A DNA stretch of 58,865 nt from Gammaproteobacteria bacterium (GTDB lineage: Bacteria; Pseudomonadota; Gammaproteobacteria; JACCYU01), in the NCBI GenBank assembly GCA_013695765.1, contig JACCZW010000017.1, positions 1 through 58,865 of the forward strand. The letters are read 5' to 3'. This document shows positions 1 through 58,865 of this stretch, in pieces; position 1 is the stretch's first letter; every line of letters begins with the position of its first letter. Made by a program: the position numbers and the translations under genes. Below the pieces are notes generated by a model. The model worked only from the letters and a program-made list of their open reading frames with translations, was not told where the DNA came from and made no database searches.

Positions 1-43
1 TCGCTTTGAATACCGCTGTGTGGTTACGGCGGGGTCGTCTCAT
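1..43 (-). CDS. IS3-type transposase OrfA, N-terminal 14 residues only (partial)
   Basis: The minus strand reads MRRPRRNHTAVFKA and runs off the window edge. An arginine-rich start followed by NHxxxFKA is characteristic of OrfA proteins of one IS3-family branch, in which the FKAKVALAAL stretch of the helix-turn-helix would follow. A good ribosome binding site (GAGGAG) sits about 8 bases upstream of the ATG. Only 14 codons are visible, so the family call rests on this short motif and on the IS-like end upstream. Confidence 0.55.
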   Translation of the reverse strand, partial: MRRPRRNHTAVFKA

Positions 44-127
44 GCTCTTTGCTCCTCGGGCAATCTCTCGCCCATTGTTGCAGAGCTCCACTTATCCCGC
101 TGTCCGATTTTGTGGGGCCACCTCTCA
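1..127 (-). mobile_element. End of an IS3-family insertion sequence, continuing beyond the window
   Basis: The left edge is the 5' end of an IS read on the minus strand. It contains a transposase start at base 43, a GAGGAG ribosome binding site just upstream, and a GTGGCCCCACAAAATCGG-type terminal sequence at about 103-124, which is typical of IS3-family ends. The tip appears to be near 121-127. A 9-bp inverted repeat flanks it: CCTCTCAAG at 121-129 and CTTGAGAGG at 151-159. The rest of the element lies to the left of the window, so its identity and length cannot be judged. Confidence 0.6.
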
Positions 128-420
128 AGTCAAATGCATAATGGAATCAGCTTGAGAGGCCCTTAGGTGCACATGTAAGTGGATGTGACCGATATCCGGT
201 GCGTCATAGCGGTGTTTCATTGCTGCGTCGCTGATTTGTGCTGTGCAGATGTAGCTTTAGCAAACTGATAGGCATCAAAAAGCAAGAGATCGCGCGACCT
301 CGATATAGCTGATGTTTGCTGGCACCGTTGAACCAAGAGGCATGGCCTCTAAGCATTGTTTACTCGCCGTGCCTGGCTTATGCTCAAACTTTTGCGGAGC
401 GGCAGCTCAGGAGGTTACAC

Positions 421-837
421 ATGGCCGAAGAAGATAATCCGAAGCTAGCAGGTGGCAACCCGATTTTAAGTGAATTCGGCGCATTCTACCCAATCGGCCA
501 CATCATAGCGGCGTTCGAACGAGAGGAAGATGCGCAGAAGGTACGCCAAGATCTATTCACCGGGGGGTATGAAGAATCCGAATGCGAGATTGCTCCTTGC
601 GCTTTTCTCATGGAGGCCGCCCAGCGTAACATCAACAGTTCAGGCTTTTTGGCCCGGATCGGTGCCAGCGTCAAGTTTATGGTGAAACACCTAGAAGTAG
701 CTAAGCGAGGCGCAACGTTTCTCCTGATTTATGCTCCCAACCTACTCGATTGCGAGCGAGCGATGCGGGTCGTACGTCGCGTGCCGTTAATACTTGCGCA
801 CCGTTATACCCGCATGGCAATTCAGGAGCTGGAGTAG
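421..837 (+). CDS. Hypothetical protein, 138 aa
   Basis: I chose the ATG at 421 because AGGAGG lies 7 bases upstream; an in-frame start at 316 has no such site. The protein begins MAEEDNPKL, then has YPIGHIIAAFEREEDAQKV, an alternating beta-alpha pattern seen in small ferredoxin-like proteins of Proteobacteria that handle 'YPxGxVVAA' sequences. A second segment (residues ~80-110) is moderately hydrophobic and predicted helical. There is no signal peptide and no catalytic motif. The neighbours, an IS end and a KAS III-like gene on the other strand, give no functional hint. Function unknown. Confidence 0.6.
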   Translation: MAEEDNPKLAGGNPILSEFGAFYPIGHIIAAFEREEDAQKVRQDLFTGGYEESECEIAPCAFLMEAAQRNINSSGFLARIGASVKFMVKHLEVAKRGATFLLIYAPNLLDCERAMRVVRRVPLILAHRYTRMAIQELE

Positions 838-1112
838 TGCCTAGGTTTGACATGTTGTCTGCCCAACCCAGGACTGTTGTTGGACGACTGCTGGTGCCCT
901 CGTCCAAGGAGTCTCGATAGTGACCACGGGAACCTTGGATTCAACCGAAAGACGCCAGCCGTAAGTTGGGCAGACGGAGTTGCGCGGCCAACCTCTCGGC
1001 ACGCTGTGGTGTTCGACTCCACAGCGCCGCGACTTCTAAATTCGCGGTTCGGTAGCCATATGGGTTTTGCCTATTCTGGCCATGCGGCTTTCTGAGTAGC
1101 GTAACGATTTAT

Positions 1113-2114
1113 TTACCTTCCTGCTGTCCACTTCCACACATTCGCCGCCATTGTAATTCCGCCGCCGCTAGTGCAGAACACGATCACCTGCCCCGGCCTC
1201 GGGCCGCGCCCTTGCGCAATCGCGTCGTCCAGCGCCATGACCACGCATGGCGAGCCGGTGTAGCCCCACTTGTCCATCACCCAATGAGTTTTAGAGAGCG
1301 GCTGGCCGAGGGTTCCCATCATCTGCTCGATGGTGCGGAGATTGAGTTGGGTGAATAGGTACAGTTCAACATCGTCGAACGTCAGCCCGGCCTTCTCGAG
1401 CGCACCCCAAATGAGCTTGGGCCAATATTCGGCGTTGAAGGTCTTGGGGAATTTTCTAACGAACTCCACTTTGGGCGGGCCGTAGGTTCTCAGGTTGTCC
1501 GGCGTGCACGGGCGGAAAGCCCCGCCGCTATAGATGCCGAGCGCATCGTGGAAATTACCGACCGCGAGGAGGTTGCTGCCCAGCCAGCCAGGCGCGTCGC
1601 CCACGCCCAGCACCGCCGCGCCGGCGCCGTCAGCAAACAGATTCGCTGTCTTCTTGTCCTTCACGTCAATAAAGCGGCTGATGCCATAGCCGCCCGCAAC
1701 GAGCACGTAGCGCGCCTTCGGCTCAGTGAGCAGATAGCGCGCGCCCTGATCGAGCGCCGTTACCCAGCCCGCGCACGCGCTGTTCACGTCGTAACAGCCC
1801 GCCTGCGCCGCGCCGAGCTTGTGCTGCACCACCACCGACGTGGACGGGGAGAGATAATCGGGCGTGTCGGTGGAGACGATGAGCAGGTCGAGGTCTTGTG
1901 CTGTGATGCCCGCGCGTTCCATCGCGCGTTGCGCGGCCTGCACAATCAAATCGGATGTGGTCTGCTCGGCGGCCATCCAGCGTCGCTCGCGGATGCCGAC
2001 GTTGGCGATCAGCCACTCGCTGGTGGATTCGCCCATCAGGGCGTCCACTTCCGCGTTAGTGACGACGCGCTTCGGGACGTAACTGCCGGTGCTGATGAGT
2101 TGAGGATGTTTCAT
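1113..2114 (-). CDS. KAS III-like (FabH-family) beta-ketoacyl-ACP synthase with altered active site, 333 aa
   Basis: The whole length matches the thiolase-fold KAS III family, which condenses acyl-CoA with malonyl-ACP. Seen are STGSYVPKRVVTN at the start, GIRERR, the nucleophile Cys114 in DVNSACAGW, the DGAGAAVLG motif and a C-terminal GGG turn. The start at 2114 (MKHPQL) is preferred over an upstream in-frame start because family similarity begins there. In E. coli FabH the Cys works with His in PHQAN and Asn in HGNTS. Here those motifs read FTQLN (Thr255) and WGYTG (Tyr285), so both partners are replaced. This suggests an acyl transferase or specialised synthase rather than the housekeeping FabH. 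The gene stands alone, without fab neighbours. Confidence 0.85.
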   Translation of the reverse strand: MKHPQLISTGSYVPKRVVTNAEVDALMGESTSEWLIANVGIRERRWMAAEQTTSDLIVQAAQRAMERAGITAQDLDLLIVSTDTPDYLSPSTSVVVQHKLGAAQAGCYDVNSACAGWVTALDQGARYLLTEPKARYVLVAGGYGISRFIDVKDKKTANLFADGAGAAVLGVGDAPGWLGSNLLAVGNFHDALGIYSGGAFRPCTPDNLRTYGPPKVEFVRKFPKTFNAEYWPKLIWGALEKAGLTFDDVELYLFTQLNLRTIEQMMGTLGQPLSKTHWVMDKWGYTGSPCVVMALDDAIAQGRGPRPGQVIVFCTSGGGITMAANVWKWTAGR

Positions 2115-2385
2115 GTCATTTCTCGCTTGGCTCAGAATGGCGGCGAATGATCCGCGATACTGGCGCGGGGTGCAAACGTCAGCGGCCGTTGGCTGAGTCA
2201 ATTTGTTGAATTCATCGATCCATAATCGCTAGATCGACGCCTTTTAGGGGAGTCGAGGTAGGGAAGAAGGTTAAATACCGGCGTCTGTTCGACACAGCAA
2301 GCCGCCTGAAGGGGCGATGTCGATGAGCGGATTGAGGGTTGGAGTGGAGTTACCCCGTTTTCGTGGACGGTTCGCGGCTTGGGAT

Positions 2386-2481
2386 TCAAGCCGCATGTTG
2401 CAGCGGTTTAGGGGGTTTGTGGATCATGTTCATCCTCCTCTCGAATTGAACGGGTGACAAGTAGGCGAGTGAACGCGAATC
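2386..2481 (-). pseudogene. Remnant of IS3 transposase OrfB C-terminus
   Basis: The minus strand reads SRSLAYLSPVQFERRM, the hallmark ending of OrfB integrase-core proteins (SLGYLSPxxFE), followed by about 13 more residues and a TGA at 2386-2388. No start or catalytic DDE residues remain. It sits between the OrfA fragment and the element's left inverted repeat, as expected for an internal deletion. Confidence 0.7.
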
Positions 2482-2492
2482 CTTCGCCGGGA

Positions 2493-2789
2493 TCAAGCCG
2501 GTCTCCCGAGCAATACCTGAGCCGCGGCTTTTGACAGAATCTCGCGCTCGATCTTGAGCTGGCGGTTCTCCCGCCGCAGGCGGGACAGTTCTTGTTGCTC
2601 GACGCTCGTCACACCACCTGCCCGCCGACCTTCATCGCGATCGGCTTGTGCAACCCGATTGCGAATCGCCTGTGCCGAGGGCTCGAGCTCGCGAGCGAGT
2701 GCTTCCAGATTACGTCCGGACCGAACCAACTCGACCATCTGCCGCCGGAACTCCGGCGCGTACTGCATATTTGCTTCGGACTTCGACAT
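2493..2789 (-). CDS. IS3-family transposase OrfA, 3'-end altered by deletion
   Basis: OrfA supplies the DNA-binding half of the IS3 transposase, normally fused to OrfB by programmed frameshift. The 98 aa product shows the helix-turn-helix start YAPEFRRQMVELVRSGRN, LARELEPSAQAIRN and the leucine-zipper-like LSRLRRENRQLKIEREIL. The usual ending (ILxKAAAWFA...) is replaced by AAAQVLLGRPA, which marks the internal deletion. An upstream start at 2789 (MSKSEANMQY) fits the family. The protein is probably nonfunctional as a transposase without OrfB. Confidence 0.8.
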   Translation of the reverse strand: MSKSEANMQYAPEFRRQMVELVRSGRNLEALARELEPSAQAIRNRVAQADRDEGRRAGGVTSVEQQELSRLRRENRQLKIEREILSKAAAQVLLGRPA

Positions 2790-2924
2790 CGTGAACTCCT
2801 AGTTCCCAAATGTTCAGGTGTCCACGAAAACGGGTCAACTCCAAAACGGAAGCAGTAAAGTAATGATTAATACGTGTGATTACTGCATTAGACTAGGGTC
2901 GAGTGGGGAAGAGTAGTGCGGAGA

Positions 2925-2974
2925 AGTGACTGTTAATCACTAGGTCGGCGGTTCGAGGCCGTTCCGGGGAGCCA
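2925..2974 (+). pseudogene. 3' half of a tRNA-Asn (GTT), possible attachment-site remnant
   Basis: The anticodon arm is intact: stem AGTGA / TCACT (2925-2929 with 2937-2941) around loop CTGTTAA, which carries anticodon GTT. The T arm (loop TTCGAGG, 2952-2958) follows, then CCGGGGA, discriminator G and encoded CCA at 2972-2974. The matching 5' acceptor strand (TCCCCGG) and a regular D arm are absent upstream. Integrases of phages and islands often recombine into tRNA 3' ends and leave such a half copy at the far boundary. Loss of the 5' half by ordinary deletion, perhaps linked to the IS next door, is the alternative. Confidence 0.65.
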
Positions 2975-3056
2975 CATAGAACAAGAAGTTATGCGCGTAA
3001 TGAAGTCCGACTTTTTCTATTAGGTAGCAAGCAGACAAGGTGTGTCCTATCCTGTA

Positions 3057-3224
3057 ATGAGTAATACGCCACGCAATAAAGCCGAGGGTGAAGGTCGAGC
3101 AATTGCGTGTCGGCGGCTACTGTCATACCACGATAAGGAGCATCCGGACGAGGTAGCGTACGGAACACGTATGTTGGAATTCGCGCAGAATTTCAGCGAA
3201 GTGCAAGAGTGGGAAGATGCTTGA
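3057..3224 (+). CDS. Small hypothetical protein, 55 aa
   Basis: A short open frame starts at the ATG at 3057 (MSNTPRNKAEGEG). It is charged, with predicted helices in CRRLLSYHDKEHPDEVAYG and MLEFAQNFSEVQEWEDA. There is no strong ribosome binding site, and I recognise no family. Amino-acid composition looks protein-like, but the lower-GC setting next to an IS and a tRNA remnant suggests imported or decayed DNA. It may not be a real gene. Confidence 0.3.
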   Translation: MSNTPRNKAEGEGRAIACRRLLSYHDKEHPDEVAYGTRMLEFAQNFSEVQEWEDA

Positions 3225-3393
3225 CGTGATTTTTTATCAGCGCCTGAATATAATCTGTTCGCTGCCAAAGCAGCCAGCCCCGTGATGCTAGGCCGCAAAA
3301 TGGATCCCATATCAATGTGCCTGGAACGGTAGAACTATCGACAATTTGACTCATGCCAGAAACTGACTGGCCCTAATGGCAGTGGATGCTTAG

Positions 3394-3615
3394 TTAATAG
3401 CCATATACACTGCTGTCATAGATCAGTAGAGCTATTGCCTGAAGAGCATCTTCAGAAACAACGGGGACTGTCCTATCGTGTCCGTGAAAACGCACGGATT
3501 TGACAACAACCTCGCTATTTTCCACCTGATAGTCCACGTCTAGGAACAGGTTCCGATAATCCGCATCTGGGTTGACGGGCAGCCCGATGTTCATTGGGCT
3601 CATATAAGTGTGCAT
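3394..3615 (-). CDS. Small hypothetical protein, up to 73 aa
   Basis: The frame reads MNIGLPVNPDADYRNLFLDV, then alternating hydrophobic and charged residues (YQVENSEVVVKSVRFHGHD, ALQAIALLIYDSS). This suggests a small beta-rich domain with a C-terminal helix. Starts at 3615, 3603 or 3594 are all possible and none has a clear ribosome binding site. I do not recognise a family. The 247 bases between it and the next gene show nothing coding. Confidence 0.4.
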   Translation of the reverse strand: MHTYMSPMNIGLPVNPDADYRNLFLDVDYQVENSEVVVKSVRFHGHDRTVPVVSEDALQAIALLIYDSSVYGY

Positions 3616-3862
3616 AACATCGTCGTTGGTAGCAAAGAGGGACCGTTATCATCGAACATATATCTTTCCAGCACCATTCGTGCGGGTACGTACGTGTTAA
3701 CGCGTATCGCAGTGCAATATTGAAAAGGCACATGCATGCCGGCGCAGGGCCGGGCAAGGCTCAAACAAAAGGTGCGACAAGGCCACGTCTGGTGAACCGA
3801 TGGCATGCCACGCGCCCTAAGCTGTTTCATCGTAAGGCTTACAATCGTCTGGGACTTTACAG

Positions 3863-5958
3863 CTAGCGGAACGTCGCCCGGTAGCCGCGCAACGCAGCGG
3901 GCGTGACGATAACGTGATTGCGCGCGCGGCCGTCCGACCACGCCTGGAACACCCATCGGCGGCCGTCGGCGTCGGTCTGATCCGGCGCGTCTACCCTGAT
4001 CGGGTAACCCCACCACGACGTTAACACGCGCGGTGAGCGCATACACTTGCCATCGACTTTCAGCAGCAGCTCGGGAGGATAGGTCGCGAACCGGATCAGC
4101 ACACGCTTTGGCCTGACATTTCGGATCACGGTGGTTTGCAGCCCGTCCGCATCGGTGACCACCAGCCGGAGCTCCAGGTAGCTCGTCTGTGTTGCCGTGA
4201 GATCCTCCGGCGCCGGCGCGTTGATGACGATGTCATTGCCCACCTGGGCGCTTAGATACGGGTGCGTGTGGGTGTTGTGGTGCAAGAGTGCGGTCCAGCT
4301 GAACGCCTGTCCGGCAGCGTCTGGCCGTTGCCGTCCACGGCGCTGGCGCGCAATTTAAGCGGCTGCCCGACGCGAAACCGCGTGGTCGCGATCGGTGACA
4401 GCACCGTGACCGACGGCGCGTTGTTGCCGGCGTCTATACGTACGCTGGTCTGCACTTGTGCGCCGGGCGCGTCGGTGACGGTCAAGGTCGCGTAATAAGT
4501 GCCTTCGGCGGTGTACGTGTGCGTCACCGACTGGTCGAACTCCGGCGGCGAGCCATCGCCGAACGACCATTCATAGGTCAGCGCATCGCCATCCGGATCG
4601 CTACTGTGGGAAGCATCGAAAGCCACGTCGAGCGGCAGGTTGCCGAAGCGCGGGCTCGCATCCGCGACCGCGGTGGGGACCCGATTGGCCGAACCCGTGA
4701 AAGTTATGCGACGCACCTGGCCGCCGTTTCCATAGGTCGTGTAATTAAGCGCCTGGGTGGCTTCATATGGACCGAATGCCATGTGCACGGCGCTCTGTTT
4801 GCCGAGGGCGGTTGCAAACGTCTCCGCCGCATAGGCGCCGCCCGCCTGCTTTTTCAGCGTGAATATTTTCCCGCAGTCGTAATCAGCATAGAAATAGGCG
4901 CCGTCGTACGAGTCCGGCCAGTAGCCATTTGGCAAAAATGCACTACCGGTAATGGCTTCACAACCTTGCATGTGCCTGTACGCAAAGATTGGGTCCGTAA
5001 ACTGCGCGGGCGCGGCCGCGCAGTCCGCGCTGGATTGGCCCAGGGGACACGGCCCTTCGCGCAGGTTCCAGCCATAATCCGCGCCCGCTTTGCCGAGGTC
5101 GACCTCTTCCCAGGTAGATTGCCCGACGTCGTTGATAAAAAACCGGGTCGCGCTCGCGTTGGGATCGAACGCCATACGAAACGGATTGCGCAACCCCTTA
5201 GCGAACGTTTCCTGGCAGTGTTTGCCCTCCGCCGTGCGACCGGCCTGCGCGCAACGGGCGCTGTCCGCGCCCTGAAACGGATTGGTTGGCGGGATGCCGC
5301 CATCGCGCGTGATGCGCAGGATCTTGCCCATCAGCATGTGGTTGTCGAGCGAGGCGTCATTCAGTCCCGCGCAACCGCTGTCGCTTGCGTAGTCACACAA
5401 TCCGTCGCCTACGCTGACATACAGATACCCGTCCTTCCCAAAATGCAGGTCGCCCGACACGTGGCTTCTGGGTAACAACATATTGTCGATCAGCACGGTC
5501 TCGCTGTTGGGATTGATGATGTTGTCCGGAGCCAGCGTAAAACGCGACACACGCCTTACGGGGTTTTCCGGCGAGTCGGGTTTGGCCAGCGGACAGATGC
5601 CGTACTTGTTGAACACGTAAAAAAGATAAATGTAACGGTTGGTGGCAAATTCCGGATCGACCGCCACACCCAGCAGACCGCGCTCGCCGTTCGCGCAAAT
5701 TCGGTTATCGAGACCCAAATCCAGCGCGGGGGTGGGAAACAGCGCGCCATCCTCGTAAACGTGAAGCCGTCCCGGCTGGGTTGCGATCAGCATGCGTCCG
5801 TCCTGTGTGAAGGCCAGCGCGGATGGCTGCGGAAGAGTCGCTATCACCGCGTCGGAAAATCCGGCCGGCAGCGCAGCGTGCGCCAGTCCGGTGCCGAATG
5901 TGGTGATGATTGCAAGCGATATGCTGGCGAGCGCCAGCCGTAAAAAATACGATGACAT
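3863..5958 (-). CDS. Secreted PQQ-dependent sugar dehydrogenase with PKD domain, one frameshift
   Basis: Soluble glucose/sorbosone-type dehydrogenases oxidise aldoses in the periplasm with PQQ. The start at 5958 gives a signal peptide (hydrophobic LALASISLAIITTFGTG, cleavage after AHA). A six-bladed propeller follows, with PSALAFTQDGRMLIATQPG, GERGLLGVAVDPEF, SGDLHFGKDGYLYVSVGDG, KGLRNPFRMAFDP and the ADYGWNLREGPC cysteine-rich stretch. Next is a PKD domain (ASHSSDPDGDALTYEWSFGD). Near 4308 the frame breaks (LPDRRSAG), but the family sequence continues in another frame (FSWTALLHHNTHTHPYL), and ends in a beta domain at 3863. Adding one C (GAC[C]AGG) restores one protein of about 695 aa. Either the gene is freshly broken or the base is a sequencing error. 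Confidence 0.8.
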
Positions 5959-6479
5959 TATTTCTCCCCTTCGCGCTCGTCTGTTGCGAACGCTTCCCCA
6001 GCGGTGTCAGTAGTAGTGTCGGCTTCGACACACCTTGAGAGCGTGCGCCATGCCTTCGAAATCATGGATGCACGACTGCCTGTGGAATCACAACCCCTCA
6101 CGAGCGCGGCCAAATTATATTGTCGTTAGTATGGTCGTTACTTCGGCGCGCCGGTTTTGATAGAGAATAGCCCGGCGCGAGCGAAAAGCAAGCCATAATT
6201 GCGTGTGTGCGCCTGCCACGTGCAAGCCGGGTTCACGCTTATTCGTCAGCAATGCTGTTTTCAGAAGCGGGCTTTTCAAGCGGGTCTCGACGCATAAGAA
6301 TCCCAGCCCATGTGCAACGCCGGAGACTAACGCGCTTTTCTTGCTCTTTGCAGGACAAAGGCGCATCCCGTGCGAACATTCGATCAAACCCAGACGGACA
6401 TTTGTTGTCCCAAGCCGTAAATCAAGCGGGTCGCTAGCATCGCAGTCCGCGGAACACTCCTGACAACAGGACGAGCAAC
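5959..6479. other. Intergenic region, 521 bp, no gene seen
   Basis: This lies between the divergent sugar dehydrogenase and VOC genes and should contain both promoters. All open frames here are short, lack ribosome binding sites and show no family resemblance. I see no tRNA, strong hairpin or repeat. Confidence 0.5.
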
Positions 6480-6878
6480 ATGACCATCGAACTCAATCAC
6501 ACGGTTATTCCGGTGCGTGACAAGGTCGCCTCGGCTCGATTCTTCGCGAAGATTCTTGGACTTGTTTTCGACGAAGCCGCGGTCGATTATTTCGCACCCG
6601 TGAAGGTGAACGAGTCCCTGACCATGGATTTCGCCGATCGCGATCATTGGGCCCGCGAATTCACCGGTGAGCGCGGGCGCGAGGTTCATCACTACGCCTT
6701 CAAGGTCACGGAAGCGGAATTCGACGAGATGTTCGCGCGTCTCGAAGCGGAGGACATACCTTACGGCAGCGAACCGAGCGCACTGAAGAATATGGACATC
6801 AACCAGCGGGGCGGCGGGCGCGGCGTTTACTTCCGCGATCCCGATGGACATATCATGGAACTGCTGACCGTAGATTAA
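6480..6878 (+). CDS. VOC-family (glyoxalase/bleomycin-resistance fold) protein, 132 aa
   Basis: The protein has the paired beta-alpha-beta-beta-beta layout of vicinal oxygen chelate enzymes. The candidate metal ligands are His7 (ELNHTVIPV), the HHYAFKV histidines near residue 70, and the glutamate of the ending YFRDPDGHIMELLT. That C-terminal motif is the family hallmark. The function within the family (glyoxalase, dioxygenase or drug binding) cannot be read from sequence alone. The stop overlaps the next start (TAATG), so it is probably co-transcribed with the SDR gene. Confidence 0.85.
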   Translation: MTIELNHTVIPVRDKVASARFFAKILGLVFDEAAVDYFAPVKVNESLTMDFADRDHWAREFTGERGREVHHYAFKVTEAEFDEMFARLEAEDIPYGSEPSALKNMDINQRGGGRGVYFRDPDGHIMELLTVD

Positions 6879-7669
6879 TGCAAGCCGCACACAGCGTTTC
6901 TTCAACCACGCCATCCTGGAGCACATGGCATGGCAGATTAAACGGGAAAGTCACGCTTGGCACCGGCGGTGCGCGTGGTATCGGTGCCGCGATACCGAGG
7001 GCGCTGGCGGCGGGCGGCGCGCGCGTGGCGCTGAACTACAGCCGCAGCCGCGCACCCGCCGAACAGGTCGTCGAAGCCATTGAACGCGACGGCGGTCAGG
7101 CTAAAGCGATCCATGCGGACTTGAGCGATCCAGCGGCCGCCAAACGCCTGGTGGTGGAGACGACCGAGTTTTTTGGCAAGCTCGATATCCTCGTCAACAA
7201 CGCTGGCACGTTTGGCTTGAAACCACTGCACGAATGCAGTGACGCGGACTACAACGCGATGTTCGATCTCAATGTGCGCGCCGTGTTTCTGGTCGCGCGC
7301 GAGGCGGCGAAGCGCATGGAAGACGGCGGGCGCATCATCAACATCGGCAGCATCATGGGCGACCGCATGCCCTCCCCCGGCGGCGGCCTATACGGTGCGA
7401 GCAAGGCGGCCATAGCGGGTTTCACGCGCGGCTGGGCGCGCGATCTGGGACCACGCGGCATCACGGTCAACTGCGTGCAGCCGGGGCCGATCGACACCGA
7501 CATGAATCCAGCCAGCGGTGAATTCGCCGAAGCACAGAAACAGATGACCGCCATCAACCGTTACGGCAAGCCGGACGAAGTAGCGTCCCTGGTCGCCTTT
7601 CTCGCCAGCCCGCAAGCGGCCAATATCACCGGCGCCTGTTTCAATGTAGATGGCGGCACCAGCGCATGA
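6878..7669 (+). CDS. Short-chain dehydrogenase/reductase (SDR), 263 aa
   Basis: This is a classical SDR using NAD(P)H. Seen are the nucleotide loop TGGARGIG (residues ~28-35), DILVNNAG, the catalytic serine region INIGSIM, the YGASK active-site Tyr/Lys pair, and the PGPIDTDM and VDGG C-terminal motifs of the FabG-like branch. The N-terminus is odd: 25 unusual residues precede GRLNGKV. An ATG at 6930 with GGAG upstream would give MA-RLNGKV, the normal start, if one base were added after 6935, so a one-base loss near the start is likely. The substrate is unknown; VOC and hydrolase neighbours suggest a small catabolic or detoxifying set. Confidence 0.85.
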   Translation: MQAAHSVSSTTPSWSTWHGRLNGKVTLGTGGARGIGAAIPRALAAGGARVALNYSRSRAPAEQVVEAIERDGGQAKAIHADLSDPAAAKRLVVETTEFFGKLDILVNNAGTFGLKPLHECSDADYNAMFDLNVRAVFLVAREAAKRMEDGGRIINIGSIMGDRMPSPGGGLYGASKAAIAGFTRGWARDLGPRGITVNCVQPGPIDTDMNPASGEFAEAQKQMTAINRYGKPDEVASLVAFLASPQAANITGACFNVDGGTSA

Positions 7670-7805
7670 CGGGCATCATCGAAAGCAGTCACCAGACGCC
7701 TGCCCGCGAGCGCTTGAATGTGGCGCTCGCGCGGGCGCGACGATTCAAGGTCTGCCACGTCGCAAGCGTGCGGCACGCGTGGGCATCTTGCCCCCTGTGG
7801 TAGCG

Positions 7806-8633
7806 ATGATAACCGAACACACCTTCGACAGCGGGGAAATCAGGCTCAACTACGCGCAGTGGATGGACGGCCGCGCCGACGCCGCGCCGCTGGTGCTGCT
7901 GCACGGCGTGACGAAAAGCTGGCGCTACTGGGCGCCTTTGATAGAGGCAATCGGTGCGGGACGGCGTGTATTCGCGCTCGATTCGCGCGGGCACGGTCGC
8001 TCCGGGCACGTTTCGAACGGCAACGGCGGCTATCGATTTGCCGATTATGCGCGCGACCAGCAGGCGTTTTTGCGCGAGGTAGTGCGGGAGCCGGTAATTC
8101 TGATCGGCCACTCGCTGGGCGGCATGAACGCCATCTACATCGCCGCTGAAATGCCGGAACTCGTGCGCGCGGTCGTGCTCGAAGACCCGCCGCTTTATTT
8201 CGCCGAGCGCGGCATGGGCGTGTTCGAAACGGTTTTTCGCGGCCTCAGAACGCTGGCGGGATCCGGTCTGCCCCTCGATGAGCTGGCCGTACAGGTCGCC
8301 GAAGTGACTCGCGCGCCGCCTGCTCACGCACGCTATCACGCCGAATGCATCGCCGCGCTGGACTCGCGCGTTCTGGAACAGTTGCTCGACCGCTCGGCCA
8401 TGACGCACTGGAATACCGATGCTCTGCTCGCGCGCATCATATGCCCCGCGCTGCTCATGTATGGTGAGACGAGCCTCGGTGGCGCGCTCGGTTTTGACGA
8501 GGTACAGCGCGCCGAACAAATGCTTAGCGATTGCCGCAGCCTGTTCATGGAGGACACCGGGCACATGCTGCACGTAGACCGACCCGCAGCGTTCGCGCGC
8601 GCGGTGCAGGCGTTTTTGCGGGAGGTTAGCTGA
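7806..8633 (+). CDS. Alpha/beta hydrolase, 275 aa
   Basis: The start at 7806 (MITEHTF) is chosen because family similarity begins there; the upstream in-frame extension is arginine-rich and unlike protein. The fold shows the oxyanion loop VLLHGVTKSWRYW, DSRGHGRSG, the nucleophile serine in IGHSLGGMN and the catalytic histidine in DTGHMLHVDRP. The acid residue is probably the Asp of EDPP or near LMYGETS. There is no signal peptide, so it is cytoplasmic. This broad family includes esterases, C-C hydrolases and haloperoxidases, and the substrate cannot be assigned. Confidence 0.85.
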   Translation: MITEHTFDSGEIRLNYAQWMDGRADAAPLVLLHGVTKSWRYWAPLIEAIGAGRRVFALDSRGHGRSGHVSNGNGGYRFADYARDQQAFLREVVREPVILIGHSLGGMNAIYIAAEMPELVRAVVLEDPPLYFAERGMGVFETVFRGLRTLAGSGLPLDELAVQVAEVTRAPPAHARYHAECIAALDSRVLEQLLDRSAMTHWNTDALLARIICPALLMYGETSLGGALGFDEVQRAEQMLSDCRSLFMEDTGHMLHVDRPAAFARAVQAFLREVS

Positions 8634-8657
8634 CGTGGTGCGGTTTGCGCGCGGCCG

Positions 8658-9584
8658 ATGAAAGCGGGCGCCACGTCTGTGATGGCGGCCTCTAACAGCT
8701 TCGATGTTGATTTGCCGGGGCCACTTGATCTGGCTGCTTCGCTGGAGCGGTTCCGCAGCGTCGGCGACGATGGCATCGATCGCTGGGACGGGATGCATCT
8801 GGTCAGAACGGCGTGCGTCGACGACCGCACTGTTGCGTATGTCGGTGCTGTGGCCGGAACTCCAGACCAGCCCGTATTGCGCGTTGCCATTGCCTATTCC
8901 ATTTACGCACACGGCGTCGAACACGCCGTACGGTCGAGTTTTACAAATGCACAGCCAGAATTCACGGCGCTGATACGCAGCGACCCGGTGAACGCGCGGC
9001 AGGACGCGCGTTACCGCGGCCTGCGGCCGGTACGGCACCCCGATCTGCTCGCGTCACTCGTGCATTGCGTGAGCGCGCAACAGGTGAACCTGCGCTGGGC
9101 GGCCGTCACGCGGCGGCGACTGGCGCAGAAGTTTGGCGATCGGCATTCGATCTCCGGCCACGAGGTTTACAGTCTCAACGCCGCGCGGCTGGCGGGCGCC
9201 ACGGTCGCCGAGATCCGCGCCCTTAAGTTCACTACGCGCAAGGCCGAGTACATCATCGGTATCGAGTTGATTGCGAATAATCGCTTGCGGCTCGCGGATC
9301 TGTCGGCGCTGCCGGACGATGAAGTCATCGCCCGGCTGACAGCGCTGCGCGGGATCGGCGTGTGGACAGCGGAGTGGATTCTCGCACGTACCCTGAATTG
9401 CCCGCGGGTTGTCGCCGGCGACCTAGGCGTGCGCAAGGCGGTCGGACTCGCTTATGGCATTCAGGCCACGCCATCGGAAGCGCAAGTGCGACACATGACC
9501 GCGCACTGGGGCGCATCGGCGAGTGTGGCGCAAACCCTGATTTTGCACGCGCTGCACGAAAAAGTGCTGGAGATGAATGACTGA
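8658..9584 (+). CDS. alkA: DNA-3-methyladenine glycosylase II (AlkA-like), 308 aa
   Basis: AlkA removes alkylated purines from DNA to start base-excision repair. The C-terminal half has the helix-hairpin-helix-GPD core: LVHCVSAQQVN, the hairpin LRGIGVWTAEWILAR (residues ~230-244) and the catalytic aspartate in VAGDLGVRKAVG. The N-terminal ~120 residues form the TBP-like domain of AlkA. The start could be 8658 or 8697 (MAASNSF); neither has a clear ribosome binding site. It overlaps the next gene by 8 bases and lies 1 kb from ada, giving a small alkylation-repair group. Confidence 0.85.
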   Translation: MKAGATSVMAASNSFDVDLPGPLDLAASLERFRSVGDDGIDRWDGMHLVRTACVDDRTVAYVGAVAGTPDQPVLRVAIAYSIYAHGVEHAVRSSFTNAQPEFTALIRSDPVNARQDARYRGLRPVRHPDLLASLVHCVSAQQVNLRWAAVTRRRLAQKFGDRHSISGHEVYSLNAARLAGATVAEIRALKFTTRKAEYIIGIELIANNRLRLADLSALPDDEVIARLTALRGIGVWTAEWILARTLNCPRVVAGDLGVRKAVGLAYGIQATPSEAQVRHMTAHWGASASVAQTLILHALHEKVLEMND

Positions 9585-10251
9585 TCGCGCCACCCCGCTG
9601 ACCGGCGTTTACACCGGTAGAACGGACATCCTGAAAGAAGAAGGACATCGCAGTGCCATCGTCAAATCGCTGGTTCGCAAGCGACTAAGGCTTGATTCTG
9701 GCGGTCTGGAGGGCGACGAACAGGCCGACCTGAGCGCGCACGGCGGTGCGGATCGCGCGCTGCATTATTATCCGTCCGAACACTACGCTTTCTGGCTGGC
9801 CGCGTTCCCGCGCCACGCGGAGAAGTTCGCGCCGGGTACGTTCGGCGAGAACGTCTCGGCGGCGGGTTTCACGGAGAAAAACGTCCAGATCGGCGATGCG
9901 TTCCGCATCGACTCGGCAATTCTGGAGATCAGCGTTCCCCGCAATCCCTGCTGGAAACTCAATCACCGTTTCGAGATCCCGTCCTTTTCCAGACAAGTCC
10001 AGAACGAACGACGCTCGGGATGGTTTTTCAGGGTGCTGGGGCCAGACGCCCTGCAACTGGGCGATGCGTGCACCCGCATTCAGTCCACACCATCGGGCAT
10101 GACCCTGGCTGCGCTCTGGGACATCTACCTCGCGCAACGGCCGGACATCGACTCACTGCGCGCGGCGCGCGATCTGCCCGCGCTGGTCGCGAGCTGGAAG
10201 CACGCGCTCGGCTCCCGCATCGACTGGCTGGCGAGAAACGCGAACGGCTAG
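9577..10251 (+). CDS. MOSC-domain protein, YiiM-like, 224 aa
   Basis: MOSC proteins bind molybdenum cofactor. YiiM-type members reduce N-hydroxylated base analogues such as 6-N-hydroxylaminopurine. The sequence shows LEGDEQADLSAHGGADRALH, PGTFGENV, and the conserved cysteine in VPRNPCWKLNHRF that should hold the cofactor. A C-terminal helical tail (ALWDIYLAQRPD) is also typical of YiiM. It overlaps the end of alkA and precedes ada, so a base-damage role is plausible by context. Confidence 0.85.
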   Translation: MTDRATPLTGVYTGRTDILKEEGHRSAIVKSLVRKRLRLDSGGLEGDEQADLSAHGGADRALHYYPSEHYAFWLAAFPRHAEKFAPGTFGENVSAAGFTEKNVQIGDAFRIDSAILEISVPRNPCWKLNHRFEIPSFSRQVQNERRSGWFFRVLGPDALQLGDACTRIQSTPSGMTLAALWDIYLAQRPDIDSLRAARDLPALVASWKHALGSRIDWLARNANG

Positions 10252-10569
10252 CCGTCCAATCATTCATGCGCACGATGACCTCTGCATTGAGAGGGAAAAT
10301 CTGTATATCCACCGGCTCCATTCCCGGCACGCACGCGGTATAACTGGACACGGCACGGCAACTGGGCCGCGCGCTTGTCGATCACGAAAAACTCGCGCGT
10401 TATAGCGCCCCAGCCGGCGGGAAATGGCTGGATCGCGGCACAGCCTGAAGTTCGCTTTGTGCGTTTTCGAATTAGAGAGCAAGCAGCGGAGTGCGTATCC
10501 ATGCAGGATAACGACAATAGCGATCGAGACGGGCCAGCCGGCGCGCCGCCTTTGATCAGGAGCGTTATC
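10252..10569. other. Intergenic region upstream of ada, 318 bp
   Basis: No gene is supported here. The ada frame is open upstream to 10375, but that extension does not resemble Ada. I looked for an Ada operator (A box/B box) and found only a weak GCTTTGTGCG stretch near 10452, which is not convincing. The ada ribosome binding site (CAGGAG) is at the end of this interval. Confidence 0.4.
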
Positions 10570-11655
10570 ATGCATCTTACGATGACCATCAGCCACCCCG
10601 CGAATACACCGGACTTTGCCAGCGATGCGACTCGCTGGAATGCCATAACCCACCGCGACCTGCGCGCGGACGGCAGGTTTTACTACGCCGTGCGTTCTAC
10701 CGGCGTGTATTGCCGGCCCTCGTGCGCGTCGCGACCTGCCCGCCGCGAGAACGTCGATTTTTACGAATCTACATACGCGGCCGAACAGGCCGGTTTCCGA
10801 CCGTGTAGGCGTTGCCATCCGCACGAGCCCGCGCTTGCCGAACAGCGCGCCGATGCCGTCGCGAAAGCCTGCCGCACGATCGAAACCGCCGAATGCGTAC
10901 CGACGCTCGACGCACTTGCGCAAGCCGCCGGCATGAGCCGCTTTCACTTTCATCGCGTGTTCAAGTCCGTAACCGGAGTAACGCCGAAAGCCTACGCGGC
11001 GCAACACCGCGCGCAGCGCGTGCGCGACGAATTGTCCAGGAGCGAGACCGTAACCGATGCGATCTATGACGCGGGCTTCAATTCCAATGGGCGTTTCTAC
11101 GCGACCGCCGCGCAAACTTTAGGCATGACGCCGACGACGTTTCGCGCACGAGGCGCGGGCGAGTCGATCCGGTTCGCCGTCGGCGATTGCTCGCTTGGCG
11201 TCGTGCTGGTCGCGGCCACGGACAAGGGCGTTTGCGCGATCATGCTGGGCGATGATCCCGAAGCACTGGTGCGCGATCTCCAGGATCGCTTTGGCAATGC
11301 GCGCCTGATCGGCGCCGATCAGGCGTTCGAGCAATGGGTGGCGAAAGTGATCGGCTTTGTCGAAGCGCCCGCGCTGGGGCTCGATCTGCCGCTGGATGTG
11401 CGCGGCACCGCTTTTCAGCAGCGCGTGTGGCAGGCATTGCGCGAGATACCGGCCGGTCAAACCGCGAGTTACACTGAGATCGCAGCGCGCATCGGCGCGC
11501 CACAAGCCGTGCGCGCGGTAGCGCACGCCTGCGCTTCGAATACGATCGCGGTGGCGATTCCGTGTCATCGAGTCGTGCTTCAGAGCGGGGCGCGCTCCGG
11601 CTATCGCTGGGGTGTAAAACGCAAACACGCGCTGCTGGATCGTGAGGTGATCTAA
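10570..11655 (+). CDS. ada: Bifunctional Ada: methylphosphotriester transferase/activator and O6-methylguanine-DNA methyltransferase, 361 aa
   Basis: Ada repairs methylphosphotriesters and O6-methylguanine by suicide transfer and activates the adaptive response. The ATG at 10570 has CAGGAG upstream and places the zinc domain at the N-terminus: STGVYCRPSCASRPARREN and FRPCRRCHP supply four cysteines, the first being the acceptor. An AraC-type helix-turn-helix follows (LDALAQAAGMSRFHFHRVFK). The C-terminal methyltransferase domain has FQQRVWQALREIPAGQTASY and the acceptor cysteine in AIPCHRVV. All parts look intact, so self-inducing control like that in E. coli is plausible. Nearby alkA fits the regulon. 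Confidence 0.92.
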   Translation: MHLTMTISHPANTPDFASDATRWNAITHRDLRADGRFYYAVRSTGVYCRPSCASRPARRENVDFYESTYAAEQAGFRPCRRCHPHEPALAEQRADAVAKACRTIETAECVPTLDALAQAAGMSRFHFHRVFKSVTGVTPKAYAAQHRAQRVRDELSRSETVTDAIYDAGFNSNGRFYATAAQTLGMTPTTFRARGAGESIRFAVGDCSLGVVLVAATDKGVCAIMLGDDPEALVRDLQDRFGNARLIGADQAFEQWVAKVIGFVEAPALGLDLPLDVRGTAFQQRVWQALREIPAGQTASYTEIAARIGAPQAVRAVAHACASNTIAVAIPCHRVVLQSGARSGYRWGVKRKHALLDREVI

Positions 11656-11742
11656 ACGGTATAGGTGTGATCGGCAGCGGTGAAACCTGACGCTTGGCGG
11701 CGCCGGAACCCCGACCCTTGAACGAAACCCTGGAGATAGACT

Positions 11743-12237
11743 ATGAGATCATTACGACTATTAACGTTGAGCGCGCTGCTGGCGATCGGGAGCACGAACG
11801 CGCTGTTTGCGCACGAGCTGGGATCGAACAAAAAGCCGTTGTCCTTTGGTGACGACCAGACGATTGTCGATCTTACCAAGATCGTGTGGGAGCCACTGGA
11901 AGTGGAGGGTCTCGCGCCGGGTGCTGAAATCGCGGTGCTTAGAGGCGATCTTGGTACCGGCGTCAGCGAATCGCTGCTCCGTCTACCGCCCGGCTACTAC
12001 GTGCGCAGTCATAGCCACACGAGCGACGAAGTTTACGTCTGGACTAAAGGCGCGTTTACCTTGATCGCCCACGACGGGACGCAAACCGCGTTCGACGGCC
12101 CCGCCTATATCAGCTTTCCGGGCAATGCGCCGCCGCACGGCTTGAAGTGCGGCGCTAAAGAATCGTGCGTCTTGTATCTTCGTTACTCGCGACCATTTGA
12201 CATCAAGTATTTCCCCACGGGTTCGAAGAGCGAGTGA
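11743..12237 (+). CDS. Secreted cupin-domain protein, 164 aa
   Basis: A signal peptide (RLLTLSALLAIGSTNALFA, cleavage near residue 23) precedes one cupin domain. Cupin motif 1 is complete: PPGYYVRSHSHTSDEVYVWTKG supplies His, His and Glu metal ligands. Motif 2 (ISFPGNAPPHGLKCG) supplies the last His. Two cysteines flank the end (LKCGAKESC), fitting an oxidising periplasm. The AUG has GGAGA upstream. The function is unknown; such single-domain periplasmic cupins often bind metal or small ligands. It lies 24 bases before the DUF3617-like gene, probably as one unit. Confidence 0.75.
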   Translation: MRSLRLLTLSALLAIGSTNALFAHELGSNKKPLSFGDDQTIVDLTKIVWEPLEVEGLAPGAEIAVLRGDLGTGVSESLLRLPPGYYVRSHSHTSDEVYVWTKGAFTLIAHDGTQTAFDGPAYISFPGNAPPHGLKCGAKESCVLYLRYSRPFDIKYFPTGSKSE

Positions 12238-12261
12238 TTTGCCACCCGCAGAGGAACGCAC

Positions 12262-12738
12262 ATGGTTATTAGGGTATCGCCTATAGCGGGTTGGCACCGA
12301 CGTTCACGTGGTCGGCGCGTTATCCTGACGCTGACGATCGCGCTGCTCGGCGCGACTACATGGACATCGAGCCAGGCCATCACGCCCGGACTTTATGACA
12401 TCGGCACCGAGACGCTCATGCCGCATCTCGAAGACAACCTGCGCTACGCCAACTCCCGCGAGCGGCAATGTCTGCGCGGCGACCTGCCAGCGGCATTCTT
12501 CCCGACCCTGCGGCACCGGTCGTTCGATGGCTGCGAGCTCGGCGCTTGCAACGGTCGTGACCCGGTTTACTATCCCCTCGTCTGCCGTAGCTCACAGGCG
12601 CCGACCGGCGCGGCTCGACTAAGCGAAACCGGGGAACACGTCTCAGGTGTGCTTGAAATCCAGATGGGGGGCAAGAACATGACTTTCTCGCAACGCATCG
12701 AGGCGACGCGGCTGGGCGATTGTCGTGCGGAGCGCTAA
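12262..12738 (+). CDS. Secreted DUF3617-like protein, 158 aa
   Basis: After an arginine-rich start and a hydrophobic stretch (VILTLTIALLGATTW) comes ITPGLYDIGTETLMP. This resembles the PGLWE opening of DUF3617 proteins, which also share the closing pattern ...SQRIEATRLGDC seen here. Six cysteines suggest periplasmic disulfides. GAGGAAC upstream of the ATG supports the start. The role of DUF3617 proteins is not established. The family call is tentative. Confidence 0.55.
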   Translation: MVIRVSPIAGWHRRSRGRRVILTLTIALLGATTWTSSQAITPGLYDIGTETLMPHLEDNLRYANSRERQCLRGDLPAAFFPTLRHRSFDGCELGACNGRDPVYYPLVCRSSQAPTGAARLSETGEHVSGVLEIQMGGKNMTFSQRIEATRLGDCRAER

Positions 12739-12976
12739 CTCCTCAAAAAATCGGGAGCCCGTAAGGTCGACCGTTAAGCCTGACCAACGGCCTTGAAACC
12801 GGCGGACGTCCGGTTCTCGCCGACCGACGCTAAAGCGCCATCTAAAGATGCGCAGAGCAAACAACCAACCCGCAGATCCGACGTTGTTGAACCCGCTTTG
12901 CACTGATACCAACGCCTGGCGTGCGTAAGCCTTGATGTTCGATATCTGTAGGCAGCTCCGTCCGCCCGATAACTAA

Positions 12977-13009
12977 AAGGCCATTGGCCGATCCTTGACC
13001 AATGACCTT
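12977..13009. repeat. Imperfect 11-bp inverted repeat, possible convergent terminator
   Basis: AAGGCCATTGG (12977-12987) pairs with CCAATGACCTT (12999-13009), with one mismatch and an 11-base loop. It lies between the ends of the convergent DUF3617-like and lyase-like genes, where a terminator is expected, but no T-run follows on either strand. Confidence 0.35.
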
Positions 13010-13033
13010 AGCGGGTTCATGTTAATTACTTAA

Positions 13034-13828
13034 CTACGGGTTGCGGCTACGATTCGCAGCAAGAGGCTCTTCGTCGCGCGAAACGGTCACATTATCGTAG
13101 TACGCGGTCTGGCTTCCTCCGGTAGCGCGTCCGCGAGGATCGGGCCTGTATACGCCGAATTTTACGTAAGGGCCTCTCGCACCACCAAAGTCGTTGGGGC
13201 CACGGTCATCGACGACGTCTATGCCATTTTTCCGTACTTGCACGCTTCCGTCAGCCCCCGCCGAGAACTTGACTTTCAGCTCCCAGTCCGTGAACTTGCT
13301 GTTGTCTATCTCGCCAAGATCGTATCTTCTGCTTTTCGCAGAAAGGCTCTTAATAGTCAGAAGCCAACGGCCATTATGCACTTTCAACGACAGGGGTTGA
13401 TGCCCGTTTGGATCACTCTGCTCTCTTCGCTTGTGGATATTAAAAATAATCGAATTCCCGTTAGGATTGGAGACTTTGTTACTGAATCGAATGGTATAAT
13501 TCTTGCCGCGTTCCAGATCTCCCTTCACTGCTATTTGTGAACGCGCCCTGCCCTCCGGTCCGATCGAATGCTCAGTGACAGCAGCTGTAGTGAGCAGGTT
13601 TGCATCTGGCTGTGGCTTGACAGCGACCGCCTGCAGCGTGTGCATGGCCGCGTAGTTGCCCGAATCGGTCACGGCATTGGTTATCGCCCATCCATTGCTG
13701 GCCATCCCAATTCCTTGAAGTGAGTAATCTTCAAAATTGGCGGCTAAGATAACCTCTGCCTGCGCGGTAGTGAAGGCCAGACCAGTGGCCATGGCTAGCG
13801 TTGTACAACTGATAAATTTTACTTTCAC
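13034..13828 (-). CDS. Secreted polysaccharide-lyase-like (beta-jelly-roll) protein, 264 aa
   Basis: I chose a GTG start at 13828 because AGGGGTG sits about 5 bases upstream and it gives a proper signal peptide (KVKFISCTTLAMATGLAFTTAQA). The in-frame extension to 13936 does not look like protein. The mature part is beta-rich: ANFEDYSLQG, SQIAVKGDLERGKNYTIRFSNKV, HNGRWLLTIKS, FTDWELKVKFSAGADGSVQVRKNG and the ending YVKFGVYRPD...TAYYDNVTVS. That layout resembles heparin-lyase-like or glucuronan-lyase-like extracellular domains. I see no proven catalytic residues, so a carbohydrate-binding or lyase role is inferred from the fold only. Confidence 0.6.
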   Translation of the reverse strand: MKVKFISCTTLAMATGLAFTTAQAEVILAANFEDYSLQGIGMASNGWAITNAVTDSGNYAAMHTLQAVAVKPQPDANLLTTAAVTEHSIGPEGRARSQIAVKGDLERGKNYTIRFSNKVSNPNGNSIIFNIHKRREQSDPNGHQPLSLKVHNGRWLLTIKSLSAKSRRYDLGEIDNSKFTDWELKVKFSAGADGSVQVRKNGIDVVDDRGPNDFGGARGPYVKFGVYRPDPRGRATGGSQTAYYDNVTVSRDEEPLAANRSRNP

Positions 13829-15163
13829 AAAACACCCCTGTGAGTTAGTAGTAAAGATTTGCAACAGCCGTTCAGACGGCCGCTGCGCAGACGCTAGGTC
13901 ACGCTGCGGTTGGGGCCTCTGCAAGCCAAGTGCCACCCGTTTTTAAAGGGAAGTCCATTAAATTAAATTAATCGACCGGGTATCAGTCAGTTAACGGACA
14001 CTTCCGGCTACCTCGCTTGAGCGAGTTAAATTTTTTTACCGTGAGGTTGTTGTAGCTGGCAAGTACGTGTGGTACGAAACCAACGATTCTCAAATTTTTG
14101 GCCCCTGAGAGCGACACCGTTGGTTTGGGTAGCCGTAACTTACCAAACCTTGGGAAGTTCTAAGTGTCTCCTTAGAGCGACAACTCACCTGACATTTCTC
14201 TTATTGGGGCGTGAGATGGTTCAACAAGCTAACTATGCTGCAATACAGCAAGTTGTCGCGATAGGACGACGCTCGTATGGTTGAGTGTGCGCGGTTGCTA
14301 CGGTGAAGGTGAATCAAACAAGACCTGCAGCGGCCATTCATTTTTGGAGTTTGAAGCCTAACCGTAGCCTGTGGGTGAGCATGATCGTACGGCTGAGGGA
14401 TGACTGTAAAAGGAGAAAACGGCTCGGAATCAGATAATTTATGGCAGTGCAAAGCACTGGCATACTCCGCGGTCGCGTCCATTTTGACGATGTTCCGCTA
14501 CATAATGTGCAACATGTCCATAATCTTGCGTTTCATTGCCGAAGCAGACCGCAAGTGCCGCTAAGATCAAAACGCGGACTCGGCGCACGGCCAAGAGGAG
14601 TTCGCAGTACGAGATGGCTTACGTGGGAGAGTTCAGGAACAATTCGAGCCTGCGATCTTTGGTTCCCTCGCGGTTTAGTCATTTAGCCCTGAGCAGACCA
14701 TCGAGGTGGCGGATTTACTCTCGAAATTCCTCCGTAACAAAGGGCTCGACACGCGTTACGACACCCAGGATTTAAGCGATGTGAACTTATGGAAAGAACC
14801 ACAGCAATCGCGGTAACGAAGACTCCCTTTCCGAGCCGTGTTAAGAAATTGCCACCGACGAACACTAAGCCTTCAAGGGCAGTTCGCACAACGCGGGAAC
14901 CGCGGACTTACGCGCGAGAGTCGTGGGTAGCATGGTCGAGAACCGCGGTGGCGGAGCCGCGATGTTCGAGATGGTTCAGGATTACCTACCAGGGCCGCGT
15001 TCCATCTCGCTTGTTTACTACACCACATTCACCGGCAGGCCAGCATCTCTCAGATTTTTGACGCACGTAATCAACGCTGCGTCGTGGACGACAGCCGTTG
15101 CCGAGGGTGAGTCAATACCGCACGTACCGGGCCGGGTGAGTGTACAAGCGCCGCTACCGCACC
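13829..15163. other. 1.3-kb stretch without a convincing gene, possibly decayed coding DNA
   Basis: No frame over about 90 codons here has a credible start or family match. Base composition is lower in GC and codon use is irregular. One frame (about 14640-14810) reads FEPAIFGSLAV, an in-frame stop, then EQTIEVADLLSKFLRNKGLD and RYDTQDLSDVNLW. This looks like a real protein fragment, so some of the region may be a degraded gene I do not recognise. Another frame (14923-15120) contains GGGAAMFEMVQDYLPG, also protein-like without identity. Confidence 0.4.
14012..14037 (+). terminator. Possible Rho-independent terminator
   Basis: CTCGC TTGA GCGAG forms a 5-bp stem with a 4-base loop, followed five bases later by seven T's (14031-14037). 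No plus-strand gene is seen just upstream; it may belong to a lost gene or act on an unannotated transcript. Confidence 0.35.
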
Positions 15164-16990
15164 CTATCGGTCGCCGTCCGTGCGATGAGTAGTAACCTGG
15201 GCGGGATGATCATGGTCGGTACACGGCATCGCCGCCGCGATTTCACTGATGACAACGCTCCTGTCCCCGGCCATCTCCGGGTCGTTTTCCGCCAGATGCC
15301 GGCAAGCCGCGAGCGCCGCCGCGAATTGCGGGAAAATGTTTTCACCACCGACAAGCTCGATGATCCCCGCTTTCTTCAGCTTGGCCTCCACTCGGGGATT
15401 GGCGCCCGACAGCAGCACGCGCACGTTGCGCCGGTACAGATCGCGGATGAGTTCTTCCAGCGTTTGCAGGCCGGTGATGTCGATGAACGGCACCCAGCGC
15501 AGGCGGATGATCAGCACGCGCGGATCGGTGTGCGTGCTGGCGAGCGCGCGTTCAAAATTCTCGACCGCGCCAAAAAAGAACGGCCCCCTTCACCGCATAC
15601 ACCAGCACCTCAGGCGGCAGGGTGGTAAAACCCTGGCGGGCGAACTCCTGATGCAGTTCCTGTTCGGTGACCTGCTGCACCTCGACACTTGAGGCCATAC
15701 GCCGCAGGAAATGCAGGGTGGCGAGGATCACGCCGATATTGACCGCCACCACCAGATCGGCGAATACCGTCAGCCCGAACGTTACCAGCAGAATCACCGT
15801 GTCGGCGAGTGGCGCGCGCTTGACCATCTTCACGAAATGGCGCATGTCGCTCATGTTCCATGCCACCACGAACAGGATCGCGGCCAGCGCCGCCAGCGGC
15901 ACGTGCACGGCCAGCGGTGCCAGGAACACAACGATCAGCACCAGGGTCAGGACGTGCACCATGCCGGCGAGCGGGCTGGTGCCGCCGTTGCGAATGTTCG
16001 TGGCGGTGCGGGCGATCGCGCCGGTGGCGGCGATGCCGTTGAACAGTGGCGCGACAATGTTCGCCATACCCTGGCCGATCAATTCCTGATTGGAATCGTG
16101 CCGCGTGCCCGTCATGCCGTCGGCCACCACGGCGGAGAGCAGCGATTCTATCGCGCCCAGCATCGCGATGGTGAAAGCCGGCCCGATCAGGGTGATGACT
16201 TTCGCGGCCGTGATCTCGGGCCAGTGCAGTGACGGCAAAATCTGCGGGATGCCGCCGAACGCGCTGCCGATCGTAGCCACGCCGTCGAAATGAAACGCCG
16301 CCTGCATCACGGTCGCCACCACCAGCGCCACGAGCGGTCCTGGCACTCGCTTCATCCCCGGCAGCTTCGGTGTGAGGATAACGAGCAGCAAAGACATCAC
16401 CGCGAGCACTGTTGTGGTCGGATACAGTTGCGGCAACGCGTGCAACAGTTGCCAGAGCTTCACGTGGAAATGGTGACCGTCGATCGCAGGCAGGCCGAAG
16501 AAATGCTGCCATTGCCCGACCCAGATGATCACGCCGATGCCGGCAGTAAATCCCAGGATCACCGGATCGGGAATGAACTTGATTATCGCGCCCATGCGCG
16601 CCACCCCCAACAGGAGCAACATCAGGCCCGCCATCATGGTCGCGATCTGCAGCCCGTCGATGTGTGCCTGGCCGTGATCCCGGTGAGGATGACAATGAAC
16701 GCGCCGGTCGGCCCGGAAATCTGCACGCGGCTGCCGCCGAACGCGCTGGCCACAAATCCTGCGACGATTGCCGTATAAAGTCCCTGTTCCGGCTTTGCGC
16801 CCGAGGCGATGGCGAACGCCATGGCCAGCGGCAACGCGACCACCCCGACGATCACGCCAGAGACGATGTTGGGCAACCAGTGCTGCCGCCGCAGCAGGCC
16901 GACCCGATGCGCTTCGAGCAGCGCAATCGTGCGATCCGATGGAGCCCTGGTGGAATGTTTAAATGCTTTTGCACGATGATAAGCTTTTGC
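15164..16990 (-). CDS. SulP-family anion transporter with STAS domain, broken by two frameshifts
   Basis: SulP permeases move sulfate, bicarbonate or similar anions. Three reading frames together give one protein. The N-terminus (16990 to ~16670) has WLPNIVSGVIVGVVALPLAM and the SulP signature FGGSRVQISGPTGAFIVIL. The core (~16670-15585) has about nine membrane helices, including PDPVILGFTAGIGVIIW and GQGMANIVAPLFNGIAATG. The end (~15583-15164) is a STAS domain (IIRLRWVPFIDITGLQTLEELI). The first break (near 16669) is repaired by adding a C (GCC[C]AGG), the second (near 15585) by removing one G from a run of five. The start codon is not evident. It is nonfunctional if these changes are real. 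Confidence 0.75.
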
Positions 16991-17117
16991 AGAGTGTATT
17001 AACCCTGCCCCGTACCGCGATACGGGGGCGCGCCGCGCTTCAGGAACGATTTTGAACAGCTTCGGCTGGTCTGACAGGACGCGCGCTACGCATGGTGCGC
17101 GTAGTTCACCGCGGCAG

Positions 17118-17177
17118 GTGGATACGCCCGCAAAGCTTGCGTGTGCTTGTCGAACGGGGCGGCGGGCTTTATCCACC
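17118..17177. repeat. Palindromic intergenic repeat (GGTGGATA...TATCCACC)
   Basis: GGTGGATACGCCCGC at 17118 onward pairs with GCGGGCTTTATCCACC ending at 17177, with one bulge. The surrounding 320 bp between the SulP and oxygenase genes holds no gene. Similar GTGGATAAAGCCCGCC-type palindromes are common scattered repeats in gammaproteobacterial genomes; whether other copies exist cannot be seen here. Confidence 0.45.
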
Positions 17178-17329
17178 CTTACATGGCTGCCGTCGCTTGC
17201 GTGTATCGAACCCGACGGGTTACCTGCGATCAATAAGGTGACCCATGGCGCCTGTGAATTTGACCGCCACGCTACGCCACAGTCAACAGGTGCGGATAAC
17301 TTACGGTCATCATGCCTCCTAAAAGGAAA

Positions 17330-17761
17330 ATGCCGTTGTATCCAGTAGTTGAAACCAAAGACGCACACGCTGTTACCGCCTGCGGAACAATCGCCGGCCG
17401 GGTCGAGTCGCTGGCGTGGGACCACATTTCACAGGATCTCGATGCGCATGGATGCGCGACGATTAAAGCCCTACTTACCGAACAGGAATGCGAGGCGCTG
17501 GCGGCGCTGTATCCAAAGGATGACCTTTTCCGCAGCAAGGTGGGGATGGCGCGGCACGGTTTCGGGCGTGGCGAGTACAAGTATTTCGACTATCCGTTGC
17601 CCGACATCGTCGCCGGTCTGCGCGAGAGTCTTTATCCGCGGCTTGCGCCGATCGCCAATCACTGGAACGAGGCCATGCGCATCGACATTCGCTACCCCGA
17701 ACAACACGCGGATTTCATCGCGCGCTGCCATGATGCGGGACAGCTAAAGCCCACGCCACTG
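17330..17761 (+). pseudogene. 2OG-Fe(II) oxygenase family gene, 3' part missing
   Basis: The first ~144 residues match a family of 2-oxoglutarate/iron dioxygenases: ISQDLDAHGCATIKALLTEQECEALAALYP, the MARHGFGRGEYKYFDYPLP motif, and HADFIARCHDAGQLKPTPLLM. The start at 17330 has AAGGA just upstream. After TPLLM the family would continue into the HxD...H iron-binding core and run to about 230 residues. Instead the sequence becomes the antisense of the PAS-domain gene that follows on the other strand. The catalytic half is gone, so the product should be inactive. Confidence 0.7.
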
Positions 17762-19010
17762 CTGATGTCGCGCACAATGCCGGTGAACAGGCGGTGTCCA
17801 TCAACCCGCGTCTCGCTTACCGCGAGTTCCAGCGGAAACTGGGCGCCATCCTTGCGCAGACCTCGCACTTCGCGTCTGCCGCCGCTTGTGCCGCGTGCTC
17901 CGGTCGAAAAGTAATGTTGCAAATAGCAGTCTAGCCGGGAACGGTTTTGCTCGGGCATCAGCATGGACACGTTGCGCCCGATCATTTCCTGCGCCGTGAA
18001 TCCAAAGTGGCGCGTCGCGGCCGGATTGACCGTCTCTATCATGCCGCGTTCATCAGCCGTAATGATGCCGTCCACGCTCGCCTCTGTGGAGGCCTTCAGG
18101 TAAGCCGCGGTTTTTTCGTAAGCCCGCGTCACCGCGGCGCGCGCTGCATCCAGGCGGGCCAGCACGGCCGCGGCCCACAGGACGAGCGCGGACAGCAGGA
18201 CGATGGCCGTAGAGAGCTCCAATGCCGCCCGGTGCGCGGCGCCGTACACACCGCCCTTGTGGCCGAACTCCGCTATGAACGCGGTGGCCAGCAGGATCGC
18301 GATTCCGCTCGGCAATAACTGACGCAAGAGCAATCCCTGCGGTCCGGCACTCGCGAGCCAGGCCATCGCGCCGCGCGCCGGCCGCGCGCACAGCAGGCCC
18401 GCTGAGAGCGCAAACATGCCCGCGATGGTGTGCGGCGCCATGCTTATAGACGTAAGCGGCCCTTCGAGTGCCTCCGCCTCATAAATGTAACCGACTGTTG
18501 ACACAGGGCGGGAAGTGCTGTGGCGGCGGCGAGCCACTGCGCGATTCGCGTTTCCAGCATGAGCAACGCCGCGCCAGCGAGAGTGAAACCCACCGCCGCA
18601 TTGAAGGTCTCCCTTCCTGGAGGCGATTTGAACGACGAATCGACATCGAGAAACAGTAGCTGATCGATGCCGAGATTCCACCTTGTGAGATACTCGCACA
18701 GGGTTAACATGCCAATCGCCGCTACGATTGCGCCGCCGACACGCGGGAACCGTTGAGACTTAAGGGCGCGGTCGTTGTTCTCACGCAGGAGCCAGAGCGT
18801 AATACCCGCGACTAAAAACGCGAAAGCGGTGTTTGCTCTCATCGCGTCGAAATTCGGGCCGATGCTCTTGAGCAGTTCGACGCCTCCTGCCCACCCGGTG
18901 AGAACGGTCACCCCGAGCGCGACCAACACTACACACGCGCCCGCGTGCACGTTCCGTAGGATGCTTAGCATTCGCTGATCGAGGTTAGGGGAATGCGGCG
19001 ATGCCGTCAT
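17762..19010 (-). pseudogene. Membrane PAS-domain sensor gene, 3' truncated and frameshifted
   Basis: Starting at 19010 (MTASPHSPNLDQRM), the protein has an N-terminal membrane module of about six or seven helices (ACVVLVALGVTVLTGWAGG, FAFLVAGITLWLL, LLLRQLLPSGIAILLATAF, LSTAIVLLSALVLWAAAVL). A PAS domain follows (DGIITADERGMIETVNPAA, FGFTAQEMIGRNVSMLMPE, RKDGAQFPLELAVSE, FTGIVRDIS). Near 18504 the frame shifts; adding a G restores it. After VRDIS, where a histidine kinase or GGDEF domain would begin, the sequence ends at the junction with the oxygenase gene. Its output domain is therefore unknown. Confidence 0.7.
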
Positions 19011-19477
19011 GGCGGTGATGTCTCCGACTGTCCATTTGCGCGATAACCTTCACAACGTGCCTTTTCAACGTGGCGATTGATCGGGGTGCGGTTGAAGCGT
19101 AATTTGCGCGACAGTCGGAATCCCTGGCGGCATTCTTGCAGCGGAGAGATCGAATTCGGCGAAGTGCACTAACTGTAGAATATCGTCCGTTTACATCCGT
19201 TTGTCCGCCTCGCACCGTCTGTGCGGTATCGAACCGACGATGAGCGGCGGAGATCGCGCACGCTGACCTCGAGAATTTTCTCACGGTTTCAGCAATTTAG
19301 TATCGCTTCGTATCGGACCGTCAAACGGTGCCGTATGGTGCGGGCCCTGGCGCGACAAGCCCGCGGGCGGGCCGTATCTACCCGCAGTTGACATACTCGC
19401 GCACCCGGCATTACATCGTGTGCTCCAGCAACACTTGACCGGGAGGCGGCGCGCGGCGCCGGAGAAGATAACGCTCG
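19011..19477. other. Intergenic region, 467 bp, no gene seen
   Basis: This lies between the start of the PAS sensor gene (minus) and the phosphoribosyltransferase remnant (plus), so it should hold two promoters. The frames here are short and unlike known proteins. GGAGAAG at 19461-19467 is the likely ribosome binding site of the remnant. Confidence 0.4.
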
Positions 19478-19621
19478 ATGACCCATAACCATGGAATTCC
19501 GGCTGCCGGCTTGCGCTCGAACACGGGCCGCTGCGCGCTGTTTTGCGATCTCTATGAACTCACCATGGCGCAGGCTTATCTGGCCGAGGGCGAGGGGAAG
19601 ATCGTCGCTTCCAATGACTGA
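19478..19621 (+). pseudogene. Nicotinate phosphoribosyltransferase remnant (47 codons)
   Basis: A good start (GGAGAAG, then ATG at 19478) leads into ALFCDLYELTMAQAYLAEG, the diagnostic N-terminus of NAD-salvage nicotinate phosphoribosyltransferases. It then jumps to EGKIVASND, which resembles an internal stretch of the same family, and stops at 19621. Nearly all of the ~450 aa enzyme is missing, consistent with an internal deletion of over 1 kb. The stop overlaps the start of the HAD gene (ATGACTGA). Confidence 0.6.
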
Positions 19622-20357
19622 TCCTGCGCCCGGAGAGGCGTCGTCGTCGCCCGCATCGGTCGTGGCGCTCACCTTCGACGTGTTCGGCACGGTGGTCGAC
19701 TGGCGCTCATCGATCGTTCGCGAAGGCTGGCGGTTGAGCGAGCGTCACGGCTTCGGCGTGGACTGGACGCAATTCGCGGATGAGTGGCGGGCCGGTTACG
19801 CACCCGCCATGCAGCGCGTGCGCTCGGGCGAACTGCCGTGGACGACAATCGACGCCTTGCACCGTATGATCCTGGACGAACTGCTTCGCAAGTTCGCGAT
19901 CGACTGTCTCTCCGCAAGCGAGATCGATCACCTGAATCGCGCCTGGCACCGTCTCGATCCGTGGCCGGACGCCTTGACGGGTCTCAACCGGCTGCGCGCG
20001 CGCTACATTCTCGCCACCTTGTCGAACGGCAACATGTCGCTGCTGGTGAACATGGCTAAGCACGCCGGCCTACCCTGGGACTGCGTGTTATCCGCGGAGC
20101 TGTGCCGACTCTATAAACCCGACGCGCGAGTCTACGAGATGGCCGCGCGGTTGCTGGGGTTGGCGCCTGAACAGATGATGATGGTCGCCGCGCATGTGAA
20201 CGATCTGGAGGGCGCCAGAAATGCTGGGTTCAGAACCGCTTTCGTGTCGCGCCCGCTGGAGCATGGTCCGCGTGGTCACGTAGAAACCCCGCCGCGGGGA
20301 TCGGTGGACATCATCGCGACCGACCTGATCGACCTGGCGGAGAAGCTGGCCGCGTGA
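19614..20357 (+). CDS. HAD-superfamily hydrolase, haloacid dehalogenase type II-like, 247 aa
   Basis: The start at 19614 (MTDPAPGE) is the first Met near the family's beginning. Seen are the nucleophile aspartate in ALTFDVFGTVVDW, the type II dehalogenase cap region, motif II ATLSNGN, motif III lysine in YKPDARVYEMAA and motif IV MMVAAHVNDLEGARNAGF. These fit (S)-2-haloacid dehalogenases, which hydrolyse the carbon-halogen bond, but many relatives act on phosphates. The gene overlaps the preceding remnant by 8 bases. It appears complete. Confidence 0.82.
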   Translation: MTDPAPGEASSSPASVVALTFDVFGTVVDWRSSIVREGWRLSERHGFGVDWTQFADEWRAGYAPAMQRVRSGELPWTTIDALHRMILDELLRKFAIDCLSASEIDHLNRAWHRLDPWPDALTGLNRLRARYILATLSNGNMSLLVNMAKHAGLPWDCVLSAELCRLYKPDARVYEMAARLLGLAPEQMMMVAAHVNDLEGARNAGFRTAFVSRPLEHGPRGHVETPPRGSVDIIATDLIDLAEKLAA

Positions 20358-20442
20358 GGTCAGGCACAACATCCTACGCGAGCGCGTTGCGGCTCGCCGC
20401 GTGGATTTTTGCTCGCCGTGGTTCGCGTATAGTCCATCCTCG

Positions 20443-21825
20443 ATGATTTCGACTCGCGCCATATTGCTCTTCGCCGCGTTACTCGGTGCGGCCTCCGCGC
20501 AATCCGCACCGGTACATCAGTACACCGTGAGCATCGACCTTGAGCTTCAGACCTTGAAAGTGCGCGCCTGCTTCGATGGCGCACCGCCGCGCGCGCTCGT
20601 GGCATCCTCTGAGCACGCGCCTTTTTTCGCCAAAATGGCCGGTGCTGAAGAAGATACCAAACGCCTGTCCCTGAATGGCGTACCGGATGATGGCTGTATC
20701 GACTATCGGGTGGACGTGGCCGGCATTGCCATTCTCGGCCAGTTGACCCTGGGAAGCTGGATCGGAAAAGATTTAATCCTCGCACCCGACGTGTGGCTGT
20801 GGCGTCCTGCGGACATCGACGCCGACATCGAACTGCGCTTCGACTTGCCAAAAGGCATTGCCGTCTCCGCGCCGTGGCGACCGCTGCCCGATGGCGGCTA
20901 CGACGTCGGCCATACGCCCGCGCACTGGCCCGCGTCAGTCGCTTTCGGGCGTTTTGAAGAGCGGCAGATCGAGGTGCCCGGCGCGGTGTTGCGGTTGGCG
21001 GTGCTCGACGCCGTGCCTACGAATGTGGATGCAATGCAAACTTGGGTAGCAGACGCGGCGCGCGCCGTGGCGGGCTTGTATGGGCGCTTTCCCGTGGACG
21101 CAACGCAGGTATTAGTCATTCCGCAAGGCGCAAGCGACGAACCAGTGCCCTACGCGCACGTGCAGCGCGGCGGCGCGGGCGCCATACGATTCTTTATCGA
21201 TCAACAACGCCCGCTCAGGGAATTCCTCGCCGACTGGACCGCGACGCACGAGTTCACCCACCTGACTTTACCGCTTGCGCGGCGCGGCGGCGCTTGGCTC
21301 GCCGAAGGTATTGCGAGCTATTACCAGGAAGTTTTGCGAGCGCGCAACGGCCGACTCTCAGCGCTTGAAGCCTGGCAGCGATTACATGAGGGATTTGAGC
21401 GCGGCAGACGAGCGAGCGGGAACGCAACCTTGCTCGAAGCGTCCGCAAACATCTATCGCGATGAAGCCTACATGCGCGTCTACTGGAGCGGCGCCGCCAT
21501 CGCGCTCCAGGCGGATCTGCAACTACGCAAACAAAGTGATGACAAACAATCACTGGACTCCGCGCTGGAAAAACTCGGCCGCTGCTGCCAGCCGTGGGAC
21601 CGTGCGTGGTCGGCGCTCGAACTGCTGGCGCGGCTTGATGAGCTGACGGATACGACGGTGTTTACTGAGTTGTATAGCGAACACGTTAACTCCAGCGAGT
21701 TCCCCGATCTCACGGCTGCCTACGCCGAGCTCGGCCTCGACGTCCGCGCCGGCGAGGTCGAATTACGATTTGCTCCTTACGCTGACCTGCGCGAAGCGAT
21801 CATGCGCAGGGGCGCAGTTCAATAA
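20443..21825 (+). CDS. Secreted M61-like metallopeptidase, 460 aa
   Basis: The start at 20443 gives a signal peptide (TRAILLFAALLGAASAQSA). An N-terminal beta-sandwich (VHQYTVSIDLELQTLKVRACF) precedes a gluzincin catalytic domain. ATHEFTHLTLP carries the HExxH zinc motif, and the third ligand is the Glu of WLAEGIASYYQ about 19 residues on. This matches M61/M1-type aminopeptidases in overall order but lacks the C-terminal PDZ of longer M61 proteins. It is likely periplasmic. An upstream in-frame Met at 20401 has no signal sequence and is less likely. Confidence 0.75.
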   Translation: MISTRAILLFAALLGAASAQSAPVHQYTVSIDLELQTLKVRACFDGAPPRALVASSEHAPFFAKMAGAEEDTKRLSLNGVPDDGCIDYRVDVAGIAILGQLTLGSWIGKDLILAPDVWLWRPADIDADIELRFDLPKGIAVSAPWRPLPDGGYDVGHTPAHWPASVAFGRFEERQIEVPGAVLRLAVLDAVPTNVDAMQTWVADAARAVAGLYGRFPVDATQVLVIPQGASDEPVPYAHVQRGGAGAIRFFIDQQRPLREFLADWTATHEFTHLTLPLARRGGAWLAEGIASYYQEVLRARNGRLSALEAWQRLHEGFERGRRASGNATLLEASANIYRDEAYMRVYWSGAAIALQADLQLRKQSDDKQSLDSALEKLGRCCQPWDRAWSALELLARLDELTDTTVFTELYSEHVNSSEFPDLTAAYAELGLDVRAGEVELRFAPYADLREAIMRRGAVQ

Positions 21826-21952
21826 TCGCTGGATTCATCAACACTCACTGCTGCGCGAGCCGTCGCTATTACGCACCAGCTGGGCTAGACCGCGACAGAA
21901 TGCTATCGAACTAACTCATACCGACAGACATTATTGCGAGCGCATCCTTGCA

Positions 21953-22519
21953 TCACTGCTCCGACGGGTCTGTTTGCTGACCACCATTCTCTTTGCCCTC
22001 GCCGAGATTAATCGCCATCTGCTGGGCGCTCGCCGGTATAGGTAAATCTTCGACTCTTGTGGTTGTGATTCCAATTGCATTGGCGAAACTTACGAGACCT
22101 TTATCGTTGCTGTAAAGGCGCTCGCACTGGTTCACCTTGGCAATCGCGGCGATCTGACGATCAAGCCGAATTTTTTGCCATGACTCTGTGCCGCCACCCC
22201 GCTTATCGCCGGCCGACATCAACTTTCTGGTCTGGATCGCCAGTTCAATCGCGGCGCGACGATCGAAATCGCCCACCTCGAACCGTGTCAGCGATTGCAA
22301 CGCTGCAGTCCATTCATTAACCTTTTTGTCATCGTGCACGAGCACCTCGCTGAATGCGGGCGCCGGGATCAATATACGAGCTTTTTCTTGGGAAAGACTC
22401 GCGATCAAGTGTTCGATACGTTCTTTGCAAAGAGGGATAGGTTGCCCGGGCGCGCTTTCGTAGGGGCGATCCGGCTTCAGCACCAGAAGAAGAAAGTTCG
22501 CGTCAAACGCGACATTCAC
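21953..22519 (-). CDS. PIN-domain protein, 188 aa
   Basis: PIN domains are Mg-dependent ribonucleases. All four expected acidic positions can be placed: Asp in VAFDANFLLLVL, Glu in PAPAFSEVLV, Asp in RLDRQIAAIAKV and Asp in LYSNDKGLVSFA. The length exceeds the usual VapC toxin (~130 aa), with an insertion around residues 20-45 and a charged tail. The start overlaps the upstream 242 aa gene by 4 bases (ATGA), so the two are translationally coupled. It is the last gene of the hsd operon direction. It could be a toxin, a tRNA- or mRNA-cleaving effector, or an accessory nuclease. Confidence 0.75.
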   Translation of the reverse strand: MNVAFDANFLLLVLKPDRPYESAPGQPIPLCKERIEHLIASLSQEKARILIPAPAFSEVLVHDDKKVNEWTAALQSLTRFEVGDFDRRAAIELAIQTRKLMSAGDKRGGGTESWQKIRLDRQIAAIAKVNQCERLYSNDKGLVSFANAIGITTTRVEDLPIPASAQQMAINLGEGKENGGQQTDPSEQ

Positions 22520-23244
22520 TCGGAAACGTCTCCGTTTCGCAGCGACTCAAGCTCTTCCCACGGTTTATCGACCTCCGGCCAACCAAGGCTCTTGCCGCGA
22601 AGATTCTCAAGTTCCGTCTGCAAATCCATTGAACTAAGAACGACGTAAGACTCAATCTTGAAGCTCAACAATTCCCAGCCACCATCCTCACCCCGCAACC
22701 ACCGGCCTTTACCTTGTACACGTAAGGTCTCATGGAAGTGCCTGGCCAGATCCAGCGCCAGCGACTCCTCCAGGGAACAGGCGTATTCCTGATCGCCATC
22801 CAGCAAACCAACGTGCACGGTCTTGTCTTTGCCCTCAACGCGCACCACGCGTCCCTGAAGCGTTCCCGGCTGCCAGAACGGCGCCACGGTTTCATCCTGA
22901 TAGCGTTCCTTCCCGGGGAATCGCAAGATCTTTTTACCCGTAGTCAACGCGCCTTCGATCAGGTCTCCGCTCGCGTTATCGTTCGCGAGTAGATCATCAA
23001 TCGCCCTATACGCTCTATGGGCCGATGAATTGTCTTTCACCAGCATCAAACGCCGCTTGACCTTCGGCTCGTCCGACTCCCCGATTTGCGCGACCGGCGT
23101 CACGCTGCCGCCTTCGATGCGCACGAGCGCCGCAAGATGTTCGTGACCAAGCAAATTGCTGAGAGCAGTCAAATACTTAGCCAGCCGCTGTAGCGGAAAC
23201 GTTTCCGGCTTAAAGTCACCCTCGATATGGAGACGATATTCCAT
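22516..23244 (-). CDS. Unknown 242 aa protein coupled to the PIN gene
   Basis: I do not recognise a named family. The N-terminus (MEYRLHIEGDFKPETFPLQR, LAKYLTALSNLLGHEHLAAL) is followed by a charged beta-rich part. A central segment WQPGTLQGRVVRVEGKDKTVHVGLLDG looks like a small beta-barrel. The C-terminus (VVLSSMDLQTELENLRGK...WEELESLR) is helical, like a docking or antitoxin tail. There is no catalytic motif. It lies 119 bases downstream of hsdS on the same strand and overlaps the PIN gene by ATGA. A role as partner or inhibitor of the PIN nuclease is inference from coupling only. Confidence 0.7.
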   Translation of the reverse strand: MEYRLHIEGDFKPETFPLQRLAKYLTALSNLLGHEHLAALVRIEGGSVTPVAQIGESDEPKVKRRLMLVKDNSSAHRAYRAIDDLLANDNASGDLIEGALTTGKKILRFPGKERYQDETVAPFWQPGTLQGRVVRVEGKDKTVHVGLLDGDQEYACSLEESLALDLARHFHETLRVQGKGRWLRGEDGGWELLSFKIESYVVLSSMDLQTELENLRGKSLGWPEVDKPWEELESLRNGDVSE

Positions 23245-23362
23245 GGTCTATGCGGCTGTTTAGTCGAGTCGTATAGCAAGTATAGACAAGCGCGGATTCC
23301 GTGTATCCCTGGTTCAGGCAGAACCTAAGCGCCGGCGCCTTGTGAATCGTGCCTTCAAACCG

Positions 23363-24472
23363 TTACTGGAAACACCGCGAAGCCAGCGAAGTGTGCAGCG
23401 TGTCGGCCCCTGCCGCCTGTTGTTCATGGCGGAAGACGAGGCTTTGGATATCGCGAACGCGGTCGGCGAATTCGTGTTGCAGAGCGATGGGCGGCACAGG
23501 GATGGAAAAAGCTTTCAATTCCCGAGCATTGATATTCGCCTGCCCGATTGCTCCCCTCGCAGTCCCGTAGAGCCTGTATTTCATGTATTTCGTGTTGAAA
23601 AAGGCCCACACGTAACACGGTGATACTCGCTCATTCGAGACACGCAAACGAATGAAATAGGACGCGGCTACGGCTCTAATTTCTCTGTCCCAAATACCCG
23701 TCTTTCCTACAAGATCCTTGCTGTTGGTTCTATTGAACAGCAAGTCACCCGCGCATAATGAGTATTTTTCTGCTACTCCGGCGGGAAGATTAGCGTACTT
23801 GAGATCAGTGAGATCAAGATCGCCCGCGGTGGTTACGTTGCCCATCCGTAGCATGGGCGGGCCCACTGGATCGCTGGTCGCTTTCCTGCTAGTTCCGTAG
23901 TCACAGGCATCGAGAAGTTCGCCCAGCGGGACAACTGGTAAATTCTTCGGATTCCTTGCGGGATCGCCGAACATCTGGATGAACAGAGCGGGGATCAGCT
24001 CGCGCGCCTTGGCGATGGCCTCGCGCCGCAGGCGGCGGATGCGATTCGCGTGGTTGAGGATTTCGACGATGCGGCGTTGTTCGGCTAGAGGTGGGAGCGG
24101 CACAGTTTCCCTGTACGCATCTTCTCTGTTTAAGCCTGGCACTCCGGTGCTCGTGCGCAACCTGGCAAGGTTCAGATGAAGTAGTGCGGAATATAAGAAC
24201 TGAAGATCTAACGTCGCAGGTTCGCGGCGAACCACGTAGTACGTCGTGTCAATCGGAAAACTGGAGACTTCAGTGAGTTGTATTTCACCGGCGCTCCCTT
24301 TACGACCAACGATAATCGTTGGCTCCGGGACGATTGCTTGGTCATGGTATCCGGCAATGCCATTAGCGCCGTATACGGGAATGGAGCCAGACCGCCTTAG
24401 CCGCGCCGGCAAGCTTTTGCCATAGGCGAGTTCGATGATTTCACCAAGCGGCACACGAGGCCACCGACTCAT
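23363..24472 (-). CDS. hsdS: Type I restriction-modification specificity subunit HsdS, 369 aa
   Basis: HsdS chooses the DNA target of the M2S methylase and R2M2S nuclease. The start at 24472 (MSRWPRVPLGEIIE) overlaps the hsdM stop by ATGA. Two target-recognition domains are visible. TRD1 is residues ~1-130 (IPVYGANGIAGYHD, IIVGRKGSAG), followed by the conserved linker PLPPLAEQRRIVEILN. TRD2 begins near LPVVPLGELLDACDYG (GDLLFNRTNSKDLVGK) and ends in the second linker PVPPIALQHEFADRV. The two TRDs make the recognised sequence bipartite; its bases cannot be predicted here. Confidence 0.88.
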   Translation of the reverse strand: MSRWPRVPLGEIIELAYGKSLPARLRRSGSIPVYGANGIAGYHDQAIVPEPTIIVGRKGSAGEIQLTEVSSFPIDTTYYVVRREPATLDLQFLYSALLHLNLARLRTSTGVPGLNREDAYRETVPLPPLAEQRRIVEILNHANRIRRLRREAIAKARELIPALFIQMFGDPARNPKNLPVVPLGELLDACDYGTSRKATSDPVGPPMLRMGNVTTAGDLDLTDLKYANLPAGVAEKYSLCAGDLLFNRTNSKDLVGKTGIWDREIRAVAASYFIRLRVSNERVSPCYVWAFFNTKYMKYRLYGTARGAIGQANINARELKAFSIPVPPIALQHEFADRVRDIQSLVFRHEQQAAGADTLHTSLASRCFQ

Positions 24473-26136
24473 AACACTGTTTCTTTGAGCCTGGTCTCCA
24501 GCGCCTCCATCTCCCGCACGATCTCGTCCTCCATCGCCCGCAGCTCGGCGAGAATTTCCAGCGGCTCGCGATGTTCGGTTTGCAAGTGAGTGATGGGGCG
24601 ATAGCGGCCAGCGGATAAATTGTATTCGTTGGTCGCGAGTTCTTCGCGCGTAGCGAACCACCAGTTGTTGATCCAAGCAATCGGCCGCTCACCCCCACCC
24701 TGGCCCTCCCCCATCGTGGGGGAGTGGATTGATTTTTCCTGCCATTCTGACCAACGCGCGGCGCGATTCCTGAACACTTCCACCAGGCTCGGCAGATCGT
24801 CGGCCTCGATGGGCGTGTTGTGCTGCGCATCCAGTTTGTAGCCGTCGTTGTCCGCCCACAGAAACAGCACGCGCTCGGTTGTCCCACCTTTCGTAAACAG
24901 CAGCACCGAGGTCTTGACGCCGGAATAGGGCTGGAACACGCCGGCCGGCAGCGACAGCACCGCTTCGACCGTGTTGTTCTCGATGAGCATGCGGCGGATT
25001 TCCCGGTGCGCCTTGGTGGAGCCGAACAACACGCCCTCGGGCACGATCACGCCGCAGCGGCCGCCGGCTTTGAGCGAATCCAGCATGTACTTGAGAAACA
25101 GGATCTCGGTGGCGCGGGTGGCGCCGATCTTCACGTCGTCGGTGAGGCGGTCGCGATCCACGCGGCCGGAAAACGGCGGATTGGCGAGGATGACGTCGTA
25201 GCCTTCATCGGGCAGACCGAGCTCGGCCTTTTGTTGCGCGTCCAGCGCGGTGGTGAGCACGTTGCGACGGCGGATGAACACGTCCGGCAGACCGCGCAGG
25301 GTTAGATTCATGGTGGCGAGGTGCACCATCTTTAAGTCGACGTCGTTGCCGTAGAAGGTGCGCCTGCCGAGGATGTCCCACTTCGCGGCGGAAAGCTTGT
25401 CACCGTGGCCGCGGCGCATGGTTTTTCCATCCAGCATGATTTCCTCAGTGGCATGCTCGGACGAGTTTTGCAGCCGGATATGATCGTAGGCCGCGACCAG
25501 AAAACCGGCCGTGCCGGCGGCGGGATCGTACACCGTTTCGCCGATTTGTGGGTCGAGCATGCGCACGATGGCGCGGATGATGTGGCGCGGCGTGCGGAAC
25601 TGGCCCAGTTCGCCGGCCTGCTTGATCTGGCCCAGCACGTATTCGAACAGATCACCCTTGGTGTCGGCGTCCGCCTGCTCCAGGCGCAGTTCATCGACCA
25701 AATTCAACACCTGCGCGAGCACGGTGGGCTCGTCGATGGTCAGCCGCGCGCCATCCATGAAGTTGACCGCGGAGCGCGAGGCGGCCCGCGCGTAGAAGGC
25801 GAAGATCTCGTCGCGCACGAAGCGCACCAGCGGCTCGCCGCTGAGCACGCGCGCCCACGCGGACCAGCGCAGCCGCTCCGCCGGGATCGTATTTGCTTCC
25901 GGCGCTGGCGCGTTCAAGGGATTCTTGAGCGCCCAGACACCCGTGAACTGGCTCGCGTGCTCACGCCCGGCGAGCCTGGCCCTGGCCGCGGACTCGCGAT
26001 CCCAATGTTCGCTCAGGTAGAAAAAGAAGAAGAACGCCAGTTGCTCGGCGTTGCTGATCGGGTCGGGATAGCCGCCGCCGTAGAGGTAATCGCGGATCTG
26101 GTCGATCTTGCGGCGGAGGTCGGGGGTTAACGGCAT
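24469..26136 (-). CDS. hsdM: Type I restriction-modification methyltransferase HsdM, 555 aa
   Basis: HsdM makes N6-methyladenine within the HsdS target. The start at 26136 (MPLTPDLRRKIDQIRDYLYG) is a standard HsdM opening; 83 codons of open frame upstream belong to the other strand's composition and to hsdR overlap. Motif I is DPAAGTAGFL (residues 204-213) and motif IV is NPPF (319-322). A short stretch near residues 469-485 (SIHSPTMGEGQGGGERP) is foreign-looking and coincides with a GC-rich palindrome at 24706-24724. The reading frame is preserved, so the enzyme may still work. It lies 10 bases after hsdR. Confidence 0.9.
   Translation of the reverse strand: MPLTPDLRRKIDQIRDYLYGGGYPDPISNAEQLAFFFFFYLSEHWDRESAARARLAGREHASQFTGVWALKNPLNAPAPEANTIPAERLRWSAWARVLSGEPLVRFVRDEIFAFYARAASRSAVNFMDGARLTIDEPTVLAQVLNLVDELRLEQADADTKGDLFEYVLGQIKQAGELGQFRTPRHIIRAIVRMLDPQIGETVYDPAAGTAGFLVAAYDHIRLQNSSEHATEEIMLDGKTMRRGHGDKLSAAKWDILGRRTFYGNDVDLKMVHLATMNLTLRGLPDVFIRRRNVLTTALDAQQKAELGLPDEGYDVILANPPFSGRVDRDRLTDDVKIGATRATEILFLKYMLDSLKAGGRCGVIVPEGVLFGSTKAHREIRRMLIENNTVEAVLSLPAGVFQPYSGVKTSVLLFTKGGTTERVLFLWADNDGYKLDAQHNTPIEADDLPSLVEVFRNRAARWSEWQEKSIHSPTMGEGQGGGERPIAWINNWWFATREELATNEYNLSAGRYRPITHLQTEHREPLEILAELRAMEDEIVREMEALETRLKETVL
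24706..24724. repeat. GC-rich palindrome inserted in-frame in hsdM
   Basis: CTCCCCC ATCGT GGGGGAG is a perfect 7-bp stem with a 5-base loop, preceded by CACCCCCACCCTGGCC. Repeats of this type (ccctccccc...gggggag) are widespread mobile intergenic palindromes in Proteobacteria. Here the repeat is read in frame and adds roughly 17 residues to HsdM. Confidence 0.6.
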
Positions 26137-26146
26137 TGATTGTCCT

Positions 26147-28269
26147 TCAGACTTCCGGCCGCGCGCCGGGCGCATCGGCTGAATCAGCCTCGCCGAATAC
26201 GGCGTGATTGAGACTGGCCAGTATTTGTCGCAGCCTCTCCTCGTTGCCGAAGGTTTGAATCGCACGTTGCATGCCGCCGATATGGGAAAACGGCGGCACC
26301 AGAAAATGATCTGTGGTGAAGTTCTCCAAGGTATCCGCGTTGGCGCGGATGTATTCGCCGATGGTGAGCAGCAGGCGCGATTCATCCGCGTTCAGCTTGG
26401 TTTGCGCGGCTATCCAGGCCTCGAAACGCGCGCCGCGCAGCGCGGCCTGTTGCACGTCCGGATCGAGAAATCTGAGGTTCCCGTTCTCATCCACGGTGAT
26501 CCACTCGCGCGTGGTGGGATCGATGTGGTCGTCCACGTCCAGCGTGAGCAAACGCGCGACCCGTACTTGTCTTTCGACCTCGTTTCCCGGATCGCGCCGC
26601 CTTCGGGTATGGTCTCGTCATCCTGGTGATAATCGGTGACGCCGACGAAATCGAACATCGTGAACAGCGCCTTGCCGGGCGCCTTGCGGGTGCCGCGCCC
26701 GCGCATCTGACGGTACAGGACAACGGAACGGGTAAACCGCGCCATGACGAGGTTGACGACCTCGGGCGCATCGAAGCCGGTATCCAGCATGTTGACGGAT
26801 ACCAGGATCTGCGGGAACCGCTCGCGCTTGAAACGCTTGATCTTGGTGGCCGCGTCCACGCTGTCGTCCTTGCCGAATCCGGAGACGACGAAATCCGCGT
26901 ACCGAATATTCGGCGCGGGTTTCGCGAATGCATTCGCCTCGTCGAGCAGTTGCGCCAGGGTCTCGGCGTGGCGCTTGGTGACGGCGAACACAATGGTCTT
27001 GCCGAGCAGCGGTTTGCGCATGTGGCCGCGCGAATCCACATAGCCGTGCTCCATCACCTGCTTGAACTCGCGCACGATCGCGCGGTTGCGTTCGGGGATG
27101 GTGAACTTGCGCTCCAGCGCGTTCGGATCGACCTTGATTCTATCCGTATTGGAGAACAGCGCCTCGAATTCGGCCTTGGCCTCTGGCGACATCGCCGACC
27201 AGTCGAGCTCGTCGCGCTTGACCTGGAAGCCTTCCTCGGCGGCGGTCTTGACGGTTTGCGCCTTGTAAATCTGATATGGCGCCAGATACCCATCCCTGAC
27301 GGCTTCGGACAGCGTGTAACGGAAGGTCGGCTCGGCGACTTCAAAGAAGCGCAAGGTGTCGCGCACCAGGAGTTTGTCTTCCTCGTCGCCGCTTTCGATC
27401 GCGCTGGTGAAGGGCGTGGCGGTGAGCCCGATCTGGATGCTGTCGAAGTACTTGAGTATGCCGCTCCACTTGCCGTAGATGCTGCGGTGACATTCGTCGG
27501 TGATGACGAGATCGAAATACCCTGCGGCGTATTCGCGGTAGGTATTGATCATGCTCTGCAAGGTGGTGATCGTGATGCGCTTTTCATCCTGAAATCTGCG
27601 GCCGGCGCGCAACACGTAGCAGGGCAACGCCGCGAGGTGCTCGGAAAAAGCGTCCTCGGTCTGCGTCGCCAGGGTGATGCGGTCGACCAGAAACAATACG
27701 CGCGTGATGGCGTTCGCCTCGCACAGGCGCTTGATGAGCGCCGCAGCCATACGCGTCTTGCCGGTGCCCGTGGCCATTTCCACCAGCAGCTTGCGGCGGC
27801 CGGCATTGATTGCCCGGCACAGGACATCGATGCAGTCCCGCTGATAATCGCGTCCGGCAATGACCAGGTCGATCGGACGGGTCAGCGGATCGACTCGCAG
27901 TTCGCGGCTTGCCAGGCGGCGTTCGAGATCGTTCTGCCTGAAAAAGGTGCTGACCGGACGTGGAAAGGCTTCCGTGCTGTAATCCCAGAAGCGTATCTGC
28001 TCGCCGTTGGCGATGAACACGAACGGCACGCGATCGAGTTGCTCCGCATAGCGGCGGCCCTGGGCGGCGGCCTGATCCAGATTGCGCGCGGCGCGCTTGG
28101 CCTCGATCACGGCCATCGCGCGACCGTGGCGGTCGCATAACACATAGTCGGCGCGAGTGCCGTCCGGCAGCGGATATTCGAAACGAACGGAGACGCCGTC
28201 GGTGAGCTTCCAGCCGACATCTTTCAATAAGCTATCGATGACCGCTCGAGAGTAAGCTTCGTTGGGCAT
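26147..28269 (-). CDS. hsdR: Type I restriction endonuclease subunit HsdR, one frameshift near 26560
   Basis: HsdR translocates DNA with ATP and cuts it when two complexes meet. From 28269 the protein shows the nuclease motif (TRADYVLCDRHGRAMAVIEAK, Asp41 and Glu56-x-Lys58) and Walker A ATGTGKT (166-172). The DECH box (258-261), TATP (283-286) and helicase motif VI region LYRQMRGRGTR follow. Near 26560 the frame breaks after KYGSRV. Adding a G to the GGG there gives KYGVARLLTLDVDDHIDPTTREW and carries the protein to 26147, about 707 aa in all. If the change is real, only the last ~135 residues (HsdM-contact region) would be lost, which should disable restriction but not methylation. Confidence 0.85.
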
Positions 28270-28322
28270 TTCATTCTTTGTTCAGCGGAGCGTCAGGCCC
28301 CTCGCACGACGCCCGAAGAGGC

Positions 28323-28607
28323 TTACCCTCGCCATAAGCGTCGGCGGGTCAATACACTGCATGCAGCGTCCGCCTCGTCTTCCGATTCGATCTCCTTGAT
28401 TTGTTCAGCGCTCATCGAGCGTAATGGAGAGTCCGCGGCCAAGCGGATCGGCGGTTTAATCAGTCGGCGGCGGCGAGGCGACGGTGGTTCATCGAGTTCA
28501 CGACGCAGGGCATTCGCGACGAATTCGCGCAACGTAGCGCCGCGCTCCACTGCCACGATCTTGGCGCGCTTCAGGAGGTCGTCCGGCAAGTCGAGTGTGG
28601 TACGCAT
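28323..28607 (-). CDS. Ribbon-helix-helix (CopG/VapB-type) DNA-binding protein, 94 aa
   Basis: MRTTLDLPDDLLKRAKIVAVERGATLREFVANALRREL is a clear ribbon-helix-helix DNA-binding domain of the VapB antitoxin type. A linker with RLIKPPIRLAADSPL and MSAEQIKEIESEDEAD matches the toxin-binding tails of such antitoxins. The last residues (SVLTRRRLWRG) look unnatural and may reflect a frameshift or join. No VapC toxin follows; instead hsdR begins 53 bases downstream on the same strand. It may be an orphan antitoxin or may repress the hsd operon that it leads. Confidence 0.75.
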   Translation of the reverse strand: MRTTLDLPDDLLKRAKIVAVERGATLREFVANALRRELDEPPSPRRRRLIKPPIRLAADSPLRSMSAEQIKEIESEDEADAACSVLTRRRLWRG

Positions 28608-28699
28608 AGATATGTGTTTATGCTTTGATAGCCGCAGTCTATCGCCGATCTCGATAAGACATCAATCGCCGAAGTAAAGCCGAGCGCTGCTAAACGAAA

Positions 28700-28890
28700 C
28701 GGCGATGATTCTCCGACATTGCCCGATCCTGCGGCAACGTTACCCCAGGGCGCCCAGCCCGGCCACATCGGCTCGATCACCGGCTCATCCGCTTTATAAT
28801 GCGCCACCACGCGAAACGGGCGACTGGCGCTGGTATTGTCGTATACATACGTTTCATCCGCGAGCGCAATCGCCCCGCCCATCGTACAAG
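28700..28890 (-). pseudogene. Zeta-toxin-like kinase C-terminal remnant
   Basis: On the minus strand one frame reads GGAIALADETYVYDNTSAS and RPFRVVAHYKADEPVIEP. This resembles the C-terminus of zeta-toxin/UDP-GlcNAc-kinase-like proteins (LADEAYVYDNT...PFRLVAR). The P-loop half is missing, and no start remains upstream, where the next gene on the opposite strand begins. It would be the decayed toxin of a small toxin-antitoxin-like unit next to the RHH gene. The match rests on about 35 residues. Confidence 0.4.
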
Positions 28891-28977
28891 CTCGAACTCG
28901 TTTCTCCAGAGCACGCGGGGCGTGAAGATTTCGTTGACACCACGAGCGCGGACATATCAAAACGGATCGCAAAGGTG

Positions 28978-29511
28978 ATGGAAAAGCGCATTGGCTGGAG
29001 CACTGTCAAAACGCGGCTAAAAGTCTTTGACCGCGAGGGTCTTATGGGGTTGATCCAGGATCTCTACGGGTTGAGCCAAGACAATCGATCCTTCCTGCAT
29101 GCCCGTTTCTCGCTGGGCGCCGATCCACTCGACGTGTACAAGCAACGGATGCGCGCAGCCTTGTTTCCGCCGTTGAACAAACCGGTACGCGTGGCTGATG
29201 CCCGGAGAACACTCTCTGAGTATCGCAAGGCGATCGGCCGACTGGAAGGACTGCTGGAACTGCATGTGTTCTGGTGCGAGACGGCCTGCCGGTTTTCGAT
29301 GGACTACGGCTATGCGGAAGACGCGTATTTCGATCCGCTACTGCGCCAGTTCGAGGCCGCGCTTAAACTTCTGCTGTCCGTGGATTTGTCGCCCCGCGAA
29401 GCAGCGCTCGCGAGACTCGTTGCGGTCCGCGATGAGATGGACGTGGGTTACGGCGTACAGGATGAAATGAGCTGGTTGCTGGAACAAGCCGGGGTGCGTG
29501 ATGAAAGTTAA
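28978..29511 (+). CDS. DUF6155-like hypothetical protein, 177 aa
   Basis: The start at 28978 (MEKRIGWSTVKTRLK) follows AAAGG and fits the family's beginning. The protein is all-helical and acidic to neutral: LKVFDREGLMGLIQDLYGLS, DNRSFLHARFSLGADPLDVYKQ, LSEYRKAIGRLEGLLELHVF, FSMDYGYAEDAYFDPLLRQFE. This pattern resembles small cytoplasmic DUF6155-type proteins found scattered near mobile genes; the function is unknown. It overlaps the next gene by 11 bases. Its place between type I restriction and Wadjet genes hints at a defence or toxin-antitoxin role, which is inference. Confidence 0.6.
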   Translation: MEKRIGWSTVKTRLKVFDREGLMGLIQDLYGLSQDNRSFLHARFSLGADPLDVYKQRMRAALFPPLNKPVRVADARRTLSEYRKAIGRLEGLLELHVFWCETACRFSMDYGYAEDAYFDPLLRQFEAALKLLLSVDLSPREAALARLVAVRDEMDVGYGVQDEMSWLLEQAGVRDES

Positions 29512-29836
29512 CAAGGCCGCCTACATAGCCAGGTGGCGTATTGCCGAGATGGAAACCTGGAATCAGGAGTTCGTGGACATGGAAGTACCGGGTCATTTTA
29601 CATTCGCGCGTGACGGACTCGGCTCCTTTCAGTTTGGCCTGGTACAAGGCGAGATTGACTGGCGGATCGAGGCGATCGGCGCTGACACGCGCCTGACGTT
29701 TTCGTGGGCTGGGAGCGACGACTGCGATCCTTCCAGCGGGCGCGGCTGTGCGCGGATCGAGAACGGCGAATTAAGCGGACGCATCTTCATCCATCTCGGC
29801 GACGAGTCCGGATTTCGCGCCGTCAAAACGGGTTAA
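29501..29836 (+). CDS. Hypothetical protein, 111 aa
   Basis: The ATG at 29501 overlaps the end of the preceding gene. The sequence is compact and beta-rich: YIARWRIAEMETWNQEFVDM, GHFTFARDGLGSFQFGLVQGEIDWRIE, LTFSWAGSDDCDPSSGRGCAR, GRIFIHLGDESGFRA. Similar small proteins with 'FSWEGNDDxDPxSGRG' and 'HLGDDSGF' motifs occur near mobile loci in many bacteria. I know of no experimentally defined role. The conserved Asp/Gly-rich turn may bind metal or ligand. It is probably co-translated with the upstream gene. Confidence 0.65.
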   Translation: MKVNKAAYIARWRIAEMETWNQEFVDMEVPGHFTFARDGLGSFQFGLVQGEIDWRIEAIGADTRLTFSWAGSDDCDPSSGRGCARIENGELSGRIFIHLGDESGFRAVKTG

Positions 29837-29856
29837 GCGCGACGCGCACGCGCACC

Positions 29857-31083
29857 TCACGGCACGCGGGCTTCGTCCAGATCCTCAAGCAGTTGTTCCA
29901 CGACAGCTTCTTCGTGGACCGCAAATCCGACCTCCATCATGGCCGCGGTGAGTTCAACATCCCAAGCGGCTGTAACGGGATCGCCCGCCAGAGCGTGCCC
30001 ATGCTTACGACGTGCGCGCAAATACTCTTCCGTGCCGTAGCACCAAGGCGCGGTCGCGAATGCGCGCATGACGAAGTTGCCGATGTGAATACCCGGCCAG
30101 TCGAAGTCGCCGTGATAGCAAAGCCTTGCGCCCGCGGCGGCGAGTTGGGCGAGCAAGGTGCGTTGCGCGGCCGCCGGCATGCCATCCGTGCAGACCAGCG
30201 GCGCGCATGTTGCGCCGAGGCGATCGGCGGCGATGGCGACGACCGACGGGTTTTCACACACGTAGATCGTGCAACCCGACACCCGCCAGCGCGGCGGCGC
30301 GCGCAGCAGCCCCCGCAGCGAGAAATTCAGCGGTTCGCCCTGCGTCCGCGCCGCCTCGGCCAACATCCCCAGCGGCATGTCGCCATGCGCGCGCAGGTTT
30401 AGAGCCAGCGCGGGTCTTGCCAGCTCGTTGACCAGCACGCCCGCGCGCGCCCAGATGTCTCGCGCGCCAGCTTCGGCATCGGATGCTTCCTGCTCCGCGC
30501 GCAGAGCAGCGACTACCAGCGTGGCGACCGGGCGGCCTTTGTCCAAAGCATGTGCGTCGCCGAGTACTTCCGCGGCGAGCCGGCTGCGCGGTACGCCGGT
30601 CGCGGGCAGCCGCGCCAGCACGCGCGACGCGTGGGTGAGCAACCGTTGCGCGAGATCGGAATCGGCGACCGCGAGACGCTTGACCATGCCTTGTGCAGCC
30701 GTATGCTCAAGACACTGGATCAATCGCGGCTCGGCGATGGCGGCAAAGACGGCTTCCCACGATCGCTCGCGAGCGCCGCGTTCGGCATTAAGATCCGGGA
30801 TATGGCCATCCAGCGCTTCCAGCGCATCGCGCAAGGATTCCGCGACACCGGCACGCCGCAGAGCCTCGTCAACTTCCGTCAAGGTCATGCGCATGGAATC
30901 CGCGCGGCGGGAGCGCCGGCCCAGCAATCCTTCCAGCACCCGGCGTTCGGCCGAATTCAAACGCGACAACGTAAACTGCTCGCGCAGCGTGCCCCGCTCA
31001 AAGCGGGAGCGCAGCCGCTCCCGAAGAATTTTCAACTCAGCGCCGCCCAGCAATCTTGTCAGCCGTTCGCGATCCCAGTTCAT
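29857..31083 (-). CDS. jetD: Wadjet type II JetD (DUF2399/TIGR02679), Toprim nuclease, 408 aa
   Basis: JetD is the nuclease subunit that cuts plasmid DNA after the SMC-like JetABC complex senses a small circle. The N-terminal part (~1-230) is helical and binds DNA. The C-terminal Toprim fold shows the key glutamate Glu277 in VCENPSVVAI and the Asp-x-Asp pair (Asp326, Asp328) in YHGDFDWPGIHIGNF. All catalytic residues are therefore present. The start at 31083 overlaps jetC by 4 bases. It is the last gene of a four-gene operon in the order A-B-C-D, standard for the type II system. Confidence 0.9.
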   Translation of the reverse strand: MNWDRERLTRLLGGAELKILRERLRSRFERGTLREQFTLSRLNSAERRVLEGLLGRRSRRADSMRMTLTEVDEALRRAGVAESLRDALEALDGHIPDLNAERGARERSWEAVFAAIAEPRLIQCLEHTAAQGMVKRLAVADSDLAQRLLTHASRVLARLPATGVPRSRLAAEVLGDAHALDKGRPVATLVVAALRAEQEASDAEAGARDIWARAGVLVNELARPALALNLRAHGDMPLGMLAEAARTQGEPLNFSLRGLLRAPPRWRVSGCTIYVCENPSVVAIAADRLGATCAPLVCTDGMPAAAQRTLLAQLAAAGARLCYHGDFDWPGIHIGNFVMRAFATAPWCYGTEEYLRARRKHGHALAGDPVTAAWDVELTAAMMEVGFAVHEEAVVEQLLEDLDEARVP

Positions 31084-34000
31084 GCCGGCAAGCCTGGGAA
31101 CCGTCGCTCAGGATCGTCCTCCCGCCGGCGTGTCTTGCCGTCCCACTGCCAGCGCGAGACGAACACCGCGTCCGCGCCCTCGCGGCGCACGAGCTGGCAG
31201 ATCGCCACACCCGGCAGCTCGGCGTAACAACCCCACTCACGCTCGCTGGTCATGACGAAATCCAGATCGAACTCGCGGATCAGCGCCATGCAGTGCGCAC
31301 GCGCGTCGTCGTCGATGCCAGCAAATGCCTCGTCCAGCAACACCAGCCGCGGCGCATTCGGCGCCGCGCTGTGATAGTGACTGCTGGCGGCGGCGAACAG
31401 CGGCACCGTCAAACCCAGCGCGCGCTCGCCACTGGACGCGGGTCCGGACAACGGTTTCCAGTCGCCATCCTGGCGGCGCTGCACGGCGAACCGATGCCAG
31501 TACCGATAATCCAGCGCCCGCGACAGGCTTTCCAGTTGCGTGAGCTGCTCATCGCGGATGCGCTCGGACGCGATGCGGTTTTGCAGAAACTCACCGACCG
31601 CGCGTCGATCCTCCATCGACCAGGCTTCGGCGCTGGTCCGCAGCAGACGCCGACGCACCTCCGCCAGGCCGGTGGGCGCGCCGTCCACGGCCTCGTTTAG
31701 TGGCTGCCAAACAAGCCGGTAGCGCAGGCCGGTGGATGTCGGACGCCGATAGAGTTCCTCATTGATTGCCTGGACACGCTGCTCGGTGTCCTGGATCAGG
31801 CGTTGCAACTGCGCCGCGACTTCCTGCTGGAGGTGATTCTCCAGCACTTCGCGTTCGCGCGCCGACAGCAGGGCGCGTCGCTCGCTCCGCTCGGCTTCGA
31901 GCTTGCGCTCCAGTGCGTCCGGTCGCTCCGGCCGCTGCTGATAGACAATGCGCACGAGCAGACAGTCGTCGGCGACCTCGGCGCTTGCCTCATGTCCTTG
32001 CGCGGACATCGCGCGTTGCAGTTCCGTATAGTCATGGCCGATGCCACTCTGGATGCGAGACCAGTCGGCGTCTTCGGCGCTGATCTCGACAAGCGTCTGC
32101 TCCGCCCGCCGCGCCACTGTCAGCGCGAGTTCCACGCCCCAGCCGGCGCCGGGCTCAGGGAGGGACACGTCAGGCAGCGCGCTCGCAAGCAGGCCGGTGA
32201 CGGCGAAGCTTTGCAGACCCTCGATCGCGCGCCGGCGCGCCTCACCACGCTCATTGAGATCCTCACGCAGACCGCTGGCCTTCTGCGCGGCGCGGGCCTC
32301 CGTGCCGCTGCCTTCGATCAAGTCTTGCGTGGCCGCCTTCAGCTCAGTCTCGTGCTGGCGCCGGGCATGATCGGCTTGAGCGATCTTGCGCTGCAATGCC
32401 TCTACCTGGTCTCCGACCGTTTCCAGCAAGGTGTTCAAAGTCGCTTGCGCTTCGATCGAGGCGCGCTGACGATCATTGGAGTCGGCCTGACTCGCCGCAA
32501 GATCATTGCTGGCCTGCGCCTCGCGCTCCAACTGGTGTGCAAGTTCAAACAACGCGCGCCGATGATCGCGTAATGCATTCGAAAACTGGTCGACCGCACC
32601 ACGGTATTCGTTTAACCCGTGCTCGACGGCTTCCAGACCCTCCCGATCCGTCGGAAGCCGCGTATCGGCGGCGTCCTGCTCCAGTGTTTCACGCGCCCGG
32701 GCCGCGGCCTGCTGAAGCTCGGCAAGGCGCGCTTCGATCTCGCCCAAACGCGCCTGGGCCGCGCGCCGATTGCCCTCGGCGGCAATGAACGTCGCCTGAA
32801 CGCGGAGTAAAGAGTCTGCTTTGGGCGCGGTCTCGAACTCAGCCTGCGCCGCCGCGCGCCGCGTTGATATTTTCTCGAGGTCAAGGCGCAACTGATCCAA
32901 AGCCGCGCTCAGGTCGTCAAGCCGCAGCGAGATCTCCGACAGCCGCTGGCGCCGCGCGGCCTCGCGCGCCGCATGACCGATGTACTGCGCTTGCGGTTTG
33001 GACCACGCGCCGTGCGCGGGACCGACGCGGAATTCGCCGCTGCGTGATACCCATGCTTCCGCCTCTGCTGCGTCCTGATCGCAACAGGCAATGCATTCGA
33101 GGATTCCGGCTACCGTCTCGCCGCCGACCGCGGCGCCCGTGCCGCTGTTTGAAATCGTCGGCCGCACCCACTCGGCGAGCGAGGGCGCGGCCACAGGTTC
33201 GCGTGCGATCAGCCGCAGGTCGTGGGTGGCGGAATCGTGCACTTCGCCCTGTGGCGTCACCCATGCATCAAGCAGTCCGGCCGCCTCCAGCGCGGCTTCG
33301 ATGCCGGCGCGCTCGGCCGCCGGCACGTGATCCTTAAAGTCGACCAACTGCCACAGCGCGGCACCCGCTTGCCCGGTCCGCGCCTGCTCCGCGCGCGTGT
33401 GAGGCGGCGGCGGTGTGCGATCTTCGCCCTGCTCCAGACGCTTCCGCTCGGCTTCGCGCTCGGAGTTTTCTGCTTCCAGTTCGCGGCGGCGCCGCAATAG
33501 CTCCGCTTCTCGTGCGGCTAAGGCTTGTTCCTGCTCACGGCGGGCGTTCTCCAGCGCCGCGTGCATAGGGTTAAACCCGGCACCGGTCTCAACCCAGTCC
33601 TCCAGGTTTGCCAGCGACTGCTCGGCGTCCGCCAAACGCAAGATGCGCAGCGCGCCAGCATGGCCACGCCAGTCGGCTACCAGGCTTGACGCGGCTTGCC
33701 GTTGCGACTGCAAGGCTTCCGCCACGGCGGTGCTCGCCGCATCGAAATCGTCGGCCCGTGCGCGGCGCGTTTCCTGTGTCTGCCGCTGGACCAGCCGCGC
33801 CTGCTCGAACTCGCGTACGCGCTTGCGGATGAATTGCACCTGTTCAGCGCGAGCCAGTGCCGCTGCGCGCAGTTCACGTTGCATCCTTTCGGCGAATCCT
33901 GTGGGTTCGTTGGCCACGCCATCCGGCAAGTCAAGCTCGCTCAGCTCCCGCGCGTGCACGGCTTGCAGCCCAGTCTCGGAGGCGAGCCGCGCGGCGTGCT

Positions 34001-35213
34001 CCTGATTCCCCGCAAGACTTGCGCGCGACAGTGCGGCGTCTTCGCGGCGCTGTGCGGCACCGACGCTTTCTCGCTCCAGTCGCTCGCGATCCGCCGCAAG
34101 GCGTGTTTCCGCGCCATCGTGATCCAGTCGCGCCTTATCGGTTTCGGTGCGCGCCCGGTCAAGCCGGTTGGCGTCACGATTGACTGGATCTTCCTTAAGC
34201 GCGCCCAGACGCGCCCGATCTTCGATCAATCGTGCTTCCAATTCCGTCAGCATCATGCGCACTCGCGCGACCTCGGCTTGCACCTCCCGCAGTTCCTGCT
34301 CCGCGGCGTTGAGATCGCGGCTGGTATGGTCGTGCAGAGTTTGCGCGCGGCGCAGCACCGCTGCGCGACGCCGGCTCGCGACCTGCGCGTAACGCCGGTA
34401 ACGCCGCTCGAAGGCATTGACGGCTTTGCACATCGCGTCCAGCTCTTCGAGCTCGCGGCGAAAATCGTCCAGCTGATTCATGGCCTCGGCGACGTCGTCC
34501 AGGGTAGCGCGATCCAGCGGCGGCAGCGCCTCGGTGAGCGCGGCGGACAGACGTTTTTCGTCGGGCTGCTTGGAGAGCTGCGGCTGGCGCAACTGAATCA
34601 ACGTGTCGATCAGCGCACCGTAGCGCTCGGCGCCCAGGCGAAACAGACGCTCATCCACCGCGCGACGATAGGTTTGCGCGGTCTCGAATACCTGACCCCG
34701 ACTGCCCAGCGCCTCGATCAGACGCTCGCACGAGAGCGCGGTGCGCTCCGGCGTCGTCAGCCACAGATCCTCGCCGGGACGCTGAGCTGTTACGAAATAC
34801 CAACTTTCCACCCGTGTACGGCCGACGACCGCGCGCAGACCGCAGCCCAGGGTGAAGATCAGCACTTCGCCCGCATCGTCAAGGCGACCGAATTCTACCC
34901 AGGCGTAGCCGACGCGGCGCTCGTGGCGATTGCCCATGAGCAGATTCCAATCCATGCGCTTGCCGCGATCGCCATCCGGCTCGAGACGCACGGACGCGAG
35001 ATTGGCGTCGAGCAGAAACGGCAAGGTCAGCGACAGCACCTTGGACTTTCCCGTGCCATTGTTCCCGCGCAGCAGCAGATGGCCATCGCGAAACCAGAAC
35101 TCCTCCGCGTCGTAGTGGTACAACTCGACGAGTCCCATGCGTAGCGGCTGCCACCGCTCGCGCTCAGGTTGTGGCAAAACCGGGACGTGCGTGTTGACGG
35201 TGAAATCGTTCAC
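31080..35213 (-). CDS. jetC: Wadjet type II JetC (TIGR02680), SMC-like ATPase, 1377 aa
   Basis: JetC is the motor of the Wadjet complex and extrudes DNA loops like condensin. The P-loop is GNNGTGKS (residues 50-57). The ABC signature is GPASSGERALGL (~1255), and Walker B is RLVLLDEAFAGIDDD (~1290-1303). Between these lie long coiled coils (residues ~280-560 and ~780-1010) on either side of a hinge-like region near 640-760 (VDFKDHVPAAERAGIEAALE). The full length is as expected for the family, and no frameshift is seen. It overlaps jetB and jetD by 4 bases each, so the three are translationally coupled. Confidence 0.93.
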   Translation of the reverse strand: MNDFTVNTHVPVLPQPERERWQPLRMGLVELYHYDAEEFWFRDGHLLLRGNNGTGKSKVLSLTLPFLLDANLASVRLEPDGDRGKRMDWNLLMGNRHERRVGYAWVEFGRLDDAGEVLIFTLGCGLRAVVGRTRVESWYFVTAQRPGEDLWLTTPERTALSCERLIEALGSRGQVFETAQTYRRAVDERLFRLGAERYGALIDTLIQLRQPQLSKQPDEKRLSAALTEALPPLDRATLDDVAEAMNQLDDFRRELEELDAMCKAVNAFERRYRRYAQVASRRRAAVLRRAQTLHDHTSRDLNAAEQELREVQAEVARVRMMLTELEARLIEDRARLGALKEDPVNRDANRLDRARTETDKARLDHDGAETRLAADRERLERESVGAAQRREDAALSRASLAGNQEHAARLASETGLQAVHARELSELDLPDGVANEPTGFAERMQRELRAAALARAEQVQFIRKRVREFEQARLVQRQTQETRRARADDFDAASTAVAEALQSQRQAASSLVADWRGHAGALRILRLADAEQSLANLEDWVETGAGFNPMHAALENARREQEQALAAREAELLRRRRELEAENSEREAERKRLEQGEDRTPPPPHTRAEQARTGQAGAALWQLVDFKDHVPAAERAGIEAALEAAGLLDAWVTPQGEVHDSATHDLRLIAREPVAAPSLAEWVRPTISNSGTGAAVGGETVAGILECIACCDQDAAEAEAWVSRSGEFRVGPAHGAWSKPQAQYIGHAAREAARRQRLSEISLRLDDLSAALDQLRLDLEKISTRRAAAQAEFETAPKADSLLRVQATFIAAEGNRRAAQARLGEIEARLAELQQAAARARETLEQDAADTRLPTDREGLEAVEHGLNEYRGAVDQFSNALRDHRRALFELAHQLEREAQASNDLAASQADSNDRQRASIEAQATLNTLLETVGDQVEALQRKIAQADHARRQHETELKAATQDLIEGSGTEARAAQKASGLREDLNERGEARRRAIEGLQSFAVTGLLASALPDVSLPEPGAGWGVELALTVARRAEQTLVEISAEDADWSRIQSGIGHDYTELQRAMSAQGHEASAEVADDCLLVRIVYQQRPERPDALERKLEAERSERRALLSAREREVLENHLQQEVAAQLQRLIQDTEQRVQAINEELYRRPTSTGLRYRLVWQPLNEAVDGAPTGLAEVRRRLLRTSAEAWSMEDRRAVGEFLQNRIASERIRDEQLTQLESLSRALDYRYWHRFAVQRRQDGDWKPLSGPASSGERALGLTVPLFAAASSHYHSAAPNAPRLVLLDEAFAGIDDDARAHCMALIREFDLDFVMTSEREWGCYAELPGVAICQLVRREGADAVFVSRWQWDGKTRRREDDPERRFPGLPA

Positions 35214-36439
35214 AGCAACGAGCTTTGCTTGCCGATCAACGGCGCTTCGAACGCGAAGCGCAACAACGCGGGCCGCGCCTGTACACCGCCTTCGACCGAG
35301 GCGACCAGCTTGAGCGCGCTTAACCGCGCCAGCGCCTGCTCGGCCAGACCCTGCTCCGCGCCAGGCTCACGCGCTGCCTTCTTCCAATAACGGCCATGCC
35401 GATCGGCGGCTTCGCGCAAGAAAGCCGCGATCTCGGACAACGCGTACAAACGCCCAGGCGCCTCGCGCGCGCCGGCGGCCAGATGCTCGGCGACCAGCAG
35501 GGTGGCGTGCGCCTCCGTGCCGACCGCGGGCATGCGCTCGTCGGTCAGTTCGCCATCCGGATCGACTAGCGCAAGGCCCTCCGCGCGCAGTTCGGCGGCC
35601 AGTCCAACCGCACTGGCCAGGCGCGCCGCCAGCGGCCCACGCTGTGTCGCCAGATACTCGCGCTCCGCCTCGCTCAACTCGTCGTGATACGTCACGGGGT
35701 CGTCCAGCAACCGCCGCGCGAGTCGATGCCGAACCGCTTTGCGGCGGCCTTCATCGCTATCCGGGTCATACGCCTCGACCAGGGCGCTCAAGCGCGCATC
35801 GAAGTCCAGGCCCGGCCGGGTCGCGGCGATGTAGCTCGCGCCCAGTGCGCCGCCAGGCAGCGCGGCCAGCACGCGGCGCTGCACATCGTAAAGCACGTCG
35901 CCCGTACCGATAACATAGGCCTCCTCGTCGCCGGCCACGCGCGCGAGCACGCCAAGTTGCAGGAGATAACGACAGACGTGCACGAGGGCGCGGCGTTCGC
36001 GCATCGGTTCCAGGGTAAACCCAAACCCGCGCGCGGCGAGCTGCGGCTCCGCTGCGGCTTCGAGCATGCGGCTGCCAAGCATCGCGAGCGTGATCTGCGG
36101 CTCGGCACGCTCCAGCACCGCGCAAATCAGGCACAGCAGCACGTAACGCTCGCGGCCAAGCTCGCCTGCGAAGCCGGGCGCGCCACGGGTGGCATCGTCA
36201 AGCGCGGCCGGGCGCTTGTAGAGCCGCGCGCATTCGCGTTCGACGTGCAAGGTCCAGCCGGTTTCACGCGCCAGCCACTCGCGCAGACTCGGCGCGTGGC
36301 GGCGCACCGGCGCGTAGTCGGGATCCGTGGCTGCCAGGAGCGGACGCATCAGCAAGGCGCGTAAGGCCCGCTCGCGCTCCGCGTCCTGCTGACGCGCCAG
36401 CACTTCGGCCGGCTCCGAACGGACGGCGTCGCGGGCCAT
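35210..36439 (-). CDS. jetB: Wadjet type II JetB (DUF2398/TIGR02678), KITE-like subunit, 409 aa
   Basis: JetB is the small kleisin-interacting subunit, comparable to MukE, built from winged helices. The sequence shows ALRALLMRPLLAATDPDYAPVRRHAPSLREWL, CARLYKRPA, YVLLCLICAVLERAEPQITL, and the C-terminal LYALSEIAAFLREAADRHG...WKKAA. These match the type II family throughout. Its length is normal. It begins 3 bases after jetA ends and overlaps jetC by 4 bases. Confidence 0.88.
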   Translation of the reverse strand: MARDAVRSEPAEVLARQQDAERERALRALLMRPLLAATDPDYAPVRRHAPSLREWLARETGWTLHVERECARLYKRPAALDDATRGAPGFAGELGRERYVLLCLICAVLERAEPQITLAMLGSRMLEAAAEPQLAARGFGFTLEPMRERRALVHVCRYLLQLGVLARVAGDEEAYVIGTGDVLYDVQRRVLAALPGGALGASYIAATRPGLDFDARLSALVEAYDPDSDEGRRKAVRHRLARRLLDDPVTYHDELSEAEREYLATQRGPLAARLASAVGLAAELRAEGLALVDPDGELTDERMPAVGTEAHATLLVAEHLAAGAREAPGRLYALSEIAAFLREAADRHGRYWKKAAREPGAEQGLAEQALARLSALKLVASVEGGVQARPALLRFAFEAPLIGKQSSLL

Positions 36440-36442
36440 TGA

Positions 36443-37951
36443 TTACAGCGCGCGGATCAGGACGAGATGATCGCGCCCCATAAAACGACCAAGCTCGGTC
36501 TCGATCACGGCCACACTTTCGGCACTAAGCGGCTCCAGACGAACGAGCAGCAGACCGTCGTTACTGGCGCGTTCCACCGGCAGATGCGGTGCTACCTGTA
36601 CTGCGAGCGCCTCGCCAAGCAGATTCAGAAAAAGCCTGAAGGCATGCCGGTCCAGCGCGCCCAGCTCCGACAGTCGAATGTCGCGACCGGTGGCCAGACG
36701 CGCACGCGCGGCTGCAAGCTGCGCGGCTTCCTCAGCCAGTTGCGCGGCGAGCAGCGCGCGCTCGCGGGAGCGATCCTGGATCCTGGGCGGCCCGCCGCGG
36801 GTTGCGAGCTGACCGACCTCGCGCAGGCGCGGATGGATTGGCAGCGGCGGCGCATCCCGCCACGAGGCCGCCGCGCTGACTTCTTCGCCTACCGCGAGCG
36901 ACAAGTGTCGCGCTGGCGCCAGACCGAACGCGGCACGCCACAGCCGGTGTGCTTCGCCGACGTTGCGCGTCTCCGCGAACCACAGCGCCAATGTACGAAA
37001 GTCCGCGCTGCGATCGCTGCGTCCAGCGCGGCGCTCGTTGAGCGTGGACACCGCACTGAGCAGGCGCGGAATCGCCGCGCGCGCGCTGGCGCGCAGCAAT
37101 TCTGACTGCGACTGCGCGCGACCATCGGAGACGAACCAGCGCAGCAGCCCCGACCAGCGCTCCTCCCAGGCTGCTATTCGTTGCGTTACTGCATCGTTGC
37201 GCGCCTGTGCATCGCCGGGCGCGGCATCGTGTGCCTCGCGCTCGGCTGCAATCCGCAGCAGGTTTGAGCTGATGGAGCCAAGTTCGCGCAGCTTGAGCGA
37301 GATGCGGCTGGAGCGCTCGACCAGATCGCCGATGAAGCGCTCCAGGTAGTCGATCAGGCGCGTCTTGAACGCCATCACCGCGTCCAGCTCCGCGCGCTGC
37401 AACTCCAGGGTGCGCGCGAGACCCGCCATGAAAGCTTCCGCGTTCTGTGCCAGCCCGGCGAAAACATTGACCAGATCGCGCAGCGCCTCGTGCACCTTGG
37501 CGGTGTCCGGCGGCGTGTCGCGCGCAAGCTGCGCCAGCCCCTCAAGCCGGTCGAGGATGTCGGCCAGCGCCACCGATTGCAGCTCCCCTTTACGCGCCAG
37601 CGCCTCGGCAAAGGCCTGTAGGCCGACCTCCGCGGCCTCACCGCCGGGCGTGAGCCGATAGAGCAGACGCTTGCGGTAAAAGTCCTCAATAGTGGATACG
37701 CGGGCGGTATCCGGCTGCGCCTGCAGATTGCCCCAGTCCACCAGTTGCGCAAGCCACGTGGTCAGTTCGTCCGCGCCAGGCGCCGCGGCTGGCCATTGCG
37801 CGTCCAGCAAAATCTCATCGGGCCGCAGGTGCAGACGAAATTGCCGCTTGGCTGCGGCAAAGCAATGCATGATCGTGCGGTAGTTGTTCGCGTGATCGGT
37901 GGTCACGTGGCGGAACAGCGTCGCGTTGGAGGTTGAGATCGAATCAGTCAT
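36443..37951 (-). CDS. jetA: Wadjet type II JetA (DUF2397/TIGR02677), kleisin-like subunit, 502 aa
   Basis: JetA plays the MukF/kleisin role, bridging the JetC heads. The N-terminal winged helix (ATLFRHVTTDHANNYRTIMHCF, LDAQWPAAAPGADELTTWLAQLVDWGNL, TIEDFYRKRLLYRLTPGGEAAE) is followed by a helical bundle and coiled coil (LELQRAELDAVMAFKTRLIDYLERFIGDLV). The C-terminal winged helix ends in LVLIRAL. The TG-rich intergenic region upstream (37952-38076) should carry the operon promoter, although I see no clear -35/-10. It is the first gene of the operon. Confidence 0.88.
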   Translation of the reverse strand: MTDSISTSNATLFRHVTTDHANNYRTIMHCFAAAKRQFRLHLRPDEILLDAQWPAAAPGADELTTWLAQLVDWGNLQAQPDTARVSTIEDFYRKRLLYRLTPGGEAAEVGLQAFAEALARKGELQSVALADILDRLEGLAQLARDTPPDTAKVHEALRDLVNVFAGLAQNAEAFMAGLARTLELQRAELDAVMAFKTRLIDYLERFIGDLVERSSRISLKLRELGSISSNLLRIAAEREAHDAAPGDAQARNDAVTQRIAAWEERWSGLLRWFVSDGRAQSQSELLRASARAAIPRLLSAVSTLNERRAGRSDRSADFRTLALWFAETRNVGEAHRLWRAAFGLAPARHLSLAVGEEVSAAASWRDAPPLPIHPRLREVGQLATRGGPPRIQDRSRERALLAAQLAEEAAQLAAARARLATGRDIRLSELGALDRHAFRLFLNLLGEALAVQVAPHLPVERASNDGLLLVRLEPLSAESVAVIETELGRFMGRDHLVLIRAL

Positions 37952-38076
37952 GGCGCGGTCGTTCGCTGACCGCTATCGGTTCGGCCGTTGACCATTTCTC
38001 TACGTTCTAATGGGCTGTATGCGTCGATGTTTCGATGCTTGGAGTCTAGCGCCGCGCCTGGCGGAGAGTCCAATTT

Positions 38077-38691
38077 TCAAAAGTGGGAACCCGCCGCGGA
38101 TCGCCGCCACACGAGACATCGGTTATTCGCCGGCATCGCTCGGTCCTCCAGGAGCCGCAGCCCGATAGCCCGCGCGAGATCTTCCACGGCCTCGAAGTCT
38201 CGCACTCCCATGTGCGGCGCTTGTGCCTTCAGCCAGTTGTCGAACGTGGCGTTGCTGTCGCTGGTGTAACGACCGCCATAGTTGAACGGGCCGTAGATCG
38301 CAAGGATCGCATCGGGCATCAGCACGTCCGGCAGACCGGTGAACAGCGCGGTTACCTCCGGCCAGCTCATGATGTGCAAGGTGTTGGCGCTGAACACGGC
38401 ATCGAAGTGCTGCGTGGGCCACGCGTCGTTTACATCCAGTTCGAGTGGCGCCGGTGTGTTCGGCAACACAGCGTCGGCTAGCCATAGCCGAATGCCCGGC
38501 ACGCTCTCCGCGCGGTCGGATGTCTGCCAGGTCAGGTGGGGCATCGCGGCGGCAAAATAAACCGCGTGCTGACCCGTGCCGCTGCCGATCTCCAGCACGC
38601 GCTTGCGATCCGCGAAATGGTCTCGCAGCACGGCCAGAATGGGATCGCGATTCTGGTCGCAGGCCAGTGAATAAGGTTTACTGATCGTCAT
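38077..38691 (-). CDS. DUF938 SAM-dependent methyltransferase-like protein, 204 aa
   Basis: The start at 38691 (MTISKPYSLACDQNRDPILA) is the usual beginning of DUF938 proteins. The SAM-binding glycine motif is RVLEIGSGTGQHAVYFA. Then come FDAVFSANTLHIMSW, AIYGPFNYGGRYTSDSNATFD, MGVRDFEAVEDLA and the ending NNRCLVWRR, all family hallmarks. The substrate is unknown. The gene is 29 bases after the ABC permease and probably ends that operon, though a functional link is not obvious. Confidence 0.85.
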   Translation of the reverse strand: MTISKPYSLACDQNRDPILAVLRDHFADRKRVLEIGSGTGQHAVYFAAAMPHLTWQTSDRAESVPGIRLWLADAVLPNTPAPLELDVNDAWPTQHFDAVFSANTLHIMSWPEVTALFTGLPDVLMPDAILAIYGPFNYGGRYTSDSNATFDNWLKAQAPHMGVRDFEAVEDLARAIGLRLLEDRAMPANNRCLVWRRSAAGSHF

Positions 38692-38720
38692 CGTGTCGGT
38701 CAAATGCGCTTTAGTCGCTA

Positions 38721-39509
38721 TCAGCTTTTCAGCCGATACCCCGTGCGGAAGATGAACCCCACGATCGCGAGACACAGCGCGAGAAATCCCAAGGTTGCGA
38801 ACAGACTCACCCCGACGCTCACATCGGACGCGCCGTAAAAGCTCCAACGGAAGCCGCTGATCAAATACACCACCGGGTTGAACAAGGTGATCGTGCGCCA
38901 GGTGTCGGGCAACATGTCGATCGAATAGAACGCGCCCCCCAGGAACGTCAGCGGGGTCACGATCAGCATGGGGACAAACTGTAATTGTTCGAAGCCTCTT
39001 GCCCAGATGCCGATGATGAAACCGAACAGACTGAAAGTCGTGGCGGTGAGCACCAGAAACGCGATCATCCACACCGGATGCAGAATCTGGATCGGCACGA
39101 ACAGGCTCGCGGTGGCCAGAATAATCAGCCCCAGCACGAGCGACTTGGTCGCCGCCGCCCCGACGTAGGCGAGTACGATCTCAAACGCGGAGACAGGCGC
39201 GGACAGTATCTCGTAAATGGTGCCGGTGAACTTGGGAAAGTAAATGCCGAACGAGGCGTTGGCGATGCTCTCGGTGAACAGGCTGAGCATGATCAGTCCC
39301 GGCACGATGAACGCGCCGTAGGGCACGCCGTCGACTTCCGTCATGCGCGAACCGATCGCGGCACCGAACACCACGAAGTAAAGCGATGTGGTGATCACCG
39401 GCGCCACCAGACTCTGCCACACGGTACGCAGGAAGCGCGCGATTTCGAACTTGTAGATGGCCCACACGCCGTGGCGGTTGAACGCAAGACTTGTTGCGGC
39501 CGAATTCAT
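38721..39509 (-). CDS. ABC-2 type exporter permease, 262 aa
   Basis: Six membrane helices ([100 protein letters not shown]) and the [12 protein letters not shown] motif identify an ABC-2/YadH-type permease. It overlaps the ATPase gene by 4 bases, so they form one exporter. Relatives move polysaccharide, lipid or drug-like substrates; the substrate is not evident. Confidence 0.9.
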
Positions 39510-40444
39510 TGCCCGCCTCCCGCGCGTTCGCTCACCAGACTGACAAAGATGTCCTCCAGCGAACTCTGACGGGTATTGAGATCCCTGAAGCCGATGCCCA
39601 GATCGCTCATTCGCCTGAGCAGCGAAGGGACCCCGGTATGCTGTTCGTTGGCGTCGAAGGTGTATTCCAGTTCATACCCATCGGACTTCAAAGCCAGCCG
39701 CAAATCGGCAAGCGCGGCCGGAATGACCGTCATCGGCTCCTGCAGTTGCAGGGTGAGCTGCCGCTTGCCGAGCTTCTTCATCAGTTCGATCTTCTCCTCG
39801 ACCAGAATCAGTGTCCCCTTGCTGATCACGCCGATCCGGTCGGCCATTTCTTCCGCTTCCGCGAGGTAGTGCGTGGTCAGGATTATAGTCACGCCCGTTT
39901 CGCGTAAGGCACGCACCAGCGCCCACATGTCGCGCCGCAACTCCACGTCCACACCCGCGGTCGGTTCGTCCAGGAACAGGATTTGCGGCTCGTGGCTTAG
40001 CGCCTTGGCGATCATCACCCGCCGTTTCATGCCGCCGGACAAGGTCATGATTTCCGCCTTGCGCTTGTCCCATAAAGATAGATCACGCAACAGCTTTTCG
40101 ATGAACGCCGGGTTCGGCGCGCGCCCGAACAGGCCGCGGCTGAAGGTAACTGTCGCCCATACGGTCTCGAAGGCGTCGGTGGTCAGCTCCTGCGGCACCA
40201 GCCCGATCTTGGTCCGAGCGGACCGGTAATCGCGCACGATGTCGTGACCGTCGGCCGTGACAGTCCCTGCTGAGGGCGTCACGATTCCGCAGACAATGCT
40301 GATCAGGGTCGTCTTGCCCGCGCCGTTCGGTCCCAGCAGGGCGAAGATCTCCCCTTTTCGAATGTCGAGAGTGACTCGTTTAAGGGCATGAAAGCCGGAC
40401 GCATAGGTCTTGGATAGACTGGATATCGAAATGATGGGCTGCAT
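39506..40444 (-). CDS. ABC exporter ATP-binding protein, 312 aa
   Basis: I chose the ATG at 40444 ([17 protein letters not shown]), where family similarity starts; an in-frame start at 40561 adds 39 low-complexity residues. Walker A is GPNGAGKTT, the Q-loop is [13 protein letters not shown], the signature is LSGGMKRR, Walker B is [12 protein letters not shown] and the switch histidine is in [15 protein letters not shown]. The C-terminal ~80 residues form the accessory domain found in YadG-like exporters. It is coupled to the permease by ATGA overlap. Confidence 0.9.
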
Positions 40445-40667
40445 GGGCGCGATTCTGGCGTATTCGCCCGACGAGACCCGCGTCGGCCGCACGGCATCAT
40501 CGCTGCTAACGGGGGAACTTAACGGGCTGCGCTGACCTTCACTATCGGTACGCTGGTTCATAGGTTCTCAATCGCTCTTCGATGGTTTGTATTGCTGTCC
40601 GCCACGTTGAAAATGTGTGGCTATGGCTGGTATGGCCATGCGTTCGTGGCAGATTTTTCCAGCGCCT

Positions 40668-41203
40668 TCACGCGGCGCCGTCGCCCACCAGTGCAACTGC
40701 CAGCATCGTCGCCATCGATTTCCGGGCGCGAGCGGGTTCCAGCAACTCGCCGTCGGCATCGAACTGCGCCCACACATTGGCGAAGCTGACCGAATCCCTG
40801 ATCGCGACGGCGTGTAACTCCGCGAACACCAGGCGCAATTGCTCGACGGCCCGCAACCCGCCGGAGATCCCGCCGTAAGAGACGAAGGCGACCGGCTTGG
40901 CTTGCCACGGGTCGTAGATCGAATCGATCAGGAACTTGAGCGCCGCGGGGTAGCCGTGATCGTATTCCGGAGTGACGATCACGAAAGCGTCGGACTGTGC
41001 GAGGCGCCGCGTCAGGGCGGTCAACGCGGCGTTTCCTCTGGACTGGTGGCGAGTCGGCAGCGCCAGCGCCGCAGGATCGATCACGTCCAGCGAGAATGCG
41101 CTTTTGCTCGCGATCTGGCCGCCTGCCCACGTCGCGACCGTATCACAGAAGCGTCCCTCGCGAGTGCTCCGTAGATTAATGCAACATTGATTTTGTCGTA
41201 CAT
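40668..41203 (-). CDS. NADPH-dependent FMN reductase, probable SoxR target, one frameshift near 41168
   Basis: The start at 41203 reads MYDKINVALIYG. After one missing base (GGA[A]GC) the protein continues as STREGRFCDTVATWAGGQIA, DVIDPAALALP, IVTPEYDHGYPAALKFLIDS, KPVAFVSYGGISGGLRAVEQL. These are the flavodoxin-like FMN-binding and YNG/SYGG motifs of NADPH:FMN reductases and quinone reductases. The restored length is about 178 aa. It is divergent from soxR, and a SoxR box lies inside its promoter. Such enzymes detoxify redox-cycling quinones, which fits control by SoxR. Confidence 0.78.
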
Positions 41204-41241
41204 AACTGCGCTCCGATAAGAATTGTGAATCGATGTCGCGT

Positions 41242-41272
41242 ATGTTAAAACCTCAACTTAAGTTTAGGTCAA
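41242..41272 (-). promoter_or_regulatory. SoxR-controlled promoter with 19-bp spacer
   Basis: The minus strand has a -35 TTGACC (41267-41272) and a -10 TAACAT (41242-41247) separated by exactly 19 bp. This is the overlong spacer typical of MerR/SoxR-activated promoters. Between and overlapping them lies the near-palindrome CCTCAACTTAAGTTTAGG (41251-41268), close to the E. coli SoxR box CCTCAAGTTAACTTGAGG. It should drive the flavin reductase when SoxR is oxidised. Confidence 0.82.
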
Positions 41273-41284
41273 GCGAAAAATAAC

Positions 41285-41752
41285 ATGAGCAAACCCGATC
41301 CGAAACAGCAACAGTGCAGGATAGAAATCACCGTGGGCGAGCTCGCGACACGCAGCGGCGTGACCGTCTCCGCGATCCATTTCTACGAATCCAAAAGACT
41401 CATCCAGAGCCGGCGCAACCAAGGCAATCAGCGCCGCTATTCGCGCGAAGTGCTGCGCCGGGTGGCCGTCATCAAGGTGGCGCAGAGAGTCGGTATCCCG
41501 CTCGCGTCGATTCGCGACGCGCTGAATACCTTGCCGGAGGAGCGCACGCCCACGGCCGCGGACTGGCGCAAGCTCTCGGCCACGTGGAAAGCGGAACTTA
41601 ACGATCGAATCACCCGGTTAACTCAACTGCGCGATCAGCTCAACCGTTGCATCGGCTGCGGTTGCTTATCGTTAAAGGACTGCCCGTTACGTAATCCCCG
41701 GGATGAGCTTTCCGCACAAGGCCCCGGGCCGAGGCTGCTCGATGCAGGCTGA
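41285..41752 (+). CDS. soxR: Redox-sensitive MerR-family activator SoxR, 155 aa
   Basis: SoxR carries a [2Fe-2S] cluster and twists target promoters into an active form when oxidised. The MerR helix-turn-helix is ITVGELATRSGVTVSAIHFYESKRLI. A long dimerisation helix follows. The cluster motif is CIGCGCLSLKDC (Cys-x2-Cys-x-Cys-x5-Cys), complete. The divergent flavin reductase and the SoxR box between them suggest that, as in non-enteric bacteria, this SoxR directly controls a redox enzyme rather than soxS. Confidence 0.92.
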   Translation: MSKPDPKQQQCRIEITVGELATRSGVTVSAIHFYESKRLIQSRRNQGNQRRYSREVLRRVAVIKVAQRVGIPLASIRDALNTLPEERTPTAADWRKLSATWKAELNDRITRLTQLRDQLNRCIGCGCLSLKDCPLRNPRDELSAQGPGPRLLDAG

Positions 41753-41836
41753 ATGCTTCGCGCGGACACGCGGCATCGTCGCTAGAGGCCATGGGGGCGC
41801 TCGAACCACGTAGCATTCGGCGGCGGCACGTGATCG

Positions 41837-42196
41837 TTAAGGACGCGTTCCGCGCGGCGTCTCCACCACGACGGAGAACACGAGCAGGGTGAACCCGACA
41901 AGCCAGGCCACGAATGCCGCCACGTGCCCATACTCCCATCTCTCGCGAAGCCGCGCGAAGGCTTGCGGCACGGCTTCCGGCGCCGTATGCATGACTTCAA
42001 GCCATGCCGCGTTCACAGGCGCCACCAGTGCGCCCCACAACACGAGCGAGAACACCAGTCCAAGCGCGCCCAAGAGTGTGAGACGAAACGTTTGCCGTCG
42101 GCGGACGAGCATTACAAGTACAACCGCGGCAACCACAGAGCCAATCTGTAACAGCGCGCCCACCGAGCCGTAAAGTCTATAAAGTGTGCTTGTCAC
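41837..42196 (-). CDS. Small membrane protein, DUF1772-like, 119 aa
   Basis: Four membrane helices (VGALLQIGSVVAAVVLVMLV, FRLTLLGALGLVFSLVLWGAL, the APVNAAW turn, and VAAFVAWLVGFTLLVFSVVV) and the motif FARLRERWEYGHVAAF match DUF1772/anthrone-oxygenase-like proteins. A GTG at 42196 is the apparent start and overlaps the stop of the GNAT remnant (GTGA). The true start may have been altered by the deletion that truncated that remnant. The function is unknown. Confidence 0.6.
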   Translation of the reverse strand: MTSTLYRLYGSVGALLQIGSVVAAVVLVMLVRRRQTFRLTLLGALGLVFSLVLWGALVAPVNAAWLEVMHTAPEAVPQAFARLRERWEYGHVAAFVAWLVGFTLLVFSVVVETPRGTRP

Positions 42197-42330
42197 GGTA
42201 GCGTAAAGCTCCTGCCCGCATCTGTTCCATAGAACTCTAGCGAGCGCGGATCGGCATGATATGCCGCAAAGGCAGGCAGATCGCCGTCCACGAAATCGCG
42301 AAGCAGGAATCGCCTTGTTACGATTTCCAT
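42193..42330 (-). pseudogene. GNAT-family acetyltransferase, N-terminal remnant (45 codons)
   Basis: From an ATG at 42330 the minus strand reads MEIVTRRFLLRDFVDGDLPA then FAAYHADPRSLEFYG, the classic beginning of ribosomal-protein-type GNAT acetyltransferases. It ends after ~45 residues at 42193, whereas the family needs about 160, including the acetyl-CoA loop. A deletion joining it to the next gene is the simplest reading. Confidence 0.6.
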
Positions 42331-42528
42331 GGGCTCAACGGGTTGTTAGATGACGACCGCAAGTCAGACGTAGAATAAATCATTCAATGGTGGTCCAGAC
42401 GTGGCCGCGACAAGCGCAGACTTAACTCCTCACGCTCCGACCGCGTCAATCTCGTATGCTTTGCCATGCAACACCTGTCTCACCATCACAGGCGTTGCAC
42501 TAGAATCTTGATACCAGCCTATGAAAAG

Positions 42529-43593
42529 CTAACGCGTTCGCGCCACGGCGATCAGCCCGATTACAAAAAACGCCAGCAACGGCAAGGTCGCGCCCTGCAA
42601 CGGATCCAGACCATACACAAGTGCCAGGTGATTGAGCGCGCGATTGATGAGATGAAACGCGATGCCGATCAGAAGACCGATAAACAGCCGCTGCCCCGCG
42701 CCGCCGGTGCGCAACGAACCGAACACGAAAGGTATCGCCAGCAGCAACATCACCAGACTGGACAACGGCGTTGTAAACCGCGTCCAGAACGCGAGTTCGT
42801 AGCTTTCTGCCGCCAGATGATTGTCCCTGAGATAATCGATGTAGCGCGCCAGCCGCCACGCCGGCATGTGCTCGGGCTTCTGCTCGATCACGCTGAACAG
42901 TTCCGGCGACAGCAGCCGCCGCCATGATTCCCGCGGGCTGCGTTCAGTAACGATGCGCGCGTCGCTGATGGTGCTGCGACTCACATCGCTCATCCGCCAT
43001 TGCCCGTCCCGGTAAACCGCCGCCGTGGCGAACGTGGCCTGCACCAGACGCTGCGCATCGTCAATCAGGTACACGCGAACATCGTTAAGGCGCAGGCCGG
43101 GGAAAATCTGCTTGATGTTGATAAAGCGGTTGCCGTCCTTGGCCCACAGTTCGTTCGTATCGCCCAGAGTGATGCTCCCGCCCTGCGCCCATTTCTTCAG
43201 ATCCTGCGCGCGCTCTTGACTCGCCGGCGCGATCACCTCGCCGATGAACACGGCGAGAGCCATCAACAGCAGGCCCGTGGCGAGCACGGAGCCAATAAGG
43301 CGCGCAATGGAAATGCCGGCCGCGCGCAACGCCACCAGTTCGTTGCTGGCGGCAAGATTGCCGAGCCCAAGCAGTCCGCCGAGCAGCACCGCGGTGGGAA
43401 AAAATTCGTACGCCCGTTGCGGCATCTCCAGCACGGTGTGAAAAAGCGCGAGCCATATGGTGTAACCGTGCTCGCCTACGTCCTGTATTTCGTCGATGAG
43501 ATCAACAAAGCCGTTCACCGCAACCAGGATAGCCAGCGCCAGCCCGCTGCCGGCGATTACGGCGCGGCCGAGATAGCGATCGAAAAGTTTCAT
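42529..43593 (-). CDS. lptG: LPS export permease LptG, 354 aa
   Basis: LptG and LptF form the membrane part of the LptB2FGC machine that lifts lipopolysaccharide to the outer membrane. The start at 43593 (MKLFDRYLGRAVIAG) overlaps the lptF stop by ATGA. N-terminal helices (SGLALAILVAVNGFVDLIDEI, FFPTAVLLGGLLGLGNLAASNELVALRAAG) precede a periplasmic beta-jelly-roll (residues ~130-260) and three C-terminal helices (LVMLLLAIPFVFGSLR...). The motif NELVALRAAGIS is the LptB coupling helix. No frameshift is seen. Confidence 0.92.
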   Translation of the reverse strand: MKLFDRYLGRAVIAGSGLALAILVAVNGFVDLIDEIQDVGEHGYTIWLALFHTVLEMPQRAYEFFPTAVLLGGLLGLGNLAASNELVALRAAGISIARLIGSVLATGLLLMALAVFIGEVIAPASQERAQDLKKWAQGGSITLGDTNELWAKDGNRFINIKQIFPGLRLNDVRVYLIDDAQRLVQATFATAAVYRDGQWRMSDVSRSTISDARIVTERSPRESWRRLLSPELFSVIEQKPEHMPAWRLARYIDYLRDNHLAAESYELAFWTRFTTPLSSLVMLLLAIPFVFGSLRTGGAGQRLFIGLLIGIAFHLINRALNHLALVYGLDPLQGATLPLLAFFVIGLIAVARTR

Positions 43594-44693
43594 GCGGATC
43601 GCGACAGCAGGCGGCGCCAAATCCAGCGCAGACCATACTGCCGCAGCAACAACACCACGGTCAGCAACAGCAGCAGGCCATGCACCCACCAGATGCCCAG
43701 CCAGCCCGGCAGCACACCGCGTTCCACCCAGTTCACGGCGATCAAACCCAAGTTCGCGTAAACGATGTAGATGGTGATGCCGAGCGCGAGTTTGCCGAAG
43801 CGCCCCTGCCGCGGCGTGGTGTAACTCAGTGGCACCGCCAGCGCCGCCAGCAGGATCACGGACACCGGCACCGACAGACGCCATTGCAGTTCGGCCACCG
43901 CGGCGGGATGCGACGAACCCCACAGCCCAGCGGTCGGCAGCGCGTTGCGGTCTGCCTCGGGCGCGAGCGCGGCCTGTTCCACCGGGATGCGCATGGTGTG
44001 CGTCGCGAACGACAGAATGCGGAAGTCTCCACGCCCCGGGCGGCCTTCGTAACGATGCCCGTCGCGCAACTCCACGATGCGCGCGCCGGTAAGTGGCTCG
44101 ATGCGTTGCGTCGCGCGCGCGGCGGTCTCGATCACCGTGCGGCCATTTTCCAGGGTGTGAATGAAGACGTTCTCGATATCGCCGCGGCTGCTGTCAACGC
44201 TTTCGACGAAAAACACCAACTCGTCATCCCCGGTCTCGATAAAGCGGCCGGGCATGACGCCCATCAATTGTGCCTCGCTCTCCATGCTGGCGGTAATCTC
44301 GTCGGCGAGCCGCGCCGTCCAGGGCGAGATGTATAAGGCCACCACGGCAAGCGTTGCCGCCAGCGGTACCGCCACCAGCATCACCGGACGATAAAGCCGC
44401 TTGTACCCGATCCCGCACGCGCGCAATGCCGCCATTTCGTTGTCGCGGTAAAGCCGCCCCATGGTCAGCATCACCGCAAGCAGCAATGATACGGGCATCA
44501 ACAGAATGAGCGATTCGAAGCCACCCAGCACCAGCAGTGGCAATATCAGGTTGGCGGGGATCTGCGCCTCGGTCGCCTGCGCCAGCAGACGCACGAACAG
44601 ATTGCCGAATACCACCAGCACCAGTACGCTGGCCGCCGCGAACAGGGTGAGCGAAATTTCGCGCGCCAGGTAACGGTCGAGCACAGCGCGCAC
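43590..44693 (-). CDS. lptF: LPS export permease LptF, 367 aa
   Basis: Partner of LptG in the inner-membrane LPS extractor. MRAVLDRYLAREISLTLFAA opens the first helix. LILLMPVSLLLAVMLTMGRLYRDNEMAALRACGIG contains the coupling helix that docks on LptB. The periplasmic jelly-roll spans ~130-260, and the last three helices include SVILLAALAVPLSYTTPRQGRFGKL. The gene is divergent from pepA; the 258 bp between holds both promoters. The lptF-lptG | pepA-holC arrangement is standard in Gammaproteobacteria. Confidence 0.92.
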   Translation of the reverse strand: MRAVLDRYLAREISLTLFAAASVLVLVVFGNLFVRLLAQATEAQIPANLILPLLVLGGFESLILLMPVSLLLAVMLTMGRLYRDNEMAALRACGIGYKRLYRPVMLVAVPLAATLAVVALYISPWTARLADEITASMESEAQLMGVMPGRFIETGDDELVFFVESVDSSRGDIENVFIHTLENGRTVIETAARATQRIEPLTGARIVELRDGHRYEGRPGRGDFRILSFATHTMRIPVEQAALAPEADRNALPTAGLWGSSHPAAVAELQWRLSVPVSVILLAALAVPLSYTTPRQGRFGKLALGITIYIVYANLGLIAVNWVERGVLPGWLGIWWVHGLLLLLTVVLLLRQYGLRWIWRRLLSRSA

Positions 44694-44951
44694 GGTCAGC
44701 GTCCCGGATATGCGTGATTCGGCGGCGCTTTTCTCATAGAATCTCGTATCGATATTTGGACTTATTGTCAGACCCGTGCCGTGACGGGGTCTGCTTTCCC
44801 CGGATCAATCCTTTAATGGGTCGGCTCGCGGAGAGCATCCGGTGTGCCGAGAAAACCTCGGCATTAATAGAACGATTTCGCTAGCGGTCTATAAAAACAC
44901 AATCGACGCGGTCGGTTCGATCGACTGCAAACTAACAAATCGGAGCGTACG

Positions 44952-46457
44952 ATGGAATTTTTGCTTGAAAGCGGCTCGCCCGAAAAACAGCGCGTGGGCT
45001 GCGTGGCGGTCGGCGTGTTCCAGCCACGACGCTTGTCCACTGCCGCGAAACTGCTGGAAGACGCCAGCGGCGGGTATATCGGCGCGATCCTCAAGGGTGG
45101 CGACATGGAGGGCGAAAAAAACCAGACGCTGCTGCTGCATAACGTGCCCAACACGGCTTGTGAAAGGGTGCTGTTGATCGGGCTGGGGGAAGAGAAGGTG
45201 TTCGATGCGTCGGCGTTTCGCAAGGCGAACACAGCGCTTGCGCGCGCGCTAAAACAAACCGGCGCCGCCAGTGCGGTATCGTATCTCACCGACCTTGAGC
45301 CTGACGGCCTGGATGTCGAGCAGCGCGCGCGCCAATCCGTGCTTGCTATCGAGGATGCGCGCTACCGCTTTGAGCGCATGAAAAGCGAGGTTAAGCCGGA
45401 TCGATCGAAACTGCGCAAGCTGTCGTTCTTCGTCGCCGACCGCGCCGCGCAAACGGCCGCCAAAAACGCGATCCGCGAAGGCCAGGCGATCGCTGACGGC
45501 ATCTCGCTGGCCAAGGATTTAAGCAACCTGCCGGGTAATGTGTGTACGCCACCGTATCTGGCCGAGCAGGCCAAAGTCTTAAAAAAAGGTCAGCGCAAGC
45601 TTAAAGTTTCGGTGCTGACCGAGATCGAAATGGAAAAACTGGGCATGGGCGCGTTGCTGTCGGTCGCGCGCGGCAGCGAACAGCCGCCGCGATTAATTAC
45701 CTTCGAATACAAGGGCGCGGACAAGAAAACCAAACCGGTGGTGCTGGTCGGCAAGGGCATTACTTTCGATACCGGCGGCATCTCGATCAAGCCCGGTCAG
45801 GCCATGGACGAGATGAAATTCGACATGTGCGGCGCGGCCAGCGTGTTCGGGGTCGTGAAAGCCGTGGCCGCGCTGGACCTGCCCATCAATCTGGTCGGTA
45901 TCGTCGCCAGCGCCGAGAACATGCCCGACGGGCGCGCCACCAAACCCGGCGATATCGTCACCTCCATGTCCGGGCAGACCGTGGAAATTCTCAACACCGA
46001 CGCGGAAGGCCGTCTGGTGCTGTGCGACGCGCTGACCTACGCCGAGCGCTTCGACCCCGCCGCGGTCGTCGACATCGCCACCTTGACCGGCGCCTGCATC
46101 GTAGCACTTGGCCATCACGCGAGCGGGCTCATGACCAACCACGAACCGCTCGCCCAGGCGCTGCTGGAAGCGGGCCAAGTCAGCGGCGATCGCGCCTGGC
46201 AGTTGCCGCTGTGGGACGAATATCAGGAGTTGCTCAAGAGCAATTTCGCAGACATGGCCAACATCGGGGACCGCTCAGCCGGCAGCATTACCGCGGCTTG
46301 TTATTTGTCGCGGTTCGCGCGCAAATATCACTGGGCGCACCTGGATATCGCCGGCACGGCCTGGCATAGCGGCGCGAAAAAAGGGGCTACGGGCCGCCCT
46401 GTACCGCTATTGATGCAATACCTGATGAATCAGGCCAATGGTGCGGGCAATCCTTGA
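44952..46457 (+). CDS. pepA: Leucyl aminopeptidase PepA, 501 aa
   Basis: PepA is a hexameric, two-metal cytosolic aminopeptidase; some homologues also bind DNA in plasmid dimer resolution and gene control. The N-terminal macro-like domain (1-~170) is followed by the M17 catalytic domain: VLVGKGITFDTGGISIKPG, MKFDMCGAASVFG and the diagnostic NTDAEGRLVLCDALTYAE. The metal and catalytic Lys/Arg residues are in those motifs. Its length is normal. It begins the pepA-holC-...-valS group, and the start ATG follows a GGAGCG box. Confidence 0.93.
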   Translation: MEFLLESGSPEKQRVGCVAVGVFQPRRLSTAAKLLEDASGGYIGAILKGGDMEGEKNQTLLLHNVPNTACERVLLIGLGEEKVFDASAFRKANTALARALKQTGAASAVSYLTDLEPDGLDVEQRARQSVLAIEDARYRFERMKSEVKPDRSKLRKLSFFVADRAAQTAAKNAIREGQAIADGISLAKDLSNLPGNVCTPPYLAEQAKVLKKGQRKLKVSVLTEIEMEKLGMGALLSVARGSEQPPRLITFEYKGADKKTKPVVLVGKGITFDTGGISIKPGQAMDEMKFDMCGAASVFGVVKAVAALDLPINLVGIVASAENMPDGRATKPGDIVTSMSGQTVEILNTDAEGRLVLCDALTYAERFDPAAVVDIATLTGACIVALGHHASGLMTNHEPLAQALLEAGQVSGDRAWQLPLWDEYQELLKSNFADMANIGDRSAGSITAACYLSRFARKYHWAHLDIAGTAWHSGAKKGATGRPVPLLMQYLMNQANGAGNP

Positions 46458-46531
46458 ACGTCAATGATTCTTGCGAGAATTCAAAGGGCGTGTGAACGGA
46501 TGCCAGTTTTAGAATACGTATTGATGACCTG

Positions 46532-46981
46532 ATGCCGACAATCGATTTTTACGTACTGCCGAATGCTGATGCGCAGGCTCGCCTGCTGTTCGCATGCCGG
46601 CTCACTGAGAAGGCGTTCAACATGGGGCGGCAGGTGCATCTGCATACCGACTCGGAAGCCAGCGCCCGGCGCGTCGATGACCTGTTATGGACGTTTCGCG
46701 ATCGCGGCTTCGTGCCGCACGGCATCGCTCCCGATCAAGCGCACGATTATCCGGTCACCATCGCTTACGGCGGAAACCATGGCTGGACACCGCCGCGCTG
46801 CGACGTGCTGATCAATCTCGATTCGCAGACGCCGGCGTTCTTCGACCGTTTCGAGCGCGTGGCGGAAATCGTAGACAACGAGCAGCGCGAGGCGGGTCGT
46901 GCGCGCTATCGTTTTTATCGCGAGCGCGGCTGCGAACTCAGCCACCATTCGATTAGCGGCGATCAGGTTCGGGGCGGCTAG
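46532..46981 (+). CDS. holC: DNA polymerase III chi subunit HolC, 149 aa
   Basis: HolC links the clamp loader to single-strand-binding protein. IDFYVLPNADAQARLLFACRLTEKAF, the GRQVHLHTDSEASARRVDDLLWTF block, FVPHGI, RCDVLINLDSQTP and FFDRFERVAEIVDNEQREAGRARYRFYRERGCEL match HolC along the full length. It lies 74 bases after pepA, its usual neighbour. Confidence 0.9.
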   Translation: MPTIDFYVLPNADAQARLLFACRLTEKAFNMGRQVHLHTDSEASARRVDDLLWTFRDRGFVPHGIAPDQAHDYPVTIAYGGNHGWTPPRCDVLINLDSQTPAFFDRFERVAEIVDNEQREAGRARYRFYRERGCELSHHSISGDQVRGG

Positions 46982-46988
46982 GTCCGGG

Positions 46989-47306
46989 ATGTTGTTCAGA
47001 CGCAAACACGCGCGCGACGAGATTCCGACCCTGCACGATCTGGTCGAAGACGAAGCACCAACGACGCTAAACACGGATACCGCGCGCGTCCCCGCGCGCA
47101 AGCATGCGCCCTCGACTGCGGAAGAAAACAAGGTAACGACCGCGACGAGCGCGCAATCGCGTTCCACGGTAGAGACGACGATCGAAGCCATGATCGGCGA
47201 AATCCTCAACCGCCACATGCAAAACGCCCACAAGGAAATCACCCGCGCGGTGCTGACGGAAGTGCGCGCACGCTTGCGTCGCGACGAGCGCGCAAAGACC
47301 AGTTAA
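46989..47306 (+). CDS. Hypothetical protein between holC and valS, 105 aa
   Basis: It begins 7 bases after the holC stop (MLFRRKHARDEIPTLHDLVE). The middle (residues ~28-65) is Thr/Ser/Ala-rich and probably disordered. The C-terminal helix MIGEILNRHMQNAHKEITRAVLTEVRARLRR looks like a dimerising coiled coil. Proteins of this layout with a structured helical tail often occur between holC and valS in Gammaproteobacteria; no function is established. Confidence 0.7.
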   Translation: MLFRRKHARDEIPTLHDLVEDEAPTTLNTDTARVPARKHAPSTAEENKVTTATSAQSRSTVETTIEAMIGEILNRHMQNAHKEITRAVLTEVRARLRRDERAKTS

Positions 47307-47364
47307 ACATCAGCCCTCATGCGTCCTTAAGCTTGCGGCCCGAGAACCTGTGGAACAAACCGCA

Positions 47365-47586
47365 ATGAATGTCGAACCCGTGCTTGAGTCGGTCATTACC
47401 TGCCCCGGTTGCGGCTACGCGCAGCTCGAAACCATGCCGACCGACGCCTGCCAGTGGTTTTACGAGTGCAAGCACTGCCGAGCGCTGCTGCGCCCAAAAC
47501 CTGGAGATTGTTGCGTATTCTGCTCATACGGCTCAGTGGCATGTCCACCGATACAGCTTGAAGGTGGCTCCGGAAGCTGTTGTTGA
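47365..47586 (+). CDS. GDCCVxC-domain small zinc-finger-like protein, 73 aa
   Basis: The protein has VITCPGCGYAQLETMPTDAC, WFYECKHCRALLRPKPGDCC and VFCSYGSVACPPIQ. GDCCVFCSYG is the signature of the 'GDCCVxC' family, some members of which use selenocysteine. Ten cysteines form probable metal-binding pairs. A GTG at 47350 is an alternative start, but the ATG at 47365 fits better. Some family members lie near mercury or arsenic resistance genes; here the neighbours are holC and valS, so the role is open. Confidence 0.75.
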   Translation: MNVEPVLESVITCPGCGYAQLETMPTDACQWFYECKHCRALLRPKPGDCCVFCSYGSVACPPIQLEGGSGSCC

Positions 47587-47624
47587 AGTCGCGCCGTACT
47601 GTTTGAACAACACGCCTTAAGCAC

Positions 47625-50612
47625 ATGGAAAAAACCTACGACCCGCACGCGATAGAGCAGCGCTGGTACGAAACTTGGGAGCGCGGCCGCTATTTCGCGT
47701 CGCGCGGCAATGGTGAGCCTTACTGCATCATGATTCCGCCGCCCAACGTCACCGGCACTCTGCACATGGGCCACGCGTTCCAGGACACCTTGATGGACGC
47801 GCTCACCCGCTATCACCGCATGCGCGGCTTCAACACCTTGTGGCAACCGGGCACGGACCACGCCGGCATTGCCACGCAGATGGTGGTCGAACGCAAACTC
47901 AACGCCGAGGGACAAACACGGCACGATCTGGGTCGCGAAGCGTTCATCGAGCGCGTGTGGCAATGGAAGCAAGAATCCGGCGGCATGATCACGCGCCAGT
48001 TACGCCGCATGGGCGCGTCGCTGGACTGGCAACGCGAACGTTTCACCATGGACGAAGGTCTGTCGCGCGCCGTCATCGAGGCATTTGTGCGCCTGCACGA
48101 TGACGGTCTGATCTATCGCGGCAAACGGCTGGTCAACTGGGACCCGGTGCTGCGCACGGCGGTGTCCGATCTGGAGGTGACGTCCGAAGAAGAAAAAGGC
48201 CATCTCTGGCACATGCGCTACCCGCTTGCGGATGGCTCCGGACATCTCGTGGTCGCGACCACGCGCCCAGAGACGATGCTGGGCGACGCGGCGGTCGCCG
48301 TGCATCCGGACGACGAACGTTATCGTCATCTGATCGGCAAACAGGTAAAGCTGCCGCTCACCGGACGCACGATTCCCGTCATCGCCGACGAATATGTCGA
48401 TCCCGCCTTCGGCACCGGCTGCGTGAAGATCACGCCGGCGCATGATTTCAACGATTACGCGGTCTGGCTGCGACACAGGGACGAGCCGGATATTCAGGCG
48501 CAGCCAAACGGTGGACTGATCAATATTCTCGCGCCGGACGCGAGCTTACTGAGCGGCGCGTCGGCTGTGATGCGTGCACTGGGCCAGCGTGCATCGATCT
48601 CAGGCGTGGGGAAATTCATCCCCGCGGACTCTGATGAGTCAAACGAAATTTTTGCGGACAGGATAATCCCGGAAGCTTATCGCGGCCTCGATCGCTTCGA
48701 AGCGCGCAAGCGCATCGTCGCCGATCTCGCATCGCTTGACCTGCTGGAAAAAGTTGAAGACCACAAGCTGGTGGTACCGCGCGGCGATCGCACGGGCGCG
48801 GTGCTCGAACCTTATCTAACCGATCAGTGGTATGTGGAAGTCTCGCCGCTCGCTAAAGACGCGATCGAGGCGGTGGAGGACGGACGCATAACCTTCGTAC
48901 CGGAGAATTGGACGAAGACCTATTTCGAGTGGATGCGCAACATTCAGGACTGGTGCATCAGCCGCCAGCTGTGGTGGGGGCATCGCATCCCCGCGTGGTA
49001 CGACGAAGCGGGTAAACATTACGTTGGCCGCTCGGAGGAGGAGGTTCGCAAGCGACACCCCGAACTCACGGTAGATCAACCACTATTACAGGACGAGGAC
49101 GTCCTGGACACCTGGTTTTCCTCGGCGCTGTGGCCGTTTTCGACCCTGGGCTGGCCGGAGGAAACAGCCGAGTTGCGCACGTTTTATCCGACTTCGGTGC
49201 TGGTCACCGGCTTCGATATTATCTTCTTCTGGGTCGCGCGCATGATCATGCTGGGCCTCAAGTTCATGGATGACGTGCCGTTCCGGCAAGTCTACATTCA
49301 TGGCCTGGTGCGGGACGCCGAAGGCCAGAAGATGTCCAAATCCAAGGGCAACGTGCTCGATCCCATCGACCTGATCGACGGCATTACCTTGGATGGATTG
49401 ATAAAAAAGCGCGTGGCCGGCCTCATGCAGCCGCGGATGGCAAAAAAGATCGAAGCCACTACCCGCCGTCATTTTCCGGACGGCATTCCCGCGCACGGCA
49501 CCGACGCGCTGCGTTTCACCTTCACCGCGCTGGCCTCGACGGGTCGCGATATAAAATTCGATCTGGGTCGCATCGAAGGCTATCGCAACTTCTGCAACAA
49601 GCTCTGGAACGCCGCGCGCTACGTGCTGATGAACTGCGAGGGACAGGATTGCGGCCAGAGTAAGTTATCCGACCTTGCCCTGGCCGATCGCTGGATCGTC
49701 TCCAGGCTGCAAATTATCGAAGATGACGTGGCCCGCCATTTTGAAACCTATCGCTTCGACCTGATAGCGCAGACGCTATACGATTTTACCTGGCACGAGT
49801 ACTGCGACTGGTACCTTGAGCTGTGCAAACCGATGCTCGCACCCGCGAGCATCGTCCTGAGCAAAAGCGAAGGATCTCCTACCGAGAGCAGAGACTTAGA
49901 AGGACTTCCTCCCGACACCAGAGACTTACAAGCTTACGCCCGCGGCACGCGCCGCACCCTGGTGCGCGTGCTGGAGACGCTGCTGCGGTTGCTGCATCCG
50001 TTCATGCCGTTCGTTACCGAGGAGATCTGGCACCAGGTCGCGCCGCTGGCGGGCAGGCACGGCGACACCATTCAATTGCAGCCCTATCCGCGCGGGAACC
50101 CGGGCCGCATCGATACGCAAGCCGTCGCCGAACTCGAGTGGCTCAAGACGTTCGTCATGGGCGTGCGGCGAATTCGCGCCGAGTTCGACATTGCACCGGG
50201 GCGGCCGCTGCCGGTGCTGCTGCAGGACTGGCAGCCCGAAGACAAGGCGCGGGTCGAGCGTAACCAGATGACGATCAACGCGCTGGCGCGACTGGAGTCA
50301 CTGACCTGGCTTGATCGGGCCGAGCCGCCGGAATCGGCGACCGCGCTGGTGGGAAAGATGAAGATCCTGATCCCGCTGGCTGGCCTGATCGACAAACACG
50401 CCGAACTCGCGCGTCTGGAGAAGGAAGTCGGCAAATTGCGCGCGACGCTGGAGCGGAGCGAGGCCAAATTGGGCAATGCGAACTTTGTGGAGCGCGCGCC
50501 CGCGGAAGTGGTGGAAAAGGAGCGCGCGCGGGTCGATGATCTGCGCGCGTCGCTGGCTCACCTTGAAGCGCAGTCGGCGCGAATCAGCGCCTTGCAGGAG
50601 CGCGTCCCTTGA
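47625..50612 (+). CDS. valS: Valyl-tRNA synthetase ValS, 995 aa
   Basis: A class I synthetase that charges tRNA-Val. The HIGH motif is HMGH (47-50) and KMSKS is at 569-573 (KMSKSKGN). The editing domain spans ~190-340, the anticodon-binding domain has [18 protein letters not shown], and the C-terminal coiled coil is residues ~920-990. At residues ~738-772, between LELCKPML and ARGTRRTLV, there is an inserted Ser/Asp/Arg-rich stretch built from a 10-residue tandem repeat (see the repeat entry). It lies in a loop where other ValS proteins are short, so function should be kept. Confidence 0.93.
49877..49936 (+). repeat. 30-bp tandem repeat (2 copies) inserted in-frame in valS
   Basis: Two adjacent 30-bp units (49877-49906 and 49907-49936) share TCCT-CCGA-CAGAGACTTA-AAG and differ at about 8 positions. 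Read in frame they encode two 10-residue units ending in RDLEG and RDLQA. Just upstream (~49855-49876) is GTCCTGAGCAAAAGCGAAGG, which resembles the widespread CCTGAGCGAAGCGAAGGA-type intergenic repeat. Together they look like a mobile repeat captured inside an essential gene. Confidence 0.7.
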
Positions 50613-50639
50613 TGCGGACATAACACCCGCATCAAGGGA
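50605..50639. terminator. Strong 13-bp hairpin at the valS 3' end
   Basis: CCCTTGATGCGG (50606-50617) pairs perfectly with CCGCATCAAGGG (50627-50638); the flanking T/A extends this to 13 bp, around a 9-base loop. It overlaps the last two valS codons and lies between convergent transcripts. No T-run follows, so it may stop transcription with Rho's help or protect the mRNA 3' end. Confidence 0.6.
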
Positions 50640-50716
50640 AGCGACTGGTGAGCAGCGGGTCACGACTCCGCTACTATGCCTGAGACTTCAATCCACGCGG
50701 TCGGAGTTGGCGGCAT

Positions 50717-52362
50717 TCACGGCACGTTGATGACCTGTTCGCAGGTAACCGCGGTATCGCCCTGTGGCGGCGGACCACCGTCGCAGATGTCAGTTTCCAG
50801 GCCGCCGTCCAGCCGGTCAATGCCCACGCCGCCTTGCAAATTGTCCTGCTCCGGGCCACCCAGAAGCTTGTCGTTGCCGGAGTCGCCTGCAAGCGTGTCA
50901 TTGCCGGCGTCGCCGCAGATTACTTCATCGCCGCCAGCCCCAAACACCACATCGTTGCCGGCAAACGCGCGGATCACGTCCCGTCCTGGCGTGCCACGCA
51001 GCCTGTCCGCGGCTTGTGTGCCGAACAAGGTCACGATTTCTCCGCCGCAAAGTGCAGGCGGCGCGCCGAACTCGACTGCGCCGATGTCACACACGGCGAC
51101 GCCGTCGGTATTGCCATCCACGGGACGCACAAACATGCGCTAATCATTGATCGTGCGAAGGCTGCCGCACATCGCCTGGCTGCCGCGGTCGATGGCGACG
51201 CTGCCCATGAGCAAGGCGTGGCTGCGCGTGGGACCGCCGTTATCCGCAAGCTGCCCCAGTTTCAGCTGCGCGGCGGTCACGCGCCGGAAGGTGCCGCCGC
51301 CTGTGCGCAGCCGAGCGCAGCTTCCGTCCGTATCCAGGTTGGTACCGGCGGAAATCAGGTCATCGTCGCTCAGGCAATTCTGGCCCGCCGCGGTTTTGAC
51401 AACCAGACTGTTGGTAACGCTCGCGTTGGCGAACCGAAAGCTGCACAGGCCGCCGCCAGAATTGGCGGTCAAGGTGCTGCTGACCAGGCTGACGGTGCCA
51501 TCTTCGTTATTGCCCCCACAACTGCCGGCCGAGTTCGCCGACAACGTGCTGTTCGTCACCCGCACCGTCGCATTGAATTATCGGCGCCGCCGCCCGATAT
51601 CTCGGCGACGTTGCGCGCAAGCAGGCTGTTGGTAACGTTGATCAGGCTGCCAAAGGAATTGGAGATACCGGCGCCAAAAGCCGCCGTATTGTCGGAGAGC
51701 GTGCTGATTAGTACGCGCGCGGAAGCGAAATTCGAGTTGGCGATGCCGCCGCCCAGGCGCGCCGAATTCAGCGCTACCGTGCTGTTGAGCACGGTGAGGA
51801 TGCCTGAGTTCGAAATCGCGCCGCCGGTGCCCCGGACGCCGTCTTGCGGCACCGCCTCGTTCGCGGCCAATACGCTGTTAGCCAGGGTCAGCGTACCGCT
51901 GTTGAGAATCGCACCCCCCGTCTCTGACCGGCCATTGCGCAACGTAGCGTTGCTTAGCGCGAGCTGGCCGCCCTGCACCTCCAGTAAGCGGAAATCATCG
52001 GTCCCGGCGGCAACGGCGCGCTGCAGGGTCGCGCCGTTGCCGTTGATGACCAGCGGGCCCGTGATAGCCGGCAATCCGTTAAAACCGTCGACCGACTGTT
52101 GCAGCGTGTAGGTTCCGTTCAATGTCAGGTTGATGGTGTTCGACTGCCCGTTTGAGTTGGCCTGATTGATCGCGTTTATCAAGCCTGTAACGTCACCCGC
52201 GGAGACATTGAAAACTTCCGCCTGCGCGGAACCCGACAGCAGCATCAACTGGAGCAATTGCGATTTGGGGCCCGCCTCGTCGGGGCCCTTGTTTCGGCGT
52301 GATTTTCGAGGCCGAGAAAAGTTAAGGCACGACAGCGATGCGGCAGATAGACGGATACTCAT
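50717..52362 (-). CDS. Secreted beta-helix protein with RTX-like C-terminus; one frameshift and one amber codon
   Basis: From 52362 an unusual leader ends in LLQLMLLSGSAQA, a signal peptidase site. Then come parallel-beta-helix repeats rich in NSGTLTLANSVLAANE-type rungs, as in polymorphic outer-membrane and CSLREA-type proteins. Near 51577 a one-base loss breaks the frame (GGGADN / ATVRVTNSTLSAN). At 51140-51142 an in-frame TAG interrupts SLRTIND-stop-RMFVRPVDGN, where CAG would fit. The C-terminal part (50717-51136) has hemolysin-type calcium repeats (GNDVVFGAGGDEVICGDAGN). The intact product would be about 548 aa and probably exported. The leader contains a GGGGCCC...GGGCCCC hairpin (52268-52290). 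Confidence 0.7.
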
Positions 52363-52746
52363 TATGTTTTTATCGCCATGTTTTTGTTCCCCATGATTTT
52401 ATTCCCATGTTTCTTATTTCTTGGACACGTGGTGACCCGCCAATCCGGCGCGCAGGTCCTCAGGAACATAATGCAGAAACGCCGGGCCGGCAACCGACAT
52501 TTGCCAAAGGGCAAACGCAGTGCCCAAAAAAGGCGGCCACTATAGCCGCCTCAAAGATGCTCCCACGCGGATGTTGTAAATCGAGACCTTGTCGCCGCCG
52601 AATGCTTGGCGCGCGATTCCCGGAGTTCACAACTAAAGCACAATATCCCGCGTCGAACCCCGCGTATTTGCGTAGTCTTTGCCTATAATCGCGGAATTGC
52701 GCCACGCCAAAGAACAAGACCCGATGACTGACCCAGGGATTTGGAT
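52363..52746. other. Intergenic region, 384 bp, divergent promoters
   Basis: This region separates the beta-helix gene (minus) from the LuxR-type gene (plus). It has no supported gene. The sequence is less GC-rich near 52380-52430. No ribosome binding site stands out before the 52747 start, and I see no clear operator. Confidence 0.35.
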
Positions 52747-53853
52747 ATGCACAGCGTAAATGCCACACCAGCGGCTAGGGCGGAAGCGCGCATCCAGCAA
52801 TTATGCTGCCTGGGGCTCGGCGGGCGGATGCTCATGCCGGCGCTGCTGGAGGAACTGCATCATTTGATTCCCTCTTACTCCAATGTTTTTTTCTGGACGG
52901 AAAACGATCAGTTCAGCAATCTGTACGACGAAAATCCAATTTTTCCGCAAATCGTGCCAGTTTATATAAGCGAGTTTTATAATCGGCGCGAGCGGGAAGT
53001 TTTTCTGAGTTTTACGCAGTCCATGCGCGGCGAGCGCGGGGCGCAGGGAATCGATGATCTCCTAAAAGTGGAAAAGACTGCGTTTTACCGGCATGATTTT
53101 TATAACCTCATTTATCGTCCGCTGAATTATCGGCATTTTATCCGTCTGGTGGTGCGTGAAAGCACGCGCGCGCTGGGTCGTGTTCATCTTTGTCGAGCCG
53201 ACGACCGGGAATTCACCGCACAGGACAGACGCCGCCTCGCCGCCATTGCACCGTTCATCGCACACGCGCTGACCGCGTCCGGCGACCTCGACGCACCGCT
53301 GGTGGAGAGCCCCGACAGCGGCGTCATCATTGCCGAGCCATCGGGCCATATCGTCAACGTCTCCGCGCAGGCGCGGCAACTTTTGTGGATGGCCAGCGGC
53401 GGCGACGCGGACACCGCGTATCCATCCGGCGAGCCGCGCGACCTGAGATTACCCGAAGGCGTATGCCGTTTGTGCCGGCAACTTCAAGGCGTGTTTAATG
53501 AGCAGGAATTTACCGCACCGCCGGTGTGGCAACGTCGCAACGCCTGGGGCGGATTTACCTTTCGGGTTTACTGGCTGAACAACGGCCTGCCTGAACCGGC
53601 CTCGCTGGTAGGGATTACCATACGCAGGGAGGAACCCCTGCCGCTGAAACTGCTGCGACGCATGGAGCAGCTGCCGCTCTCCGGCCGGCAGGTGCAAGTC
53701 TGCCTGCTGCTGGCTGCGGGCCACTCGCTTGCCGCGATCGGCGAGCGCCTGGATGTGAGCAAACACACCGCCGACTACCACTGCCGCGAGGTTTACGCCC
53801 GTTTCGATGTACATACGCGCGGCGAGCTGATCGGCAAGCTCGCGCTGCTGTAG
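52747..53853 (+). CDS. LuxR-type helix-turn-helix transcriptional regulator, 368 aa
   Basis: The C-terminus (residues ~310-368) is a GerE/LuxR DNA-binding domain: PLSGRQVQVCLLLAAGHSLAAIGERLDVSKHTADYHCREVYARFDV. The preceding ~300 residues carry no receiver domain or known autoinducer pocket. Their middle contains a PAS-like stretch (SPDSGVIIAEPSGHIVNVSAQARQLL). The first ~100 residues (LCCLGLGGRMLMPALLEELHHLIPSYSNVFFW) resemble the GAF-like part of related orphan regulators. A TTG at 52741 is an alternative start. Targets are unknown. Confidence 0.78.
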   Translation: MHSVNATPAARAEARIQQLCCLGLGGRMLMPALLEELHHLIPSYSNVFFWTENDQFSNLYDENPIFPQIVPVYISEFYNRREREVFLSFTQSMRGERGAQGIDDLLKVEKTAFYRHDFYNLIYRPLNYRHFIRLVVRESTRALGRVHLCRADDREFTAQDRRRLAAIAPFIAHALTASGDLDAPLVESPDSGVIIAEPSGHIVNVSAQARQLLWMASGGDADTAYPSGEPRDLRLPEGVCRLCRQLQGVFNEQEFTAPPVWQRRNAWGGFTFRVYWLNNGLPEPASLVGITIRREEPLPLKLLRRMEQLPLSGRQVQVCLLLAAGHSLAAIGERLDVSKHTADYHCREVYARFDVHTRGELIGKLALL

Positions 53854-53883
53854 CCGCGCCTGTTCGCATTATGCGTGGGCGTA

Positions 53884-54195
53884 CTAGTCGCGCAGCGTAC
53901 CGCAACGCCAGCACTGCTCGAACTGTCCTTCCAGCGACTCGTCGCAATGCCGGCAGCGCCACGCGGGCTGAACGTGCGCATCGGCGTGCAGAATTTCTTC
54001 AACCCGTGCGCGCGCCCGCGCAAGCTGCCTATCGTGCACGATCCAGAGCTCCGGCCAGCATTCGATAAGCGGCAATTCCCCCGCGCCCCCGGCGAGCAGT
54101 TCGTTCTTGATAAAGCAGTTAAATCCTTCTTGCTCAAGGGTTTGTTTTAAAAAGCCAACCATCATCAGGCTTTGCGCCGTGTAGACTCTTTTCAT
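53884..54195 (-). CDS. DUF2007-like protein with zinc-ribbon tail, 103 aa
   Basis: MKRVYTAQSLMMVGFLKQTLEQEGFNCFIKNE and PLIECWPELWIVHDRQLARARARVEEIL match the DUF2007 (putative signal-transducing, ferredoxin-like) domain. The tail CRHCDESLEGQFEQCWRCG is a CxxC...CxxC zinc ribbon. The start at 54195 gives the normal length. It is convergent with the LuxR-type gene. The function is not established. Confidence 0.78.
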   Translation of the reverse strand: MKRVYTAQSLMMVGFLKQTLEQEGFNCFIKNELLAGGAGELPLIECWPELWIVHDRQLARARARVEEILHADAHVQPAWRCRHCDESLEGQFEQCWRCGTLRD

Positions 54196-54473
54196 GGAGC
54201 GCCCGGTCGCCCCGCGCGCGTGCCGTCCATGGACCAAAAGTTAACCATTTGCCATATGGACCTTGATATTGTGCCGCCCGGCATGCGGCGCGGCACCACC
54301 CGCGCCGGCTTCGAATCATCTAACGATCTGCGCCCGTCTGGCGACCAGAGAAGGTCCATGAACGGCTGATTTTTATAGCACGATTGGATGCCGTGCGGCA
54401 TATGTGATGCGCGCGCTCCGGAGGCGCCAGCACGATATCGAGCAGCCTTTCGGCATCGCCACGCGGCATGTAA

Positions 54474-55139
54474 CTAACCGCTAGCGTCGGTGCGCCGCCG
54501 CGGAGCGGCCGCTTTCACTTCATTCCTTCGCGCCACTCCGCAAAGGAAAGCATCCAGAAGATGTTCTGATTCCCGCGAGAGATCAAATGCCGCGGGGTCT
54601 CGCAACCATTCGCTGTAGATACCCACCATAAATACATGCAACGCGGTTGCCGCGGTCTTGGGCGACATCCCGGGCTGTAATTGATTTAATCGCCGCGCCC
54701 GCTCGAAACGTTCCGTGACCGAGGCCAGCGCCTGACGGGTTTGCTGATTTTGTTTCTCGACACCGGGATTCAGTCCGTTCACGAGCTCGCAGCGATGAAA
54801 GAGGATCGTGTAAACCCGGCGATACTGAGGATTCTCGGCGAGGTTATGCAACGCATAGAGACACAGCTCGCGTAGCGCGGCCAGAGGATTGTGCCGATGG
54901 TGTTCCTCCATTTCGTGCAGTAATTCGTTCAGAGGCAACTGAACCCGCTCCAGCAGCGCACTGAATACGTCCACTTTGTTTTTGAAGTGCCAGTAAATCG
55001 CACCGCGCGTCACGCCGGCAAGATGGGCGATTTCCTCCAGAGACGTCTGAGCGACGCCGTTTTCCAGAAATATCTCCTCGGCCGCGTCCAGGATACGCTC
55101 GCGGGTAGCCTCTGCCTCTTCTTTGGTTCGCCTGGCCAT
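54474..55139 (-). CDS. TetR-family repressor, AcrR/TtgR-like, 221 aa
   Basis: I chose the ATG at 55139 because MARRTKEEAEATRERILDAAEEIF is the standard AcrR-type beginning. The helix-turn-helix is TSLEEIAHLAGVTRGAIYWHFKNKVDVF, very close to AcrR. The C-terminal ligand domain (residues ~60-205) is helical, as in TtgR/AcrR, which bind hydrophobic drugs. It is divergent from an RND efflux operon, with an AcrR-like operator in the 166 bp between them. It likely represses both itself and the pump until a substrate binds. Confidence 0.85.
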   Translation of the reverse strand: MARRTKEEAEATRERILDAAEEIFLENGVAQTSLEEIAHLAGVTRGAIYWHFKNKVDVFSALLERVQLPLNELLHEMEEHHRHNPLAALRELCLYALHNLAENPQYRRVYTILFHRCELVNGLNPGVEKQNQQTRQALASVTERFERARRLNQLQPGMSPKTAATALHVFMVGIYSEWLRDPAAFDLSRESEHLLDAFLCGVARRNEVKAAAPRRRTDASG

Positions 55140-55199
55140 CGCTCTAAACTCCGCCTTTATTCGAATAACACTTTGCGCTAGCTTAATCATAGTGTCATT

Positions 55200-55241
55200 T
55201 ACATACAATAGAAAATGTATGTTGACATACATTCATGTATG
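55200..55241. promoter_or_regulatory. AcrR-type operator with overlapping half-sites
   Basis: TACATACAAT (55200-55209) and AATGTATGTT (55214-55223) are spaced by AGAA, matching the layout of the E. coli AcrR site TACATACATT-4-AATGTATGTA. A perfect 20-bp palindrome, AATGTATGTTGACATACATT, overlaps it at 55214-55233, and another half-site (CATGTATG) follows at 55234-55241. The -35 TTGACA (55222-55227) of the pump promoter lies inside. A -10 near 55246 (TAAGGT, 18-bp spacing) is weak. Confidence 0.8.
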
Positions 55242-55305
55242 ACGGTAAGGTTTAAGCCACTTTCCACCGTACCAGTTCATCCAACCATTGTTGCAGGTGA
55301 TCCCC

Positions 55306-56473
55306 ATGAAGACCTCCGCGAGGCATACAGATCGTGTTTTCCCGTTCGTAATGGCTATATTTGTCTCCCTTGTGTTGGGCGGCTGTGGCGCCCAGTCGGA
55401 ACAGGCTTCACCAGATCGGGCGCAGCAGCAGCCGCCAGCGGTCAGTGTGCAAACGGTAAAGCGGCAGCACGTTGCGGTTTACGAGGAATACCCGGCCCGC
55501 GCAAATGGTGCACGCGAGGTGGAAGTGCGTGCGCGCGTCGACGGCATACTGCTGGAGCGCCTGTATACAGAAGGCGAGATAGTCGCAAAGCGCCGGGCGC
55601 TATGGCAGATCGATCCCAGGCCGTTCGAGGTGTCCCTGCTCCGAGAAGAGGCACAGTTGGCTAATGCCGAAGCCAATATGAGGCAGGCCGAGCGCGAATG
55701 GGAGCGGGTCGCCGGGCTTTTTGAACAGAATGCGGTAAGCGAGCGCGAGCGTGACCAGGCGCCCTCCTTGCTGGAGCTTGCCCAGGCGAGCGTCGCGATG
55801 GCCGACGCGCAAGTCGCACAGGCCGAAATCGATCTCGGCTATACCGAGGTTACGCGCCGCTGAAGGGCGCCACCAACCTGGAAGCGCGGCCCGAAGGCAG
55901 TCTGGTCAGCCCGGGCGACCTGCTGACCATGATTACGCAATTAGATCCTATTCACGTGCTTTTCTCCTTACCCGAGGACGACGCCGCGCTGCAACGCGCT
56001 GCGATGCGGGCGATGACCAGCAAAGGGGGAAACGGCACACGTATTGCCGAAGTCATCCTTCCCAGCGGCGAGCGCTACGACGCCAGGGCGTGGTCAACTT
56101 TACCGGGAGCACCATCGATACGGAAACCGGCACCGTGCAGGCGCGCGCGGTATTTCCGAATCCCGAAGGCGGGCTGATTCCAGGGCAGTTCGTGCGTGTG
56201 TCGGTGCGCGCACGCACGTTCGAAGATGCGATTGTGGTGCCTGAACGCGCAATCGCAAGCGCCGCCGAGGGGCCGGTGGTTTACGTAGTGGACAGTGAGA
56301 ACGTTGCCAGTGCGCGGCCGGTAAAACTGGGCGCGCGCGTCGAGCATGGCCAGATCGTTCACAGCGGACTTGAAGGCGGCGAGCGCATCATCGTGCGCGG
56401 TATCGTCAAGATCAGCGAGGGCGCCGAGGTCACGCCCGAGACCGACGCTGAAGAGCAGGACACCACCGCATGA
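55306..56473 (+). CDS. RND efflux periplasmic adaptor (AcrA/MexA-like), two frameshifts
   Basis: The adaptor joins the inner-membrane pump to an outer-membrane channel. The start at 55306 ([11 protein letters not shown]) follows AGGTGATCC. A lipoprotein signal ends in LVLGGC. Then come the lipoyl half ([22 protein letters not shown]), a coiled-coil hairpin ([25 protein letters not shown]...[20 protein letters not shown]), the beta-barrel ([24 protein letters not shown]) and the end [20 protein letters not shown]. The frame breaks near 55855 (YTEVT / APLKGATN) and near 56083 (RYDA / [15 protein letters not shown]). One base added at each site restores about 390 aa. It overlaps the pump gene by ATGA. 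Confidence 0.82.
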
Positions 56474-58742
56474 TTTCAAAGTTCTTTATCGACCGCCCGG
56501 TGTTCGCGGCGGTGCTCTCCATCGTCATTGTGCTGGCAGGCTTGGTCAGCATGGGCGCGTTGTCAATCGAGCAGTATCCGGAAATCGTGCCGCCGGAAGT
56601 GGTGGTCGAAGCGACGTATCCGGGCGCCAGCGCCGAGGTGATCGCCACCACGGTCGCCACACCGCTGGAGCAGGAAATCAACGGCGTCGAGAACATGATC
56701 TACATGCGTTCCAGCAACTCGGATGCCGGTTCGATGCGGATCAGCGTCTACTTCGACATCGGCACCGATCCCGATCAGGCCACGATCGACGTCAACAATC
56801 GCGTGCAGGCTGCGTTGCCACGGTTGCCGCAAGAGGTGCGCGACCAGGGTGTGACCGCGCAGAAGCGCTCCAGTGATCAACGTTATAGACGAACTCAAGC
56901 GCGTCTCAGGCGTGGGCGACGCGCGTTTGTTCGGTGCGAGCGATTACTCCATGCGTGTCTGGCTCAAGCCGGACAAGATGGCCGCATGCGGTCTCACGCC
57001 CTCGGCCGTGGCCGCGGCCGTCGAAGCACAGAATTCGCAGTTCGCCGCCGGCAAGTTTGGCGCCGCGCCCACCGGCGACGATCAGGTTTTCACCTACACG
57101 GTTACTACGCAGGGGCGGTTCTCGGACGTCTCTCAGTTCGATGACATTATTCTCCGCGCCAGTCCGGACGGCTCGACCCTGCGGCTGGAAGACGTGGCCC
57201 GCGTGGATTTGGGCGCCCAGACCTACGATTTCTCCGCCACGTACAACGGCAAGCCGACGGTGCCGATCGGCATTTACTTACAGCCCGAGGCCAATGCGCT
57301 GGAGGCCACCAACGCTGTGAACGCACGAATGGCTGAACTCAGCAACGGCTTTCCGGAAGGCCTCGTGCATGCGGTGCCTTTCGACACCACCAAGTTCGTC
57401 GAAGTCTCGATCAAGGAGGTCGCCAAGACTTTCGCGGAGGCACTGCTGCTGGTAGTGCTGGTCATATACTTGTTTCTGCAAAACGTGCGGGCAACCTTGA
57501 TTCCGCTGATCGCGATTCCGGTCTCACTGGTGGGCGCTTTCGCCGGCATGTACGCGCTCGGCTTCTCGATCAACCTGCTCACCTTGTTCGGCATGGTGCT
57601 GGCTATCGGTATCGTGGTAGACGACGCCATCATCGTGCTTGAAAACGTCGAGCGCGTGATGACCGCCGAGGGGCTGTCGCCGCGCGATGCCGCGCTCAAG
57701 GCGATGGAAGAAATCAGCGGCCCGATCGTCGCGGTCACGCTCTCGCTGTGCGCCGTGTTCATACCCGTCGGCTTCCTCGGCGGCCTGGCGGGAGAGCTCT
57801 ACCGCAGTTCGCGATCACCATCGCGGTCTCGGTCATAATCTCCGGCATCGTCGCGCTCACGCTGACGCCGTCGTTGTGCGCGCTGATGCTCAAGCCCACG
57901 CATGGCCAGCCGTGGTTGCCTTTCCGCTGGTTTAATCGGGGCTTCGATAAAGTCTTATCCGGTTATACCCGCGGCGTACAGTTCCGCATCCGGCGTGCGG
58001 TCATCGGCATTGCGTTGGTGTTGGTGATGGTAGCTGTCACGGTACTGCTCTTCGGGCGGCTGCCGGGCGGGCTGGTGCCGCCGGAGGATCAGGGCTATGT
58101 GCTTGCCTCCAGCACCTTGCAGGATGCGGCCGCGCTCAACCGTACGGAAGCGGTGCGCGCCGATCTCAGCGACAAGCTGCAGGAGAATCCGGCGATCGCG
58201 GACGTGATCAGCTTCGCGGGCTTCGACATCATCGCCGGCGGACTCAAGACCAATGCGGGCACCACCTTCGTGATCCTGAAGGACTGGTCCGCGCGCGAGG
58301 GCGAGAGCGAGGATTCGGAGGCCGTCGCCACGCAGATTACGGGCCTGAGCACGGAAATCCAGGAGGCTAACGTGGTCGCTTTCAATCCGCCGCCGATTAC
58401 CGGCATGTCCACCACCGGCGGTTTCGAGGCTTATTTGCAGAACCGCTCCGGCGCCGGGCCGCAAGCGATCATGGAAACCGCGCAAGCGCTGACAACGGCC
58501 GCCAACGAGCGTCCGGAACTGGCGGGCGTGCAGGCGACGCTCAACACGGGCATTCCGCGCTACGCTGCGGATCTGGATCGCGAAAAGGCCATGGCGCTCA
58601 ACGTGCCCATCAATGAGGTCTTTGCTACGATGCAGGCGACCTTCGGGGGGCTCTACGTCAACGACTTCACGCTTCTCGGTCGCAATTTCCAGGTCAACAT
58701 CCAGTCGGAGTCCGCTTTTCGTGATCAGCCGGACGACCTAGT
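56470..58742 (+). pseudogene. RND multidrug efflux pump (AcrB/MexB-like): internal deletion, frameshift, and truncation by an IS
   Basis: RND pumps expel drugs using the proton gradient. [28 protein letters not shown] and [20 protein letters not shown] are standard. At ~56873 the sequence passes from AQKRSS directly to [28 protein letters not shown]. About 40-50 residues of the porter domain are missing and the frame changes. The TM4 region is intact ([25 protein letters not shown], carrying the proton-relay Asp pair). Near 57804 a C is missing (CGC[C]AGTTC), after which [29 protein letters not shown] resumes. At 58738-58742 an IS481-type element interrupts the gene (FRDQPDDL). The rest, roughly a quarter to a third of the protein, lies elsewhere or is lost. 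It is nonfunctional as seen. Confidence 0.85.
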
Positions 58743-58865
58743 TGTCAAGTCCCGGCATATGGTGGGTTGGGTCGAGTTTGAATCGATCGGGTTGTTGTGT
58801 CCATGTTTTGCAGATGAATTCGAAGGGGGTAAGGCCTTTTAGCGTCTTCAGACGCTTGGCGAAGT
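58738..58865 (-). CDS. IS481-family transposase, C-terminal 41 residues (partial)
   Basis: Read from the window's right edge on the minus strand, the frame gives FAKRLKTLKGLTPFEFICKT, then WTQQPDRFKLDPTHHMPGLDN and a TAG at 58738-58740. This is the distinctive end of one IS481 transposase branch (KRLKTLKGLTPYEFICK...HQMPGLN). The catalytic DDE core is beyond the window. It sits inside the RND pump gene. Confidence 0.75.
   Translation of the reverse strand, partial: FAKRLKTLKGLTPFEFICKTWTQQPDRFKLDPTHHMPGLDN
58742..58865 (-). mobile_element. IS481-family element, one end, running past the window
   Basis: The IS end appears at about 58742-58743, where TGTCAAGTCCCGGCATATGG begins; this resembles the terminal inverted repeat of IS481-type elements. 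It coincides with the point where the RND pump reading leaves the family sequence. The exact boundary and the target duplication cannot be set without the other end. Confidence 0.6.

Follow-up and report, generated by a model that had tools for sequence, protein, structure and literature searches.

The window, a gammaproteobacterial stretch of 58,865 nucleotides, carries a pair of genes, here called A and B, that probably forms a mobile two-gene toxin-antitoxin-like module, in which the OB-fold protein A would restrain the PIN toxin B, serving retention of the carrier element and/or phage exclusion. Both genes lie on the minus strand, with A (22516-23244; a 242 aa ORF) as the proposed antitoxin or sensor and B (21953-22519; a 188 aa ORF), a PIN-domain protein, as the proposed endoribonuclease toxin. 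An earlier, sequence-only reading had described these two ORFs, and both are present as it placed them. Its ATGA overlap has to be corrected to GTGA, formed by the GTG start of B and the TGA stop of A. The pair does follow hsdS on the same strand, as claimed; the hsdS stop at 23363 and the start of A at 23244 leave a gap of 118 nt (23245-23362, minus strand), in which a simple scan found no sigma-70-like promoter or terminator.

As had been noted for the 242 aa protein, A belongs to no recognised family. At a cut-off as loose as E = 1, the window protein still matched nothing in Pfam, NCBIfam, or PADLOC, a sequence search of the PDB gave no match, and its one family match (phrog_19868, E 1e-35) is listed by PHROGs as of unknown function. 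The AlphaFold model of A (pLDDT 91.7) showed an N-terminal alpha/beta domain (residues about 1-110), an OB fold (about 123-204), and two C-terminal helices (about 208-237). In a fold search, the OB fold matched SSB, PriB, and the OB domains of aminoacyl-tRNA synthetases with Z scores of about 9-10, and this shared fold suggests that A, as modeled, binds nucleic acid. None of the Pfam antitoxin families was matched among 89 A members. The top viral fold match was DUF6575 (TM 0.43), followed by a protein of Leptospira phage LE1. The corresponding Pfam family, PF20215, had no match in the genome of the window and only two weak partial matches in 398 genomes, one of which (L137) had no obvious PIN gene adjoining within 3.2 kb.

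For B, the window protein likewise gave no match to Pfam, NCBIfam, or PADLOC at E = 1 and none in a sequence search of the PDB, and it fell into phrog_21691 (E 6.6e-28), also listed as of unknown function. Its relatives were more readily placed, with 72 of 89 matching the Pfam PIN family. All four acidic residues of the PIN active site had been reported from the letters alone, and D6, E58, D120, and D139 are indeed there and were kept in 102 of 102 nonredundant pairs, with a further acidic residue, E92, kept in 101. The AlphaFold model of B (pLDDT 92.1) aligned with VapC structures over 125-138 residues (Z 13-14.7; rmsd 2.3-2.8 over 125-136 residues) and also resembled RNase P HARP and Nmd4; B is therefore predicted to have a VapC-like PIN fold. 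At 188 aa it is, as had been remarked, larger than VapC toxins (about 130 aa), with insertions near residues 15-30 and 100-115.

We collected relatives of the pair from genomes, plasmids, and viral contigs. With a profile of A, 9 of the 398 genomes searched in the phylum gave a match, and a search with A alone among 93 nearer relatives gave no match except in the window's own genome. When plasmids were searched by tblastn, seven records had A and eight had B; for the most part these were the same records, with the two matches adjacent. Scanning viral contigs with the single A protein gave no match, and viral relatives were found instead through alignments with conserved stretches; both genes are present, for example, in the Pseudomonas phages Ostro and Pacha_bin_1. 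Scans with B yielded 38 loci in viral sequences and 80 in genomes, which are the best of 165. Except at loci cut by a contig edge, every B locus also holds A, on the same strand and with A first, and every A locus in the whole-genome search has B. The family is distributed over Pseudomonadota, Acidobacteriota, Nitrospirota, Planctomycetota, and Thermodesulfobacteriota.

The arrangement of the pair was constant, with A followed by B in the same direction in 102 of 102 nonredundant pairs. The two genes overlap by 1-17 nt in 81 of these pairs and abut in 12, and in the other 9 they lie 3-8 nt apart. With start codons chosen computationally, GTG or TTG starts were assigned to 41 of the 102 B genes compared with 20 of the 102 A genes. 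In a mirror-tree comparison, the distances of A and B were correlated with r = 0.77, against a maximum of 0.20 in 500 shuffles, and dN/dS was 0.02-0.18 in both genes for those pairs of relatives close enough to measure. A and B are thus an inseparable gene unit under purifying selection, and since relatives in the same order occur across several phyla and dN/dS is this low, they are genuine genes and not chance ORFs.

Where the unit has decayed, it has done so in one direction. In L002, B is disrupted by one inserted base compared to the otherwise identical L146, and A is intact; in L007 and L016, B is disrupted and A is intact; and in L185, B is absent and A is intact. A fifth locus, L191, has an altered end of A and no recognisable B. 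B kept alongside a broken A was never seen except at contig edges. Retention of A without B, and never the converse, fits B as toxin and A as antitoxin, with the polarity resting on four loci (L002, L007, L016, and L185), at least two of them metagenomic, which is a small number. Among three near-identical Sinorhizobium megaplasmids, at least one carries the one-base insertion that breaks B and leaves A intact (L002:6000-7300 compared with L146), and a second gives an identical broken-match pattern for B.

In the proposed mechanism, B would act as a toxic endoribonuclease whose cleavage of RNA stalls growth, with tRNA or rRNA as likely targets by analogy with VapC. A, being made first, would keep B inactive, and its OB fold may bind single-stranded DNA or RNA. 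A could then release B upon loss of the module or upon encountering foreign nucleic acid, for instance that of a replicating phage, so that the carrier element would be retained and/or competing phages excluded. Speaking against a toxin-antitoxin reading, A has no match to an RHH, HTH, AbrB, or Phd family and is larger than its toxin. A more specific version, which we offer tentatively, is that the OB-fold protein, besides restraining the PIN RNase, is a sensor of tRNA or of foreign single-stranded nucleic acid, and that the pair, spread by IS1595 transposons and serving the lysogenic immunity of temperate phages, may form an undescribed class of mobile phage-exclusion or toxin-antitoxin system.

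Among the closest known arrangements are the VapBC type II toxin-antitoxin systems, which share with A–B an overlapping two-gene operon with the partner first, a four-acid PIN toxin whose fold is that of the predicted structure of B, and a frequent presence on mobile elements. VapB is short, however, and carries a DNA-binding domain of the RHH, HTH, AbrB, or Phd type, whereas A has 242 aa and an OB fold. By this analogy A–B would be a type II-like module that resembles VapBC in how it works but, judged by its antitoxin, is not VapBC. The earlier description of a toxin-antitoxin-like architecture, in which an undescribed family is paired with a PIN nuclease, is supported by these comparisons. 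The same families appear in phages as phrog_19868 and phrog_21691, for which no pairing, mechanism, or transposon association is given. Neither an OB-fold antitoxin for a PIN toxin nor this pair was described in the literature searched, a body that leaves most subscription papers outside. The pair represents a widespread two-gene family missed as such by Pfam, NCBIfam, and PADLOC, with an antitoxin candidate unlike VapB.

Most copies of the pair stand by themselves, whether in a transposon, a prophage, a plasmid, or an unrelated chromosomal setting. In 17 loci, A is preceded on its own strand, at a distance of 25-295 nt, by an IS1595-family transposase, either whole or as a remnant. Seven of the 17 loci are elements of 2466-3284 bp; each has an exact 8-bp target duplication, and their terminal repeats agree at 20-25 of 25 positions. 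In three of the seven, no other ORF of at least 80 aa follows B inside the element. In the tree, all 17 transposase-linked loci fell, scattered, within a single 43-row group whose support, 87, is not strong, and the scatter implies that transposon carriage is old and often lost, or was gained repeatedly. Another 13 rows, set apart from these and grouped together with weak support, are all from phages. Passenger toxin-antitoxin pairs, PIN toxins included, are likewise found beside the transposition genes of Tn3-family transposons (PMC7157771); A–B differs from these in its IS1595-family vehicle, and it is not among the passengers described there. Around the window copy, neither a remnant of a transposase nor a convincing pair of terminal repeats was found, and the copy bears no transposon or phage signature of its own. 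In one contig binned as a Woesearchaeota genome (L092), the pair sits in an IS1595-type transposon that is intact and has an 8-bp target duplication, reflecting either transfer between domains or mis-binning.

In several phages (e.g., L008, L009, and L040), an S24/cI repressor gene lies upstream of the pair on the same strand, a position that is not a feature of the window copy. One subtype of the pair was found in 32 of 5426 E. coli genomes, and the E. coli copy that was inspected belongs to a prophage remnant in which its neighbours are Arc-family genes, an antirepressor, and a tailspike, surroundings that we take to resemble the immI region of P22, which holds the exclusion gene sieA. Together, the links to IS1595 transposons and to the immunity regions of temperate phages make it possible to test directly whether an OB-fold protein acts on a PIN RNase as its antitoxin and also senses infection.

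These phage contexts also bear on the role of A, which could equally be an activating, RexA-like sensor instead of an inhibitor. In lambda, RexA is proposed to act on RexB (PMC12894663), and the rexAB genes, like the phage relatives of the pair, form a two-gene set that follows the cI repressor in a temperate phage. A full sensor-effector abortive infection system, in which the OB fold of A detects phage replication intermediates and activates B and A is no antitoxin, appears unlikely, even though the predicted OB fold of A, the position of the pair directly behind cI in Pseudomonas phages, and the Arc-family gene next to the E. coli copy in a phage immunity-like region are all in keeping with it. 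The first gene of both pairs would encode a nucleic-acid-binding protein, as presumed for A, but RexB is a membrane protein whereas B is predicted to be a globular PIN protein, and no sequence relation was found. A matched RexA neither by sequence in the PDB nor among the 50 fold matches listed, a result that leaves room for a match outside that list. The persistence of A without B, and never the reverse, is a better fit to an antitoxin.

Far less probable is that the pair is a housekeeping RNA-processing or RNA-repair enzyme, with a PIN nuclease as one subunit and an RNA-binding OB protein as the other. Both folds are general in RNA-processing machines and the model of B does match RNase P HARP and Nmd4, but the pair is rare and patchy, as the counts of 9 of 398 and 32 of 5426 genomes given above show, it is carried by mobile elements, and it has decayed in some hosts.

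In the window, the pair occupies one end of a defence island of mixed content, formed by a type I restriction-modification system and Wadjet type II, all on the minus strand. Beyond A lie hsdS (type I specificity subunit; 23363-24676, true start probably near ORF residue 65-70), hsdM (methyltransferase; 24469-26385, true start probably near residue 83-86, at about 26,130), and an EcoAI-like hsdR (restriction subunit; 26147-28269), in which a frameshift near 26,550 separates ORF 26410-28269 from ORF 26147-26551; the frameshift is either real, making hsdR a pseudogene, or an assembly error. A complete JetABCD set follows at 29857-37951 (JetD, 29857-31083; JetC, 31080-35213; JetB, 35210-36439; JetA, 36443-37951). 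The other side of the pair is marked by an M61-like peptidase gene on the plus strand (20401-21825), and the DNA shared with a same-genus genome stops at 21,805, just at the end of this gene. At the same spot, that genome has a different cassette (L145:10630-12404), in which genes named by eye encode a 187 aa PIN-like protein, a 375 aa HTH/ImmA-like (metallopeptidase-like) protein, and a methyltransferase-like protein; the contig ends there, so the comparison delimits one side of the island only. The spot beyond the M61-like gene looks like a hotspot for defence cassettes.

The earlier reading had proposed a functional tie of the pair to restriction, as a guard or as a second layer, and had named in advance a failure to recur near restriction genes as telling against this. 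When neighbours were tabulated with the window's Hsd proteins as queries and flanks of 1.5-8 kb, a search that may miss distant type I systems, similar genes were found near 1 of about 130 other loci (L118), on the opposite strand. For the guard part of the claim, the outcome named in advance has thus come about, and this part is not supported. PADLOC, run on the nearest neighbours of about 72 loci, returned scattered defence genes, each family being represented by one to three members. A toxin-antitoxin pair or RNA-cleaving second layer dependent on the adjacent type I system is thus the least credible of the explanations, since its one point in favour, the place of the pair 118 nt behind hsdS on the same strand, is set against this near-absence of similar restriction genes at the other loci, against the movement of the pair without them on transposons, phages, and plasmids, and against the mosaic of the island with Wadjet II and the different cassette in the same-genus genome. 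The end position in a mixed island accounts for adjacency to hsd genes without a functional link; the adjacency to hsdS probably reflects shared residence in the island, and the window copy is probably independent of both the type I system and Wadjet II. The case cautions that, within a defence island, a neighbouring restriction gene should not be taken as a guide to function.

Two further ORFs were noted in the island. Between the restriction and Wadjet genes, a 268 aa ORF on the plus strand (28705-29511) had no match in Pfam, PHROGs, NCBIfam, or PADLOC. On the minus strand, a 94 aa ORF (28323-28607) resembles VapB (Pfam VapB_antitoxin, E 0.001, below the cut-off); it is followed by hsdR, with no vapC behind it, and is possibly an orphan antitoxin.
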